From: Bacillota bacterium
GTDB taxonomy: Bacteria > Bacillota > JADQBR01
Direction of reading: 5' to 3'
Assembly: GCA_016278515.1 (NCBI GenBank)
Contig: JADQBR010000002.1
Span: forward strand, 124,001 to 188,000
Length of the DNA stretch: 64,000 nt
Position numbers and translations under genes: made by a program. Of the stretch, positions 1 to 64,000 are shown one piece after another. A model generated the notes under the pieces. It did not search any database. It was given only the letters and a program-made list of their open reading frames with translations, and was not told the DNA's origin. Positions within the stretch are counted from its first letter, which is position 1. The number at the start of each line of letters is the position of its first letter.

Positions 1-990
1 GTGTTTTCTACCAGAGGGGTCGGTATTTTAGGGACCGGTTCATATCTACCTGAAGAAATAATTACTAATAAAAATCTGGAGAAAATTATTGATACTAGTG
101 ATGAATGGATTAGGTCCAGAACAGGTATAAAAGAAAGAAGAAAGGTTGCCAGCGGGGAAACTACTTCAGATTTATGTTTCTATGCGGCAAAACATGCGAT
201 GACTGCGGCGGAAATTAGTCCTGAAGAATTGGACTTAATTATAGTGGCGACGGTGACACCAGATATGATCTTCCCTGCAACAGCTTGTTTGTTACAAGAT
301 AGGCTTGGTGCTAAAAAAGCCGCTGCATTTGACCTTTCAGCAGCCTGTACTGGTTTTATTTACGGTTTAGCAGTTGGAAGTCAATTTATCTCTACCGGTA
401 TGTATGATAAAGTCTTAGTTGTTGGAGCAGACGCTTTAAGTACAGTAGTTAATCCGGAAGATAGGAATACAAGTATTCTTTTTGGTGATGGAGCTGGGGC
501 CTGCGTATTAGGACCAGTTGAAACAGGGCAAGGCATTTTGTCATTATACTTGGGATCAGATGGCGGTGGAGGAGATTTGCTTTATGTGCCTGCCGGAGGT
601 TCTCGAAAACCAGCCACCAAGGAAACACTAGCTCAAAAGGAGCATTATATTAGAATGTCCGGCAATGAGGTATTTAAATTTGCTGTTAGAATTATGGATG
701 ACGCTTCCATGAAAGTATTGGATCAAGCTGGTCTAAGCAAGGACGATATTGATTTTTTAGTTCCTCATCAGGCAAATATTCGGATTGTAGAAGCTGCAGT
801 TAAAAGGTTGGAACTACCGAAGGATCAAGTGTACATAAATCTTGATAAGTATGGTAATATGTCAGGGGCGTCTATTCCTGTTGCCCTTGATGAAGCAGTT
901 CGGGCAGGCAGGTTTAATAAAGGAGATGTTGTGCTGCTTGTCGGGTTCGGCGCGGGTTTAACTTGGGGATCGACTTTGCTGCGTTGGTAA
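1..990 (+). CDS. fabH: 3-oxoacyl-ACP synthase III (FabH)
   Basis: Starts type II fatty-acid elongation by condensing acetyl-CoA (or a branched acyl-CoA) with malonyl-ACP in the cytoplasm. The 329-residue product has the thiolase-fold catalytic triad: Cys116 in AACTGF, His256 in PHQANIR and Asn286 in YGNMSG. The reading frame opens with GTG at the first base of the window, so the upstream ribosome binding site is not visible and a slightly earlier start cannot be excluded; the length is normal for FabH. It heads a fab cluster with fabK, fabD, fabG, acpP and fabF, which supports the assignment. Confidence 0.95.
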   Translation: MFSTRGVGILGTGSYLPEEIITNKNLEKIIDTSDEWIRSRTGIKERRKVASGETTSDLCFYAAKHAMTAAEISPEELDLIIVATVTPDMIFPATACLLQDRLGAKKAAAFDLSAACTGFIYGLAVGSQFISTGMYDKVLVVGADALSTVVNPEDRNTSILFGDGAGACVLGPVETGQGILSLYLGSDGGGGDLLYVPAGGSRKPATKETLAQKEHYIRMSGNEVFKFAVRIMDDASMKVLDQAGLSKDDIDFLVPHQANIRIVEAAVKRLELPKDQVYINLDKYGNMSGASIPVALDEAVRAGRFNKGDVVLLVGFGAGLTWGSTLLRW

Positions 991-1019
991 TGGTATTATA
1001 CAAGGGGGATAATATAATA

Positions 1020-1961
1020 ATGAAAACTCCAATATGTGATTTATTAGGTATTGAATATCCTATCTTTCAAGGAGGCATGGCTTGGGCTGCTACGGCTGAA
1101 TTGGCAGTTGCAGTGTCTAAAGCCGGGGGATTAGGAATTATTGGTGCAGGCAACGCGCCAGCAGATATTGTAAGAGAACAGATTAAAAAGGTGAAAAAGG
1201 AAACAGACAGACCTTTTGGCGTAAATGTATATTATCTTTCGCCTTTTGTAGAGGAAGTTATAGAAGTAGTGATTGAAGAAAAAGTTCCAGTAATAACAAC
1301 CGGTGCTGGGAATCCCGGAAAACATATATCGAAATTGAAAAATTCCGGTGTCAAGATTTTCCCTGTGGTTGCCTCAGTAGCATTGGCTAAGAGGTTAGCC
1401 CGGATAGGGGTAGATGGATTAATTGCTGAAGGAATGGAATGCGGCGGCCATGTCGGTGGCATTACCACCATGGCTTTATTACCTCAAATAGTGGATGTAG
1501 TGGACCTGCCTGTAATAGCAGCCGGTGGAATTGCTGATGGGCGTGGTATTGTAGCAGCCCTGGCTTTGGGTGCTCAAGGGGTGCAGATGGGTACTAGATT
1601 TGTCTGTGCTGATGAATGTACGGCTCATATTAAATATAAGGAAGCCATACTTAAAGCGAAGGATAGAGATACCGTCGTTACAGGCCCGCCGGCCCATGGA
1701 GTCAGGGTACTAAAAAATAAGCTTACGCGTGAATTTGACAAGTTGATTGCCGAAAATGCTCTGGCAGAGGAATTTGAACAGTTGGGTGCCGGAAAACTTA
1801 GAGCTGCGGTTGTTGATGGAGATGATCAATTTGGTTCTATCATGGCTGGGCAAATAGCGGGAATGATAAGTGATATAAAGCCTGCAGCGGAAATAATTCA
1901 AGACTTAGTAAAAGAGGCAAATAGCGTAACCGATAGCGTGGCTAATTTCATTAAGAGGTGA
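1020..1961 (+). CDS. fabK: FMN-dependent enoyl-ACP reductase II (FabK)
   Basis: Catalyses the last reduction of each fatty-acid elongation cycle, trans-2-enoyl-ACP to acyl-ACP, using FMN and NAD(P)H. The product (313 residues from ATG at 1020) belongs to the nitronate monooxygenase-like TIM-barrel family, with the N-terminal FQGGMAW segment, a glycine-rich phosphate-binding stretch (AAGGIADGRG) and His144 in ECGGHVGG, the position of the FabK catalytic histidine. The frame extends upstream to 963 inside fabH, but the ATG after AAGGGGGAT is preferred. A nitronate monooxygenase is the alternative; the position between fabH and fabD favours FabK. No fabI is visible. Confidence 0.9.
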   Translation: MKTPICDLLGIEYPIFQGGMAWAATAELAVAVSKAGGLGIIGAGNAPADIVREQIKKVKKETDRPFGVNVYYLSPFVEEVIEVVIEEKVPVITTGAGNPGKHISKLKNSGVKIFPVVASVALAKRLARIGVDGLIAEGMECGGHVGGITTMALLPQIVDVVDLPVIAAGGIADGRGIVAALALGAQGVQMGTRFVCADECTAHIKYKEAILKAKDRDTVVTGPPAHGVRVLKNKLTREFDKLIAENALAEEFEQLGAGKLRAAVVDGDDQFGSIMAGQIAGMISDIKPAAEIIQDLVKEANSVTDSVANFIKR

Positions 1962-1970
1962 AGAAAATCT

Positions 1971-2912
1971 ATGAGTAAAATTGCGTTTCTATTCCCGGGC
2001 CAAGGGTCACAATACGTGGGAATGGGTAAGGAATTAACAGAAAAATATTCAGAAGCGAAAGAGGTATTCGATACAGCTGATAGAGTATTGGGTTTTCCAA
2101 TATCAGACCTTTGTTTTTTGGGGCCAAAAGATAAATTAACTCTTACGATAAATACACAACCGGCAGTATTGGCTACTTCAATAGCAATATTAAAGGTAGT
2201 TCAGTCTCATGGCATAAATAATCCTCATTTTGCTGCGGGCCACAGTTTAGGTGAATATTCTGCCCTAGTAACAGCGGGTGTGCTTTCTTTTGAAGATGCG
2301 TTAAGGCTTGTGCGACAAAGAGGGCAATTTATGGAGGAGGCCGTAGCTGCCGGCGGAGGTACCATGGCCGCTATAATAGGTTTATCTGCAGATGAGATTT
2401 TAGAAGTTTGTAAAAAGGCTCAGCAAATTGGTATTGTTGAACCAGCTAATTATAACTGTCCGGGCCAGGTAGTAATTGCAGGAGAAATTGATGCCGTAGA
2501 GAAAGCCAGCCAGTTATCTTTGGAATTTGGCGCAAAAAAAGCAATTAAACTTTGTGTTAGCGGTCCGTTTCATTCCAGTTTAATGAAGGGTGCTGCAGAC
2601 AGGTTAAAAGAGAAATTGCTGAGCACAAACTTTTTCGATCCTCAGTTTGGTGTTATTGCCAATCATAATGCACAACGTATTAAAGATGGGCAGGAGGCTA
2701 GACGATGTTTAGTCGCTCAGGTTAACCATCCGGTAAGATGGCAAGATTCTATGGAAGAATTGCTCTCAAGAGGGGTAAATACGTTTGTAGAGATAGGTCC
2801 TGGTAAAGTACTAAGCGGTTTAATGAAAAAAATTACCAAGGATGTGACCATGCTGAATGTAGAAAACCTAGAAGGCTTAGAAAAAACATTAGCCCATTTA
2901 AGGGAGGAATAA
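1971..2912 (+). CDS. fabD: Malonyl-CoA:ACP transacylase (FabD)
   Basis: Transfers malonyl groups from CoA to acyl carrier protein, feeding FabH and FabF. The 313-residue protein shows the N-terminal FPGQGSQ motif, the nucleophile Ser92 in GHSLGEYS and catalytic His201 in GPFHSS, in normal order and spacing. The ATG at 1971 follows an AGAGGTGAAG ribosome binding site, 9 bp after fabK. The stop is 2 bp before fabG, so the two are probably translationally coupled. Confidence 0.96.
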
Positions 2913-2914
2913 AA

Positions 2915-3655
2915 ATGGACTTAAAGGGAAAAGTAGCACTGATTACAGGAGCTTCCCGCGGCATCGGCAAAGGTATCGCAAAAATGCTGGCCGAAGAAGG
3001 GGCTAAAGTAGTTGTTAACTATGCTTCAAATCATCAAGCTGCAGAAGAAACAGTTGCCGAGATTAAAGAAATCGGCGGTGAAGCAATAGCTATTCAGGCT
3101 GATATCAGTCAAGAGCAACAAGTTAAGTCGCTAGTTCAGGTTATTCTAGATAAATGGGAACGTATTGATATTCTAGTTAATAATGCCGGAATTACACGGG
3201 ATGGTTTACTGCTGAGAATAAAGGAAACTGACTGGGATACAGTGCTGGACATTAATTTGAAAGGGACATTTCTCTGTTCAAAGGCCGTGTTAAAACCTAT
3301 GATGCGGCAACGCTTTGGGAGAATAATTAATATCACTTCAGTCGTAGGAATTGCAGGTAATGCCGGCCAAACCAACTATTCAGCTGCTAAAGCTGGTATT
3401 ATTGGTTTCACAAAGTCCTTAGCCAAAGAAGTAGCATCCAGAGGGATAACGGTTAACGCTATTGCACCAGGGTATATTGCAACGGATATGACCGCCGGGT
3501 TATCTGAAAAGGTTATTAAAGATTTGGAGCAGCAAATACCTGCAGGTAGAGTGGGAGAACCTGAAGACATTGCGGTGTTAGCAGCTTTCTTAGTTTCACC
3601 CGCGGCCAGTTACTTAACAGGACAAATAATTGCGGTGGATGGAGGCTTAACATAA
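2915..3655 (+). CDS. fabG: 3-oxoacyl-ACP reductase (FabG)
   Basis: NADPH-dependent reduction of beta-ketoacyl-ACP, the first reductive step of fatty-acid elongation. It is a classical short-chain dehydrogenase of 246 residues with the cofactor motif TGASRGIG (11-18), NNAG (89-92) and the catalytic set Ser142, Tyr155 and Lys159 (YSAAK). The C-terminal [12 protein letters not shown] is typical of FabG. It starts at ATG with an AGGGAGGA site overlapping the end of fabD. Confidence 0.95.
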
Positions 3656-3708
3656 TTATTTGTTAAGCTAAAATAAGTAAAAGAAATGATTTTAGAGGGG
3701 AGGTGACA

Positions 3709-3942
3709 ATGGTGGCGGTTTTTGAAAAGATTAAAGGTATTGTTGTAGACCAATTAGGCGCTGAAGCAGATGAAGTAAATATGAAGACTTCATTTGAAGA
3801 TTTGGATATGGATTCCTTGGATATTGTTGAATTAATTATGGCGTTGGAAGAAGAGTTTGGGTTAGAAATTTCTGATGAAGAAGCAGAAAAGCTAACTACT
3901 GTTGGCGCTGCTGTAGAATACATTAAAGAAAAAGTTGAATAG
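3709..3942 (+). CDS. acpP: Acyl carrier protein
   Basis: Carries growing acyl chains on a 4'-phosphopantetheine arm. The product is a 77-residue acidic protein with the attachment motif DMDSLD (Ser36). ATG at 3709 lies 6 bases after the GGGGAGG ribosome binding site; an in-frame GTG at 3703 lies too close to that site. A strong terminator follows directly, before fabF, which fits a higher level of acpP mRNA than of the downstream genes. Confidence 0.95.
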
Positions 3943-3947
3943 CAGGG

Positions 3948-3974
3948 ATCCCGTAGCATGCTACGGGATTTTTT
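3948..3974 (+). terminator. Intrinsic terminator between acpP and fabF
   Basis: A perfect 22-base palindrome (ATCCCGTAGC / GCTACGGGAT around a central AT) is followed by a run of T. It lies 6 bp after the acpP stop and about 25 bp before fabF. Because fabF has no clear promoter in the gap, partial read-through would set the acpP:fabF ratio; this last point is inference. Confidence 0.85.
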
Positions 3975-3996
3975 CCAAAATACAGGAGGTGGATTT

Positions 3997-5238
3997 GTGA
4001 AACATCGAGTTGTTGTAACAGGAATTGCACCTATCTCTCCTGTTGGCATAGGTAAAGATAGGTTTTGGGACAATTTACTACATGGCAAGAGTGGTATTAG
4101 TACTATAACTCGTTTTGACGCTTCTGATTTACCCACTAGAATTGCTGGTGAGGTGCAGGAATTTAATCCTAACGATTATTTTGAGCGCAAAGAGTCAAGA
4201 AGATTGGATAGGTTTACTCAATTTGCTGTGGCAGGAGCAAGGATGGCAGTTGAAGATGCTCAGTTGAACTTATCTGATGAAGACTCTACACAAGTCGGCG
4301 TTATTTTTGGTAGTGGAATTGGTGGAATGGAGACTTTTGAGCAACAGGCTAAGGTACTGGCCGAACGTGGACCTCAAAGAGTAAGTCCGCTTTTTGTACC
4401 AATGATGATTGGAAACATGGCTGCAGGCCAAATTTCCATTACTTTGGGATTAAAAGGGCCAAATTTCACGGTGGTTAATGCCTGTGCCACCGGAACCAAT
4501 GCTGTCGGGGAAGCTTTCAAGCTGCTTCAAAGAGGTGGCGCAGAGGTAGTTGTGACCGGTGGTACTGAAGCATCTGTCACTAAGTTGGCTTTTGCAGGCT
4601 TCTGTTCTATGAGAGCAATGACAACCTATAATGATGAACCTGAGAAAGCTAGCAGACCCTTTGACAAAACTAGAAATGGATTTGTACTTGGTGAAGGGGC
4701 CGGAGTATTAATTCTTGAGACTTTAGAGCACGCGCAAGATAGGGGTGCGACCATTTATGCCGAGGTAGTAGGTTACGGTTGTACTGCAGATGCGCATCAT
4801 ATCACTGCGCCTTCTCCTGAAGGTGACGGAGCAGCAGGGGCTATGGAAATCGCTTTAAAGGATGCCAACCTTTTTCCTGAAGATGTGGATTACATCAATG
4901 CCCATGGAACAGCTACGGAATTAAACGATCAATTGGAGACTATGGCAATTAAAAGAGTATTTAAGGGCCATGCGTATAAGGTTGCTATCAGTTCCACTAA
5001 GTCTATGACAGGACACTTGTTAGGAGCTGCAGGAGCAATTGAAGCAATAGTGATGGCTATGTCCATACAGAAGAATAAAGTTCCACCAACGATTAATTTG
5101 CATGAGCCTGATCCAGATTGCGATTTGGATTACGTACCGAATCAAGCCAGAGAGATGGATGTAAACATAACTTTGTCTAACTCCTTAGGTTTTGGAGGTC
5201 ATAACGCAACAATAGTTTTTAAAGAATTTAAAGGGTGA
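3997..5238 (+). CDS. fabF: 3-oxoacyl-ACP synthase II (FabF)
   Basis: Condenses malonyl-ACP with acyl-ACP during fatty-acid elongation. The product has 413 residues from GTG at 3997, placed after CAGGAGGTGG; an upstream in-frame ATG at 3958 lies inside the terminator hairpin and is rejected. Catalytic Cys163 (NACATGTN), His303 (NAHGTAT) and His340 ([11 protein letters not shown]) are all present. It is the last fab gene of the cluster; accBCDA and fabZ are not in the window. Confidence 0.95.
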
Positions 5239-5243
5239 GGTAA

Positions 5244-5945
5244 ATGGATCAAAAGAGAAGGCTTGAACTTAATAGGCTATTGGAACAATGCAGTATTTCA
5301 ATTTCTAAATATGAACTAATTAATCAAGCACTAACGCACCCAACATTTGTTTTTGAGCATCCTAAAGATAAGCTTATCCACAACCAGCGCCTGGAATTTT
5401 TGGGTGATGCAGTATTGGACGTGGTAGTTGCACAATACCTATATCACAATTACCCTGATAAACCTGAAGGCCAATTAACTAAAATTCGTGCTGCAGTAGT
5501 GTGCGAAGCGTCTTTAGCATGTGTTGCATCTAAAATCAACTTGGGAGATTATTTACTGTTGGGACGCGGTGAAGAGATGACAGGCGGTAGAACTAGGCCT
5601 TCAGTATTAGCGGATGCTTTGGAAGCATTAATCGCAGCAATATATTTAAATACCGATATTGAACAAACTTTCTTATTTACAGAAAGGTTCTTAGGTGAAG
5701 AGATATCAGCAGCTGCTAATAGTGACGATTATGGTGATTTTAAGACTATTCTGCAGGAACGTATCCAAAAAACTTTAACAGAAAATGTTCGATATGAGAT
5801 GCTTGAGGAGTATGGGCCTGACCATAACAAATCATTTATTGTCGCTGTAACAGTAAGTGGTAAGCTGCTGGCAAAGGGTAAGGGTAAGAGTAAAAAAGAA
5901 GCAGAACAAAACGCAGCAAAAAAAGCGTTAGAAGAAATGGACTGA
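5244..5945 (+). CDS. rnc: Ribonuclease III
   Basis: Cleaves double-stranded RNA, including rRNA precursors and structured mRNAs. The 233-residue product has the RNase III signature RLEFLGDAVLD (metal ligands Glu51 and Asp55), a second acidic pair in LADALEALIA (Asp124, Glu127) and a C-terminal double-stranded RNA-binding domain (about 160-232) ending in KSKKEAEQNAAKKALEEM. ATG follows GGGTGAGG, 5 bp after fabF. The fab-rnc-smc-ftsY order is the classical Firmicutes arrangement. Confidence 0.96.
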   Translation: MDQKRRLELNRLLEQCSISISKYELINQALTHPTFVFEHPKDKLIHNQRLEFLGDAVLDVVVAQYLYHNYPDKPEGQLTKIRAAVVCEASLACVASKINLGDYLLLGRGEEMTGGRTRPSVLADALEALIAAIYLNTDIEQTFLFTERFLGEEISAAANSDDYGDFKTILQERIQKTLTENVRYEMLEEYGPDHNKSFIVAVTVSGKLLAKGKGKSKKEAEQNAAKKALEEMD

Positions 5946-5949
5946 TCGC

Positions 5950-7011
5950 ATGAATGTCGTAAAAAGGGCTATCATACCAATATTTATTCCGCATTTGGCA
6001 TGTCCGCATCGATGCGTGTTCTGTGACCAGAATACTATTTCCGGAAATACAGGATGCCCTTCTTCTATGCAAATAAAGGAAACCATAGAGCGTTACCTCG
6101 AAACAATTCCCGAGGACCGTCTTATAGAAATAGCTTTTTATGGCGGGAGTTTTACCGGTATACCCATAGAACAGCAAGAAAGCTTGCTGTCGGTAGCACA
6201 AAATTACTTGCGTATTGGTAAAGTTAATAATATACGGGTCTCAACAAGACCAGATTATATCGACGAAACAAGACTAGAATTGCTGACAAATTTTGGTGTA
6301 AATATAATTGAAATTGGTGTACAATCACTCGATAACTCGGTACTGGCACAGTCCGGCCGGGGCCATTCCAAAGAACAATCTGTTGATGCTTGTAAGCTCA
6401 TAAAGGAACTGGGTTTCGAATTAGGCATTCAACTGATGCCCGGCTTACCTGGAAGCAGTGATGAATCAGATATGGAAACGGTTTTGAATGCAATAGATCT
6501 CAGGCCTGATTTTTGCAGAGTATACCCGACGTTGGTCATAAAGGGTACTTTTCTGCATAGAATGTATAACCAAGGAAAGTACCGCCCTATGTCTTTGGAA
6601 CAAGGTATTAATAGAGTTAAAAGAGTAACGGCAGCACTTTATAATAAGGAAATACCGGTTATACGTATTGGTCTTCATCCGTCAAAACAATTAGAAGATG
6701 CCTTGGCAGGGGGCCCCTATCACCCTGCTTTTGGTGACTTGATAAAAGGAAGAATGTTTTATGATCTTCTAAGAATGAGTATTATCGAATTAAGTGGATC
6801 TGCTAGAATTATAAATGTAAATCCCTTAGATATTGCTACTGCAAAAGGTTTTAAGAAAACTAACATTTTTCGCCTTCAAAATGAGTTTAATCTTAAAATT
6901 AAAATTATTTCAAATGAAAAAATTAGCAGGGATTCCATAGAGATAAGTAGAAACGATGGGAAAACGTCTAGGTATGATTTGCTACAATTATTTAGAAATC
7001 AATATAATTAA
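5950..7011 (+). CDS. Elp3-like radical SAM protein
   Basis: Radical S-adenosylmethionine enzyme of the elongator-Elp3-like family. The [4Fe-4S] motif CPHRCVFC (Cys18, Cys22, Cys25, CX3CX2C) lies at the N terminus, followed by the SAM-site glycines AFYGGSFTG and a later EIGVQS segment typical of HemN/Elp3-type barrels. Unlike true Elp3, there is no C-terminal acetyltransferase domain (353 residues). It starts 4 bp after the rnc stop. Genes of this kind are commonly found between rnc and smc in Clostridia; the substrate is unknown, and a tRNA or other RNA modification is only a guess. Confidence 0.8.
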   Translation: MNVVKRAIIPIFIPHLACPHRCVFCDQNTISGNTGCPSSMQIKETIERYLETIPEDRLIEIAFYGGSFTGIPIEQQESLLSVAQNYLRIGKVNNIRVSTRPDYIDETRLELLTNFGVNIIEIGVQSLDNSVLAQSGRGHSKEQSVDACKLIKELGFELGIQLMPGLPGSSDESDMETVLNAIDLRPDFCRVYPTLVIKGTFLHRMYNQGKYRPMSLEQGINRVKRVTAALYNKEIPVIRIGLHPSKQLEDALAGGPYHPAFGDLIKGRMFYDLLRMSIIELSGSARIINVNPLDIATAKGFKKTNIFRLQNEFNLKIKIISNEKISRDSIEISRNDGKTSRYDLLQLFRNQYN

Positions 7012-7036
7012 CAGATCTGGTGGAGGGGGACTATCA

Positions 7037-7297
7037 GTGGAACTATTAAGGGTATCAACGAAGTCAGATCCGAAAGCTGTCGCCGGTGCAATAGCGGGCA
7101 TGATACGTCAGTATGGTAAAGTAGAGTTACAGGCGATTGGGGCTGGAGCAGTAAATCAAGCAGTAAAATCAATTATTGTAGCTAGGGGTTATGTAGCGCC
7201 CAACGGAATGAACTTAGTTATGACACCGGCATTTCAAGAATTAGATATCGATGGGTCCACAAGAACTGCTATTAGATTTAAAGTTACAGTTCGTTAA
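7037..7297 (+). CDS. spoVS: Stage V sporulation protein S
   Basis: A small protein of 86 residues, exactly the usual SpoVS length, with the conserved core LRVSTKSDPKAVAGAIAG and a C-terminal RTAIRFKV. It is related to Alba-like nucleic-acid-binding folds and is needed for progression of spore development in Bacillus. The start is GTG at 7037 after GGTGGAGGGGG; an upstream in-frame start at 6956 would lie in the preceding gene. A terminator follows immediately. Its presence supports an endospore-forming host. Confidence 0.93.
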   Translation: MELLRVSTKSDPKAVAGAIAGMIRQYGKVELQAIGAGAVNQAVKSIIVARGYVAPNGMNLVMTPAFQELDIDGSTRTAIRFKVTVR

Positions 7298-7322
7298 AAA
7301 CTGCTTAGTAAGCAGTTTTTTT
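7296..7322 (+). terminator. Intrinsic terminator after spoVS
   Basis: The inverted repeat AAAAACTGCT / AGCAGTTTTT around a TAGTA loop, followed by T residues, overlaps the spoVS stop codon. It should end the fab-rnc-spoVS transcription unit. Confidence 0.85.
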
Positions 7323-7323
7323 A

Positions 7324-7600
7324 ATGTATAGGAAATTATGGGTTGTGGATAATTTTCTATACATGGGGGTTGTTAAGGGGGCAAGGCCCCCTTATGTTAA
7401 TTCAGGAGGGTCTACCCGCAAGGAGCATGCCAAAACTCTACAGCAACAAGTTGCTAAGAGTTTTGCTAACAGCGAAGCGACCTAGGGAACCTGGGTAAGA
7501 ATATAGAAGACTTGGCAACTTGTTGCCTTAGTCGCCCTTAATGCCCTTGGGTGCAAAAGCATTACCTATTAATGCTGAAAGGCATGAAATGCTTTTGTTC
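7324..7600. other. Hairpin-rich intergenic region before smc
   Basis: This is the main part of a 411-bp stretch without a gene (7298-7708). It contains successive inverted repeats: a 16-bp pair with one mismatch at 7324-7339/7349-7364; a 9-bp G-rich hairpin at 7374-7394; AAAACTCT/AGAGTTTT enclosing AGCAAC/GTTGCT at about 7433-7464; GGCAA/TTGCC at 7514-7527; and CAAAAGCATT/AATGCTTTTG at 7554-7597 enclosing a smaller ATGC/GCAT stem. GCGAC at 7477-7481 could pair with GTCGC at 7531-7535, and CATGCC at 7426-7431 with GGCATG at 7581-7586, giving a branched fold. No convincing reading frame was found. It may be a structured RNA or a decayed repeat element; I recognise no known family. Confidence 0.55.
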
Positions 7601-7624
7601 TACTTTCAGACAAAAATGACTTGC

Positions 7625-7653
7625 TTGGTTTGTAAAGTTATGGTTTATATTAT
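7625..7653 (+). promoter_or_regulatory. Candidate promoter of smc
   Basis: TTGGTT (7625-7630) and TATTAT (7648-7653) are separated by 17 bp, a fair match to the housekeeping sigma-A consensus, about 55 bp before the smc start. It lies downstream of the hairpin-rich region, so that region would not be part of the smc message from this promoter. Confidence 0.45.
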
Positions 7654-7708
7654 ATTGTAATGATAAAATATAATATGGTGAATTTCTGGTTTAAGGGGAG
7701 AGGAACTA

Positions 7709-10700
7709 ATGTACCTGAAGCATTTGCAATTAAAAGGATTCAAATCTTTTGCACATAAAACGACGATGGAATTTGGACCTGGCATTTCCGTTATCGTTGG
7801 ACCTAATGGGTCCGGGAAGAGTAATATTTCCGATGCCGTACGGTGGGTTCTTGGGGAACAAAGTGCCAAGTCTCTGCGAGGAAGTAAAATGGAGGATATT
7901 ATCTTTTCGGGCAGCAAAGAAAGAAAACCTGTAGGGATGGCTCAAGTTTCTCTTATGTTAGATAACCAAGATGGCATATTACCACTTGACTTTAATGAAG
8001 TGGAAATTACTCGCCGAGTTTTTAGGTCTGGTGAAAGTGATTACTTAATTAATAAGGCTAGATGCCGCTTAAAAGATATTCATGAACTGTTTTTAGATAC
8101 GGGAGTAGGTAGAGAATCTTTTTCTATTATTGGACAAGGTAAGGTTGAACAGATATTGATATCTAAACCGGAAGAAAGGCGTTATCTTATTGAGGAAGCT
8201 GCAGGCATAAGTAAATATCGGTACAGAAAAGAACAAGCCGAAAGGAAATTAGAAGATACTGAACAAAGCATCTACCGCTTGAAAGATATACTACAAGAGA
8301 TAGAGAGTCAATTAGATCCTTTAAAAGAACAAGCTGAGCAAGCCAGAAAGTATAAAAAGTTAAAGAAGGAATTTGATTCTTTAGAGATAAAATTAGCAGT
8401 TAAAGAAATAAAGGGTTTAAAAGAAAGATTAAAACAAATCAATGCCGAAAAAGAAGCCATAGTATTGAGCGCCAACGAACAAGAGGCGCAGTACAGACTG
8501 GCAGAAGCAAATAAGGAAGAGGAAAAGCTATTATTAAAACAAATGGAAGAACTTCTATCTGCATCCCGGACCAATTATCATAGTTTGGAAACGCAGATGG
8601 AGCGGCTCGAGGGTAGTATGGGGGTTCAACGGGAAAAAAAGAGTAATGCGGGAAAAAGACAGGAACAAGTTAGATCGGAACTTCAAAATATAGATAATAG
8701 GCAAACACAGGCAATGAAATCTATGGAAGAACTGCAGCAACAAAAGCTTCAATTAGACAATCAAATAACTGTTCTAAAGTCAAACATCACAGCAATTGAA
8801 AATCAATTTAATGAAGCGCACAATGTTTTACAAAACGACAATCTCAATAATGAACGGCTCAAGAATAAATTATTTGATTTGTTGCACAGTGAAAGTGGAT
8901 GCAGAAATGATTTGGCCCGATTAGAACAAAAGAAACAAAACACAGAGTTGCAAAGGAAACATGTTTTAAGTGGAACTGTTACAATAAGCCAGAAGACCGA
9001 CCAAGTTACTAAACAAAGGCAAGTAAATTATGAAGAAATCAGAAAATGCGAACAAAATGTCGAGCAGACAAAGGAAGAGTTAAATCAATTACGCCATGTG
9101 GTGTCCGATTTAAAATTAGAGCTACATAAGTCAAAGGAGCGGTATCAGAGCTTCCATAACAACTACTCAAGAACATTAAATAAGCTGGAGACGTTGGAAA
9201 ATTTAAGCAGTGAATATGAAGGCTTCTACAAAGGCGTTAAGAATATTTTGGTTGGAAAAGAAAGAGGTATTGGAAAATGCCAAGGAATTGAGGGCGCTGT
9301 GGCTCAATTGATTACTGTACCACAAAAATATGAACTGGCTGTAGAAACTGCCTTAGGATCAGCTGTTCAAAGTTTAGTTTCAAGGAGCAGTGCAGACGCG
9401 GAAGCAGCCATAAATTATTTAAAAGAAACTAAAGGCGGCAGAGCGACGTTTTTGCCACTTGATACAGTTCAACCAAGGATATTTAATAGTCGATATGATG
9501 AATTGCTATCCATGCAGGGGATATTGAGTTTGGCAGTGGATGTAATAAATATTGGAAAAGAGTATAAAGTAGTTTTAAAAAGCCTTTTAGGCAACGTACT
9601 TTTGGCTAGGGATATATCCAGCGCAGTAAAAGCGGCTAGAAAGAGCGGTTTTAGGGTCAAGATTGTTTCCTTAGACGGAGAAGTGATTAATCCCGGGGGA
9701 TCTATGGCTGGTGGTAGCAGTAGTTCAAATGAAACTGGACTGATCAGACGGGAAGGTGAAATTAATCGCTTAAAAGAGCAGGTATCACTTATTGGCAAAG
9801 AAATGGAATCTGCCAACCGTAAAGTAACAGCTAGCGAAAAAGAGCTACAGGCTAATGAAAAGAATATTCTAGAATTACAAGACGAATTGTATAGTCATCG
9901 CAGCCGGTTGCAGGCAGCACAGGACAGACAGAGCGTTCTCAGTAAAGAAATTAAGGACTTGGAGGAAAGGGCCGTAGAGCTTAACTGGCAAGTACAACAA
10001 TTGGAGAAAGAAGAAGAATTAGTTAGCGATCAGTGGGTAGAATTGCAAGCGGGATTAAAAACGGTGGAAAACGATAAACAAGATGTAGAAAATCAGCTAA
10101 ATTCACTTGGTAAAAATAAGGAACAGATGGAAGACAAAAAGACTTCATTAAATGCTGAACTAACAGATAAAAAAATTCAGTTGGCCACTGTTAACCAAGA
10201 AATTCAGGCTTTAATCGAAAAGCAATCTGGCCTCAACGATTTAATATATGATTTAAAAACGACGCGAGAAGAAAGAAAGGCGGAATTGAAAAGGCTGGAA
10301 GAAACAATTAGTGACATAACGAACGACCTGGTTGTTAAAGCACAATCCGCAAAAGAAATTGTTTTAGAGCAAGAAATGGTACAGCAGAAACTGGATAACT
10401 TTATAGAGGAGAAGTCTGCCAAAGAAAAGGAAATTTCTAGGCTGGAATTATTTATCAAGGAAAAACGACAGGTATTGGAAGAATTAGGTAAAGATCTTAA
10501 TCAGAAAGAAATTACTCTAACTCGATGGGATACTGAGAATGATAATAGGGTGTCTAGACTTTGGGATGAGTACCAGTTAACCTTTGAGCAGGCTGCCGCC
10601 GATTATCCGTCAGAAGAAATAGTCAGCGGATCTGGCAAACGATTAAGAGTGTTGCGCAGAGAACTACAGGAATTAGGGACCGTTAATTTAGGCGCTATAG

Positions 10701-11281
10701 AAGAATACGAGCGTATATTTGAACGGAGTAATTTCCTCGACAAACAGTTAACGGATTTACAAGAAGCAAGACAATCACTTAATAAAGTTATTTCAGAAAT
10801 GCAAGTTATTATGAAGAAACGGTTTTTAGAGACATTTAGTCAAGTGAATGAATGTTTTGATGAAATGTTTCAAAGACTGTTTGGCGGCGGAACAGCAGCA
10901 TTAAAATTGACAAGTACAGAAGATGTATTAGCTGCTGGGATAGATATTGTCGCTCAACCGCCAGGCAAAAAACTTAGTCATCTATCTTTGCTGTCAGGAG
11001 GCGAAAAAGCTTTAACCGCTATTTCGCTGCTGTTTGGCATTTTAAAAATAAAACCTAGCCCATTCTGTATTTTGGATGAAATTGATGCTTCTTTGGACGA
11101 AACTAATGTAGATAGATTCGCCCTGATATTAAAGGATTTTTCCGAGCAATGTCAATTTATCGTAGTATCACACCGACAAGGGACGATGGAATCTGCCGAT
11201 GACCTATATGGTGTGACCATGGACAAGTCCGGAACTTCCAAATTAGTGTCAGTTAAGTTAGACGAGAGCCAAGTAAGTTAA
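7709..11281 (+). CDS. smc: Chromosome segregation ATPase SMC
   Basis: Structural maintenance of chromosomes protein; with ScpA and ScpB it forms the bacterial condensin that organises and segregates the nucleoid. The 1190-residue product has the full layout: N-terminal Walker A GPNGSGKSN (31-39), long coiled coil, flexible hinge at about 508-665 (INPGGSMAGG near its end), return coiled coil, ABC signature LSGGEKAL (about 1095) and Walker B FCILDEIDASLD (about 1120). ATG follows AAGGGGAGAGG. It precedes ftsY as in Bacillus, here separated by a JAMM-like gene. Confidence 0.97.
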   Translation: MYLKHLQLKGFKSFAHKTTMEFGPGISVIVGPNGSGKSNISDAVRWVLGEQSAKSLRGSKMEDIIFSGSKERKPVGMAQVSLMLDNQDGILPLDFNEVEITRRVFRSGESDYLINKARCRLKDIHELFLDTGVGRESFSIIGQGKVEQILISKPEERRYLIEEAAGISKYRYRKEQAERKLEDTEQSIYRLKDILQEIESQLDPLKEQAEQARKYKKLKKEFDSLEIKLAVKEIKGLKERLKQINAEKEAIVLSANEQEAQYRLAEANKEEEKLLLKQMEELLSASRTNYHSLETQMERLEGSMGVQREKKSNAGKRQEQVRSELQNIDNRQTQAMKSMEELQQQKLQLDNQITVLKSNITAIENQFNEAHNVLQNDNLNNERLKNKLFDLLHSESGCRNDLARLEQKKQNTELQRKHVLSGTVTISQKTDQVTKQRQVNYEEIRKCEQNVEQTKEELNQLRHVVSDLKLELHKSKERYQSFHNNYSRTLNKLETLENLSSEYEGFYKGVKNILVGKERGIGKCQGIEGAVAQLITVPQKYELAVETALGSAVQSLVSRSSADAEAAINYLKETKGGRATFLPLDTVQPRIFNSRYDELLSMQGILSLAVDVINIGKEYKVVLKSLLGNVLLARDISSAVKAARKSGFRVKIVSLDGEVINPGGSMAGGSSSSNETGLIRREGEINRLKEQVSLIGKEMESANRKVTASEKELQANEKNILELQDELYSHRSRLQAAQDRQSVLSKEIKDLEERAVELNWQVQQLEKEEELVSDQWVELQAGLKTVENDKQDVENQLNSLGKNKEQMEDKKTSLNAELTDKKIQLATVNQEIQALIEKQSGLNDLIYDLKTTREERKAELKRLEETISDITNDLVVKAQSAKEIVLEQEMVQQKLDNFIEEKSAKEKEISRLELFIKEKRQVLEELGKDLNQKEITLTRWDTENDNRVSRLWDEYQLTFEQAAADYPSEEIVSGSGKRLRVLRRELQELGTVNLGAIEEYERIFERSNFLDKQLTDLQEARQSLNKVISEMQVIMKKRFLETFSQVNECFDEMFQRLFGGGTAALKLTSTEDVLAAGIDIVAQPPGKKLSHLSLLSGGEKALTAISLLFGILKIKPSPFCILDEIDASLDETNVDRFALILKDFSEQCQFIVVSHRQGTMESADDLYGVTMDKSGTSKLVSVKLDESQVS

Positions 11282-11350
11282 AAATTGAATAGTTACGATA
11301 CTCCTCGGGGAAAATATTCTTTAAATAACTTTAAACCTGGGAGGCTAAAC

Positions 11351-12481
11351 ATGAACATAAAGGGAATAGCTAGACCTTTAGTAGACGTATTGGTAGACCG
11401 AACATTACAATTGAGCCAGGGTAGGAATGCTGGATGCATTGGATTTTTGGATGAAGAAGGAGTAGTGTCGACACATACAGAAATCGTAGATGGTGGATTG
11501 AGCGGAATTCCGTTAAGAATCTTGCTAAGTAAGATGACGTCCATGGAAGGGGCGTCGTTAATTGAAGGTTTGTCTGTTTTACCGGAGCAGTCTGTGATAA
11601 TTATGACGAGACCGGGCAAAACAGGTTTGATTACAGACGTTTCTGGTGTGGATTTCTTTAATATGCCTATAATCAATATAGGAGTCAAAAATGACGGTTT
11701 GGCAGGTATTGGATTAATAACACCTAAAGAGGAACACTTTGATCTGGCTACGGAATCTGAGCAAATTAATTTGGCAACATTAGGTTCTTTAACAATGGAA
11801 GATGAAAAAGATGTTCTGAGGCAAGGGAATTTGCTCAGTTTAAAATATCTTGATGTCAGTAGAGAACTGGAGGCTGTTGATAAGGAGGTAAGCTTAGTTG
11901 AAAATCCGGAAGGAAAGGTAAGACTTAGCTATCCGCGTCTTAGTATAGACGTATTGGATAGAAGTCTGGCTGAACAACTAGTCAGTAAGTCAAAAGAGGT
12001 AGGTCAAGGCCGGGAGGTTGCTACAATAGCTGTTGTGGAAGACGGCAAGGTTAGCTCGGCTGGAAGAATTGTAGAAGGTGGTATGGGTTATGTGCCTTCA
12101 AGACTGCTAGCCTCCAGTGCGGTAGATATTAGTGCAAGATCTTTAATGCAGATTTACGGTGAACTAATTCCCGAAAATGCAGTAATAGTACATACACATC
12201 CTGGCGGGACAGGCGTGATGCATATTGGAGATGCCAATGCTGGGCCCGGCACATGGGGAAGGCCTATCATCGCTATTGGACACGACGCGGTTGGACAAAT
12301 GCGTGGTGCAACAGCCATAGAAGTGAGCGACAAGATTTATCAACTGGCAGATGAAGACGAACGATTAAATCAAGAATTTTTCAACGCCGAGACACCTGAG
12401 ATGGAGAGTAACATCCGCAATCGGAAATTCGGTGTTGCTCAAGAATATACTGATCTCTGCAAACCAATCCAAATACAATAA
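11351..12481 (+). CDS. Tandem JAMM/MPN-like protein
   Basis: Function unknown. The 376-residue product (ATG at 11351 after GGGAGG; a TTG at 11285 in the same frame is less likely) is built of two similar halves. The second half carries HTHPGGTGVMHIGD, with His281, His283, His291 and Asp294: the spacing of the JAMM zinc motif HxH-x7-S-x2-D, with His in place of Ser. The first half has the aligned segment MTRPGKTGLITD from Met85, in which the ligands are lost. Each half also shares a PIIxIG stretch after the motif and a DGG/EGG segment near its start. It lies between smc and ftsY. A JAMM-type metallopeptidase or a non-catalytic descendant is inferred. Homologues may carry misleading viral-protease labels in databases. 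Confidence 0.65.
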   Translation: MNIKGIARPLVDVLVDRTLQLSQGRNAGCIGFLDEEGVVSTHTEIVDGGLSGIPLRILLSKMTSMEGASLIEGLSVLPEQSVIIMTRPGKTGLITDVSGVDFFNMPIINIGVKNDGLAGIGLITPKEEHFDLATESEQINLATLGSLTMEDEKDVLRQGNLLSLKYLDVSRELEAVDKEVSLVENPEGKVRLSYPRLSIDVLDRSLAEQLVSKSKEVGQGREVATIAVVEDGKVSSAGRIVEGGMGYVPSRLLASSAVDISARSLMQIYGELIPENAVIVHTHPGGTGVMHIGDANAGPGTWGRPIIAIGHDAVGQMRGATAIEVSDKIYQLADEDERLNQEFFNAETPEMESNIRNRKFGVAQEYTDLCKPIQIQ

Positions 12482-12488
12482 GGAGAAC

Positions 12489-12554
12489 TTGGATAGCCTA
12501 TTTAAGATGGCAGGTTTGTTGCTTTCATCGCCTTTAATAGCTATAAATTCCTGA
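12489..12554 (+). CDS. Possible 21-residue peptide upstream of ftsY
   Basis: A TTG-initiated frame of 21 codons follows an AAGGAGA ribosome binding site that overlaps the stop of the JAMM-like gene. The peptide is hydrophobic in its second half (AGLLLSSPLIAI). The part from codon 7 (ATGGCAGGTTTGTTG) nearly repeats the first 15 bases of ftsY (ATGGCCGGTTTGTTA), so it may be a trace of a small duplication rather than a gene. Expression is unproven. Confidence 0.25.
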   Translation: MDSLFKMAGLLLSSPLIAINS

Positions 12555-12588
12555 AGATATTTTAATTAATTATGATAGAATACTTACG

Positions 12589-12614
12589 GTTAAGGCGATG
12601 CCTTAACTTTTTTT
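12589..12614 (+). terminator. Intrinsic terminator upstream of ftsY
   Basis: GTTAAGGC / GCCTTAAC around a GAT loop is followed by seven T residues. It separates the smc-JAMM unit from ftsY, which starts 71 bp further on. Confidence 0.85.
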
Positions 12615-12616
12615 AC

Positions 12617-12643
12617 GCAGGAAATCACTAGATAAGTGCCGAA
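12617..12643 (+). repeat. GCAGGA-N17-CGAA intergenic motif, copy 1
   Basis: Between the terminator and ftsY lies GCAGGA, 17 bases, then CGAA. A second copy with nearly the same spacing lies before rnhB at 23020-23045, also between two genes. Similar elements are, to my recollection, common upstream of genes in Peptococcaceae genomes; its role is unknown. Confidence 0.35.
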
Positions 12644-12684
12644 ACTTTAGTCTTATTGGCTAAATCATTTGGAGGTGTTCTTAG

Positions 12685-13605
12685 ATGGCCGGTTTGTTAG
12701 GAAAATTTAAAGAAGGCTTATCCAAAACCAGAGAAGGCTTTGTAGATAAGATATCTAACCTAGTTGCAGGGAAGCGAGAATTTGATGAGGTCTTTTTTGA
12801 GGAACTGGAAGAGATATTTATCCAAGGTGATGTGGGGATGGCCACTACCTTAGATATAGTAGGAAGTCTTAAACGGAAAGTAAAAGAGCAAAAAATCACG
12901 GAGACTAAAGATTTGTATCAAGTTTTGGAGGAACTTATAGTAGAATTATTAGGTGCTGACTCAGTCTTAAACGTCGAGGGCAAGCCAGCGGTTATAATGG
13001 TAGTTGGTGTCAATGGGGCGGGCAAAACTACAACCATAGGAAAACTGGCTTACCAGTACAAGGAGCAGGGAAAAAAAGTGCTAATTGCTGCTGGGGATAC
13101 CTTTAGGGCGGGGGCAATCGATCAATTAGAGATATGGGCAAATAGAGTAGGTACTCAACTTATTAAACATCAAGAGGGGTCGGACCCGGCTGCAGTAGCT
13201 TATGATGCTGTGAATGCGGGACGTTCAAGGGGTGCAGATGTGGTAATTATTGACACCGCAGGACGGTTGCAGAACAAGGCGAATTTGATGCAAGAGTTAC
13301 AAAAGGTGCATCGAATAGTTAGTAAGGAATTGCCCGGAGCTCCCCTGGAAGTGCTGTTGGTTTTAGATGCAACAACCGGGCAAAATGCCATTTCTCAGGC
13401 AAAGGTTTTTAGTGAAGCCGTTGGCGTCACAGGAATAGCACTTACTAAATTGGATGGTACTGCCAAGGGTGGTGTTGTTTTAGGAATTACCCATGAATTG
13501 AATATCCCTGTTAAATTAATTGGCATCGGGGAAGGGATAGAGGATCTTAGGACTTTTGATGGCCGAACCTTTGCTAAAGCTCTATTCACGGGAGAGGAGG
13601 AATAA
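12685..13605 (+). CDS. ftsY: Signal recognition particle receptor FtsY
   Basis: SRP receptor GTPase that docks ribosome-nascent-chain complexes at the membrane with Ffh. The 306-residue product is the compact NG form with little acidic N-terminal extension. GTPase motifs are G1 GVNGAGKTT (108-116), DTAGR (190-194) and TKLD (254-257), plus the SRP-type insertion box with DTFRAGA. ATG follows TTTGGAGGTG. In Bacillus ftsY directly precedes ylxM-ffh; here three salvage genes intervene. Confidence 0.96.
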   Translation: MAGLLGKFKEGLSKTREGFVDKISNLVAGKREFDEVFFEELEEIFIQGDVGMATTLDIVGSLKRKVKEQKITETKDLYQVLEELIVELLGADSVLNVEGKPAVIMVVGVNGAGKTTTIGKLAYQYKEQGKKVLIAAGDTFRAGAIDQLEIWANRVGTQLIKHQEGSDPAAVAYDAVNAGRSRGADVVIIDTAGRLQNKANLMQELQKVHRIVSKELPGAPLEVLLVLDATTGQNAISQAKVFSEAVGVTGIALTKLDGTAKGGVVLGITHELNIPVKLIGIGEGIEDLRTFDGRTFAKALFTGEEE

Positions 13606-13610
13606 TAACC

Positions 13611-14417
13611 ATGAAAGTAGGAATTATTGGAGGAACCGGTCTTTATAAGGCCGGAATAATTGATAACTTAGAAGAGAAAAATGTCATTACAAAATTTGGT
13701 GATGCTAATCTAATGCAAGGGAAATTTGGTGAGCATCAGGTATATTTTTTAAATCGACATGGTATGGGTCATAAGGTGCCACCACACTTAATTAACTATA
13801 GAGCTAATATATATGCCTTAAAACAACTCGAAGTAGAAATGATAATTGCTACCGCCGCCGTTGGATCCCTAAAAAAGGATATTGTACCTGGCACTTTGGT
13901 TATATTGGATCAATTTATTGATTTTACATCAGGAAGAGAACACACTTTTTTTACTGGGCAAAGCAACGGGGTTGTACATGTCGATCTAACGGAGCCGTAT
14001 TGCCCCAACATAAGGAAACTATTGGTTGAAACAGCTAAAGAAGCTGAATTAACTATGCGTGAGAAAGGTACTTACGTTTGTACCCAAGGCCCTCGGTTTG
14101 AAACACCTGCGGAAATAACTATGTTTACAGGACTTGGCGGGGATGTGGTAGGAATGACTAATGTTCCGGAAGTGATATTGGCGCGGGAAGCAGAAATTTG
14201 TTATGGAACAGTGGCTGTTGTAACTAATTATGCTGCCGGTATTTCTACCGCCAACCTCAGTCACAAAGAAGTATTGCAGGTTATGGCTGACAACGAGGGC
14301 AATTTAGAACAGCTGATTGGTAATCTACTTAAGAAGATAGGAAATAAAACCCAATGTTTTTGCGACCGCTCTGTATCGTCCCAATCAAAACTATCTTGGG
14401 GAATTAACGATGGTTGA
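13611..14417 (+). CDS. mtnP: Methylthioadenosine/methylthioinosine phosphorylase
   Basis: Phosphorolysis of a 5'-methylthio-nucleoside to 5-methylthioribose 1-phosphate plus base. The 268-residue protein is of the trimeric PNP/MTAP family: GIIGGTGLY at the N terminus, phosphate-binding RHG (49-51), TAAVGSL and TQGPRFETPAE. At the base-binding site the adenine-reading DYD of MTA phosphorylases is replaced by Asn206-Tyr207-Ala208 (TNYAAG), as in 6-oxopurine enzymes such as methylthioinosine phosphorylase. The deaminase encoded two genes downstream would supply that substrate. The 3' end overlaps mtnA by 8 bp. Substrate preference is inferred, so the symbol is used in the broad family sense. Confidence 0.85.
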   Translation: MKVGIIGGTGLYKAGIIDNLEEKNVITKFGDANLMQGKFGEHQVYFLNRHGMGHKVPPHLINYRANIYALKQLEVEMIIATAAVGSLKKDIVPGTLVILDQFIDFTSGREHTFFTGQSNGVVHVDLTEPYCPNIRKLLVETAKEAELTMREKGTYVCTQGPRFETPAEITMFTGLGGDVVGMTNVPEVILAREAEICYGTVAVVTNYAAGISTANLSHKEVLQVMADNEGNLEQLIGNLLKKIGNKTQCFCDRSVSSQSKLSWGINDG

Positions 14418-15453
14418 GACTATGTCTTGGAAAAACAATGTATTGCGCCTTCTTGACCAAAGTAAACTGCCAGCAGAAGTGGTTGAACTCAGTTGTAATA
14501 CATATCAAGATGTGGCCGATGCAATAAAGACTATGAAGGTAAGGGGTGCGCCGGCCATCGGTGCAGCTGCAGCGTTTGGCATGGTGTTGGGTGCTAACAA
14601 CTATACTGGTGAAAACAAAGACAATTTCTTTTCTTTTATGGATCATGTTGCTGAGACATTAAAAAGTACTAGGCCTACGGCAGTTAATCTATTTTGGGCG
14701 ATAGAACGAATGGAAAACTGTCTTTTACAATACAAAAAAAATCCATTGAATTCCTTATTAAAGGCCTTGGAGAAAGAAGCGACGGAAATATTTCAGGAAG
14801 ATAAGGAATTAAATCTAAGTATTGGTTATCATGGCAACAAAATCGTTCCATATAAGGCAACAATTTTGACCCATTGTAATGCGGGCAGCCTTGCTACAGC
14901 AGGTTATGGTACGGCATTAGGGGTTATTAGGGCAGCCCATGAAGCTGAGAAGCATATTTCTGTTTATGCAGACGAAACTAGGCCGTTGTTACAGGGTGCA
15001 AGATTAACTGCATGGGAGTTGATGTCGGAAGGTATTCCCGTTACACTGATTACTGATAGCATGGCAGGATACGTGATGAAATTGGGGAAAATTGATATGG
15101 TAATAGTTGGCGCAGACAGAATAGCGGCTAATGGCGATGTTGCTAATAAGATAGGTACATATTCTTTAGCTGTGCTAGCTAAAGAGCATAAGATTCCTTT
15201 TTATGTTGCGGCACCCTATTCTACTATTGACTTAACTTTAATGGACGGGGAACAGATCGTAATTGAAGAGCGGAGTCATGATGAAATTCGGAGAGTTGGC
15301 ACTATTATGATGGCACCGGAAAAAGTGCCTGTTTTTAACCCGGCGTTTGATGTAACACCCAATAGCATGATTACTGCGATTATAACTGATAAAGGTGTTA
15401 TTGGACCGCCTTTTAATGTAGGTCTAAAAAATAATGGATATAAAAGAAGGTGA
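14410..15453 (+). CDS. mtnA: Methylthioribose-1-phosphate isomerase
   Basis: Isomerises 5-methylthioribose 1-phosphate to methylthioribulose 1-phosphate in methionine or methylthioadenosine salvage; related to eIF2B subunits. The 347-residue protein has the expected RGAPAIGAAAA segment, catalytic Cys156 in LTHCNAGSLAT and Asp236 in VGADRIAANGDVANKIGT. ATG at 14410 follows TTGGGG and overlaps the end of the phosphorylase gene, so the two are likely coupled. No mtnB, mtnC, mtnD or fuculose-type aldolase gene is in the window. Confidence 0.93.
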   Translation: MVETMSWKNNVLRLLDQSKLPAEVVELSCNTYQDVADAIKTMKVRGAPAIGAAAAFGMVLGANNYTGENKDNFFSFMDHVAETLKSTRPTAVNLFWAIERMENCLLQYKKNPLNSLLKALEKEATEIFQEDKELNLSIGYHGNKIVPYKATILTHCNAGSLATAGYGTALGVIRAAHEAEKHISVYADETRPLLQGARLTAWELMSEGIPVTLITDSMAGYVMKLGKIDMVIVGADRIAANGDVANKIGTYSLAVLAKEHKIPFYVAAPYSTIDLTLMDGEQIVIEERSHDEIRRVGTIMMAPEKVPVFNPAFDVTPNSMITAIITDKGVIGPPFNVGLKNNGYKRR

Positions 15454-15458
15454 GTATA

Positions 15459-16757
15459 TTGAGTAAAATTGTTATTCGAGACGGAATTATCCTGCCAATG
15501 ATTGAGAGTTATTCTAAGGATAAAGATTTGTTCTTTAAGGGGAATCTATATATAGAAGATGGCATAATTAAGTCCGTCGGCAATGAGCCTGACAATTGGC
15601 AGCCGGACCAAGAGATAGATGCTAAGGGGAAAATCGTGATGCCGGGATTTGTTAACAGTCATACTCATGCAGCTATGACTCTTTTGCGTAGTTATGCTGA
15701 TGACCTGCCGTTAATGCATTGGTTAGAACAAAAAATTTGGCCGTTAGAGGCTAAGTTATTAGCAGATGATGTCTACTGGGGTACGCTATTAGCTTGTACC
15801 GAAATGATATCTGGTGGCACCACAACCTTTGCAGACATGTATTTTTTTATGAATGATACAGCAAAAGCAGTGGTAGACAGTGGAATGCGCGCATCTTTAT
15901 CTCGGGGAATGGTAGGGGCCGGCCCAACGGCAATGGAGGCCTTAACAGAAAGCAGGCTGTTGGTTGAACGTTGGCATGAGTCTCATCAAGGACGTATTAC
16001 TACTATGTTGGGACCCCATGCACCATATACCTGTCCACCTGATTATTTAGAAAAGGTAATGGACTTAGCTGACCAACTTAAGGTTGGTCTTCATATTCAC
16101 GTCTCTGAAACTGAACAAGAATATGAAGACATAAAAAAACAATACGGAGCCAGTCCTGTGGGCCTGCTAAATCAGATAGGCTTATTTGAGCGACCTGTTT
16201 TGGCCGCTCATTGCGTCCATTTATCTAATGAAGACATGGATATTTTGCAGCAGAAGAATGTCAAAGTAGTCCATAATCCGGAAAGTAATATGAAATTAGG
16301 CAGCGGAATTGCCCCCATTCCTGAATTGCTCGGGCGGAATATTACGGTAGCATTAGGAACAGATGGAGCATCCAGCAATAATAATCTGGATATGATGGGG
16401 GAAATGCGTTCGGCGGCACTCTTGCATAAGGTCAATAAAAAAGATCCTACTGTAATTTCTGCTTACCAGGCTTTAGAGATGGCTACGAAATATGGTGGGG
16501 AAGCTTTAGGTTTGCCAATTGGCGTACTAGCGCCAGGTAAAAAGGCTGATGTAATACTGATTGATTTGAATAAGCCTCATCTCTATCCATTGCACGACAT
16601 CCCGGCCCACCTAGTTTATGCAGCCCAAGCCAGTGACGTAGATACCGTTATCATAGATGGGCAAGTCGTTATGGAAAATAGAAATATTAGAAACATAGAT
16701 CAAGAGAAGCTGTTTTTTGAAATAACCAAAAGAGCGGAAAGACTTACTTCAAAATAA
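15459..16757 (+). CDS. mtaD: 5-methylthioadenosine/SAH deaminase
   Basis: Amidohydrolase that removes the 6-amino group of methylthioadenosine or S-adenosylhomocysteine, giving the inosine form. The product has 432 residues from TTG at 15459, which is 6 bases after AAGGTGA; an in-frame GTG at 15450 overlaps that site. Metal ligands are visible as NSHTHAAM (His68, His70), LHIHVSETE, AAHCVHL and LGTDGASSNNNLDM. It follows mtnP and mtnA in one unit, which fits deamination of MTA before phosphorolysis by the 6-oxopurine-type phosphorylase. Confidence 0.9.
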   Translation: MSKIVIRDGIILPMIESYSKDKDLFFKGNLYIEDGIIKSVGNEPDNWQPDQEIDAKGKIVMPGFVNSHTHAAMTLLRSYADDLPLMHWLEQKIWPLEAKLLADDVYWGTLLACTEMISGGTTTFADMYFFMNDTAKAVVDSGMRASLSRGMVGAGPTAMEALTESRLLVERWHESHQGRITTMLGPHAPYTCPPDYLEKVMDLADQLKVGLHIHVSETEQEYEDIKKQYGASPVGLLNQIGLFERPVLAAHCVHLSNEDMDILQQKNVKVVHNPESNMKLGSGIAPIPELLGRNITVALGTDGASSNNNLDMMGEMRSAALLHKVNKKDPTVISAYQALEMATKYGGEALGLPIGVLAPGKKADVILIDLNKPHLYPLHDIPAHLVYAAQASDVDTVIIDGQVVMENRNIRNIDQEKLFFEITKRAERLTSK

Positions 16758-16759
16758 AC

Positions 16760-16821
16760 TTGACTTGTATTATTAAATCTTGTATTATTATACAGTGTCA
16801 AGCAGAAATACTTTACACTGT
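16760..16821 (+). promoter_or_regulatory. ylxM promoter with inverted-repeat candidate operator
   Basis: TTGACT (16760-16765) and TATTAT (16783-16788) are 17 bp apart, a strong sigma-A promoter. Around the expected transcription start lies an imperfect 12-bp inverted repeat with perfect core ACAGTGT (16792-16798) / ACACTGT (16815-16821). CTTGTATTATTA also occurs twice, 15 bp apart, inside the promoter. The inverted repeat may be an operator or a 5' hairpin; no regulator is identified. Confidence 0.6.
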
Positions 16822-16832
16822 TAGGTGATAGT

Positions 16833-17165
16833 ATGTTATTGAAAACAACACGGATGGTAAATCTATTTGATTTCTATGGAAATTTATTAACTGAAAAACA
16901 GAAACTCATGATAGACCTTTACTATTATCATGATCTATCGTTAGGAGAGATATCTGAACAGTTGAATGTTACTCGGCAAGCTATTCATGATAATTTGCGC
17001 CGTAGCGAAAAGCTATTAGAATACTATGAAACGAAATTACATCTCATGGAGAGACATCGTAATTCTTTGCAAGAGATTAATAAATTGGAGTCTCTTCTTA
17101 ATGCGAAAGATATAAAGGATGGGCAAGTTATTATCAAAGATTTAAAAGAGTTTTTGATTCCCTAA
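16833..17165 (+). CDS. ylxM: YlxM family SRP-associated helix-turn-helix protein
   Basis: Small sigma-like helix-turn-helix protein (110 residues) encoded with ffh in Firmicutes; in streptococci the homologue modulates SRP assembly. The HTH lies at about residues 35-55 ([21 protein letters not shown]), followed by a charged helical tail. It starts at ATG after TTAGGTGATAGT and ends 12 bp before ffh. It is the first gene after a clear promoter. Confidence 0.9.
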
Positions 17166-17177
17166 GGAGGCTATATT

Positions 17178-18551
17178 ATGGCAGTGTTTTCTGGGTTAGC
17201 TGAAAAATTACAGGGAACTTTTAAGAAATTAAAAGGAAAAGGAAAATTAACTGAAACCGATGTTAAGCAGGCCATGCGGGAGGTTCGCTTGGCTTTACTT
17301 GAGGCTGATGTTAACTATAAAGTTGTAAAGAATTTCGTTTCAAAAGTACAGGAAAGAGCGGTTGGGCAGGAGGTTTTTCAAAGCCTAACGCCAGGGCAGC
17401 AGGTCATCAAGATTGTAAATGATGAGCTAACACAACTTATGGGTGGAACACAGAGTTCGATTAATTTGTCTTCTAAACCGCCTACAGTTGTTATGATGGT
17501 TGGTTTGCAGGGTGCAGGTAAAACAACTTCTGCTGGAAAACTGGCTAAAGTCATGAAGAAGCAAGGGCGGCGTCCTCTGCTGGTGGCAGGCGACATTTAC
17601 AGACCTGCGGCAATTAAACAATTACAGATATTAGGGGAACAAATTGAGATTCCTGTTTTTGCTATGGGGGATAAACAAAATCCTGTTAACATTGCTAAGG
17701 CGGCTTTGGAGCACGCCAAAGTTCACGGTAATGACTTAATAATTATTGATACAGCCGGTAGACTACATGTTGATGAAAAGTTAATGAAAGAATTGGAGAA
17801 CATTAAAGCTAACGTGCAGCCGACAGAAATCTTATTGGTAGTAGATGCCATGACGGGCCAAGATGCTGTTAATGTAGCTGAAATGTTTAATGAACAGTTG
17901 GGATTAACAGGCGTGGTTCTTACCAAACTAGACGGTGATACCCGCGGCGGAGCTGCACTATCGGTAAAAGCAGTAACAGGTTGTCCTGTTAAGTATGTAG
18001 GTCTGGGCGAAAAATTAGATGCTTTAGAGGCTTTTCATCCTGATAGAATGGCTAGTAGAATCTTAGGCATGGGTGATGTACTCAGTCTAATAGAAAAGGC
18101 TCAGGATAATTTTGACGAAGAAAAGGCCAAGGAACTGGAAAAGAAGATTAGACAACAGCAGTTTACATTGGAGGATTTTTTGGATCAATTACAGCAGATG
18201 AAATCCATGGGTCCAATGGAAGATATTCTATCCATGCTGCCAGGCGTTGGCAATGCCAAAGAGCTAAAAAATTTGCAGGTGGATGAAAAGGAATTAGTTC
18301 GTACAGAAGCCATTATTCAGTCCATGACAGATGAAGAACGCAAAAAACCGGAAATAATTAACGGCAGTAGAAAAAAACGCATCGCTACTGGAAGCGGTAC
18401 GCGAGTGCAGGATGTGAACAGAATTTTAAAGCAATTTGCTCAAGCGAAGAAATTAATGCGGCAATTTGCGGGTGCGGATCAAAGTAAATTAGCCAAGAAG
18501 ATGTCCAAGAAATCCAAAAAGGGTGGTTTGGGACTACCTTTTTTTAGGTAG
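17178..18551 (+). CDS. ffh: Signal recognition particle protein Ffh
   Basis: SRP54 homologue that binds signal sequences and the 4.5S/scRNA and targets ribosomes to FtsY. The 457-residue protein has an N domain, a G domain with G1 GLQGAGKTT (109-117), DTAGRLH and TKLDGDTRGG, and a methionine-rich M domain from about residue 320 (LQQMKSMGPMEDILSMLPG). It starts at ATG after CTAAGGAGG. The SRP RNA gene itself was not found in the window. Confidence 0.97.
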   Translation: MAVFSGLAEKLQGTFKKLKGKGKLTETDVKQAMREVRLALLEADVNYKVVKNFVSKVQERAVGQEVFQSLTPGQQVIKIVNDELTQLMGGTQSSINLSSKPPTVVMMVGLQGAGKTTSAGKLAKVMKKQGRRPLLVAGDIYRPAAIKQLQILGEQIEIPVFAMGDKQNPVNIAKAALEHAKVHGNDLIIIDTAGRLHVDEKLMKELENIKANVQPTEILLVVDAMTGQDAVNVAEMFNEQLGLTGVVLTKLDGDTRGGAALSVKAVTGCPVKYVGLGEKLDALEAFHPDRMASRILGMGDVLSLIEKAQDNFDEEKAKELEKKIRQQQFTLEDFLDQLQQMKSMGPMEDILSMLPGVGNAKELKNLQVDEKELVRTEAIIQSMTDEERKKPEIINGSRKKRIATGSGTRVQDVNRILKQFAQAKKLMRQFAGADQSKLAKKMSKKSKKGGLGLPFFR

Positions 18552-18596
18552 ATGTATATTGCAGAGTAATGGACAATAATGCAAGGAGGTGATACC

Positions 18597-18857
18597 ATGG
18601 CAACAAAGATCAGACTAAAGAGAATGGGTGGGAAGAAGGATCCGTTTTATCGCTTAGTTGTGGCGGATTCTCGTGCGCCCAGAGATGGACGTTATATTGA
18701 AGAAATTGGTTACTATAATCCCGTCAAAATTCCGGAAGAAATTAGTATTGACGAGGAGAAAGCTCTTCGCTGGTTGAACACAGGTGCAAAACCATCAGAG
18801 ACCGTTAAAGCTTTATTTCGTAGAGCGGGTGTTTGGGTAAAATTCCAAAATAGCTAA
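18597..18857 (+). CDS. rpsP: 30S ribosomal protein S16
   Basis: Small-subunit ribosomal protein of 86 residues, beginning [14 protein letters not shown] with the conserved [17 protein letters not shown] stretch. ATG at 18597 follows a perfect AAGGAGGTGAT site; an earlier in-frame ATG at 18579 precedes that site and is rejected. It lies in the ffh-rpsP-khpA order typical of Firmicutes. Confidence 0.97.
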
Positions 18858-18883
18858 CACGCGGTAAATAGGAGGGGTTAGTA

Positions 18884-19114
18884 ATGCAAGAACTAGTTGA
18901 ACTATTAGCCAAGGCTTTAGTAGATAACCCTGATGCAGTCCAAGTTACTGAAATTGAAGGAGAAAAATCAATCATTGTTGAGTTAAGAGTAGCTTCCGAG
19001 GATATGGGGAAGGTAATTGGAAAACAAGGTCGTATAGCCAGAGCGATTCGGACAGTGACGAAAGCCGCCGCGGCCAAGGAAGGCAAGAGAGTGGCAGTAG
19101 AAATATTACAGTAA
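18884..19114 (+). CDS. khpA: KH domain RNA-binding protein KhpA
   Basis: Small single KH-domain protein (76 residues) that binds RNA, usually together with KhpB (Jag). The KH signature loop is [14 protein letters not shown] (GxxG at GKQG). It is encoded between rpsP and rimM as in most Firmicutes. ATG follows TAGGAGGGGT. Confidence 0.93.
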
Positions 19115-19143
19115 TTAATGTGGGGCTTTAAAGCCCCTTAATT
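19113..19143 (+). terminator. Hairpin after khpA, probable terminator
   Basis: GGGGCT/AGCCCC with TTAA loop, flanked by AATTAA/TTAATT, follows the khpA stop. The trailing sequence is A+T-rich but not a pure T run, so termination may be partial. Confidence 0.6.
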
Positions 19144-19155
19144 ATTCTCATTAAT

Positions 19156-19164
19156 TGTTATAAT
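19156..19164 (+). promoter_or_regulatory. Extended -10 element upstream of rimM
   Basis: TGTTATAAT (TG at 19156-19157, TATAAT at 19159-19164) is an extended -10 promoter 35 bp before rimM; no good -35 is seen. It follows the khpA hairpin, consistent with a new transcript for rimM-trmD. Confidence 0.5.
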
Positions 19165-19198
19165 ATGCCTATAAAAATTTTCCTAAGGTTGTGTCGCC

Positions 19199-19723
19199 AT
19201 GACTATTGATAAAGCTAATAAGATAATTATTGGAAAAATCACAACCACCCATGGACTTAAAGGTGAATTAAAGATCATGCCTTTAACCGATTTCCCGGAG
19301 CGTTTTAAAGCTATGACTGCTGTTGAGGTGGATAGAAACGGCGTCATTAAAGAACTGACTATCGAAAATATTAGGAAGAATAAAGAAGTGCTTATTGTCA
19401 AGTTTCAGGAGATTACTAATATGAGTGAAGCTGAACTGTTTAGGAATTCCCTTATTTACATTAACCAAACCGACATTATGCCATTACCTAAAGACCGATA
19501 TTATCATTTCCAATTGATTGGATTAAAGGTTTTTGCAGAGAATGACGGGACCTATTTAGGGACAGTAAAAGCAATCATGGAACCCGGCGGTCACGATATA
19601 TTGGTAGTTAATAATGAACAGACAGAAGAAGAATTATTAATACCGATGGTTAAGGCATGGGTACGTAAGATCAATACGGAAGAGGGCTATATTAAGGTTG
19701 AAGTGTTACCAGGACTACGGTAG
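19199..19723 (+). CDS. rimM: 16S rRNA processing protein RimM
   Basis: Assembly factor for the 30S head that binds S19. The 174-residue protein has an N-terminal RimM barrel with the conserved [11 protein letters not shown] segment and a C-terminal PRC-like barrel containing [11 protein letters not shown] and the terminal [11 protein letters not shown] stretch. It precedes trmD with an 8-bp gap, as in most bacteria. The ribosome binding site before ATG (CTAAGG) is modest. Confidence 0.94.
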
Positions 19724-19731
19724 GTGATCTT

Positions 19732-20481
19732 ATGAATATTGATATACTAACCATATTTCCGGATATGTTTGCCCCACTGAACGAGAGTATTTTGCTGCGT
19801 GCTAGAGAGAACAATCTTATTTCGGTTAGGTTAATAGATATTAGAGATTTTTCCTTTAATAAGCATAATAAAGTAGATGATTACCCGTTTGGCGGAGGCG
19901 CAGGGATGGTTATGAAACCTGAGCCAATTTTTCGAGCAGTTCAATCCTTAGATTTGGCCAAGGATGACCCTGTGATTATGATGTCCCCTCAAGGCGAACG
20001 ATTCAATCATAGTATTGCCGAAAATTTAGCTGCTAAGGACAGGCTGACTTTTATTTGTGGCCATTATGAAGGAATTGACGAGCGGGTGAGGGAAGAGCTT
20101 GTATCCAGAGAACTGTCCATTGGCGACTATGTTCTCACGGGTGGTGAATTGCCTGCTATGGTTATAATAGATGCGGTTGCTAGATTATTACCCGGTGTTT
20201 TGGGACATGAGGCATCTGCAGAAGAGGACTCTTTTGCACAGGGCCTATTAGAATACCCACATTATACGCGTCCGCGGGAATTTGTGGGGAAAACGGTTCC
20301 CTCAGTGTTGTTATCGGGAAATCATGAACAAATACGGTTATGGCGTCGCAAGAAATCGTTGGAGAGAACTTTGCTAAGACGTCCTGAATTGATAAATATT
20401 GCCGATTTAACGAAAGAAGATAAGGGTTTATTAAGAGAGATAAAGGATAAATACCCCAAGTCTGGCAACAATAACAGTTAA
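19732..20481 (+). CDS. trmD: tRNA (guanine-N1)-methyltransferase
   Basis: Methylates G37 next to the anticodon of tRNAs to prevent frameshifting; a SPOUT dimer. The 249-residue protein has the trefoil-knot motifs [24 protein letters not shown], and [16 protein letters not shown], and a C-terminal TRPREF...[13 protein letters not shown] block. It starts at ATG after TAGGTGAT. Confidence 0.97.
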
Positions 20482-20496
20482 AGGTGTGACATTAGC

Positions 20497-21066
20497 TTGT
20501 CTAAAGCAAGGGTTTACTTAGCCTTATTACACTACCCTGTCTACAATAAAAAAATGGATATAGTAAATACGTCGGTTACGAATCTTGATATCCATGACAT
20601 CGCGAGATCTTCGGCAACTTACGGATTGGAAGGCTACTATATAGTACAACCTTTAAAGCCCCAAAGACTGATGGTAGAGAGGATTATCGCTTATTGGAAT
20701 TCGGGACAGGGGTATCAGTATAACCCTGACCGGCAAAAAGCATTTGAAAAGGTTAAAGTCTGTGACAATTTTGACACATTAGTAAAAGAGGTTGAAGTTC
20801 TTGAAGGCGTAAGACCGCAACTGGTAGTTACGGATGCTAGAATTTACCCAAACACTGTTTCATATAACCACATGCGGAGGCTTTTAAGTGCGGATGGCGT
20901 ATATATTCTGCTTTTTGGAACAGGGTGGGGAATTGTTAAGGAAACCATGGAGAAAGCAGATTGGATATTAGAACCGATTTATGGACCCGGAAGTTATAAT
21001 CATCTATCCGTTCGCAGTGCAGTAGCAATTATCTTGGATAGGCTTTGCGGAGAAAAATGGTGTTAA
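20497..21066 (+). CDS. SPOUT-type RNA methyltransferase
   Basis: SAM-dependent RNA methyltransferase of the small SPOUT family seen next to trmD in Clostridia and Thermotogae (RNA_Me_trans type). The 189-residue product contains LLFGTGWGIV and YNHLSVRSAVAIILDRL, the knot motifs of this family. Start is TTG at 20497 with AAAGGTG ten bases upstream. The RNA target is not known. Confidence 0.8.
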   Translation: MSKARVYLALLHYPVYNKKMDIVNTSVTNLDIHDIARSSATYGLEGYYIVQPLKPQRLMVERIIAYWNSGQGYQYNPDRQKAFEKVKVCDNFDTLVKEVEVLEGVRPQLVVTDARIYPNTVSYNHMRRLLSADGVYILLFGTGWGIVKETMEKADWILEPIYGPGSYNHLSVRSAVAIILDRLCGEKWC

Positions 21067-21070
21067 AATA

Positions 21071-21099
21071 TTGTCTTTATTTTTTTATTATGTTATAAT
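21071..21099 (+). promoter_or_regulatory. rplS promoter
   Basis: TTGTCT (21071-21076) and TATAAT (21094-21099) are 17 bp apart, and the -10 is extended by TG at 21091-21092. This is one of the best promoters in the window and lies 62 bp before rplS. Confidence 0.75.
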
Positions 21100-21160
21100 A
21101 CTCCATGTGTAAAAATGCGCTTATTTTATATTAATATAAACTGAAAGGGGGCTACATACA

Positions 21161-21502
21161 GTGGATCTTATGAAAGCAGTAGAGCAGGGACAGTTGAAGG
21201 AAGTGCCTCAATTTCAAGCTGGAGATACCGTTCGTGTACACGTAAAGGTTGTTGAAGGTACTAGAGAGAGAATTCAGGTGTTTGAAGGAATTGCCATTAA
21301 ACGTCAAGGTACTGCACTTACCGAAACTTTTACGGTACGTAGAGTTTCTTATGGTGTTGGAGTGGAAAGAACTTTTCCGGTTCATTCACCACGTATTGAT
21401 AAAATTGAGGTTGTTCGGCATGGCCGTGTGAGAAGGGCTAAGCTTTATTACTTAAGAGACCGGGTAGGTAAAGCTGCAAGAATTAAAGAAAAGAGAAAGT
21501 AA
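21161..21502 (+). CDS. rplS: 50S ribosomal protein L19
   Basis: Large-subunit protein at the 30S-50S interface. The 113-residue product shows the L19 core [16 protein letters not shown]...RIQVFEG and ends [27 protein letters not shown] at 21161 follows GAAAGGGGG; ATG at 21170 is an alternative start. It has its own promoter and terminator. Confidence 0.96.
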
Positions 21503-21505
21503 GAG

Positions 21506-21529
21506 GACTGGCTAATACCAGTCTTTTTT
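21506..21529 (+). terminator. Intrinsic terminator after rplS
   Basis: GACTGG / CCAGTC with loop CTAATA is followed by TTTTTT, directly after the rplS stop. A TATAAT at 21545-21550 just downstream could start the lepB transcript, but it lacks a clear -35. Confidence 0.85.
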
Positions 21530-21625
21530 ACATTAGGATAATTGTATAATATTTTTGTACAACATCTTTAACATGTGAAAGTATGTTATTAATACGGGTA
21601 AAATACCATAAAAAGGATTGGTATT

Positions 21626-22138
21626 ATGGTTAAACAATTTATGAGAGAAACATTTCAATCATTGGTAATCGCATTGATTTTGGCACTTTTAATAAGAATG
21701 TTTATATTTCAGCCTTTTTATATCCCTTCGCGTTCCATGGTGCCGAATTTGGAACCAGGAGATCGAATTTTGGTAACAAAATTTAATTATTATTTTTCTG
21801 AGCCTGACCGAGGAGAAGTTATTGTTTTTAAATATCCTGTGGATCCGGATAAGGATTTTGTTAAACGTATAGTTGGCTTGGGTGGAGAAAGCCTAAGTAT
21901 TAAAGATAATAATGTTTATATTAATGGGAAATTGTTGAATGAACCTTACTTAGAGCAGGGTATTCCCATGCAAGATTTTGGCCCCGTTACAATTCCTAAC
22001 GGTACGCTCTTTGTTATGGGAGATAACAGACCAGACAGCAGAGATAGCCGTTACTGGGGTACTTTAGATGAGAACCTAATCATAGGTAAGACAATCATCA
22101 GATTTTGGCCTTTGGGTCGGATTGGTAGAGCTCAATAA
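21626..22138 (+). CDS. lepB: Type I signal peptidase
   Basis: Membrane serine protease that removes signal peptides. The 170-residue protein has one N-terminal transmembrane helix (about 11-29), then the catalytic Ser37 in IPSRSMVP and Lys80 in FVKRIVG, with the box D motif MGDNRPDSRDSRYWG. This is the single-helix SipS-like form of Firmicutes. Its end overlaps the leader of rbgA. Confidence 0.95.
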   Translation: MVKQFMRETFQSLVIALILALLIRMFIFQPFYIPSRSMVPNLEPGDRILVTKFNYYFSEPDRGEVIVFKYPVDPDKDFVKRIVGLGGESLSIKDNNVYINGKLLNEPYLEQGIPMQDFGPVTIPNGTLFVMGDNRPDSRDSRYWGTLDENLIIGKTIIRFWPLGRIGRAQ

Positions 22139-22160
22139 CTTGATAAGGTGGGGTAACAGG

Positions 22161-23003
22161 ATGGGTGTTCATTGGTATCCAGGCCATATGGTAAAAGCCG
22201 AAAAGAAAATCAAAGAGAATATGTCTTTGGTTGATATGGTAATTGAACTCCGGGACGCCCGAGCGCCTCGGGCAACTTCGAATCCAAGACTAGAGCAATT
22301 ATCCAATAAACGGCCGAGACTGGTTATTTTAAACAAGGCGGACTTGGCTGTTGAGGAAAAAACCAATTTATGGCTGCAGCACTTAAAAGCAGAATATTAT
22401 GCTATAAAATTCAACTCTACCCACGATAAAGGACGGATAGTCCTGGATATGGTCAACGAAATGGCTCAATCCATAAAAATGAAACGTAAAGAAAAAGGAT
22501 TGAGGCCTCGGCCCGTTCGTACCATGGTGCTTGGGGTACCGAATGTGGGCAAATCTTCATTTATTAATCGTATTGCCAGGCGTTCGTCAATGAAAACCGG
22601 CCAAAAGCCTGGTGTAACTCGGGGATATCAATGGTTGAAGGTAAGTAAAGAAATAGAATTGTTGGATACACCAGGGGTCTTATGGCCAAAATTTAAAGAG
22701 GAAGACATTGGCCTGCATTTAGCGTGGATTGGTTGTATTAGCGATCATGTATTCGACAAAGTTGAGGTAGCACTAGCCTTGATAAGGTGGTTTACTGCGG
22801 AACAACCAAGCAGCATGATGGAAAGATTTAATATTATTGCACCATTTGGTGAACCAATTGATATTTTAAAAATAGTTGGTATAAATAAAGGTTGTCTACT
22901 TGCCGGCGGAAAAGTTGACTACGAAAAAACGGCCATTATTTTTTTAAGTGAGTTCCGATCTGGTCTACTGGGGAAGACGACTTTGGAAAACCCAATTAAC
23001 TAA
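22161..23003 (+). CDS. rbgA: Ribosome biogenesis GTPase RbgA
   Basis: Circularly permuted GTPase required for late 50S assembly. The 280-residue protein has the motif order G4 NKAD (58-61) first, then G1 GVPNVGKS (125-132) and G3 DTPGVLWP, characteristic of the YlqF/YawG family. ATG at 22161 follows AAGGTGGGG; the longer in-frame start at 22122 lies in lepB. It precedes rnhB as in Bacillus. Confidence 0.95.
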   Translation: MGVHWYPGHMVKAEKKIKENMSLVDMVIELRDARAPRATSNPRLEQLSNKRPRLVILNKADLAVEEKTNLWLQHLKAEYYAIKFNSTHDKGRIVLDMVNEMAQSIKMKRKEKGLRPRPVRTMVLGVPNVGKSSFINRIARRSSMKTGQKPGVTRGYQWLKVSKEIELLDTPGVLWPKFKEEDIGLHLAWIGCISDHVFDKVEVALALIRWFTAEQPSSMMERFNIIAPFGEPIDILKIVGINKGCLLAGGKVDYEKTAIIFLSEFRSGLLGKTTLENPIN

Positions 23004-23019
23004 AGAAGAAATTATTTTA

Positions 23020-23045
23020 GCAGGATTTTATCAGTTTTAGACGAA
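23020..23045 (+). repeat. GCAGGA-N16-CGAA intergenic motif, copy 2
   Basis: GCAGGA, 16 bases and CGAA lie in the 63-bp gap between rbgA and rnhB, matching the element before ftsY (12617-12643). Position upstream of a gene and conserved ends suggest a dispersed element; function unknown. Confidence 0.35.
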
Positions 23046-23066
23046 TTTATAATTTTGGTGATTATT

Positions 23067-23837
23067 ATGATAAAAGAAAAATCTATTGCAGAAATAAAAG
23101 AACTTTTGTCTGGGTTGGAAGCATCGAATGAACTAATGGATAGTTTGCGGAAAGACCATAGGAAAGGTGTCCATCAATTGTTCAATCGGTATCTAAAACA
23201 ATTGAAAATTGCTGATAGTGAGCGGGCACGGTTTTCTAGAATGCTTGACTTTGATTTAAATAACGTGTCTGAGCACAATGTTCTTGCTGGTGTTGATGAG
23301 GCTGGTAGAGGACCACTAGCGGGACCTGTTATTGCTGCGGCAGTGATATTGCCATATGGTCAAAAACTTCCCTACCAAATTAACGACTCCAAACAGATGA
23401 CACCGAGCCTAAGAGAAATGGTTTTTTCTGAAATAAAGGATTGCTTATTGGATTATGGCGTCGGTATAGTGGAACCCGATATTATTGATGAGATTAACAT
23501 ATACCAGGCGACAGTTCTGGCTATGCGTAAAGCAATTGGCAGTTTGAATCCTAAACCGGACAGAATATTAATTGATGGTTTAAGTATTCCCGCGCTGGAT
23601 ATACCGAACAGAAAAGTAATTAATGGTGATCAAAAAAGTGCAGCAGTTGCAGCAGCAAGCATAATCGCCAAGGTTACAAGAGATAGATTAATGACAGAAT
23701 ATGCTAGAGTATATCCCGAATACGGGTTTGACAAGCATTTTGGCTATCCAACGAAAGCGCACAGGGAAGTCATAATTAAAGAGGGTGTAACGCCTATTCA
23801 TCGCAGGACGTTTTCTGGCGTTAGGGAATGTATATAG
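23067..23837 (+). CDS. rnhB: Ribonuclease HII
   Basis: Removes RNA from RNA-DNA hybrids and misincorporated ribonucleotides. From ATG at 23067 the product has 256 residues, close to the Bacillus enzyme, with an N-terminal substrate-binding extension of about 70 residues. Catalytic acidic residues are visible as GVDEAGRGPLAGP (Asp77, Glu78) and LIDG (Asp170), with VAAASIIAKVTRD and the C-terminal HFGYPTKAH. An upstream TTG at 23055 is in frame; neither start has a strong Shine-Dalgarno. Confidence 0.93.
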   Translation: MIKEKSIAEIKELLSGLEASNELMDSLRKDHRKGVHQLFNRYLKQLKIADSERARFSRMLDFDLNNVSEHNVLAGVDEAGRGPLAGPVIAAAVILPYGQKLPYQINDSKQMTPSLREMVFSEIKDCLLDYGVGIVEPDIIDEINIYQATVLAMRKAIGSLNPKPDRILIDGLSIPALDIPNRKVINGDQKSAAVAAASIIAKVTRDRLMTEYARVYPEYGFDKHFGYPTKAHREVIIKEGVTPIHRRTFSGVRECI

Positions 23838-24035
23838 TAAAGCATAGTAAGTCCTCATCAAGAATATACATTCTTAGGGCATAGTGTAAACGTTCGTTGA
23901 AAGTTGTATCTTATTATAGACAAAAAAATAATATTTTTGAAGGTTTTTATCTAGCCATGGCGAATGCTTTTTAGTGGTCTTTTTCTAGATATAACCAAAT
24001 AATAACAACTTACTTTTTATGAAAGGGGGGGGATT

Positions 24036-24392
24036 ATGCAGCAGGATTATGCCGGGATAGGAATTTTTTTCTTAATTGCGGCAGTTTTTCCAATGATTGT
24101 GTTGGCGACGGCGTGGTTAGTGAGACCGAAAAGGCCAAGCCCGGAAAAATTATCAACTTATGAGTGTGGTTTGGAGACTCAGGGATCCACTTGGGTACAG
24201 TTTAAAATTAGTTATTTTCTTTATGCATTGATTTTTGTTGTGTTTGATGTCGAAACTGTATTTCTGTATCCTTGGGCGGTGAGATTTAGCTCGTTAGGCT
24301 TATTTGCATTTGTAGAAATGGTTATATTTATCGCCATATTAGTGATTGGCCTATGGTATGCCTGGAAGGAAGGAGCATTAGAATGGATGTAG
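24036..24392 (+). CDS. nuoA: NADH-quinone oxidoreductase subunit A
   Basis: Small membrane subunit of complex I (118 residues, three predicted helices), with the conserved [13 protein letters not shown] loop and [12 protein letters not shown]. It opens an 11-gene nuo cluster. ATG follows GAAAGGGGGG. The preceding 198-bp gap has a weak TTGTAT (23904-23909) / AATAAT (23927-23932) pair as a possible promoter. It overlaps nuoB by 10 bp. Confidence 0.93.
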
Positions 24393-24901
24393 AAAAAGGT
24401 GTCCACGCTACAGAAGTGGAAGAGTTAGTAAAAAATAATGTTATTTTAACATCTGTTGACAAGGTTTTAGATTATGCTAGGGCCCATTCATTCTGGCCGG
24501 TTACTTTCGGTTTAGCGTGCTGCGCAATCGAGATGATGGCCGCTGGTGGGGCAAGATTTGACATTTCTAGATTTGGTTATGAAGTATTTCGACCCTCACC
24601 AAGGCAAGCAGATTTAATGATTGTAGCTGGTACTATCACTAAAAAGATGGCTCCATTAGTACAAAGGGTATACGATCAAATGGCAGAACCAAGGTACGTA
24701 ATAGCTATGGGTAGCTGTGCTATAAGTGGCGGTCCTTTTGTTGATTCGTACAATGTTGTACCTGGGGCAGATACTTTCTTGCCGGTAGACGTATATGTAC
24801 CTGGTTGCCCACCAAGGCCGGAAGCGTTAATCTATGGCTTATTGCAACTACGCCAGAAAGTAATTAATCCTAACGTGGTAAGGATGAGGACAAATGGATA
24901 G
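24383..24901 (+). CDS. nuoB: NADH-quinone oxidoreductase subunit B
   Basis: Carries the terminal iron-sulfur cluster N2 that passes electrons to quinone. The 172-residue protein has the four ligands Cys46-Cys47 (LACCAIEMM), Cys112 (MGSCAISGG) and Cys142 (PGCPPRPEA). ATG at 24383 follows AAGGAAGGAGC; the longer frame from 24353 runs into nuoA. It overlaps nuoC by 8 bp. Confidence 0.95.
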
Positions 24902-25337
24902 TCAAATTAAATTGGTGGAAAAATTAGTTAAGAAGTTTAAAGAGAAGATAGAAGTATTTGAAGAGGAACCTGGTACTTTTTTTGTTGAAAAAGATACCTT
25001 TTTTGATGTTATGACTCAACTTAAAGAAAAATATGGTTTTAATTATTTGGTAGACGTCACTGCAGTAGATTATAATGAAGAGATTGTTGCGGTTTACCAT
25101 CTGATGGTATTACCGGATTGCAAAAAAATAAAGGTAAAAGTTAAATTGGATAAACAAAACCCCATTATCTCTTCAATTTCATCCTTATGGGCAGCTGCTG
25201 ATGTTCAGGAACGAGAAACTTTTGATTTGATAGGGGTTATCTATGAGGGACATCCGAATTTGAAACGTATTTTGTGTCCCGATGATTTTGAAGGACATCC
25301 GTTACGCAAAGATTATAAGGTTGAAGCAAGGAGGTAG
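24894..25337 (+). CDS. nuoC: NADH-quinone oxidoreductase subunit C
   Basis: Peripheral-arm subunit of complex I (147 residues) with the signature [36 protein letters not shown]. It is a separate gene rather than a NuoCD fusion. Confidence 0.94.
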
Positions 25338-25371
25338 CACTCCTTAGAAAAGTAATAGTAGAGGTGTCGTG

Positions 25372-26502
25372 ATGGAAATCTCAAGGAGTCAACTACAAGA
25401 CAAAAACTTGAAGACTCAAGAAATAACAATAAACATGGGCCCCCAACATCCAAGTACCCATGGAGTTTATCGTTGTGTGCTTACGTTAGATGGCGAGAAT
25501 GTTACTAACTTGGAAAACGTGATGGGTTATCTGCACAGGGGGATGGAAAAACTTGCTGAAGACCGTACTTACACTCAGTTCATTCCTTATACTGACCGAT
25601 TAGATTATCTGGCGGCAGCATTAAATAACATTGGTTATGTAGAGACAGTGGAAAAGTTATTAGATATTGAAATTCCGGAACGGGTTGAATATATCAGGGT
25701 TATTGTTTCTGAACTTCAGAGGATTGCCAGTCATATGGTTTATATTGGCAGTTATGCGCTGGATATTAACGGTTTCACGGCATGGATGTATACATTTAGG
25801 GACCGCGAACGCATTCTGGACTTATTTGAAATGATTTCCGGTTCGCGTATGACTTTGAACTATCCCAGGATTGGCGGTGTATCCCACGATTTAACAGAAG
25901 AATTTATTGCCGGGTTGAGAGAACTACTGAAAGACCTGCCGTCATGCTTTGATGAATATGATGGTCTTATTACTGGAAATGAAATATTTCAAGCCCGCAG
26001 CAAAGGCGTAGGTGTTTTAGATGCTGAGACGGCAATTAATTATGGGATTTCCGGCCCTAACTTGAGGGCATCTGGATATAAGTTTGATTTAAGGAAAGCA
26101 GAACCATATAGCATCTACGATCGTTTTGAATTTGATATTCCAATCGGTGAGAATGGGGACTCTTTTGATCGTTTTGTGGTACGTATGGAAGAAATGAGAC
26201 AAAGTCTAAGAATTATCGAGCAGGCCTTAAATGATTTGCCCGAAGGCCCCATCCAGGCAAAAGTACCTAAAGTAATCAAACCAAAAGCCGGTGAGGTGTA
26301 CCATCAAATAGAAGGGGCTAAGGGTTGGTTGGGTTATTACTTGGTCAGCGATGGATCCACTAAGCCTTATAGATTGCACATTCATGGGCCATCATTTGTG
26401 AATTTAGGAGTATATCCCGAAATTGCCAAAGGCGGAAACATCCAGGATGCAGTTGTAATCCTAGCATCTATCGATATTGTGTTGGGTGAAGTTGACCGCT
26501 AG
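25372..26502 (+). CDS. nuoD: NADH-quinone oxidoreductase subunit D
   Basis: The 49-kDa-type subunit lining the quinone cavity, related to [NiFe]-hydrogenase large subunits. The 376-residue protein begins with the conserved [14 protein letters not shown], followed by [21 protein letters not shown] and GEVDR at the C terminus. The nickel-binding cysteines of hydrogenases are absent, as expected for NuoD. Start is ATG at 25372 after AGAGGTGTC; GTG at 25369 is an alternative. Confidence 0.95.
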
Positions 26503-26527
26503 CGGTGTCATAAAGGGGAGATAGTTA

Positions 26528-27568
26528 ATGGATAAATTGTTTGTAAATGCCGGAGCGGGACTGGAACAGTGGATGGTGTCTGGACTGGGTCTAAGCTCCA
26601 TAATAACAAATTTAATAATGGTTGTCATTCAAGTAGCAATGATTTTGAGTTTTGTGCTTCTGAATGTACTTTATTTAGTATATTTGGAAAGAAAATTGAG
26701 TGCGTATTGGCAGCAACGGTTAGGTCCTAACAGAGTAGGTCCTAGAGGATTACTGCAAACTACATTGGATGTTATTAAGCTGATAAGTAAAGAGGACATT
26801 GTTCCTCAAGCTGCAGATCGTAAGGTTTTCAAATTAGCTTCCATTATTGTTTTTATACCGGCTGTTATGCTCTATGCAGTTATTCCCTTCGGTAAAGACA
26901 TGATTGCAGTGGATTTGAATATGGGAGTATTTTACTTTATTGCAATATCTTCGACTACAACCATTGCATTTTTAATGGCAGGTTGGGGGTCTAACAACAA
27001 GTATTCCTTAATTGGCGGCATGCGTGCGGTAGCGCAGATGGTTAGTTATGAAATCCCCTTTGTATTTTCAATTCTTGGAGTAATTATGCTAACCGGCTCA
27101 CTGCGGATGTCTGATATTGTTGCAGCTCAAAACGATGTATGGTTTATAGTATTACAACCAGTTGCCTTTTTGATATTTTTTATTGCCGGTACTGCAGAAT
27201 TAAATCGTGCACCATTTGATTTACCGGAAGGTGAGCAGGAACTAGTCGCTGGTGCAACAACCGAGTATAGTGGTATGCGTTGGGCCTTATTTTTCCTTGC
27301 GGAATATGCCAACTTAATAGCAATGTCTGCATTGGCTGTTACGTTGTTTTTAGGAGGTCCTGCCGGTCCATGGGCACCGTCTTGGATCTGGTTTATTGTT
27401 AAAGTATACATTATGATCTATGTGTTCATGTGGATGCGGTGGACATTCCCGAGAATACGGATAGATCACTTAATGCATTTTAACTGGAAGTTTCTTCTGC
27501 CTCTGTCTCTGGCAAATATTTTGGTAACTGGTGTTGGCATTAAAATTTATCAATGGTTTATACAGTGA
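26528..27568 (+). CDS. nuoH: NADH-quinone oxidoreductase subunit H
   Basis: Membrane subunit that with B and D forms the quinone site (346 residues, about eight helices). Conserved loops [25 protein letters not shown] and [20 protein letters not shown] are present. ATG follows AAAGGGGAGA. Confidence 0.95.
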
Positions 27569-27586
27569 CCATAGGGTGGTGAGACG

Positions 27587-28012
27587 ATGTATGGTAAGGG
27601 TTTAATAAAAGGTCTAGGAATAACCTTTAAACATTTTTTCGGCAAGGCAATAACTGAACAGTATCCGGAGGAGATGCCAAATTTATCAAATATTTTTCAT
27701 GGTTCTTTCGCGTTAGACGATGAAAAGTGCATTGCCTGTGGTATCTGTGCTAAAACGTGTCCCAACAACGTTATTAAAATAGCCAGTAGTAAGGGTGAGG
27801 ACAAAAAACGTCGCTTAGACGATTATGACATGGACATCGGTTTATGTTTGTTTTGCGGGTTATGTGTAGAAAGCTGTCCCACTGATGCTATTAACTTTAC
27901 GCAGGATTTTGAGTTAGCATGTTATGCACGTGAAGATACGTTCTTGAACTTATTTAGACGGACAGAGGGAAAGGATTCCCAGCCCAGTGAAGTGATGGAG
28001 GGGGGAAATTAA
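27587..28012 (+). CDS. nuoI: NADH-quinone oxidoreductase subunit I
   Basis: Ferredoxin-like subunit with clusters N6a and N6b: CIACGICAKTCP (Cys48, 51, 54, 58) and CLFCGLCVESCP (Cys87, 90, 93, 97) in a 141-residue protein. In complexes without NuoEFG this subunit is the probable entry point for electrons from an external donor such as ferredoxin; that role is inferred. Confidence 0.95.
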   Translation: MYGKGLIKGLGITFKHFFGKAITEQYPEEMPNLSNIFHGSFALDDEKCIACGICAKTCPNNVIKIASSKGEDKKRRLDDYDMDIGLCLFCGLCVESCPTDAINFTQDFELACYAREDTFLNLFRRTEGKDSQPSEVMEGGN

Positions 28013-28513
28013 GTGACTAGTACTATTATATTTTGGTTAATTGCGATAATTATTATGGGATCAGCCTTAATGGTAGTCTTATTAAGAAATATTGTTCACA
28101 GTGCGTTATTCCTGGTAGTTACTTTTGTGGGAGTTTCTGGCCTTTATGTTATGCTGCAGGCTGACTTTTTAGCTGCAGTACAATTGTTAGTCTATGCAGG
28201 TGCCATTGCTATTCTGTTGGTATTTGGTGTTATGCTGACTGTGCGCGGTGACATAAAATACAGTAACTTGTTTAACCGTCACAAGTTTACTGCCGGTGTT
28301 GTGTCGCTGGGATTATTTCTGTTGATTGAAAGAATAATTTTATCATCAGACTTACTTATTAGTAATAAACCGGCGCTGGAGAGCACTGTAGGTCCCATTG
28401 CGGATGCTTTGTTAACAGATTACGTAATACCATTCGAAGCTGCAGCAATATTACTTTTGGTGGCAATGGTTGGTGCTATTCTGTTAGCCAGGGGGGAGGG
28501 TAAACCCCAATGA
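28013..28513 (+). CDS. nuoJ: NADH-quinone oxidoreductase subunit J
   Basis: Membrane subunit of 166 residues with five predicted helices and the conserved [26 protein letters not shown] and [17 protein letters not shown] segments (the pi-bulge helix). The GTG start lies directly after the nuoI stop and is preceded by GGAGGGGGG. It overlaps nuoK by 4 bp. Confidence 0.93.
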
Positions 28514-28818
28514 TTACCTTGTATCACTATTTAATTCTTGGCGGATTTCTATTCTGTATTGGTCTATACGGTGCATTGGCTAAACGCAGTGCTGTGGCTG
28601 TACTAATGGGTATAGAATTGATGCTTAATGCGGTGAATATAAACTTGCTGGCGTTTAACCGCTTTTTAAATCCCGGAGACGTAACGGGGCATGTTTTTGC
28701 GATATTTGTTATCGTCGTGGCTGCGGCTGAAGTGGCAGTTGGACTGGCATTGGTAATTAATATTTATCGCGACCGTATGACTACTCAGTTGGATGATTTT
28801 GATTGGTTAAAGTGGTAG
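28510..28818 (+). CDS. nuoK: NADH-quinone oxidoreductase subunit K
   Basis: Mrp-like antiporter-associated membrane subunit of 102 residues with three helices; [20 protein letters not shown] and [16 protein letters not shown] carry the two conserved glutamates of the proton path. ATG at 28510 lies in an ATGA overlap with nuoJ. Confidence 0.95.
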
Positions 28819-28852
28819 TAATTGCACTATAAAAGGTGGTGTCAAAGGGTCT

Positions 28853-30730
28853 ATGTTTTGGATAGATAATGCATGGCTTATACCGATTTTTCCGGCCATT
28901 GCCTTCGTATTAATAATTTTTGTAACCAAGAAGGTTAAAATGCTGAGTGCTTTAACAGCATTGGCGGCGATGGCTACATCAATGATGTTTTCAATAGGTA
29001 TATTATTCACAATCCTTGGAAGCCATGGGGAAATTAATATGAATGCACCTATTGAATATTCAGTTCCGTGGCTAACTATTCCTGGCGTTCATATTACCGC
29101 AGGAGTACTAATTGACCCGTTAACGGCTGTAATGTTGTGCGTAGTAACTATTGTTGCATTCTTGGTACAACTCTACTCTGTTGGCTATATGGCTGATGAC
29201 CCGGGATTTTCGAGGTTTTTCGCATATTTGTCTCTGTTTACTTTTTCGATGCTGGGATTAGTTGTTGCAAATAACTATTTCCAAATGTTCTTTTTCTGGG
29301 AACTGGTGGGTTTATGTTCCTACTTGTTAATAGGTTTTTATTTCTACAAAAACTCTGCTGCAGATGCTAATAAAAAGGCATTTGTTACCAACAGAGTGGC
29401 CGACTTTGGCTTTATGATTGGGATATTTTTTCTTTGGTTGGTATTTGGAACATTTAATTTTCAGGAATTAGCTCACGCAATTGAAGGTTACGGTAACGTT
29501 GGTTTCTTGACATTGGTGGCAGTTCTAGTATTTATCGGTCCTGTAGGAAAGTCTGCGCAGTTTCCGTTACACGTTTGGTTGCCGGACGCAATGGAGGGCC
29601 CTACTCCGGTTAGTGCATTGATACACGCAGCAACAATGGTTGCGGCGGGTGTTTATTTGCTGGCCAGAGGCTTTGTGTTATTCAATGCTGCACCTAGCGC
29701 GCTGTTATTAATTGCCTACATCGGAGGGTTTACTTCGATTTTCGCAGCCAGTATTGCTATCGTTCAGGATGATATAAAGCGTATTTTGGCATTTTCGACA
29801 TTAAGTCAGTTGGGTTACATGGTTATGGCTATGGGTGTTGGCAGTATTACTGCCGGTATGTTCCATTTAACTACTCATGCATTCTTTAAAGCGTTGTTGT
29901 TCTTGGGAGCCGGAAGTGCCATTCATGCAGTTCATTCCAATAGTATTTTTGATATGGGTGGCCTTTATAAGAATATGAAGACCACAACTTGGACTTTTGT
30001 AATCGGATCATTGGCTTTAGCCGGTATTTTCCCATTGGCGGGTTTCTGGAGTAAGGATGAAATCTTACTTGTAACCAAAGAGGGTGGTTTTACCGGATTG
30101 TATATAATCGGCACAATAGTTGCCTTTTTAACGGCTTTTTATATGTTCCGATTAATTTTTACCGCTTTTTTTGGCGAAAAACGTTCAGATCACCATGCAC
30201 ATGAATCTCCGTGGACAATGACGGTACCACTGATGGTTTTAGCCGTATTTGCAATTTTTATCGGCTTTGTGGGAGCGCCGTTTGTGGAGCACGGTTTTGC
30301 TTCATTGATTTATTTTGGAGAACCGCACCATGCGACTCCTGATTATTTTTTGATGATTTCATCTACGCTAATCGCTTTAGCAGGTATTGTACTTGCATGG
30401 TATATGTACGGCAAGAAAGCAGTTGATACTGAGGCACTGAAACAACGTTTCTTACCGATTTGGACCTTACTATACAACAAGTACTACATTGATGAAGTTT
30501 ACCAATGGTTTTTCGATAAGATAGTATTAAATATAGGTAACGCATTTAACTGGACTGATCGAAAAGTTGTTGATGGTATCGCTGATGGCTTTTCAGACTT
30601 AATCCGGGCCACAGGTGCAAGGCTACGATTTGTTCAGACGGGAAGCATGCAGACCTATGCATTGGTCTTATTTGCTGCCGTGGTACTAATTGTGCTTTGG
30701 ATGGCCGTACCGGTGTTAGGAGGGATGTAA
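28853..30730 (+). CDS. nuoL: NADH-quinone oxidoreductase subunit L
   Basis: Largest antiporter-like proton-pumping subunit (625 residues, about 16 helices). It shows the conserved FFWELVGLCSYLLIGFY, GKSAQFPLHVWLPDAMEGPTPVSALIHAATMVAAG and FSTLSQLGYM motifs, and a C-terminal lateral-helix region from about 530. ATG follows AAAAGGTGGTG. Confidence 0.96.
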   Translation: MFWIDNAWLIPIFPAIAFVLIIFVTKKVKMLSALTALAAMATSMMFSIGILFTILGSHGEINMNAPIEYSVPWLTIPGVHITAGVLIDPLTAVMLCVVTIVAFLVQLYSVGYMADDPGFSRFFAYLSLFTFSMLGLVVANNYFQMFFFWELVGLCSYLLIGFYFYKNSAADANKKAFVTNRVADFGFMIGIFFLWLVFGTFNFQELAHAIEGYGNVGFLTLVAVLVFIGPVGKSAQFPLHVWLPDAMEGPTPVSALIHAATMVAAGVYLLARGFVLFNAAPSALLLIAYIGGFTSIFAASIAIVQDDIKRILAFSTLSQLGYMVMAMGVGSITAGMFHLTTHAFFKALLFLGAGSAIHAVHSNSIFDMGGLYKNMKTTTWTFVIGSLALAGIFPLAGFWSKDEILLVTKEGGFTGLYIIGTIVAFLTAFYMFRLIFTAFFGEKRSDHHAHESPWTMTVPLMVLAVFAIFIGFVGAPFVEHGFASLIYFGEPHHATPDYFLMISSTLIALAGIVLAWYMYGKKAVDTEALKQRFLPIWTLLYNKYYIDEVYQWFFDKIVLNIGNAFNWTDRKVVDGIADGFSDLIRATGARLRFVQTGSMQTYALVLFAAVVLIVLWMAVPVLGGM

Positions 30731-32263
30731 ATGACTTTTCCAATAATGACTACTATCGTCTTAGCACCGATTATAGGGGCCCTGATTATAATGTTTATCC
30801 CTGAGAAGGAAGACCAGATAATAAAGATTACTGCAGCTGCAGCGACATTTGTATCATTAGTATTGGCTATTTTTGCGTTTTTGAATTATGATACCAAAGT
30901 TGGAGGTCTGCAGTTTCTGCAAGACATTCCTTGGGTTGAAGCCTTTGGTATCACCTATTCAGTAGGTGTGGACGGTATTAGCTTACCATTAGTGCTTCTG
31001 ACAGCTATTGTTATCTTTACCGGTGTATTTGCATCATGGGATATGCATAACCGGGTGAAGGAATTCTTTATTACCCTATTGGTGTTAGTTGCCGGAGTTT
31101 TTGGTGTCTTTGTTAGTAGAGATCTATTTTTCTTTTATCTCTTTTTTGAGGTTGCTGTAATACCAATGTATTTATTAATCGCAATATGGGGTAGTACCCG
31201 TAAAGAGTATTCTGCAATGAAGCTGACCCTTTACTTATTAGTTGGTAGTGCCTTTGCGCTAATCGGTATTATTGCTATGTTCTTATATGCTGCTCAACCT
31301 GAGCATTTAGGTATAAGAACCTTTGATATTGCCCAATTATCATTAGTGAATTATGATATTGCGTTCCAAAAGTTTATTTTCTTCCTGTTCATGGTTGGAT
31401 TTGGTTTCTTGGTTCCTATGTGGCCGCTTCACACTTGGTCTCCCGATGGTCACGTAGCGGCTCCCACAGCGACGTCAATGCTTCATGCAGGCGTTTTAAT
31501 GAAACTTGGTGGTTACGGCTTAATTCGAGCTGGAATATTCATATTTCCTGAAGGGGCTAAGTTCTGGGCACCGCTAATTGCAGTGTTGTGTATTGTCAAT
31601 GTGGTATATGGTGCAATGGTAGCAATGCGGCAGAAGGATTTGAAGTTTGTTATTGGTTATTCGAGTGTTAGTCACATGGGTTATGTACTGTTAGGGATTG
31701 CTTCTTTAAATACATTGAGTATTAATGGTGCAGTGGCCCAGATGTTTGCCCATGGTATTATGACAGCCCTGTTCTTCTCATTGGTGGGTAATATTTATCA
31801 CAAGGCCCATACTCGTACTATTTCGGAGTTTGGTGGTTTAGCGCATCAAATGCCTAGAGTAGCTGCTGGTTTTGTGATTGCTGGATTGGCTTCGTTGGGC
31901 TTACCGGGATTAAATAACTTTGTAGCAGAGTTTCTAATCTTTGTCGGATCATTCTCTGTAGATAAGGTGTTGTTCGGTTGGTTGCACTTCCGAGTATTGT
32001 CAATACTAGCAATTCTGGGTGTAGTTATTACAGCAGTTTATGTATTACGTGTGGTTCAGTTTACCTTCTTCGGCCCACGCAATCCCAAATGGGATCATTT
32101 GGAGGATGCTAAGGGTATTGAATTAGTACCTGTAGTTATTTTAATAGCTACACTCTTACTATTCGGGTTATTCCCTCAACCATTAATAGGTATGATTAAT
32201 ACAGGGGTGGTACCATTGGTTGAAAAAATAAATGCTGCTGCCCAAGTAGGGGGGATATTCTAA
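30731..32263 (+). CDS. nuoM: NADH-quinone oxidoreductase subunit M
   Basis: Antiporter-like proton-pumping subunit of 510 residues, with FYLFFEVAVIPMYLLIAIWG, WPLHTWSPDGHVAAPTATSMLHAGVLMK and YSSVSHMGYV in the expected order. It begins directly after the nuoL stop and overlaps nuoN by one base. Confidence 0.95.
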   Translation: MTFPIMTTIVLAPIIGALIIMFIPEKEDQIIKITAAAATFVSLVLAIFAFLNYDTKVGGLQFLQDIPWVEAFGITYSVGVDGISLPLVLLTAIVIFTGVFASWDMHNRVKEFFITLLVLVAGVFGVFVSRDLFFFYLFFEVAVIPMYLLIAIWGSTRKEYSAMKLTLYLLVGSAFALIGIIAMFLYAAQPEHLGIRTFDIAQLSLVNYDIAFQKFIFFLFMVGFGFLVPMWPLHTWSPDGHVAAPTATSMLHAGVLMKLGGYGLIRAGIFIFPEGAKFWAPLIAVLCIVNVVYGAMVAMRQKDLKFVIGYSSVSHMGYVLLGIASLNTLSINGAVAQMFAHGIMTALFFSLVGNIYHKAHTRTISEFGGLAHQMPRVAAGFVIAGLASLGLPGLNNFVAEFLIFVGSFSVDKVLFGWLHFRVLSILAILGVVITAVYVLRVVQFTFFGPRNPKWDHLEDAKGIELVPVVILIATLLLFGLFPQPLIGMINTGVVPLVEKINAAAQVGGIF

Positions 32264-33693
32264 TGAGTGCTGTGAGTTTATTAACGATAGAAATTGCAAC
32301 TGCTATATTAGCTATCGGTCTGTTGGTAATAGGATTGATTGTCCCTAAGGATCAAAGACAGGGAATAGGGTATTTGGCTACTTTTGGATTGATAATAGTT
32401 TTTGCACTTACCCTGTTATACACTAATGTTCAAGAAACAGTCTTTAATGGTATGTACATTATAGACCCCTATAGCACGTTTTTTAAGCAACTGTTCTTAG
32501 CTGCAGCTATTTTGGTTAGCGTATCGTCTTTTGATTACGTTAAACGCCTTGGTTATAATCAGGGTGAGTTCTATAGTTTGATGGTCTTTGCTACTTTAGG
32601 CATGATGATGCTTGCTTCCGCAGGAGACTTGATTTCACTCTACCTTGGCCTGGAGTTAATGACAATAACCTTCTTTGTGTTGACTGCATATAGGAAAAAC
32701 GATTTTAAATCTTCCGAAGCGGGTATAAAGTATGTGATACTAGGGGCTATGTCTTCAGCTATCTTGTTATACGGTCTGAGTCTCATTTATGGTGTATCTG
32801 GTACTACTGTAATTGGTGAAATTGCTAAAGGACTTAACCAAGGTGCTCAGCCGTTAGAATTACTAGGCATGATTTTTATCTTAGTTGGCTTTGGCTTTAA
32901 AGTATCTGCAGCGCCGTTTCATATGTGGTCACCGGATATTTATGAAGGTGCGCCAACCCCTGTGACTGCTTTCCTTGCAGTTGCATCTAAGGCAGCCGGA
33001 TTTGCAGCGCTTGTTCGATTGTTAGTAATTGCTCTACCCTCGTTACAGAGTTCATGGGTGGTAATAGTAATGGTATTATCTGCTCTAACAGTAATTTTTG
33101 GAAACTTTGTTGCTATTCCGCAGACTAATATCAAGCGTTTGCTGGCTTATTCAAGCATTGCCCAAGCCGGATATCTACTTTTTGGTTTGGTAGCCTATTC
33201 TGCACTAGGGGTGGCTGCTATACTATTCCATTCATTGTTGTATGTTTTTGCCAACTTGGGAGCATTTACGGTAGTTATTGCTTTCTATAATAAAACCGGC
33301 AGCGATGAAATCAAGGATTACACCGGTCTTGCTCGTAGGTCACCGCTTATGGCAGCAGTTATGTTGCTATCCCTATTGTCATTGGCAGGCATTCCACCTT
33401 TGGCAGGTTTCGTCAGCAAGTTTTATCTTTTCACTGCCATTATTGATCAGGGATATATTTGGCTGGCTTTCTTAGGTATCGGTATGAGTATGGTTTCGGT
33501 TTATTACTATTTGATAGTTATTAAAGTAATGTATATGGGTGAACCACCTGAGGATAGTGAACCAATGAAGTTACCAGTTAGTATTCAAGCTACTTTATAT
33601 GCAACCATGCTGGTTTCTCTATTTTTCGGAATTTACCCTGCGCCACTAACGGACTTAGCGCTTAGTGTAGCAAAAGCATTTTTCCCATTTTAA
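32263..33693 (+). CDS. nuoN: NADH-quinone oxidoreductase subunit N
   Basis: Third antiporter-like subunit (476 residues), with LYLGLELMTITFFVLTAY, FKVSAAPFHMWSPDIYEGAPTPVTAFLAVASKAA and LLAYSSIAQAGYLL. Last gene of the nuo cluster; a strong terminator follows 3 bp later. No nuoE, nuoF or nuoG is present upstream or downstream. Confidence 0.95.
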   Translation: MSAVSLLTIEIATAILAIGLLVIGLIVPKDQRQGIGYLATFGLIIVFALTLLYTNVQETVFNGMYIIDPYSTFFKQLFLAAAILVSVSSFDYVKRLGYNQGEFYSLMVFATLGMMMLASAGDLISLYLGLELMTITFFVLTAYRKNDFKSSEAGIKYVILGAMSSAILLYGLSLIYGVSGTTVIGEIAKGLNQGAQPLELLGMIFILVGFGFKVSAAPFHMWSPDIYEGAPTPVTAFLAVASKAAGFAALVRLLVIALPSLQSSWVVIVMVLSALTVIFGNFVAIPQTNIKRLLAYSSIAQAGYLLFGLVAYSALGVAAILFHSLLYVFANLGAFTVVIAFYNKTGSDEIKDYTGLARRSPLMAAVMLLSLLSLAGIPPLAGFVSKFYLFTAIIDQGYIWLAFLGIGMSMVSVYYYLIVIKVMYMGEPPEDSEPMKLPVSIQATLYATMLVSLFFGIYPAPLTDLALSVAKAFFPF

Positions 33694-33695
33694 TG

Positions 33696-33727
33696 AAAAA
33701 AGCAGGAGCATAGACTCCTGCTTTTTT
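33696..33727 (+). terminator. Intrinsic terminator after nuoN
   Basis: AAAAAAGCAGGAG / CTCCTGCTTTTTT, a 13-bp perfect stem with loop CATAGA, closes the nuo operon. Confidence 0.92.
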
Positions 33728-33753
33728 AATACAATACAGTGGGAGAGAAGATT

Positions 33754-34116
33754 ATGTCATTAAATAGCAAGTCATTAGGCAACAAGGGAGAGGCGGCTGC
33801 GGCGGAACACTTAAAAAAACTCGGTTATGAAATTATAGAACAAAACTACCGCTGTCGTTATGGAGAAATAGATATAATAGGGCTGGATAAAGGTGATTTA
33901 GCCTTTGTTGAAGTTAAGAGTCGTACATCTGACAGATATGGGACTCCTTTTGAGGCTGTCAATTATCATAAACAAAAGAAACTAAGGCAGTTGGCCGCTT
34001 ATTATCTTCAAGCCCAGGAACGTTATATGGGTTCCTGCCGTTTTGACGTAGTTGGAGTGCTTTTAAGTAAAAACGGAACAATACATAAAATAGAAATTAT
34101 AAAAAATGCATTTTAG
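33754..34116 (+). CDS. yraN: UPF0102 family protein (YraN)
   Basis: Predicted nuclease-fold protein of 120 residues with KGEAAAAEHLKKLGYEI, YRCRYGEIDIIG and FVEVKSR, the PD-(D/E)XK-like core of the YraN family. Its biological role is not established. ATG at 33754 follows GGGAGAGAAG. In Bacillus the homologue also lies near rnhB and topA. Confidence 0.88.
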   Translation: MSLNSKSLGNKGEAAAAEHLKKLGYEIIEQNYRCRYGEIDIIGLDKGDLAFVEVKSRTSDRYGTPFEAVNYHKQKKLRQLAAYYLQAQERYMGSCRFDVVGVLLSKNGTIHKIEIIKNAF

Positions 34117-34161
34117 TTTCTGCCGAAAAAGTGCTTGCTCTGTAAGCTATTTTCGAACAAC

Positions 34162-34199
34162 ATCTAAAAAACAGCCTCGGTTGAGGCTGTTTTTTAGAT
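34162..34199. terminator. Bidirectional terminator between yraN and the DUF1015 gene
   Basis: A perfect 17-bp inverted repeat (ATCTAAAAAACAGCCTC at 34162-34178 and its complement at 34183-34199, loop GGTT) has A and T runs on both sides. It lies between convergent genes and overlaps the stop of the - strand gene. Confidence 0.92.
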
Positions 34200-35494
34200 T
34201 ACTTTGTTCCCAAGGGATTAATAACAAGTCCTGTGAGCAGTTTAGGATAAAAATAGGTTGATTTTTGCGGCATTTTATCGCCAGCGGTTGCAACGGCCGT
34301 AACTTGTTCAACTTTTGTAGGCCTCATAAGAATAGAGAGTTGGTAATTACCTGCATCAACTTGGGAGATTGCTTCATCCGCATCTCTGGTAAAGGCTAAA
34401 TATTCACCTGAAGCTCTTTCATTGGCACCTATGGACAATTGTTTTTCCAGAATTAGCGTCTGGAGTAAAGACACATCAAGTTTTTTCCATTCCGTGCACT
34501 TAGCTACTTCATGTAACTTTTCGGGATCCAAATGAGGTTTAAGAGTTAAAGCTACCGCTTGTTTATTGCCGGAGTACAGAACAAAAGAAGGGTTAGAAGC
34601 TAGAGCCAGTTCGTTAGAGATTGTTTCTTTAGTGGCAGAAATCTGTTTTGTATCAAAATATTGTTCTGCGCTGGTTAGAAGTTTCTCAAGATCAAACAAG
34701 GGTATGTTCTTTATCATACGATGAGTGGGTAACACAATTAACCCTTCATCATGCAAGTTAACCAGAGTAATCAATACGCGATCATAATCCTGTTTTCCAG
34801 CCGCAGTCATTTCTTTACCGTAAGCCACTGCGGTTTCATAACGATGATGACCGTCAGCAATATATATGGTCTTATTCGATAAATGATTCTGAATAAGAGA
34901 AATTATATTATTGTCATTAACAACCCATACACGGTGAACAGTTTGATTTTCATCCGTTACTGTATGGTCAGCCGACCTATTAGTACAAAAAGCTGTTAAT
35001 CTATTTTGAATGATCTTTTCTGGGTCATCGTATAAGCCAAAGATTGGACTGAAGTTGGCATTACACATCTCTAATAATAGTTTTCTATCTTTTTTTGCTT
35101 TAGGAAACGTTTCTTCGTGAGGCAAGACCTTTCCAGGACCATATTCATCACATTTTAAGCCGCAAATAAAACCAGTTCTAAAGTAGGTGTTACTATTACT
35201 GATGAATTCCTGTTGGTACATATATACTGACGGAAGCGGATCCTGCATTAAGATACCTTTTTCCTGCCAGTTATTAAATGTGTCAGCTGCTCTAGTATAG
35301 CGATTATCAGCTTTTGAATCTGCTGGATAAGACTTGCTTAACTCCAACCGTATTATGTTGTAGGGATGTTTGTCGTAAAGAAGTTGTTGTGCGCTAGGTG
35401 AAATTACATCATAAGGCGGCGTCACTACGTCATTGAAAGATTCTATCAATTTATTATTATAACGAATACCTTTTATGGGTAGAACTTCAGCCAT
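34199..35494 (-). CDS. DUF1015 family protein
   Basis: A 431-residue protein of the DUF1015 family, recognised by VVTPPYDVI (23-31), RLELSKSYP, LPHEETFPKAKKDR (124-137) and ADGHHRYETA (213-222). The function is unknown; the DGHHR loop recalls ParB/SerK-like folds, so a small-molecule kinase role is possible but unproven. It is the only - strand gene of the window. Its ATG is preceded by GAGGAGG. Confidence 0.8.
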   Translation of the reverse strand: MAEVLPIKGIRYNNKLIESFNDVVTPPYDVISPSAQQLLYDKHPYNIIRLELSKSYPADSKADNRYTRAADTFNNWQEKGILMQDPLPSVYMYQQEFISNSNTYFRTGFICGLKCDEYGPGKVLPHEETFPKAKKDRKLLLEMCNANFSPIFGLYDDPEKIIQNRLTAFCTNRSADHTVTDENQTVHRVWVVNDNNIISLIQNHLSNKTIYIADGHHRYETAVAYGKEMTAAGKQDYDRVLITLVNLHDEGLIVLPTHRMIKNIPLFDLEKLLTSAEQYFDTKQISATKETISNELALASNPSFVLYSGNKQAVALTLKPHLDPEKLHEVAKCTEWKKLDVSLLQTLILEKQLSIGANERASGEYLAFTRDADEAISQVDAGNYQLSILMRPTKVEQVTAVATAGDKMPQKSTYFYPKLLTGLVINPLGTK

Positions 35495-35566
35495 AATATT
35501 TCCTCCTCAAAGTGTATTGAAACTCGCATCTCAATTTAAACTATTTTATTATCATAACTCATAGTT

Positions 35567-35597
35567 ATTATAATATCCTACCATATTTATTAGGCAA
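35567..35597 (-). promoter_or_regulatory. Candidate promoter of the DUF1015 gene
   Basis: On the - strand TTGCCT (complement of 35592-35597) lies 16 bp before TATTAT (complement of 35570-35575), with an overlapping TATAAT at 35567-35572. It is about 75 bp upstream of the start codon, in the 199-bp gap between this gene and divergent comM. Confidence 0.4.
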
Positions 35598-35693
35598 AAA
35601 GCTACAAAATTAGAGGGTTAAATTTTGTTTTAAAGGTTTTTGGAAAAACTTTGTAGAAATTCAGATATAAAAGAAGTTCCCTAGGAGGATCGT

Positions 35694-37211
35694 ATGCTTG
35701 CAATAGTAGAAAGCTGCACTTTGATTGGCATAGATGGCTATTTGGTAAAAGTAGAGGTAGACGTCTCATCAGGATTACCCGGATTTGAAATTGTTGGTCT
35801 CCCTGATACTGCAGTGAAGGAGGCAAAAGACAGAGTCAGAGCAGCCATTAAAAATAGTCATTTTTCCTTTCCAGGTCAAAAAATCACTGTTAATTTAGCA
35901 CCGGCAGATATTAAGAAAGCAGGGCCTTTTTTTGATTTGCCTATTGCTCTTGGTATTTTGGCGGCCACGGGACAAGTTGCATCTGAACAGCTTTATGGAA
36001 AAGTATTTGTGGGGGAGTTGTCGTTGGAAGGAACAATTCAGTCGGTTTCCGGGGTTTTGCCAATGGCGTTATCTTTACTTAGATTAAATAAAGAGGCCTT
36101 TGTTGTACCTAGAATAAATTCATGGGAAGCTGTTTTGGCCAAAGGACTTGACATTTTTGCTGCTGCTAGTCTAAATGATTTGATTGATCGTGTTAGCACT
36201 GGTAATCTTGAGAAAGTTTATTTCAAACAAGATGAAAATAAATCTCTAGAAAACCTTCCGGATTTCTCCGATGTTGTTGGTCAGGACGCCGCAAAACGAG
36301 CCTTGAAAATAGCTGCGGTGGGTAATCATAATCTACTAATGGTTGGCCCTCCTGGCTCCGGAAAAACGATGCTAGCAAAACGACTTCCCTCAATCCTTCC
36401 ACCAATGTCTCATGACGAAAGTATTGAGGCTACTCGGGTCTACAGTGCCGCAGGACTATTAGACAAAGATAATCCTCTTGTAACAGACAGACCGCTGCGG
36501 TCGCCTCACCATTCTGCTTCGGCTGCAGGCATAATTGGCGGTGGTAGAATACCAAAGCCAGGAGAAATTAGTTTAGCCCATAACGGAGTTCTATTTATGG
36601 ATGAATTACCGGAGTTTCGAAAAGATGTTTTGGAATCCTTGAGGCAACCTCTTGAAAACGGATTAGTTACTATTTCGAGAGTAGCCGCAGCCTTAGATTA
36701 CCCTGCTAAAATTATGTTTATTGCAGCGATGAATCCTTGTCCATGTGGTTTTTATGGAGACCATACCAAAGAATGCAAATGCAGTGAATATCAAATAATG
36801 CGCTATAGAAATAGAATTTCTGGGCCGGTATTGGATAGAATAGATATACAAATTGAAGTGCCAAGACTTTCTTATGAGGAAACAAGGCATAACGTACAGC
36901 AGGAGACATCTAAAGATATTAGGCAAAAGGTTATTATGGCAAGAGAGTTTCAGAAAAAAAGATATAAGGACACGTCAATCAATAATAATAGTCAACTAGA
37001 TTCTGAGGGCATAAAGAAGTGGTGTATGCTAGATGGTGAAGGGGAAGAATTGCTTAAAGCTTCATACGATATATTAGGTTTAAGCATGCGGGCTCACCAT
37101 CGGATTTTGAAAGTTGCTAGAACTATTGCTGATATGGAACAAAAGAATAGAATATCAGTTGAAAACCTTGCTGAGGCTATTCAGTATCGTAGAATGGAGC
37201 ATGAGAATTAG
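35694..37211 (+). CDS. comM: ComM/YifB family AAA+ ATPase (Mg-chelatase-like)
   Basis: AAA+ protein of 505 residues; the ComM homologue is a branch-migration helicase helping integrate transforming DNA. The N-terminal lid-like domain begins MLAIVESCTLIGIDGYLVKVEVDVSSGLPGFEIVGL. Walker A is VGPPGSGKT (about 216-224), Walker B LFMDELPEF, followed by a CPCGFYGD...C zinc-like insert and NRISGPVLDRIDI. ATG follows CCTAGGAGGA. Its neighbours (a LigD-type polymerase and dprA) also act on DNA. Confidence 0.88.
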   Translation: MLAIVESCTLIGIDGYLVKVEVDVSSGLPGFEIVGLPDTAVKEAKDRVRAAIKNSHFSFPGQKITVNLAPADIKKAGPFFDLPIALGILAATGQVASEQLYGKVFVGELSLEGTIQSVSGVLPMALSLLRLNKEAFVVPRINSWEAVLAKGLDIFAAASLNDLIDRVSTGNLEKVYFKQDENKSLENLPDFSDVVGQDAAKRALKIAAVGNHNLLMVGPPGSGKTMLAKRLPSILPPMSHDESIEATRVYSAAGLLDKDNPLVTDRPLRSPHHSASAAGIIGGGRIPKPGEISLAHNGVLFMDELPEFRKDVLESLRQPLENGLVTISRVAAALDYPAKIMFIAAMNPCPCGFYGDHTKECKCSEYQIMRYRNRISGPVLDRIDIQIEVPRLSYEETRHNVQQETSKDIRQKVIMAREFQKKRYKDTSINNNSQLDSEGIKKWCMLDGEGEELLKASYDILGLSMRAHHRILKVARTIADMEQKNRISVENLAEAIQYRRMEHEN

Positions 37212-37286
37212 ACGGTTCACATGCTAGAGAAATATGGACTAAACTTGACTAAAATTATATGTTAAGGAAACACTAGTTCTAAAGGA

Positions 37287-37523
37287 ATGCCATTTAAGAA
37301 TAGAGTTAATATTAATATAAGAGTAATTAAAACTAAAAGTAGAAGAAGTTGGGGTAAATTGGTTATAGCAGGTATTATTTCTTTATTGCTATTATTGTTT
37401 GTGCTTTTCTTAATTCTTTTTAAACTTGGGGAGATGAGGGAAGTAACTGTTAAAAAAATAGTTGAAAAAGAAGTAGGTCATTGGTGGGGTGTGTCTGTTG
37501 CAACATATTGTCTACCAAACTGA
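37287..37523 (+). CDS. Small single-pass membrane protein, unknown function
   Basis: A 78-residue frame with a basic N terminus, one strong hydrophobic helix (about 25-46, rich in Leu, Ile and Phe) and a short charged C-terminal part. I do not recognise it. AAAGGA lies almost adjacent to the ATG, so the translation signal is poor. Its 3' end overlaps the start of the polymerase gene by 35 bp. Confidence 0.4.
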   Translation: MPFKNRVNINIRVIKTKSRRSWGKLVIAGIISLLLLLFVLFLILFKLGEMREVTVKKIVEKEVGHWWGVSVATYCLPN

Positions 37524-38415
37524 AGGGTGCGAAATTAATTTAAAAAATCTAGACAAAGTGTTTTGGCCTGAAAAAAAATTACTAAAAGCAGACCTGCTTG
37601 ATTACTATGCTAAAGCAGGTCCTTTTCTTATTCCCTATTTAAAGGATAGACCATTTACTCTAAAACGTTATCCTGATGGAATTTACGGTAAAAACTTTTA
37701 TCAGAAGGAATGTCCTGGAAATGCTCCGGATTGGCTGCAAACAGTCAGGGTGACCCATGGTAAAAAAGCAATCAATTATTGTCTGGTTAATAAAAACGCA
37801 GATTTGTTATGGCTGATTAATCAAGGATGTATTGAATTACACACCTGGTTGGCAACTCATATAAACCCGGCTAATCCAGACTTTGCTGTTTTTGATTTGG
37901 ACCCAGCCCAAGGAGCGAGTTGGAAGGATGTTTTAGCTATTGCAAAACTAGTGGGAGAACTTCTTAAAGAATTAAGGCTTAAAGGTTATCCCAAAACTAG
38001 TGGTGCCTCAGGCTTACACATATATATACCTATTCAGCCTAAGTATGATTACCAGACGGTACAAAAATTTATTAAAAAGTCCGCTGAACTTGTTGTTGGT
38101 GTTTTTCCAGAAAAGGCTACTATGGAAAGAAGCATAGAAAAAAGACGCGGGAAAGTGTATCTGGATTACCTTCAGAATGGGCCAGGTAGGACAATGGCAT
38201 CCGTGTACAGTGTTCGTCCTGTCCCGGAAGCTTCGGTTTCAATGCCCATAACTTGGGAAGAAATAAATGAAACGGTGATTTTTCCTGATACATTTACCAT
38301 AGAAAATGCTCTGACGGAAATCAGCAATCGTAATTCTTTCTTTTCTAGCTGCCTTAAAAATAAGCAGGATTTGGCTTCTGCGTTAAAGATATTATCAATA
38401 ATTAAACATTTTTAA
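37489..38415 (+). CDS. LigD-type DNA polymerase (archaeo-eukaryotic primase domain)
   Basis: Stand-alone polymerase domain of the LigD family used in bacterial non-homologous end joining, a primase-like enzyme that fills gaps and adds ribonucleotides. The 308-residue protein shows the N-terminal LDKVFWPE, RYPDG...FYQKECP, catalytic DLDP (Asp136, Asp138), SGASGLHIYI (His177) and LDYLQN (Asp226). No ligase or nuclease domain is fused and no ku gene is in the window. GTG at 37489 with GGTGGG just upstream is the likely start; a TTG at 37498 is an alternative. Confidence 0.88.
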   Translation: MCLLQHIVYQTEGCEINLKNLDKVFWPEKKLLKADLLDYYAKAGPFLIPYLKDRPFTLKRYPDGIYGKNFYQKECPGNAPDWLQTVRVTHGKKAINYCLVNKNADLLWLINQGCIELHTWLATHINPANPDFAVFDLDPAQGASWKDVLAIAKLVGELLKELRLKGYPKTSGASGLHIYIPIQPKYDYQTVQKFIKKSAELVVGVFPEKATMERSIEKRRGKVYLDYLQNGPGRTMASVYSVRPVPEASVSMPITWEEINETVIFPDTFTIENALTEISNRNSFFSSCLKNKQDLASALKILSIIKHF

Positions 38416-38485
38416 AGGAATTTTGGTTTGTACATAGAAAGCAAATAGGAGATTTTCCTGCTATAGAAGAAGGGAGTGGGCTGGA

Positions 38486-39571
38486 GTGAAAGGTGGGTAC
38501 TGGCTAGGTTTAAGTCGTATTTCGGGGTTAGGCATTAGAACAGCCTTGCGGTTACTGGAGCAATATTCTTCTATTGAGCAGCTTTGGTCAGCTTCGGATA
38601 ATGAAATCCTAAATGCTTCTGGTATTTCTAAGGGGCAATTGCAGACTTTTATAAAGTTCAGGAATGAATTTGACTACAACGCAGCAATTAGTTCTTTATC
38701 CGGACAAGGAATAGGATTCATTCATATGGATTCCACTGAATATCCGGACACATTACGGACCCTTTATAATCCTCCGTTAGTGTTGTATTATAAAGGTGAT
38801 ATCACGCTGCTTAATACGCCTGCAGTTGGGATAGTTGGGTCACGTAAAGCTACACATTATGGAAAGAGGGTTTCTTACGAATACGCAAATGGACTTGCTG
38901 CAAGTAATTTAACTGTTGTAAGCGGCATGGCCCTTGGGATTGATACTGAGGCGCATAAGGGTGCGTTAAGTGTTAACGGTAAGACAATTGCAGTACTGGG
39001 TTGTGGAGTGGATATTTGTTATCCCAAAGCAAATAAAGAATTGTATGACAACATATTTGAAAGAGGCTTGTTAATATCTGAATTCCTGCCGCAAAGTGAG
39101 CCAAATGCAAGAAACTTTCCTATTAGGAATCGATTAATAAGTGGGCTGAGTTTAGGAATTATCATAGTGGAAGCCGCAAAAAAAAGCGGTTCATTAATTA
39201 CTGCAGACTTTGCATTAGAACAGGGGAAAGAGGTATTTGCGGTTCCAGGTCCCATAACCAGTCAAAATAGCCAAGGTACCAATGAATTAATTAAGCAAGG
39301 TGCAATACTAACTGATACGGTCAATGTAGTTTTAGATAAACTGGAGCAAGAACAAAGCTTATTTGAAAATGTTACTGAAATTCATAAAAAGGCAGCTATC
39401 AGTTTAGAAGAAAAGCAACTGATTAATATAGCATCCGGGGCACCAGTGCATATTGACCAATTGGTTGAAGAATCAAAATATCCGGTTGAAAGAATTAACT
39501 CAATGTTATTGTTTCTAGAGATAAAAGGGTTGGTAAAAAGATTACCTGGGCGCTTCTATCAGGCGTTATAG
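38486..39571 (+). CDS. dprA: DNA-processing protein DprA
   Basis: Loads RecA onto incoming single-stranded DNA during transformation. The 361-residue protein has an N-terminal helix-hairpin region, the Rossmann fold with GIVGSRKATHYG and SGMALGIDTEAHKGAL, RNFPIRNRLISGLS and a C-terminal winged-helix-like domain (from about 300). GTG at 38486 follows GAAGGGAGTGGG. It precedes topA as in Bacillus. Confidence 0.94.
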   Translation: MKGGYWLGLSRISGLGIRTALRLLEQYSSIEQLWSASDNEILNASGISKGQLQTFIKFRNEFDYNAAISSLSGQGIGFIHMDSTEYPDTLRTLYNPPLVLYYKGDITLLNTPAVGIVGSRKATHYGKRVSYEYANGLAASNLTVVSGMALGIDTEAHKGALSVNGKTIAVLGCGVDICYPKANKELYDNIFERGLLISEFLPQSEPNARNFPIRNRLISGLSLGIIIVEAAKKSGSLITADFALEQGKEVFAVPGPITSQNSQGTNELIKQGAILTDTVNVVLDKLEQEQSLFENVTEIHKKAAISLEEKQLINIASGAPVHIDQLVEESKYPVERINSMLLFLEIKGLVKRLPGRFYQAL

Positions 39572-39638
39572 TTATAATTAACAATCATATTGTCTATAAT
39601 TATAAGGACAATGGTGGAAATAAATTGAGGTGGTATTG

Positions 39639-41735
39639 GTGGGTAAAACTTTAGTTATCGTGGAATCGCCGGCTAAGGCTAAGACTATTTCCAAATTTTT
39701 AGGGCGAAAATATACAGTCAAATCTTCTATGGGACATGTCAGGGATTTGCCTAGAAGCCAATTTGGAGTAGATACTGAAAATAATTATGAGCCTAAGTAT
39801 ATTACAATTAGAGGCAAAGGTGACATATTAAAAGAACTTCGCTCAGCAGCAAAAAAATGCGATAACGTGTTATTGGCACCTGACCCTGATAGAGAGGGCG
39901 AAGCAATAGCATGGCATTTAGCACAAGCTCTGAACGTAGAATATGAGGAAGAATGTCGTATACAATTTAATGAGATTACCAAAAGTGCTGTAAGCGGCGC
40001 AGTAAAAAATCCACGAAAAATAAATTACAATGTGGTTGATGCGCAGCAGGCCAGAAGAATTTTAGACCGTCTAGTGGGCTACAACCTAAGTCCGTTATTA
40101 TGGCGGAAGGTTAAAAAAGGTCTTTCTGCCGGTCGTGTACAATCTGTGTCAGTTAGGTTAATTTGCGACCGCGAAGAAGAAATAGAAGCATTTGAACCTG
40201 AGGAATACTGGACGTTAACAGCGACTTTGCAAAATAATAATAAAGAAGCTTTTGACGCTAAGCTGACCAAACATAAGAATTCTAAAGTTGAAATAAAAAA
40301 TCAGGAAGAAATGCAAGCAATTCTCAATGATCTCAAAGATACCTTATTTAATATTGATGACATTAAGAGCAAAGATAGGAAGCGTAGTCCTGGGCCGCCT
40401 TTTACAACGAGCAGCTTACAACAGGACGCTTATCGAAAACTAAATTTTACTGCGAAAAAGACTATGCGGGTTGCACAACAGCTATATGAAGGAATTAATA
40501 TTGGAAAAGAAGGCGAGGTTGGTTTAATTACCTATATTCGTACTGATTCTACCCGTATTTCCGATTCGGCCCAAACAGATGCCAAGGATTTTATTAATCA
40601 GGAATATGGACAAAAGTACGTACCTGAGCAGCCAAAGAAGTTTACTAATAAAAAGTCAGCTCAGAATGCTCATGAGGCTATCAGGCCAACTAGTACTTTC
40701 CGAACGCCTAAGCAGTTAAAAGAAAAATTGACCCGTGACCAATTAAAGTTATATACAATAATTTGGGAGAGATTTGTTGCCAGCCAAATGGCTGATGCGC
40801 TGATGAAAAGTACTACAGTATTAATTTCTGCTAACGAATATCAGTTTAAGGCAACCGGATCAGTTATCAAATTTCCAGGCTTTATGAAGATTTACGCAAC
40901 TGATAAAGAAAAAGAAAATCTCCTACCGGAACTAACAGTTGGATTAAAGCTGCTACTGGAAAAGCTTGATGACAAACAACATTTTACTCAACCTCCTCCA
41001 AGGTATAGTGAGGCCTCTCTGGTTAAAATATTAGAAGAAAAAGGAATAGGCAGGCCTAGTACTTATGCGCCTATTATTGATACAATTTTATCTAGGGGTT
41101 ATGTCGTTAGAGAAGACAAACAGTTTCACCCTACTGAATTGGGGCGGGTAGTTGTTAGCTTGCTAAAAGAATATTTTTCAGATATTGTTAATGTTAAGTT
41201 TACGGCAAACTTGGAAGATGAACTTGATGAGATTGAAGAAGGAAAAAGAGAATGGGTTGAAGTCATAGATAATTTTTATAATCCTTTTAAGACATCCTTA
41301 GACAAGGCTGATGAAGAAATTGGCAAAGTAGAAATCGAGGATGAGGTGGCAGACGAGTTATGCGACAAATGCGGTAGAAACATGGTTATTAAATTTGGCA
41401 GATATGGCAAGTTTTTAGCCTGTCCTGGTTTCCCAGATTGTCGGAATACAAAACCACTGCTGGAGGAGATTGGTGTAAAATGTCCTAATTGCGATGGAGA
41501 TATAGTTGAAAGGCGTAGTAAGAAAGGACGTAAATTCTTTGGTTGCAGCAAGTATCCGGAATGTAATTTTGTATCTTGGTATAAACCTACTAATGAACCT
41601 TGTCCTGAATGTGGGGCCATTTTGGTGGAGAAAAGGTCCAAAAAAGCTGGTACACGTCTGCAGTGTTCCAATAAAGAATGCAACTATTGGAAACCGATGG
41701 AGACAACGGGCAAGCAAGGAGAAGCTAGTAAATGA
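39639..41735 (+). CDS. topA: DNA topoisomerase I
   Basis: Relaxes negative supercoils. From GTG at 39639, after GAGGTGG, the product has 698 residues; GTG 39630 and TTG 39636 are alternatives. The Toprim domain starts [13 protein letters not shown], with [15 protein letters not shown]; the active tyrosine is Tyr299 in [10 protein letters not shown]. The C terminus has three four-cysteine zinc modules (CDKC...C, CPNC...C, CPEC...C). A weak TATAAT at 39595-39600 lies upstream. The stop overlaps the trmFO start. Confidence 0.96.
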
Positions 41736-43033
41736 ATGTAAATATTATTGGCGCGGGCTTAGCCGGCAGTGAGGCGGCCTGGCAGGTGGCCCAACAAGGT
41801 GTCTCTGTTATGCTCTATGAGATGCGCCCAAATAAAATGACCCCGGCACATAAAACAGGTAATTTTGCAGAATTGGTTTGTAGCAATTCATTCCGCGGTT
41901 CCAGTTTAACCAATGCTGTTGGGTTACTCAAAGAAGAAATGAGCAGACTGGAGTCTATAATAATGGTGGTTGCGCGGCATCATCAAGTTCCCGCGGGCGG
42001 AGCATTAGCTGTTGACAGAGAACGGTTTGCTAACGAAATAACTAAAAAAATAACAGGCCATCCTTTAATACAAGTTATAAGAAAAGAAATTAGCGCCATC
42101 CCCGATGGTATTACTATAATCGCTACAGGACCTTTAACTTCGGATGAATTGTCAAGAATAATATCGAAACAGACCGGTGAAAAATATTTTTACTTTTATG
42201 ATGCTGCTGCTCCAATAATAATGGCCGATAGCATTAACTATTCCAAAGTTTTCCAAGCTTCACGATACGATAAAGGAGAAGCTGATTATATTAACTGTCC
42301 ATTTACTAAAGACGAATATGAGTTATTTTATGAAGAACTCATTCAAGCAGATTTAGCACCACAGAAGAACTTCGAAACAGAACAATTTTTTGAAGGGTGC
42401 ATGCCAATCGAACAGCTGGCAAAGAGAGGAGCAAAAACATTACTTTTTGGGCCCATGAAGCCGGTTGGGTTGGTTGATCCCAAAAAAGGCAAGGAGCCTT
42501 ATGCCGTAGTGCAGTTGAGGCAGGATAATCAGGAAGGTACTTTATATAATATGGTAGGGTTTCAAACCCATTTAAAATGGGGAGACCAAAAACGTATTTT
42601 TAGACTTATTCCAGGTCTTGAAACAGCTGAATTTGCCCGATATGGGGTTATGCACAGAAATACTTTTATTAATTCCCCAAAATTGCTGCAACCTACGATG
42701 CAGACTAAAGTGCAGTCAGATGTTTTATTTGCTGGACAGATTACCGGGGTAGAAGGCTATATTGAATCTGCTTCTAACGGTTTGGTTGCAGGCTTAAATG
42801 CTGTCCGCTTAGCCCAAGGCCTTGACCCAGTGACATTTCCAACTGATACAGCTATTGGAGCTCTCTGCAATTATATCTGCAGTGCAAATTCTGAAAATTT
42901 TCAGCCAATGAAGGTTAACTATGGCTTGCTTCCGTCTCCAGAGAAGAAGATCAAACCAAAAGCACTTCGAAATCAAATGTTATCCGAACGAGCATTGAGA
43001 AGTATAGACAGTTTTATTAAAAAAATAAAATAG
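41732..43033 (+). CDS. trmFO: tRNA m5U54 methyltransferase TrmFO
   Basis: Folate- and FAD-dependent enzyme that methylates U54 in the tRNA T-loop, typical of Firmicutes. The 433-residue protein starts with the dinucleotide-binding [13 protein letters not shown], then [14 protein letters not shown] and, near the C terminus, [22 protein letters not shown]. It overlaps the topA stop by 4 bp (ATGA). Confidence 0.95.
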
Positions 43034-43110
43034 TTATTTAAGTTATCTAAAGGTTGTCAGTGGTTTGTGAATATGTTAACATATATTTGTTTGGCTGGAG
43101 GCTCATAACT

Positions 43111-44037
43111 GTGGATATGAACTTAGAGGAATCTATTGATGGATTTCAAAATTATCTAAAAGTACATAAAAATTCTTCAGATCATACCAATAGAGCATAC
43201 CAGACTGACGCCCAACAGTTCATAGCTTTCTTGTCCCAATTATTCGTAAAGGAACCGGAGATGCTAACTCCACAAGAGATCAACTATAAAATTATTAGGC
43301 AATATTTATCTTATCTGACCCTGAACGGTTATCAGAAATCGACAATTGCACGCAAGTTAGCTTTCATTAGGTCTTTTTTTAAATTTTTAGTACAGGAAAA
43401 CATTATAGAACATAATCCTTTAGTCATGATTAGAACACCTAAACAAGATAAACGTCTACCGTCCTTTTTATATTACACTGAATTAGAGCAGCTAATAAGC
43501 ATGCCTGATTTAACTAAAGTTCTGGGTATTAGAGATAAAGCACTGCTGGAGTTAATTTACTCTTCAGGGTTAAGAGTTAGTGAGGCAACAGCAGTTACTG
43601 TATCTACGCTGAATATAGACACAGGGTATCTTCGGGTAATGGGAAAAGGTGCTAAGGAAAGGATCGTGCCATTTGGCAGGGAAGCAGCACTTGCTTTGCA
43701 AAACTATTTAACTATTGCTCGACCTAAGCTTTTAGTTTTGGCAAAAGCATTAAATCAATCCGATGTTCTATTTTTAAACAATCAAGGTGGACCGTTGACA
43801 GCTCGCGGCGTTCGTTATGTTGTCAATAAATATGTAAAGGAAATGGCATTGGAGAAAAAGGTATCACCTCATACATTACGTCATTCCTTTGCTACACATA
43901 TGTTAGACCGAGGCGCAGATTTAAGAGTTGTTCAGGAGTTGTTAGGACATGTTAGCCTGTCAACTACGCAAATATACACTCATGTAACACGACAAAGAAT
44001 AAAAGAAGTCTATAAAGGAGCTCATCCAAGAGCCTAA
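43111..44037 (+). CDS. xerC: Tyrosine recombinase XerC
   Basis: Resolves chromosome dimers at dif. From GTG at 43111, after TGGAGG, the protein has 308 residues; a longer frame from 43054 lacks a site. Catalytic residues are Arg155 (SGLRVSEA), His254 and Arg257 (SPHTLRHSF), His280 (LLGH) and nucleophile Tyr289 (TQIYTHV). The position next to hslVU-codY marks it as the CodV-type chromosomal recombinase, not an integrase of a mobile element. Confidence 0.93.
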
Positions 44038-44048
44038 GGGGGTATAAT

Positions 44049-44591
44049 ATGTTTCGGGGAACTACCATTATTGCTGTGAAAAGAGAGAATGAAGTAGCCA
44101 TAGCTGGTGATGGACAGGTAACTTTTGGTGATAAAACGGTTATGAAACATGGGGCAAACAAGCTTAGAAATCTTTATGATGGGCAAGTAGTTGCCGGGTT
44201 CGCAGGATCTGTAGCAGATGCTTTTACACTATTTGATAAATTTGAAAAAAAATTAGAAGAATATTATGGTAATATAGTAAGGGCGGCAGTGGAGTTGGCA
44301 AAAGACTGGCGTACGGATCGTATTTTAAGAAAGTTAGAAGCACTATTAGTAGTAGCTAATAAGGATAAACTTTTAATTATTTCTGGAACTGGTGAAATAA
44401 TTGAACCTGATGATGGTATTGCTGCAGTAGGTTCTGGGGGTTCTTATGCTCTGGCGGCAGCGCGGGCACTTACAAAGTATACGGACTTGCCTGCTAAAGA
44501 GATAGCAAGGGAAGCATTATTAATAGCATCTTCCATTTGTGTATTTACCAATGAGAATATTAATGTTGAAGAGTTGAGGGAGGGGAGTTAA
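44049..44591 (+). CDS. hslV: ATP-dependent protease subunit HslV (ClpQ)
   Basis: Proteolytic core of the HslUV complex. The 180-residue protein reads [10 protein letters not shown], so the proteasome-like nucleophile is Thr5 and a short MFRG segment must be removed, unlike E. coli HslV where only Met precedes Thr. [15 protein letters not shown] and [14 protein letters not shown] are conserved. ATG follows AAGGGGGTA. It overlaps hslU by one base. Confidence 0.94.
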
Positions 44592-45991
44592 TGGAAAATT
44601 CAACGCCAAGAGCTATAGTCCGCGAATTGGACCGTTTTATTATTGGCCAATCTGAGGCTAAAAGATGTGTTGCTTTGGCATTGCGAAATAGATATAGAAG
44701 AAAACAGCTCCCACCTGAAATGCAGGAAGAAATTCTACCTAAGAACATCATAATGATTGGTCCAACGGGGGTAGGTAAGACAGAGTTAGCACGCCGGATG
44801 GCCAAATTGGTTAAAGCGCCTTTCGCGAAAGTGGAAGCAAGTAAGTTTACTGAAGTGGGTTACGTTGGTCGTGATGTTGAATCAATGATTCGGGATTTGG
44901 TGGAAACAGCTATTCATATGGTTAAGAGTGAGAAAATTGATAAAGTGTATCAGCAAGCAGAAAAGTTGGCGGAAGAAAGGATATTGGATTTATTGGCTCC
45001 TTATCCGACAAAAGATAATCCAAGCCAGAATCCCTTGGAATTTCTATTTCCCGGTAAGAATAAGCAAGAAACGAATAGTGATGAGTTGTACCAGCAAAGG
45101 ATTAAAAAGGCGGAGGAAAAACGATGCATCTTAAAAGAAAAACTAAAACGATCTGAACTGGAGGACGAAATACTGGAATTAGAGGTTAACGATACTTCGC
45201 CTCAGATGTTGGAGGTCTTTTCGGGTTCAGGTATGGAGGACATGGGGATAAATCTTCAGGATATTCTTGGGGGACTTGTTCCAAAAAAGACGAAAAAACG
45301 AAAAGCAACCGTCAAAGATGCTCGGAAAGTATTGGCTCAGGAAGAAGCCCAAAAATTAATAGATATGGATGAAGTAAAGAACGATGCTATTAAAAGAGTT
45401 GAACAGGAAGGTATTATATTCCTGGATGAGATAGACAAAATTGCCGGTAAAGAATCCGGACATGGCCCGGACGTTTCGCGAGAAGGAGTGCAGAGGGATA
45501 TCCTGCCAATAGTTGAAGGTTCTACTATAATGACTAAATATGGGCCTGTAAGGACAGATCACATATTATTTATTGCTGCTGGAGCTTTTCATGTTTCAAA
45601 GCCTGCTGATTTAATTCCGGAATTACAAGGTCGATTTCCAATTCGGGTTGAATTAAACAGCTTAAAGCAAGAGGATTTTTCTCGCATTTTAACGGAGCCT
45701 CATAATTCACTAATTAAACAATATACAGCATTATTAGAGGTAGAAGGTATCAAAATCCATTTTACGGAGGGTGCTATTGCTCAGCTTGCGGACATTGCAT
45801 TTCGTGTAAACAGCCAAATGGAGAATATTGGTGCCAGGAGATTGCATACTATACTAGAGAAACTTTTGCAGGATTTATCTTTCGAGTGTCCGGAATTAGA
45901 TGATGCAGAAATAGTGATAGATGAAAAATATGTAAATGAAAAGCTGGAAGACGTTGTGAAGGATCAGGATCTCAGTAAGTATATTTTATAA
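44591..45991 (+). CDS. hslU: HslU (ClpY) AAA+ unfoldase
   Basis: Unfolds substrates and feeds them into HslV. The 466-residue protein has Walker [10 protein letters not shown] (57-65), the substrate pore loop [10 protein letters not shown], a variable I domain (about 110-250), Walker [10 protein letters not shown] and sensor segment [27 protein letters not shown]. The C terminus ends in SKYIL, the tail used to activate HslV. Confidence 0.95.
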
Positions 45992-46012
45992 ATATTAGGA
46001 GGAGAATGAAGA

Positions 46013-46795
46013 ATGAAAACCTTATTAGAAAAGACTAGAAACATTAATAAAATTTTACAGAAGGCTGCTGGGCAACCCGTGGATTTTGAAGAAATGGCTT
46101 CTGTGTTAGCACAAAATATAAGTGCTAATTGTTATATTGTTGGAAGGCAAGGGAAAATATTAGGACATAGCTTTATGAACGGTTTCTCTTGCGATTTAAT
46201 GGAAGACATAGTAGAGAAGTCTATGCGTTTCCCTAAAGAGTATAACGATGATTTATTGAGGACGACGGAAACCAAAGCGAATTCCAGCCAGACTGCCAAT
46301 GCATGCATCTTAGACAAACAAGATAAATGTATCTATAGTAATAAATTGGCTACAATAGTACCTGTAAATGGTGGAGGTCAAAGGCTGGGAACCTTAGTGC
46401 TTGCTAAATTCAATGTTCAATTTACAAATGAAGACTTAATTTTGGCAGAATACGGAGCCACTGTAGTAGGGATGGAAATATTACGTTCAAAAGCAGAAAG
46501 AGTTGAAGAAGAGGCTCGTAAAAAAGCGGCTGTTCATATTGCTTTAGGTACTTTATCCTATTCGGAGATGGAAGCTGTAGATCATATTTTTGCTGAATTA
46601 GATGGCAGTGAGGGAATTTTAGTAGCTAGTAAAATTGCAGATAGAGCAGGAATTACGAGATCAGTCATTGTAAATGCTTTAAGAAAATTTGAGAGTGCAG
46701 GTGTTATTGAATCTAAATCGTTAGGGATGAAAGGTACTTATATTAGAGTATTGAATGACTACCTGCTCGACGAAATTGATAAGTCCAGACACTAG
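46013..46795 (+). CDS. codY: GTP-sensing transcriptional repressor CodY
   Basis: Global nutritional regulator sensing GTP and branched-chain amino acids. The 260-residue protein has the N-terminal GAF domain ([16 protein letters not shown] onward) and a C-terminal winged helix at about 200-240, with [21 protein letters not shown]. It follows xerC-hslV-hslU exactly as in Bacillus. ATG follows TTAGGAGGAG. Confidence 0.96.
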
Positions 46796-46896
46796 ATAGA
46801 TCTCTTTAAATTGTTGTATTAAATGCAACACAAGTAACCATAACTACATAAAATAAACTGATTGGAATAATTTTATCGTAAATATTTTGAAAAAAG

Positions 46897-46925
46897 TTGA
46901 GTATCTTTAAAAAGTTTGCTATACT
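46897..46925 (+). promoter_or_regulatory. rpsB promoter
   Basis: TTGAGT (46897-46902) and TATACT (46920-46925) are 17 bp apart. Transcription would start near 46931, giving a leader of about 110 bases before rpsB. Confidence 0.7.
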
Positions 46926-46929
46926 TAAT

Positions 46930-47025
46930 CTTGGTGTCAAAAACACACGCTTTTACGATCTGCTTAGGGGTGCCCGTTCGAAGGGTTCTGAGCAGAAATG
47001 ACTGGAGCGGAGGATCAAAACCAAG
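46930..47025 (+). promoter_or_regulatory. Structured leader of rpsB, candidate S2 autoregulatory element
   Basis: The leader can close with CTTGGT (46930-46935) pairing ACCAAG (47020-47025). Inside is an 8-bp stem CTGCTTAG (46960-46967) / CTGAGCAG (46988-46995), topped by CCC/GGG around a GTTCGAA loop. The 3' strand of the outer helix ends 1 base before the GGAGGAGG ribosome binding site, so folding could affect initiation. A ribosomal-protein feedback element is inferred; no T-rich terminator is present. Confidence 0.5.
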
Positions 47026-47040
47026 GGAGGAGGTGTAGGG

Positions 47041-47769
47041 ATGGCTGTAATTACAATGAAACAGTTATTAGAATCTGGGGTTCATTTTGGACATCAAACT
47101 AGACGTTGGAACCCTAAAATGAAAAAGTACATCTTTACTGAACGTAACGGCATCTATATAATAGATTTGCAGAAAACAGTTCGTATGATAGAAGATGCTT
47201 ATAAATTTATTCGTGATGTTGTTGCTGAAGGTGATAGTGTTCTTTTTGTGGGTACAAAGAAACAAGCCCAAGAATCAATTAAGGAAGAAGCTGAACGTTG
47301 TGATATGTTTTATGTTAATCAACGTTGGTTAGGTGGTATGCTCACCAATTTTAGCACAATTAGGAAGCGTGTTAAGCGTCTGCATGAATTGGAAAAAATG
47401 GAGACCGAAGGTATTTGGGATGTATTACCTAAAAAAGAGGTATCTCGACTCAGCAGTGAAAGGGATAAGTTAGAACGTTTCCTTGGCGGAGTTAAGAATA
47501 TGAATAAAATGCCAGGTGCTTTGTTTATTGTCGACCCACGTAAAGAAAGAATTGCTGTTGCTGAAGCAATGAGGATAGGTATACCTATTGTCGCCATCGT
47601 GGATACTAATTGTGATCCCGATGAAATTGATTATGTGATTCCTGGTAATGACGATGCTATTAGAGCAGTTCGTCTTTTGACCAGTAAAGTTGCTGATGCC
47701 GCTTTAGAAGGAACTAGTAGTAACGAAGAAGAAGCTGAAGAAACTACGGTAGAGGCGGCAGCAGAATAG
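47041..47769 (+). CDS. rpsB: 30S ribosomal protein S2
   Basis: Small-subunit protein of 242 residues beginning [27 protein letters not shown]. It contains [23 protein letters not shown] and [12 protein letters not shown], and has an acidic C-terminal tail. ATG follows GGGAGGAGGTG. It precedes tsf, with a terminator between them. Confidence 0.97.
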
Positions 47770-47777
47770 TTTAGGCT

Positions 47778-47802
47778 AGCCCCTCGTTACGAGGGGCTTT
47801 TT
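47778..47802 (+). terminator. Intrinsic terminator between rpsB and tsf
   Basis: AGCCCCTC / GAGGGGCT with loop GTTAC, followed by TTTT. As no strong promoter is seen before tsf, it may attenuate rather than block transcription. Confidence 0.88.
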
Positions 47803-47844
47803 AGTACACTAATCCCAACAGATTAGGAAGGAGGAAATATATAA

Positions 47845-48495
47845 ATGATATCAGCTAAATTGGTTAAGGAACTTCGTGAACGAACCGGTGCCGGGATGAT
47901 GGATTGTAAGAAAGCACTTCAAGAGACTAATGGAGATATTGGAAAAGCTGCTGAATATATGAGAGAAAAAGGCATAGCTTCTGCAGCTAAAAAGGCTGGA
48001 CGGATTGCTAGCGAAGGTATTGTAGAATCATACATACACGGCAATGGGAAAATTGGCGTACTTCTAGAAATCAATTGTGAGACAGATTTTGTAGCAAAAA
48101 ACGAGGACTTTAAACAGTTGGCAAAAGATATTGCTATGCAGATAGCTGCCTCTAATCCTGAATATGTCAAGCGGGAAGAGGTCCCCGAGGACATGGTGAA
48201 CAAAGAAAGACAAATTCTTAAAGCTCAAGCGCTAAACGAAGGAAAACCTGAAAAAATTGTAGAAAAAATGATAGAGGGTAGATTGGATAAATTTTATAAA
48301 GATATTTGTCTTTTGGAACAGCCATTTATTCGCGAACCAGATAAAACTGTACAGGATATGGTAAAAGAAAACATTTCGAAGATTGGTGAAAATATTAATG
48401 TTAGACGTTTTGTCCGTTTTGAAATGGGTGAAGGCTTAGAGAAGAAACAAGATGATTTTACTGCCGAAGTAGAGGCTATGGCTCAATCCAAATAA
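47845..48495 (+). CDS. tsf: Elongation factor Ts
   Basis: Nucleotide exchange factor for EF-Tu. The 216-residue protein has the N-terminal UBA-like domain ending [13 protein letters not shown], then [14 protein letters not shown]. It is shorter than the 280-295 residues of E. coli and Bacillus, matching the compact form seen in many Clostridia. ATG follows AGGAAGGAGG. Confidence 0.96.
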
Positions 48496-48496
48496 T

Positions 48497-48524
48497 AAGA
48501 GCACAATTTATTTGTGCTCTTATT
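48497..48524 (+). terminator. Intrinsic terminator after tsf
   Basis: AAGAGCACAA / TTGTGCTCTT with a short TTTAT loop, followed by an A+T-rich tail, separates tsf from pyrH. Confidence 0.82.
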
Positions 48525-48602
48525 TCAAAATATCAATGAAGTGGAAGGATTTTACCTGTTGGTGTAGAATCATTACTGTTGAAAACGGAGGTTAGTCCTG
48601 GA

Positions 48603-49325
48603 ATGACAGAGCTAAAATATCAACGAATCGTATTAAAACTCAGTGGAGAAGCCTTAGCCGGGAAAGAGGCTTTTGGTATAAGTCAGGATATTTTAAGTTC
48701 CATTGCCCAACAGGTGAAGCAAGTTAAGGATGTTGGAGTGGGAGTTGTCATAGTAGTTGGCGGTGGAAACATCTGGCGTGGTGTAGCTGGGAGTTCTCAA
48801 GGCATGGATAGAGCTACGGCAGATTATATGGGAATGCTGGCTACTGTTATCAACTCTTTGGCACTGCAGGATGCGCTAGAACACCAAGGAATTGATACTC
48901 GAGTTCAAACAGCCATTGAGATGCGGCAAATTGCTGAGCCTTACATTAGGCGTCGTGCTATTCGACATTTGGAGAAGGGCAGGGTTGTCATTTTTGCTGC
49001 AGGGACAGGAAACCCATACTTTTCTACAGATACTACGGCGGCATTAAGAGCTGCGGAAATTGAGGCAGACATTATTCTTATGGCTAAAAAGGTAGATGGG
49101 GTATTTGATTCTGATCCTATGGAGAATTCCCAGGCTAAGATGTTTAAAGATTTAAGTTACATAGAGGTGCTAAATAAAGGCTTAGGCGTAATGGACTCTA
49201 CTGCGACTTCACTGTGTATGGATAACGAAATCCCCTTAATGGTTTTTAATGTCAATAAAGAAGGAAACATACTAAAAGCTGTAATGGGTGAATCCATTGG
49301 AACTTTTGTTGGGAGGGAATCATAG
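48603..49325 (+). CDS. pyrH: Uridylate kinase
   Basis: Phosphorylates UMP in pyrimidine nucleotide synthesis. The 240-residue protein has [43 protein letters not shown] and [20 protein letters not shown] at 48603 gives the usual family length, although GGAGG lies 12 bases upstream; a TTG at 48579 precedes that site and is rejected. It overlaps frr by one base. Confidence 0.95.
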
Positions 49326-49879
49326 TGGAACAAGTGTTTAAAGATATTGAGAAAAGAATGAGTAATACGATCGAGGTATTAAAACAAGAAATGGCTAGTT
49401 TAAGAGCGGGACGGGCTAATCCGGCATTGTTAGATAATGTTCACGTTGAATATTACGGAGTTCCAACCCCACTAAATCAAGTTGCTAATATTTCCGCTCC
49501 CGAACCAAGAATGTTGCGAGTACAACCATGGGATAAGGGCATTATTGGGGACGTAGAAAGAGCTATTCTTAAGTCTGATTTGGGTTTGAACCCAAATAAT
49601 GATGGGAATATTATCCGTATTAGTATTCCCCAGCTCACCCAGGAGCGACGCCAAGACTTAGTGAAAGTTGTTAAGAAAAACGGCGAAGAGACAAAGGTTA
49701 GTATCCGTAATGTACGCCGGGATGCTAATGAAACGCTAAAAAAGGCAGAAAAAAATGGTGATATATCAGAAGATGATTTAAGACGTTATCAAGATGAAGT
49801 TCAGGAAGTTACCAATAAATATACTCAGCAGGTAGATGATGTAGTTAATCGAAAAGAAGCTGAGATAATGGAAATTTAG
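49325..49879 (+). CDS. frr: Ribosome recycling factor
   Basis: Splits post-termination ribosomes with EF-G. The 184-residue protein contains LRAGRANPALLDNVHVEYYG, the PWDKGIIGDVERAI segment and NGDISEDDLRRYQDEVQEVT. The GTG start overlaps the pyrH stop codon (TAGTG). Confidence 0.97.
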   Translation: MEQVFKDIEKRMSNTIEVLKQEMASLRAGRANPALLDNVHVEYYGVPTPLNQVANISAPEPRMLRVQPWDKGIIGDVERAILKSDLGLNPNNDGNIIRISIPQLTQERRQDLVKVVKKNGEETKVSIRNVRRDANETLKKAEKNGDISEDDLRRYQDEVQEVTNKYTQQVDDVVNRKEAEIMEI

Positions 49880-49881
49880 CA

Positions 49882-50121
49882 ATGAAGAATGAGAATAAAG
49901 ATGTACTTATTAAAGCACTGTCTGAAGCAGAAATAATCTTGAAGCAGATGGCAATTGATATCCGTGTCAACTACACGTTTCCTAAGAAGAAGGGGCACTC
50001 GACTGGAAATTTTCGTGTAGTTCGCCAGAAGGAATTGTCTCCTACTCTTCATGAGTTGGTGGTTACATACGAGGGGATTGCATCGGAAGGAGGTGGCTGC
50101 AATGGCAATAAAGATTACTAA
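49882..50121 (+). CDS. Small protein of unknown function after frr
   Basis: A 79-residue frame starting 2 bp after frr. It has a helical, charged N-terminal half (NKDVLIKALSEAEIILKQMA) and a segment resembling two beta strands (NFRVVRQKEL...HELVVTYEG). I recognise no family. Its last 20 bases overlap the ferredoxin start, and the ferredoxin ribosome binding site lies inside it, so the two are probably coupled. Coding appears likely from the position in the operon. Confidence 0.55.
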   Translation: MKNENKDVLIKALSEAEIILKQMAIDIRVNYTFPKKKGHSTGNFRVVRQKELSPTLHELVVTYEGIASEGGGCNGNKDY

Positions 50122-50272
50122 AGAATGCTTAGCTTGCGGTACCTGTGCAGATGAATGCCCTGTTGGTGCTATTTTTGAAGGTGATGATATTTTTCAAGTT
50201 AATGGGGATGAATGTACTGAGTGTGCATCTTGCTTAGAGGCTTGCCCCACAGGCGCAATTATTGAAGAATAA
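50102..50272 (+). CDS. Clostridial-type 2[4Fe-4S] ferredoxin
   Basis: A 56-residue ferredoxin, the size of clostridial 2[4Fe-4S] carriers. The cluster motifs are CLACGTCADECP and CTECASCLEACP (CX2CX2CX3CP twice). ATG at 50102 follows AAGGAGGTGG. Low-potential electron carrier of anaerobes; it could in principle feed the NuoEFG-less complex encoded in this window, though its placement between frr and uppS gives no direct link. Confidence 0.93.
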   Translation: MAIKITKECLACGTCADECPVGAIFEGDDIFQVNGDECTECASCLEACPTGAIIEE

Positions 50273-50281
50273 TTTTACATC

Positions 50282-50308
50282 AAACCCCCTCATATTAGAG
50301 GGGGTTTC
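50282..50308 (+). terminator. Intrinsic terminator after the ferredoxin gene
   Basis: AAACCCCCTC / GAGGGGGTTT with loop ATATTA. The remaining 165 bp to uppS contain only a weak TAGAAT (50447-50452) and no clear structure. Confidence 0.85.
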
Positions 50309-50473
50309 ATTAATAATATATAAAGAGACTATTCAAAAGGCTCTCTGTCTAACCGACATTTAGAGCATTTTTAAAAAAGACTATTAAGAGTAAACCTTTT
50401 TCAGGAAAACGCAGCAAAGGGGATTTTATTTTCTCTTAATAAAGGTTAGAATGTTACCTGAGGAGGAAGCGAT

Positions 50474-51232
50474 GTGGTTATATCTCGCAAGAGACGGTTA
50501 AAAAATTCCGATAGCGTAAAAAGCTTCAGTAAATTACCAAACCATGTTGCCATTATCATGGATGGAAATGGTAGATGGGCTCAAACTCGTGGTTTGCCTC
50601 GCGCTGCCGGTCATCGGGCTGGCGTTGAGTCATTAAGGGTTATAGTTGAAACGTGCTGTGAGCTGAAGATTCCTTTTTTGACTGTATATGCGTTTTCTAC
50701 AGAAAATTGGCGCAGACCGGAAGAAGAAGTGTCAATACTAATGAGGTTGATAGTTGAATACCTAAGAAGAGAAGTAGATATGTTAGATGAAAACGGAATC
50801 AGGATTAACCCCATTGGGAAGCTTGATGTGTTACCAGAGGAGCCTAGAAAAGAACTATATGCTGCAGCGGAGCGAACTGAAAACAATAAACAACTTATGC
50901 TAAATGTAGCTTTAAATTACGGGGGGCGGATGGAGATTGTGCAAGCTGCTCAGAGACTTGCAACAGATGTTTCTGAAGAAATAATCAAAGTGGATGATAT
51001 AAATGAAGACCTGTTTGCTTCCTATTTATACACTAAGGGAGTCCCTGATCCCGATCTGCTAATTCGTCCCTCCGGCGAATTGCGCATTAGCAATTTCTTA
51101 TTATGGCAGTTGGCTTATGCCGAATTCTGGGTCACCGACACATATTGGCCGGATTTTAGGAAAAAAGAATTTCACCAAGCATTGGAAGATTTTCAAAATA
51201 GAGAGCGAAGGTTTGGTGGGATAAAAAATTGA
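50474..51232 (+). CDS. uppS: Undecaprenyl diphosphate synthase
   Basis: cis-Prenyltransferase making the C55 lipid carrier for peptidoglycan. The 252-residue protein has IIMDGNGRWA with the catalytic Asp, HRAGVESLR, YAFSTENWRRP and the C-terminal RPSGELRISNFLLWQLAYAE. GTG at 50474 follows TGAGGAGGAAG. First gene of the uppS-cdsA-ytvI-dxr-rseP-ispG-proS run. Confidence 0.96.
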   Translation: MVISRKRRLKNSDSVKSFSKLPNHVAIIMDGNGRWAQTRGLPRAAGHRAGVESLRVIVETCCELKIPFLTVYAFSTENWRRPEEEVSILMRLIVEYLRREVDMLDENGIRINPIGKLDVLPEEPRKELYAAAERTENNKQLMLNVALNYGGRMEIVQAAQRLATDVSEEIIKVDDINEDLFASYLYTKGVPDPDLLIRPSGELRISNFLLWQLAYAEFWVTDTYWPDFRKKEFHQALEDFQNRERRFGGIKN

Positions 51233-51243
51233 GGTGAAATAGT

Positions 51244-52038
51244 ATGCCCGTAGCAAGAATGCTAACTGCATTGATCGGCATCCCTTTAATCATATATATT
51301 ACATATTTGGGAAACTTATATTTTTTTTCGCTTGTAATTTTAATCAGTCTAGCCGCCCAATATGAATGGTCCATCATAACTAAAAACGCAACTTCAAATA
51401 CATATCCTTTTTTGAGCTCCTGTAATATGCTGCTTGTATTATTTGCTGGGTATTATGGCGATGCCCAAGACCTATTTATAATGTTACTTGTCACTTTGAT
51501 TTTGTTGCTTTGTACGGCTGTCATAAAGTACCCTAAATTAAACATATCAGCAATAACACTAAACTACTTTGGTAGTCTCTATATTGGCTTACCGATAATC
51601 ACTATTATTAAAATAAGGGAAAACACCCAGATTGGGTTCTGGGGTATTATGTTTCTTTTAGTAGTTATTTGGGCGACTGATACCGGAGCCTACTTTACTG
51701 GTAAATTGTGGGGGAAAAAAAAGTTGGTGTCGCACATTAGTCCCAAGAAAACATGGGTCGGTTTTTGGGGTGGAATTACTTTCGGTGTGGTTTCGGGTCT
51801 CATCCTAAGCAATACATTAGTTTTTCTAAAACCTAACTTCGTTATTATCATAACTCTATTTACATCTTTGGCAGGACAATTAGGAGACTTAGCAGAATCA
51901 GTATTTAAGAGAATAGCAGGTGTTAAGGATTCAGGGAATGTCTTACCCGGCCACGGGGGCGTTCTTGATAGGATAGACAGCCTACTGTTGGCTGCTCCAG
52001 TTGTATATATTTTCCTGTATTGGTTTATAATAGATTGA
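51244..52038 (+). CDS. cdsA: Phosphatidate cytidylyltransferase
   Basis: Makes CDP-diacylglycerol for phospholipid synthesis; integral membrane enzyme (264 residues, about seven helices). The signature region SPKKTWVGFWGG ... GDLAESVFKRIAGVKDSGNVLPGHGG ... DRIDSLL is intact. ATG follows TTGAGGTGA. Confidence 0.95.
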   Translation: MPVARMLTALIGIPLIIYITYLGNLYFFSLVILISLAAQYEWSIITKNATSNTYPFLSSCNMLLVLFAGYYGDAQDLFIMLLVTLILLLCTAVIKYPKLNISAITLNYFGSLYIGLPIITIIKIRENTQIGFWGIMFLLVVIWATDTGAYFTGKLWGKKKLVSHISPKKTWVGFWGGITFGVVSGLILSNTLVFLKPNFVIIITLFTSLAGQLGDLAESVFKRIAGVKDSGNVLPGHGGVLDRIDSLLLAAPVVYIFLYWFIID

Positions 52039-52047
52039 GGTGAACAG

Positions 52048-53151
52048 GTGGATAAATTATCGACTAACCTAATAAATAAGATATTAAAATTAACATTAAT
52101 TGTTTTACTATTCCTTGGCTTTTACCTTTTCTACTACTTAATTGGGCCGGCTATTGGTGGTATGGCAGGATACCTAATACCTGTATTTTTTCCGTTTCTC
52201 ATAGCGGTAATTTTTGCTTTGCTGATCGATCCCTTAGTTAGATATTTGCAGGAAAAAGGTAGAATGAGCAGGCCTATCGCAGTTCTAAGCACTTTAACAT
52301 TTTTTATGCTTTTGATAGGAACCATTACCGTCGGCATAGTTTCCCGCTTAATTATTGAATTGGAAAAGCTTTCCAAGACCTTGCCAAAGTACTCCGTCAT
52401 ATTGGGTGCTCAAATAACTCATCTGCAGCAAAGACTTCAAACTTGGTACTTGGATATAGAGCTACCCGATCAAGTTATAAATCAATTACAAGGAACTGTC
52501 GACAATCTTATTGATTTATTAAATGCTGTTACTACTAGTACCATAAACTTATTATTGACTTTGTTGGCAGGCTTGCCTGGCGGCCTACTCATGACTATAA
52601 TGGCCTTGTTAGCTACATATTTTTTCAGTCGGGATAAAGAAACAATTATGAAGAATGTTTATAAATTATTACCTAATCGCTGGGAACATAAAGTTAGATC
52701 AATCTCCAAGGAATTGGAAAAAGCTATTATTGGTTTTTTGAGAGCACAACTGTTTTTAATTTCTATAACTGCACTGCAAACTATCATTGTTCTGCGAATA
52801 ATGAATATAGACTATGCTTTTACCATGGGAATTGTTGTAGGTTTAGTCGATATATTACCTATTTTAGGGCCAGGAGCAGTTTTTATTCCTTGGGTAATCT
52901 TAGAGTTTTTCTTAGGGCAGAAGAAATTTGCTTTAATTCTGTTACTGCTTTACGGTTCTATAGTTATTGTTAGACAATTAATACAACCAAAGATCATAGG
53001 CGAACAAGTAGGCATTCATCCATTAGGCGCATTGATAGCAATGTACGTTGGTTTAAGAGTCCTTGGGGTTTGGGGTATATTACTGGGGCCTATGATACTG
53101 GTGCTGATTAAAGCTATATCTAAAGCAGGTGCTTTTTCACGTTGGATATAA
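52048..53151 (+). CDS. YtvI-like AI-2E family transporter/permease
   Basis: Membrane protein of 367 residues with about eight helices and the family C-terminal motif GLVDILPILGPGAVFIPW...LIQPKIIGEQVGIHPLGALIAMYVGLR. It is most like the sporulation integral membrane protein YtvI of the AI-2E/PerM family, with a soluble central part (about 95-165). Substrate unknown. GTG at 52048 follows TTGAGGTGA. It is inserted between cdsA and dxr, which are adjacent in Bacillus. Confidence 0.75.
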   Translation: MDKLSTNLINKILKLTLIVLLFLGFYLFYYLIGPAIGGMAGYLIPVFFPFLIAVIFALLIDPLVRYLQEKGRMSRPIAVLSTLTFFMLLIGTITVGIVSRLIIELEKLSKTLPKYSVILGAQITHLQQRLQTWYLDIELPDQVINQLQGTVDNLIDLLNAVTTSTINLLLTLLAGLPGGLLMTIMALLATYFFSRDKETIMKNVYKLLPNRWEHKVRSISKELEKAIIGFLRAQLFLISITALQTIIVLRIMNIDYAFTMGIVVGLVDILPILGPGAVFIPWVILEFFLGQKKFALILLLLYGSIVIVRQLIQPKIIGEQVGIHPLGALIAMYVGLRVLGVWGILLGPMILVLIKAISKAGAFSRWI

Positions 53152-53164
53152 AGGGGAGAGAGGT

Positions 53165-54322
53165 TTGAAAGTCGCAGTTTTAGGTTCTACCGGTTCTATT
53201 GGAACTCAAACATTACAAGTTGTGAAGGCAAGAGAGGGGATAGAAGTAACGGCATTAGCAGCTAAAAGCAATATTAAGTTGTTGGAGGAACAAGTGAGAC
53301 TGTTCAAACCAAAATACGTTTGCGTTTTTGACATGGAAGCTGCTAATCTATTCAAGGAAAAGATCTACGACTTAAAGGTTAAATTACTAGTCGGGTTAGA
53401 GGGCTTGGAGGAAATAGCTTCTTTGCCGGAAGTGGACATACTAGTTACAGCAGTAAGTGGTGCAATTGGTCTGAAACCTACCGTTGCTGCAATAAAAAAA
53501 GGTAAAACAATAGCTTTAGCAAATAAGGAGACATTAGTTGCCGCTGGCGAATTAGTTATGAGCATGGTAAAAGAATATAATGCGACTATAATTCCTGTCG
53601 ATAGTGAACATTCTGCCATATTCCAATGTTTACATGAAGGAAAGGCCTCTTTAGACAAAATAATTTTAACCGCGTCGGGGGGGCCATTTAGAGGTTGGCA
53701 AAAAGAAGACTTAAAAACAATTAAACCGGAACAGGCACTGAAACATCCAAACTGGGATATGGGCCGAAAAATCAGTATTGATTCAGCAACATTAATGAAT
53801 AAAGGTCTTGAAGTAATTGAGGCTCATTGGTTGTTTGGTGTTTCATACGAGCAGATAGAGGTAATTGTTCATCCTCAAAGTATAATTCACTCAGCAGTTA
53901 GTTTTATTGATGGATCTATTTTAGCCCATTTAGGAGTTGCGGATATGCGTATTCCTATACAATATGCCTTTAGTTACCCCGAACGTTGGGAAGGGCTCTC
54001 TAAACCATTGGATTTGGCTGATCTTAAAGAGTTGACATTTAACAAACCGGATACGGAAAATTTCCCTGCACTAAGGTTGGCTTATGAAGCTGGAAGAATT
54101 GGCGGGACTATGCCTATCGTGTTGAATGCCGCTAATGAACTGGCAGTTGAAGCATTTTTAAAAGGTAAAATTGAATTTTTAGACATTTTTAATCTAGTGG
54201 AAATAGCAATGGAGAAACATCATCGAATAGAACACCCGGATTTAGAAGAAATCATACACGTGGATAGTTCGACTAGACAACGAACCTTGGAAATGTTAAA
54301 AACATATGGGAAGGTGATTTAA
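53165..54322 (+). CDS. dxr: 1-deoxy-D-xylulose 5-phosphate reductoisomerase
   Basis: Second step of the MEP isoprenoid pathway, forming MEP with NADPH. From TTG at 53165, after AAGGGGAGAGAGG, the product has 385 residues; an in-frame start at 53129 lies in the preceding gene. The cofactor motif LGSTGSIGTQ is at 5-14, followed by ALANKETLVAAGE, PVDSEHSAIFQCL, LTASGGPFRG and SATLMNKGLEVIEAHWLF. It overlaps rseP by one base. Confidence 0.95.
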   Translation: MKVAVLGSTGSIGTQTLQVVKAREGIEVTALAAKSNIKLLEEQVRLFKPKYVCVFDMEAANLFKEKIYDLKVKLLVGLEGLEEIASLPEVDILVTAVSGAIGLKPTVAAIKKGKTIALANKETLVAAGELVMSMVKEYNATIIPVDSEHSAIFQCLHEGKASLDKIILTASGGPFRGWQKEDLKTIKPEQALKHPNWDMGRKISIDSATLMNKGLEVIEAHWLFGVSYEQIEVIVHPQSIIHSAVSFIDGSILAHLGVADMRIPIQYAFSYPERWEGLSKPLDLADLKELTFNKPDTENFPALRLAYEAGRIGGTMPIVLNAANELAVEAFLKGKIEFLDIFNLVEIAMEKHHRIEHPDLEEIIHVDSSTRQRTLEMLKTYGKVI

Positions 54323-55350
54323 TGACACTTTTGGCAACGATAATAATTTTTGGTGCGCTCATTTTCATTCATGAATTAGGACATTTTTTTATAGCAAAAA
54401 GGGTTGGCGTACAAGTAGAGGAGTTTAGCCTGGGCATGGGGCCAAAAGTGTTTGGAAGGAAAAGAGGGGAAACACTTTATTCCCTAAGGGCATTTCCGAT
54501 AGGCGGTTTTGTCCGTATGGCAGGGATGGAGAATGAAGAAGAGGATGTCCCTGAAGGCAAAAGTTTTAACGATAAAACTGTGTTGCAGCGGATGGGAGTT
54601 ATTTTTGCTGGGCCTCTGATGAATTTCATTTTGGCAATTTCATTATTTGTAATAGTTTTTGCGTTTGTAGGAGTTGGTGTTCCAACGAATAATGCTGTGG
54701 TTGGTCAAGTATTGCCTGACCGGCCGGCTGCAGAGGCGGGGCTAACGGCTGGTGATAAGATTAAATCAATTAACGGACAACAAGTGGAAAATTGGAAAGA
54801 ACTAACTGATATCATCCATGGTCAGGCTGATAATCTGATTAACTTAACTGTTATAAGACAGGGAGAACAAATGGAATTTAAAGTTACGCCTGAATATGAT
54901 CAACAAAGTCAGGTAGGACTAATCGGAATTTATCAAGAAGTTAACGTTAAAAGATATGGTGTCTTTAAATCTGTATGGTTAGGATTACAACAAAGCTATG
55001 AAGTTACTAAATTAATTTTAGTTGGTTTGGCGCAAATGATCACAGGACAAACCGAGGCGGAAGTAACAGGGCCTGTCGGTATTGTCAGTTTAATTGGTCA
55101 AGCTGTTCAATTCGGGTTGGCCAGCGTATTAAATTTTGCCGCTATTTTAAGCCTGCACTTGGGATTAATAAATTTATTTCCCATACCGGCGCTGGACGGC
55201 AGCAGATTGGTTTTCTTAGGGTTTGAGGGTATGCGCGGCAGGCCATTGGATCCCAATAAGGAGAATTTTATACATCTTATGGGGTTTGTGCTTTTAATGC
55301 TCTTAATGGTGGTAATTACTTATAAAGATATTGCAAAATTATTCGGATAA
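54322..55350 (+). CDS. rseP: Site-2 protease family zinc metalloprotease RseP
   Basis: Intramembrane zinc protease (342 residues) with HELGH at 17-21 in the first transmembrane helix, one PDZ domain at about 110-195 and the second metal motif NLFPIPALDGSRL near the C terminus. It corresponds to RasP of Bacillus, which cleaves anti-sigma factors and remnant signal peptides. It sits between dxr and ispG as in many Firmicutes. Confidence 0.94.
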   Translation: MTLLATIIIFGALIFIHELGHFFIAKRVGVQVEEFSLGMGPKVFGRKRGETLYSLRAFPIGGFVRMAGMENEEEDVPEGKSFNDKTVLQRMGVIFAGPLMNFILAISLFVIVFAFVGVGVPTNNAVVGQVLPDRPAAEAGLTAGDKIKSINGQQVENWKELTDIIHGQADNLINLTVIRQGEQMEFKVTPEYDQQSQVGLIGIYQEVNVKRYGVFKSVWLGLQQSYEVTKLILVGLAQMITGQTEAEVTGPVGIVSLIGQAVQFGLASVLNFAAILSLHLGLINLFPIPALDGSRLVFLGFEGMRGRPLDPNKENFIHLMGFVLLMLLMVVITYKDIAKLFG

Positions 55351-55361
55351 AGGTGATATAA

Positions 55362-56441
55362 TTGCTATTGGAGCGACGCGAAAGTAGACAGATAAAAATA
55401 GGCAGTGTACTGATTGGTGGAGGTGCACCAATATCGGTCCAATCCATGACTAATACGGATACTAGGGATATTGCTGCTACAACAGAACAAGTAAATAATC
55501 TTGCGGCGGTCGGTTGCGACATTGTTCGGGTAGCGGTACCTGATAAAGAAGCTGCCGAATCATTATCTCAAATTGTTAAAATGAGCAATGTTCCGATCAT
55601 TGCTGATATTCACTTTAACTACCGCTTGGCGCTAGAGGCTATTAGCGGCGGTGTCCAAGGATTACGGTTAAATCCCGGCAACATTGGCAGCTCAGGAAAG
55701 ATAAAGCTAATAGTTGAAGCAGCTAAGGAGAAAAACATTCCGATCCGTATAGGTGTAAATGCCGGCTCTTTAAACAAGGAAGTTATGGAACGGCACGGGG
55801 GAGTGACACCGGAGGCAATGGTTGAAAGTGCATTGGAACATATTCGTCTGCTGGAGGAAGAGGATTTCCGTAACATAAAAATATCCTTAAAGGCATCTTC
55901 TGTTCCTTTACTGGTACGAGCCTATGGATTGATGGCAGAAGAGGTGGACTATCCTTTTCATATTGGCGTAACTGAGGCAGGCTTGCCTGGTAAGGGAACT
56001 ATCAAATCTGCAGTTGGTATTGGAAGTCTACTGGCAATGGGCTTAGGTGACACTATAAGAGTATCGCTGACAGGAAATCCCCTTGAAGAAGTGAAAGTCG
56101 GGTTTGATATATTACGCACACTCGGTTTGGCTAAACCGGGATTTGATTTAATATCTTGCCCTACATGCGGTCGTTGTCAGCTGGATTTAGAAAAAATAGC
56201 GCGGCAGGTAGAAGACAGACTGGCGGATTGCAATTACCCTATAAAGGTTGCTGTAATGGGATGTGTCGTGAATGGACCAGGGGAAGCTAAAGAAGCGGAT
56301 GTGGGTATTGCTGGCGGAAAGCAGTCGGGCCTTATATTTAGACGTGGTGAAATAATAAAGAAAGTTCCCCAGGAGGAATTGGTGGAACAACTGATGAATG
56401 AAATAGATAGTATTATTAACCAAGAAGCAGAAGGAAGGTAA
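55362..56441 (+). CDS. ispG: 4-hydroxy-3-methylbut-2-enyl diphosphate synthase (IspG)
   Basis: Penultimate step of the MEP pathway, a [4Fe-4S] enzyme. The 359-residue protein has the TIM-barrel region starting VQSMTNTDTRD, DIHFNYRLALEA and LRLNPGNIG, and the C-terminal cluster region with SCPTCGRC and MGCVVNGPGEAKEAD. TTG at 55362 follows AAAGGTGAT. Confidence 0.95.
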   Translation: MLLERRESRQIKIGSVLIGGGAPISVQSMTNTDTRDIAATTEQVNNLAAVGCDIVRVAVPDKEAAESLSQIVKMSNVPIIADIHFNYRLALEAISGGVQGLRLNPGNIGSSGKIKLIVEAAKEKNIPIRIGVNAGSLNKEVMERHGGVTPEAMVESALEHIRLLEEEDFRNIKISLKASSVPLLVRAYGLMAEEVDYPFHIGVTEAGLPGKGTIKSAVGIGSLLAMGLGDTIRVSLTGNPLEEVKVGFDILRTLGLAKPGFDLISCPTCGRCQLDLEKIARQVEDRLADCNYPIKVAVMGCVVNGPGEAKEADVGIAGGKQSGLIFRRGEIIKKVPQEELVEQLMNEIDSIINQEAEGR

Positions 56442-56496
56442 TGTGACCAATAGGATTACTTAATTCATACTATTACTGTGTAAGGAGGAGGAACAA

Positions 56497-58239
56497 ATGA
56501 AAGTAAGTCAAATGTTATTGCCTACACTTAGGGAAGTTCCTGCAGAAGCAGAAATTATTAGCCATCAATTATTATTACGGGCAGGGCTAATACGAAAATC
56601 TGCTTCTGGTATTTATACATATTTACCGATGGGGATGCGTGTTCTCCATAAAGTAATGAACATTGTTCGAGAAGAAATGGATCGTTTTGGAGGCTATGAA
56701 ATGCTTTTACCCATTGTACAGCCTGCAGAATTATGGAAGGAATCTAATAGATGGGCGGTTTATGGTGAGGAAATGTTTCGTTTAAAAGATAGACATGATA
56801 GGGACTTTTGTCTGGGGCCTACCCACGAAGAAATAATCACAGAAGTCCTCAAAGGTGATGTTAATTCATATAAACAATTACCATTGCTGTTATATCAAAT
56901 TCAAAATAAATACCGAGACGAGAAACGCCCTCGCTTTGGATTAATGAGGGGTAGAGAATTTATTATGAAGGATTTATATTCTTTTGATAAAGACTTTGAA
57001 GGGCTGCAAGAGAGTTACGATAGGATGTATAAAGCGTATTCCAACGTATTTAAGAGATGTGGGTTGAACTTTAGGATTGTTGAAGCAGATTCGGGAGCTA
57101 TAGGGGGTAATACTTCTCATGAATTTGTAGTATTGGCTTCTTCTGGGGAAGCAGGGGTAGTTTATTGTGACGACTGCGATTATGCTTCCAATATTGAGAG
57201 TGCAGAAGCTATTCCGGAAACATTGGCAGGGGAGACCGCATTAAAAAAAGAGCTTATAGATACGCCAAACCTTAGGAGCGTTAAAGAAGTAGCTGAATTA
57301 TTGAAACTAAATCCTAAATATTTTATTAAGTCCCTATTTTATAAAGCCGATGATGAAGAAGTGTTGGTGTTAATAAGAGGAGACAGGGAAGTTAATGAAA
57401 TAAAATTACAAAATTACTTAGGTTGTTTGGAGCTTGAAATGCTAGATTCAGACAAAGTAGCGAGTATTTGTCAAGCAGATGTGGGATTTGTTGGCCCAAT
57501 TGGGATTGATATTAAAATCATTGCTGATAAAGAAGTCCCATTAATAGCAAATGCCGTAGTAGGTGCAAATAAAAATGACTACCACTATAAAAATGTCAAT
57601 TCGGAAAGAGATTTTAAAATTGATGCTGTTGCGGATTTGCGTCTTGTAGGCGAAGGCGAACCATGTCCAAAATGTACCGGCAGGTTGGAAAGTGCACGAG
57701 GTATTGAAGCAGGGCAGATTTTTCAATTAGGAACGAAGTACAGCGACGCGCTGAATGCCAAATACACTGACGAGAACGGTAATGAACAATTAATTGTCAT
57801 GGGCTGTTACGGAATTGGTGTTAGCCGAACGCTTCAAGCAGCTATTGAGCAAAATCATGATGCAGAAGGGATAATATGGCCCATAACAATTGCTCCTGCA
57901 CAAGTAGTTATTATACCTGTATCAACAAAGGATCTAGGCCAAGTGACTGCTGCCAACGATATTTATGGGTTTTGTAAAGAGGCAGGTATTGAGGTATTAT
58001 TGGATGACAGGGATGAGAGAGCCGGAGTGAAGTTTAAGGATGCGGATTTAGTTGGTTATCCGATTAGATTGACAGTAGGTAAAAAGACGGTCAACGAGGG
58101 AACGGTAGATATTCGCTTGAGACATTCTGGTGAAGAGCAAGCCGTTGCGAAAGAAGAAGCAGTTGCGGCTATTGAAAAATTGGTAGATAATCTATTACAA
58201 GGTCAAGGGCCGGAATTTGTAGACATCAATAAGCCATAA
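56497..58239 (+). CDS. proS: Prolyl-tRNA synthetase
   Basis: Class II synthetase charging tRNA-Pro. The 580-residue protein is the bacterial type: motif 2 region [20 protein letters not shown], an inserted cis-editing domain (about 225-400), motif 3 [17 protein letters not shown] and the anticodon-binding domain at the C terminus. ATG follows AAGGAGGAGG. Confidence 0.96.
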
Positions 58240-58286
58240 GTCTACCCTTGAATAGAATTAGATAATTCGTTTAGGGGTGAAAAGTT

Positions 58287-58922
58287 ATGATAAACAATGT
58301 TTCAATAATTATTCCTGCATATAACGAAGAAAAAACAATAGAAAATGTAGTAAGAGTTAGCAAAAATATCTCAGCAGTAGCAGAGGTCATTGTGGTTAAT
58401 GATGGTTCGGAAGATAATACTGCGTTACTGGCAGAGGAGGCTGGGGCCAAAGTTATATCATTACCTACCAATGCTGGTAAAGGCGGGGCCATGATGGTAG
58501 GTGTAAAAAACTCCGTCGGCAACATCATTTTATTTTTAGATGCAGATTTAATTGGTTTAACAGAGAAACATATACAAGAGTTATTGTTGCCGGTATTAAG
58601 TAAGGCGGAGGATATGACCATCGGTGTTTTTGGACATGGAAGACTAACTACTGATTTGGCTCAGTTTTTTGCACCATTTCTATCGGGTCAAAGAGCAGTA
58701 AAAAGAGAAATTATTGAGCATATAAGCGACTTGGATGCAACTCGTTTTGGGGTGGAAGTGGCCTTAACAAGATATAGTACGGAGCACAATTTGAATGTTC
58801 GTGAAGTGGAACTGGCCGACCTGACGCATTTGATGAAAGAAGAAAAACTGGGGATGATTAAGGGCTTTTTAGCACGCTTAAAAATGTACTGGGAAATTGC
58901 TCAAAGTGTTAGAAGAAATTAG
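58287..58922 (+). CDS. Family 2 glycosyltransferase
   Basis: A 211-residue GT-A fold glycosyltransferase with SIIIPAYNEEKTIENVV, VVNDGSEDNT and the metal-binding LFLDADLIGL. No membrane helix or large C-terminal domain is present, so it may act on a soluble or lipid-linked acceptor, similar to polyprenol-phosphate or glucosyl-3-phosphoglycerate synthases. The donor and acceptor are unknown. ATG follows TTTAGGGGTG. It lies between proS and polC. Confidence 0.82.
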   Translation: MINNVSIIIPAYNEEKTIENVVRVSKNISAVAEVIVVNDGSEDNTALLAEEAGAKVISLPTNAGKGGAMMVGVKNSVGNIILFLDADLIGLTEKHIQELLLPVLSKAEDMTIGVFGHGRLTTDLAQFFAPFLSGQRAVKREIIEHISDLDATRFGVEVALTRYSTEHNLNVREVELADLTHLMKEEKLGMIKGFLARLKMYWEIAQSVRRN

Positions 58923-58945
58923 TAGAGCATCTTGGAGGGACACTT

Positions 58946-61900
58946 GTGGGAGAGGCTAACCTATACAAAAATCATGAGGAAAACCTTTGGATTACGCAGT
59001 TAGAAAATACACTTGAAATACCGAATGCTCTCATAGAGTTAAGGGGCACAGAAACTGAGTTAATTAAAGTGGTTGTAGATCAAGCCAGAAAATCTTGGCT
59101 ATTAAATGTTAAGTCAAGGGGTTTAGTATCCAGGAACAGTATACAAAAAATAGAAGAACAGTTATTAGAGGTCGCCAAAATAAAAATTCAGTTTCAAATT
59201 GACTATTGCCTAGATCATATGTCTTTATCCCAGTTATGCAAAGACTGGGATTTGCTGTTAGAGGAAATTTGTAATTTATTTGAATACGCGAGAACTTGGT
59301 TATTTGATGTAGATTGGAAAGTTAAGGAGAATAATTTAATCTTGGAAATAAGCAATGCCATGGGAGTTCGTGCTTTAACAGAAAAAGGATTCTCCCAGGC
59401 TTTAGCAAAAAGGTTATCTGAGTTGTTAGATCAAGATATAGAAGTGTTTCTGAAAGAAAACGCTAAAGCAGAAATGGATACCAATCAACTTAAAGAGAAC
59501 TATTTAGCTACAGTTGAAATAGAAGTTCCAAAAGAGTTGCCCCAGGAAACTAACAGGAAGACAACACAGAAGCAAAATATTGCGGGTGCCATTAAGGGTC
59601 GTTCAATAAGCGCACACAAAGAGATTTTACCACTAGAAAAAATCACTGAAGAAGAAAAGGAAGTAGTAATCTCTGGGCAAGTCATTGAGTTGGATATTAT
59701 ACAACTTAAAAGTGAACGGACACTAATTACATTTGATGTTACCGATCATTCAGATTCAATTACGGTAAAAACCTTTGCAGAAAAAACTGATAATTGGTAT
59801 AACCAGTTAGAAAAAGGGCAATGGCTAAAAGTAAGAGGACCAGTTAGACATGATAGGTACACCCAAGAACTAACATTATTCTGTAATGATATAAATGCAG
59901 CTCAACCTGTTTTTAGAAAAGATAATGAAGAGAACAAACGGGTTGAATTGCATTTACACACCAAGATGAGTTCTTTAGATGCTGTAACCCAGGTGGATAA
60001 GGTTATTGAAACCGCGGCAAGGTGGGGCCACTCCGCAGTTGCTGTTACTGACCACGGGGTTTTACAGGCTTTCCCAGAGGCCCATAATGATGGGAAGAAA
60101 TTTGGCGTAAAGATAATTTATGGTTTAGAGGGGTATCTTGTTGAAGATGGTTGGAGAAAAGAAAATAAAGTCCAATCCTATCATATTATCATTTTGGTTA
60201 AAAATCAGGAAGGTTTAAAAAATCTCTACAAGATAGTATCTGAATCCCATTTGCAGCATTTCTATAAGAAACCTTTGATTCCAAGAAGTTTACTAGAAGG
60301 ACATCGAAACGGTCTATTATTAGGCACTGCTTGCGAAGCAGGCGAATTAGTTCGCGCTTATCTGAAAGGTGAAAAGGAAGAATTAACGAACATTGCTCAA
60401 TGGTATGATTACGTGGAAATTCAACCTACTGCAAACAATTTATTTTTAGTAAGGCAGGGGAAATTAACTGAAAAAGATCTGGAAGATATGAATTGTAAGT
60501 TGGTAGATTTAGCAGATAAATTAAATAAGCCTGTAGTTGCTACAGGCGATGTGCACTTTCTAGAACCTTCTGACAGTATCTACCGGCGAATATTGATGGC
60601 TGGTAAAGGATATGATGATTTGGAGCAACCACCACTACATTTTAGAACAACAGATGATATGTTAAAGCAATTTAGTCATTTAGGTGAGGATAAAGCAATG
60701 AGGGTGGTTGTCAAGGAACCCCAGAGAATTTCAGAAATGATAGAAGAAGTTAAGCCAATACCGGATGAATTATACCCTCCGGAAATCCCTGGGGCGGAGC
60801 AAGATATTATTAATATGGCTAATGAAAGTGCTAAGGCGTTATACGGAGATCCTTTACCTAAAATGGTAAAGTCCCGCTTGGAGCGCGAACTAGATGCAAT
60901 TATTTCCAATGAGTTTGCTGTTCTTTATTTGATTGCCCACAAGCTTGTGAAAAAATCCAATGAGGACGGTTACTTAGTAGGTTCTAGGGGCTCAGTAGGT
61001 TCTTCATTTGTTGCAACAATGACGGGTATTACAGAAGTTAACCCATTACCACCACACTATTTGTGTTCTTGTGGTTATAGTGAATTTATCAACGATGGGT
61101 CAGTTAATTCCGGAGTAGACTTAAACAATAAAAACTGCCCCAATTGCGGGAACTCTCTGCAAAAAGACGGACATGACATTCCATTTGAGGTGTTTCTAGG
61201 GTTTAAAGGTGATAAAGTGCCGGATATAGATTTGAATTTTTCCGGGGCATACCAAGCTCAGGCTCATAAGTTTACAGAAGACTTGTTCGGCAAAGATAAT
61301 GTTTTTAGAGCAGGAACAATCGCTACAGTTGCAGAAAGAACCGCATTTGGATTTGTAAAAAATTATTTCACCGACCAAAATAAAGTAATAAAAAATGCCG
61401 AACTAAATCGCCTGATAAAAGGAATTACCGGGGTAAAGCGGACTACTGGCCAGCACCCGGGTGGTTTGATGGTGGTACCTAAAAAGCTGGATGTGCATAA
61501 TTTTACTCCTTTGCAAAGACCTGCTGATGATACAGGTTCAAAAACTATTACTACTCATTTTGATTATCACGCCATTAGCAGCAGGCTAGTAAAATTGGAT
61601 ATACTTGGGCATGATGACCCCACAGTTATTAAGATGTTAGAAGACTTAACCGGCATAGATGCAAAAAATATTCCTCTAGATGAACCAAAGGTTATTTCCT
61701 TATTTTCAGGAGTTTCAGCATTAGGCATTTCCCCAAAGGAGATAAAGTCAGAAGTAGGCACCTTTGGTATTCCGGAATTCGGTACGCGCTTCGTAAGACA
61801 AATGTTATTGGATACTAAGCCGAAACAGTTTTCTGATTTGGTAAGAATCAGTGGTTTGTCCCACGGAACAGATGTCTGGTTAAATAATGCACAGAACTTA

Positions 61901-62641
61901 ATAAGAAGTGATACTGCTACCATTTCTGAAGTAATATCAACTCGTGACGATATTATGGTATTCTTAATATACAATAAACTACCAAAAGATATTAGCTTTA
62001 GAATAATGGAGGATGTGCGTAAAGGGAAAGGCCTAGAACCTGAATATATAGAAATGATGAAGAAACACGGTATTCCTCAATGGTATATTGATTCATGTAA
62101 TAAGATTAAGTATATGTTCCCTAAGGCTCACGCGGTCGCTTATGTAACCATGGCATATAGAATAGCTTACTTTAAGGTTTACTATCCTGAAGCCTTTTAT
62201 GCAGCTTTTTTCACTGTGCGTGCTGATGAATTTGACGCACAATTAATTATGCAAGGGCCTTCAGTAATTCGTGCAAAAATCGAGGAATTGGAATCAAAGG
62301 CAAATAATATTACTCAGAAGGAGAAAAACCTACTAACTATATTAGAGGTTGCTCTGGAAATGTATTGCCGAGACATTAAAATTCTACCGGTTGATTTATA
62401 TAAATCCCACGCAACAAAGTTTTTGCTTACTCCGGAGGGGCTGCAGGTGCCATTTGCCGGGTTGCAGGGAGTTGGTGACCAAGTTGCTAAAAACATTTCT
62501 ATGGCTCGTGAAATTCGGCCTTTTTCTTCAATCGAAGACCTAAAAGTAAGAGGTAAAGCTTCCAGAACAATAATTGATGCCTTGAAAGAACATGGTACTG
62601 TTTATAATTTGCCGGAATCAGACCAAATGGTTCTTTTCTAA
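58946..62641 (+). CDS. polC: PolC-type DNA polymerase III alpha subunit lacking the exonuclease domain
   Basis: Main replicative polymerase of Firmicutes. Domains in order: N-terminal region, OB fold (about 240-330), PHP domain starting HLHTKMSSLDAV (about 336), zinc-binding CSCGYSEF...CPNC (about 708-740), palm with DKVPDIDLNFSG (about 756-767) and the fingers/duplex-binding part with TGQHPGGLMVV and MFPKAHAVAYV. The protein has 1231 residues against about 1430 usually. The missing part is the DnaQ-like 3'-5' exonuclease normally inserted in PHP: GLEGYLVEDGWRKENK (from residue 393) runs straight into YHIIILVKNQEGLKNL, and no DVETTG-type motif exists. GTG follows TTGGAGGGA. Confidence 0.93.
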   Translation: MGEANLYKNHEENLWITQLENTLEIPNALIELRGTETELIKVVVDQARKSWLLNVKSRGLVSRNSIQKIEEQLLEVAKIKIQFQIDYCLDHMSLSQLCKDWDLLLEEICNLFEYARTWLFDVDWKVKENNLILEISNAMGVRALTEKGFSQALAKRLSELLDQDIEVFLKENAKAEMDTNQLKENYLATVEIEVPKELPQETNRKTTQKQNIAGAIKGRSISAHKEILPLEKITEEEKEVVISGQVIELDIIQLKSERTLITFDVTDHSDSITVKTFAEKTDNWYNQLEKGQWLKVRGPVRHDRYTQELTLFCNDINAAQPVFRKDNEENKRVELHLHTKMSSLDAVTQVDKVIETAARWGHSAVAVTDHGVLQAFPEAHNDGKKFGVKIIYGLEGYLVEDGWRKENKVQSYHIIILVKNQEGLKNLYKIVSESHLQHFYKKPLIPRSLLEGHRNGLLLGTACEAGELVRAYLKGEKEELTNIAQWYDYVEIQPTANNLFLVRQGKLTEKDLEDMNCKLVDLADKLNKPVVATGDVHFLEPSDSIYRRILMAGKGYDDLEQPPLHFRTTDDMLKQFSHLGEDKAMRVVVKEPQRISEMIEEVKPIPDELYPPEIPGAEQDIINMANESAKALYGDPLPKMVKSRLERELDAIISNEFAVLYLIAHKLVKKSNEDGYLVGSRGSVGSSFVATMTGITEVNPLPPHYLCSCGYSEFINDGSVNSGVDLNNKNCPNCGNSLQKDGHDIPFEVFLGFKGDKVPDIDLNFSGAYQAQAHKFTEDLFGKDNVFRAGTIATVAERTAFGFVKNYFTDQNKVIKNAELNRLIKGITGVKRTTGQHPGGLMVVPKKLDVHNFTPLQRPADDTGSKTITTHFDYHAISSRLVKLDILGHDDPTVIKMLEDLTGIDAKNIPLDEPKVISLFSGVSALGISPKEIKSEVGTFGIPEFGTRFVRQMLLDTKPKQFSDLVRISGLSHGTDVWLNNAQNLIRSDTATISEVISTRDDIMVFLIYNKLPKDISFRIMEDVRKGKGLEPEYIEMMKKHGIPQWYIDSCNKIKYMFPKAHAVAYVTMAYRIAYFKVYYPEAFYAAFFTVRADEFDAQLIMQGPSVIRAKIEELESKANNITQKEKNLLTILEVALEMYCRDIKILPVDLYKSHATKFLLTPEGLQVPFAGLQGVGDQVAKNISMAREIRPFSSIEDLKVRGKASRTIIDALKEHGTVYNLPESDQMVLF

Positions 62642-62659
62642 GATAAAAAGCGAAAACAT

Positions 62660-62692
62660 ACATCAGGCTGGGTTTATATCACCTGATGTTTA
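62660..62692 (+). terminator. Hairpin after polC, probable terminator
   Basis: ACATCAGG / CCTGATGT with a 14-base loop follows the polC stop; only TTTA follows the stem, so it is a weak terminator. Confidence 0.5.
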
Positions 62693-62715
62693 GTTAAGCC
62701 TATCTAGGAGCTTAG

Positions 62716-62806
62716 CGCCACTTATCAGTTAAGGAAAGGGGACACACCTGCTGAAAGTACAGGTTATCCTCTGGGGACAGGAATGTCCCCGATGAAATTA
62801 GTGGCG
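62716..62806. repeat. Palindromic intergenic element between polC and rimP
   Basis: Part of a 385-bp stretch without a gene (62642-63026). It is bounded by CGCCACT (62716-62722) and its complement AGTGGCG (62800-62806). Inside are ACCTG/CAGGT (62746-62764) and a perfect hairpin GGGGACA-GGAA-TGTCCCC (62773-62790); a second GGGGACA at 62738-62744 could pair with the same TGTCCCC. GGGGACA...TGTCCCC palindromes resemble REP-like elements mobilised by IS200/IS605-type transposases. No transposase is nearby. Confidence 0.5.
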
Positions 62807-62852
62807 GTTGGCTATCGGGTAAATGGCATAAAGCTTGTGATGCTGTATTTGC

Positions 62853-62881
62853 TTGTAAGTATCTACCTGTTATGATATACT
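62853..62881 (+). promoter_or_regulatory. Promoter of the rimP-nusA operon
   Basis: TTGTAA (62853-62858) and TATACT (62876-62881) are 17 bp apart. Transcription would start near 62888, leaving a leader of about 140 bases before rimP. Confidence 0.65.
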
Positions 62882-62891
62882 GTATCCGTAT

Positions 62892-62948
62892 TTAAGATTA
62901 GGCTTGTTAGGAAAAGAGTGGGTCGCCCCACTCTTTCGTTTATCTTAA
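62892..62948 (+). promoter_or_regulatory. Structured leader of rimP-nusA
   Basis: The leader begins with TTAAGAT (62892-62898), which pairs with ATCTTAA (62942-62948) and encloses a perfect 10-bp hairpin AAAGAGTGGG / CCCACTCTTT (62913-62936, loop TCGC). It could act as an attenuator, a stability element or a protein-binding site; only CGTTT follows the inner stem, so it is a poor intrinsic terminator. Confidence 0.5.
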
Positions 62949-63026
62949 GGGTATAAGACGGTATATTATGTGAAGGAATTAGGTTAAAATATAGTTATAT
63001 TGATCTAAAGCTTAAGGAGGAATACT

Positions 63027-63485
63027 GTGGCTGGTAGTGTCGAAACGCTGGTTGAGGATCTCGTTAATAAGATTATTAAACATACTGAATTTGAATTAGT
63101 TGATGTGGAGTATAAGAAAGAAGGTTCTGAATTGTACCTTCGTGTTTACATAGATCATCCGAATGGAATAGGTTTAAATGATTGTGAACAAATCAGCAGA
63201 TCATTAAGCGATTTATTGGATAAGGAAGACCCTATACCCAACAGTTACTTTTTGGAGGTCTCGTCTCCGGGGATAGAACGACCTTTAAAGAAAGAGGAAG
63301 ACTTTAAAAAGTATGTCGGTTATAACGTTGTTGCCAACACCTATGGACCAATAGACGGGAAAAAACGGTTCCAAGGGAAATTATTAGGTTTAAGGAATGA
63401 TAAACAAGTAGCTATCAGCGAAGATGACAACATAATGTTGATACCATTAAATAAAATTTCTTTAATACACTTATCAGTGGAATAA
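63027..63485 (+). CDS. rimP: Ribosome maturation factor RimP
   Basis: 30S assembly factor, first gene of the conserved rimP-nusA-infB operon. The 152-residue protein has FELVDVEYKKEG, LRVYIDHPNGIGLNDCEQISR and FLEVSSPGIERPLK. GTG at 63027 follows TTAAGGAGGAA. Confidence 0.95.
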   Translation: MAGSVETLVEDLVNKIIKHTEFELVDVEYKKEGSELYLRVYIDHPNGIGLNDCEQISRSLSDLLDKEDPIPNSYFLEVSSPGIERPLKKEEDFKKYVGYNVVANTYGPIDGKKRFQGKLLGLRNDKQVAISEDDNIMLIPLNKISLIHLSVE

Positions 63486-63500
63486 TAAGGGGGGATAAAA

Positions 63501-64000
63501 ATGAATACAGAATTTATAGAAGCGCTACATGATTTAGAGAAGACTAAAGGTATATCAGCCGATATTTTATTTGAAGCCATTGAGGCTGCATTGATTTCGG
63601 CGTACAAAAAGAACTTTGGTTCTTTGAAAAATGTGAGTACTAATATTAATAGAGAAACTGGCGAAATAGCGGTTTTTGCAAGAAAAACGATAGTGGAAGA
63701 TCCAGACGATGAAAGAGCGGAAGTTTCCCTCGATGAGGCACATAGAATTAATCCGAATTACGAATTGGGAGACGTAATTGAGGAGGAAGTAACCCCCCGT
63801 GATTTTGGGCGAATTGCTGCACAGACCGCCAAGCAGGTTGTTGTTCAGCGTATTCGAGAGGCTGAGCGGGGGGTTATCTTCGAAGAGTTTGTAAGTAGAG
63901 AAGATGATATAGTTACAGGACTAATTCAACGTATAGAAGGTAATACGGTATACATAGACCTTGGAAAAACTGAAGCAGTTCTGGCACCTACTGAGCAAAT
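63501..64000 (+). CDS. nusA: Transcription factor NusA, 5' part
   Basis: Elongation, pausing and antitermination factor. The window ends inside the gene, so only about 166 residues are seen: the N-terminal RNA polymerase-binding domain (MNTEFIEALHDLEKTKGISADILFEAIEAALISAYKK shortened here to its family type) and the start of S1 (IQRIEGNTVYIDLGKTEAVL). ATG at 63501 follows TAAGGGGGGA, 15 bp after rimP. Confidence 0.95.
   Translation, partial: MNTEFIEALHDLEKTKGISADILFEAIEAALISAYKKNFGSLKNVSTNINRETGEIAVFARKTIVEDPDDERAEVSLDEAHRINPNYELGDVIEEEVTPRDFGRIAAQTAKQVVVQRIREAERGVIFEEFVSREDDIVTGLIQRIEGNTVYIDLGKTEAVLAPTEQ

Follow-up and report, generated by a model that had tools for sequence, protein, structure and literature searches.

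A tandem MPN-domain protein with a histidine-variant JAMM site, encoded between smc and ftsY in Bacillota

The gene described here, gene X, lies between two essential genes, smc and ftsY, in a 64,000-nucleotide stretch of DNA from a Bacillota bacterium (the whole stretch analysed, called the window below), and its product, protein X, is an undescribed and unnamed protein that matches no sequence family in Pfam, NCBIfam or the PDB. By computation, protein X is a tandem duplication of a domain of MPN fold, and its C-terminal half (C-half) is homologous to known JAMM domains and has a conserved JAMM-type site in which histidine occupies the place of the catalytic serine; the locus is also conserved. 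We consider it fairly probable that protein X is a zinc peptidase or isopeptidase with a built-in MPN- partner, in which a histidine stabilises the oxyanion as in thermolysin. The gene is found in single copy at one locus across dozens of families, with many spore-forming clostridia among its carriers, and its product offers a bacterial single-chain model of MPN+/MPN- pairing; if protein X is active, histidine can stand in for the JAMM serine, and the family would test in nature the proposed analogy between JAMM enzymes and thermolysin.

Gene X, its locus and its inheritance

The features discussed are collected in Table 1; the open reading frame and the residues H281, H283, H291 and D294 were all found where the first-pass annotation had placed them.

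Table 1. Features of gene X and its surroundings, in window coordinates
Feature	Position	Strand	Evidence
smc, conserved upstream neighbour	7709..11281	+	38/40 loci
Gene for tandem MPN-/MPN+ protein X (376 aa)	11351..12481	+	Open reading frame (start ATG 11351, stop TAA 12481), GGGAGG Shine-Dalgarno upstream, homologues
N-terminal MPN- half, aa 1-180	11351..11890	+	hhalign to C-half 1.7e-34, model, conservation
N-half counterpart of metal motif, M85-TRPGKTGLIT-D96	11603..11638	+	Half-profile alignment, conservation
C-terminal MPN half with variant JAMM site, aa 197-376	11939..12478	+	AlphaFold pLDDT 93.7, Foldseek PDB list
E222, putative general base	12014..12016	+	Invariant 40/40; aligned with JAMM Glu (RadC, Prok-JAB and HflX-JAMM profiles)
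H281-T-H283, putative zinc ligands	12191..12199	+	Invariant; codons at 12191 and 12197
H291, at the place of the catalytic serine	12221..12223	+	His in 40/40
D294, putative third zinc ligand	12230..12232	+	Invariant 40/40
Extended -10-like TGATAGAAT, then palindrome GTTAAGGC-GAT-GCCTTAAC	12573..12607	+	Between gene X and ftsY
ftsY, conserved downstream neighbour	12685..13605	+	40/40 loci

Searched both as a single protein and with all 40 family members, protein X gave only chance matches, none of them JAMM, in Pfam, NCBIfam and the PDB sequences. With hmmscan it has no match to PF14464 (Prok-JAB), and a search of the whole genome with that model led to three other places; a literature search for the family by its locus returned nothing relevant. 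Homologues were collected at 7 loci in a contig scan, in 20 of 101 relatives and in 40 of 398 genomes of the phylum, and the conservation counts given here rest on 40 non-redundant homologues. There is always one homologue per genome, and all are free of stop codons.

Conservation of the position between smc and ftsY, proposed at first pass, holds at nearly all loci: ftsY lies 3' of gene X at 40 of 40 (gap 64-321) and smc lies 5' of it at 38 of 40 (median gap 75). At both exceptions gene X stays with ftsY and smc is elsewhere in the genome, and this arrangement, seen in Formimonas (L003) and in G006/G052, weakens a direct functional tie of protein X to SMC. Pairwise divergence of protein X tracks that of FtsY (Mantel r = 0.81, 0/999 permutations), which fits a vertically inherited housekeeping gene. 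The earlier suggestion of a housekeeping role in spore-formers therefore survives in its first part; its second does not discriminate, as 37 of the 40 genomes with gene X have Spo0A and so do 33 of 40 without it (Fisher p = 0.31), and the three genomes that have gene X and lack Spo0A are incomplete, so we set aside sporulation as a specific role. A mobile origin was likewise rejected, since no protein X homologue was found in plasmids, phages or viral contigs.

Tandem duplication, fold and relatives

When a single protein X is compared with itself by BLASTP, amino acids 1-174 match the C-terminal half with 30% identity (E = 6e-21), and hhalign of the two half-profiles built from the 40 homologues aligns 175 columns with an E-value of 1.7e-34 and a score of 188, against a maximum of 24.3 in column-shuffled controls (n=30). 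The two similar halves noticed at first pass are thus homologous. The C-half profile detects the N-terminal half (N-half) in 40/40 family members (about 1e-20 to 1e-28 in the phylum sample), and in the 398 genomes it found no close single-domain relative and only three weak matches, which indicates that the duplication is older than the spread of the family. Two of these three rejected candidates are JAMM domains fused to HflX (see below) and the third is a membrane transporter-like protein.

Among the 40 homologues the N-half counterpart of E222 is N26 (Asn in 29/40, and still Glu in one, L027), that of H281 is M, T, S, I, V or F, and that of H283 is R, N, S, K or I, so that a half homologous to the MPN-fold C-half has its Glu and both His replaced, as in MPN- proteins. 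The earlier statement that this half had lost every ligand is right for these three residues; for the Asp it depends on the alignment, since D96 faces D294 when the profiles are aligned and is Asp in 32/40. The description of the N-half as degenerate did not hold up, because this half has 16 invariant columns and conserves a motif of its own, TRPGKTGLITDVSG, which points to a specialised rather than a decaying domain. The C-half has 43 invariant columns, and mean pairwise identity is 65% in the C-half and 54% in the N-half.

AlphaFold2, run with the family alignment, modelled both MPN domains in one chain (mean pLDDT 94.9 for the whole chain, pTM 0.90; mean pLDDT 93.7 for the C-half), with an identical order of elements in the two halves. 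In the C-half model a first helix is followed by a strand that E222 begins, by further strands and a helix, by a last strand that ends in H281-T-H283, and by a helix with H291 just ahead of it and D294 at its start, and this is the layout described for AfJAMM (PMC300881). The best 50 matches listed by Foldseek for the C-half in the PDB are MPN/JAMM proteins only, headed by Rpn8-Rpn11 (1.7e-4, probability 1.00) and including BRCC36-KIAA0157 (3.1e-4), eIF3, Csn5 and AfJAMM; the whole chain matched PfJAMM1 first (1.0e-3) and then mostly MPN/JAMM proteins. These E-values are moderate (1e-4 to 1e-3) and the TM-scores modest (about 0.35-0.52 by query length in most C-half rows), so protein X is a distant MPN member. 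As modelled, then, protein X belongs to the MPN/JAB1 fold superfamily, the C-half by its structural matches and the N-half by its homology to the C-half (1.7e-34), and the structure prediction and search proposed at first pass gave no sign of an unrelated fold in either.

In sequence, the direct profile matches of the C-half are weak, with E-values of 0.0034 for Prok-JAB (1/60 shuffles as good) and 6e-4 for RadC (0/60), although these alignments pair E222 with the JAMM Glu and HTH with HSH/HNH. Weak matches of the C-half also led to HflX GTPases with an N-terminal domain of ~190 aa (RE...HTHPLGSGVLSNAD). The C-half profile aligns with the profile of this HflX-fused JAMM domain at E = 8.9e-8 (0/100 shuffles scoring as well); E222, HTHP and D294 line up with their counterparts there, and H291 faces Ser. 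The HflX-JAMM profile in turn matches RadC at E = 2.2e-7; by way of this bridge protein X is homologous to known JAMM domains. Judged by profile comparison, its nearest sequence relative is the JAMM domain fused to the HflX N-terminus.

HflX proteins with such a JAMM-like N-terminus (L110:1425-3272, L111:442-2259(-), L119-L122 and L124-L134) are about 535-700 aa long, and their N-terminal domain has the motif RE...HTHPxGSGxLSxxD and no covering model in Pfam or NCBIfam. They occur in 18 of 101 relatives and are absent from the genome of the window; their co-occurrence with protein X is above expectation (10 vs 3.6, p = 2e-4, phylogeny not corrected). One homologue, L132 (G005:C1:107809-108219), has an in-frame TGA in the matched stretch, which could reflect a pseudogene, a sequencing error or recoding. 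The HflX-fused domains point to a broader and so far unexplored association of JAMM domains with GTPases of the ribosome or SRP.

The variant site and its possible function

The first-pass annotation had recognised in the C-half the spacing of the JAMM motif with His for Ser, and the survey of homologues agrees: H281, H283, H291 and D294 are invariant in 40/40. A fifth residue, E222 in the motif GQGREVA, is equally invariant and had been missed. Measured against E-Xn-H[ST]H-x7-S-x2-D, the C-half has the general-base Glu (E222) in its usual place, on the strand that follows the first helix, and H[ST]H and Asp at the set spacing (H281-T-H283 and D294), and its sole departure is at 291, eight residues after the second His, where Ser is replaced by His in all 40 homologues. 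The comparison motifs of Prok-JAB and RadC have Ser at this site (once Thr), as do 17/17 extracted HflX-JAMM motifs. Since the serine is absent, protein X is best placed as a variant within the MPN superfamily, outside the canonical MPN+ JAMM enzymes. The serine of AfJAMM was proposed by Ambroggio and co-workers to stabilise the tetrahedral intermediate (PMC300881), and the Ser77 hydroxyl sits at the place of N-epsilon-2 of thermolysin His231 (PMC300881), so that a His at 291 is chemically sensible.

The mechanism that we propose is that of a soluble two-domain MPN protein whose ancestor was a single MPN+ (JAMM) domain that duplicated in tandem. Its C-terminal domain would very probably bind one zinc ion, through H281, H283 and D294, and E222 would activate the zinc-bound water; that the domain is a hydrolase at all we regard as probable. 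H291 would stabilise the tetrahedral intermediate in the serine's stead, like His231 in thermolysin, a role by analogy for which we see an even chance. The N-terminal domain, its metal site lost, is likely to be a covalently attached MPN- partner, which, in the way that Rpn8 serves Rpn11, would hold or shape either the catalytic domain or the substrate, across an MPN-/MPN+ interface within the chain. Of the possible reactions, the likeliest would be that protein X cuts a peptide or isopeptide bond of some cytosolic protein on the ftsY (SRP receptor) or ribosome side, an assignment that we offer tentatively. It is rather doubtful that protein X represents a new JAMM catalytic class, combining a permanent thermolysin-like His, a single-chain equivalent of Rpn11-Rpn8 and dedication to a conserved cleavage linked to the SRP receptor or ribosome in this spore-forming phylum.

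A zinc peptidase or isopeptidase is favoured by the invariance of E222, H281, H283, H291 and D294, by the stronger conservation of the C-half than of the N-half, and by the homology of the halves, the confident models, the C-half match list made up of MPN/JAMM proteins and the profile chain through HflX-JAMM to RadC. Against it stand the moderate Foldseek E-values and weak direct Prok-JAB and RadC matches, and the finding that no substrate or ubiquitin-like partner is encoded adjacent to gene X. In addition, Csn5 with its Ser or Glu mutated is inactive, which makes the catalytic serine essential there (PMC300881), and a His in its place might bind the metal or obstruct the site.

This last point leads to the reading, unlikely in our view, that the C-half binds metal and is no hydrolase: H291 would be a fourth protein ligand (His3-Asp) that excludes water, and protein X a zinc- or iron-dependent scaffold or sensor. 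The exchange of Ser for His is fixed, in a position so uniformly Ser in relatives, and the spacing would permit a nearby ligand. Such a role leaves unexplained why E222, which in JAMM enzymes is the water-activating base and no metal ligand, is invariant, and the whole HTHPGG-x-G-V-M-H-x-G-D-A surround is kept, which is typical of an active rather than a structural site. It is quite improbable that protein X is an active metal hydrolase whose substrate is not a protein but a small molecule or nucleic acid, as its neighbours, which include methylthioadenosine salvage and RNA genes, might suggest; several loci with the smc-X-ftsY order intact lack the mtn genes. We know of no proven peptidase activity for RadC, itself a bacterial MPN protein, which counts in favour of such a substrate. 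The function of RadC was listed as unknown in 2003 (PMC300881), but the characterised JAMM enzymes with the motif are peptidases, for example DRJAMM (PMC8832034).

Slightly less probable still is that protein X is a structural component of the SRP or ribosome machinery and keeps its active site for binding, for example of a peptide C-terminus, and not for cleavage. The linkage to ftsY is stricter than that to smc, the closest relative is attached to HflX, a GTPase that splits ribosomes, and several eukaryotic MPN proteins are structural; MPN- proteins, however, lose their ligands, as the N-half has done and the C-half has not. That the motif is coincidental and the fold unrelated to MPN, as the lack of Pfam, NCBIfam and PDB sequence matches might imply, is scarcely credible, being in practice refuted by the matches in structure and by the chain of profiles that leads to RadC.

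The zinc (iso)peptidase reading is framed by several known systems. Eukaryotes cut ubiquitin tags with this domain, with live and dead copies as separate proteins, and the proteasome lid, the COP9 signalosome and BRISC are built on MPN+/MPN- pairing. The pairs Rpn11-Rpn8, Csn5-Csn6 and BRCC36-KIAA0157 each join a catalytic and a dead MPN domain that work together, as the halves of protein X may do; they share extra C-terminal helices with protein X and are its best structural matches (about 10-16% identity), but they consist of two proteins with Ser in the MPN+ member, whereas protein X is one chain with His. The idea, advanced at first pass, of tandem duplication followed by specialisation in the manner of MPN+/MPN- pairs accords with these matches and with the lost N-half site. 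HflX-JAMM shares with protein X the phylum and the RE, HTHP and D in register, and differs in being a single MPN domain on a GTPase, with Ser (HTHPLGSGVLSNAD) for His. RadC (UPF0758), a separate gene in the genome of the window (L061), is a bacterial MPN protein of poorly known function whose Glu, HxH and loop align with the C-half; its motif, HNHPSGD-x-x-PS-x-x-D, has Asn between the His and keeps the Ser, where protein X has HTHPGGTGVMHIGD, and no tandem duplication is seen in it. Prok-JAB (PF14464), the archaeal JAMM proteins PfJAMM1 and HvJAMM1, and DRJAMM, which cleaves MoaD-MoaE (PMC8832034), share MPN fold, Glu, HxH and Asp with protein X, but are single domains that keep the Ser. AfJAMM (1oi0) resembles the C-half in fold and zinc-site layout and differs at Ser77, and thermolysin has a His at the oxyanion position, as is proposed for the C-half, within an unrelated fold and with an HEXXH motif (PMC300881).

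Sequence signals around ftsY and ffh

At about 28 of the 40 loci the gap between gene X and ftsY contains an extended -10-like box, TATGnTAAAAT, followed directly by a palindrome, GGTTAAGG-N3-6-CCTTAACC, which shows some compensatory changes (e.g. L020 and L030) and whose exact sequence occurs nowhere else in most of the genomes tested. No Rfam family was found in the region, and the palindrome could be an operator, a start-site hairpin or a terminator. The box and palindrome together suggest that ftsY has its own promoter and start, and gene X is more likely to be the end of the smc transcript.

Upstream of ylxM-ffh in the window (16757-16833) there is a strong TTGACA/TATAAT promoter, and after it, close to where transcription should start, comes a similar palindrome. 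The ylxM-ffh palindrome reads TGTAAAG..CTTTACA or TGTTAAGG..CCTTAACA, and is found likewise at L113:5487 and L114:1436 and in L040, L041, L045 and L052. Since similar palindromes precede both ftsY and ylxM-ffh, the two SRP genes ftsY and ffh may be under a common operator, to which YlxM, an HTH protein, perhaps binds. In one group of genomes (L040-L042, L044 and L047) the X-ftsY gap lacks the hairpin, and ahead of the FtsY match it looks open, acidic and rich in lysine and glutamate, as would be expected if FtsY carried a lengthy charged extension at its N-terminus there.
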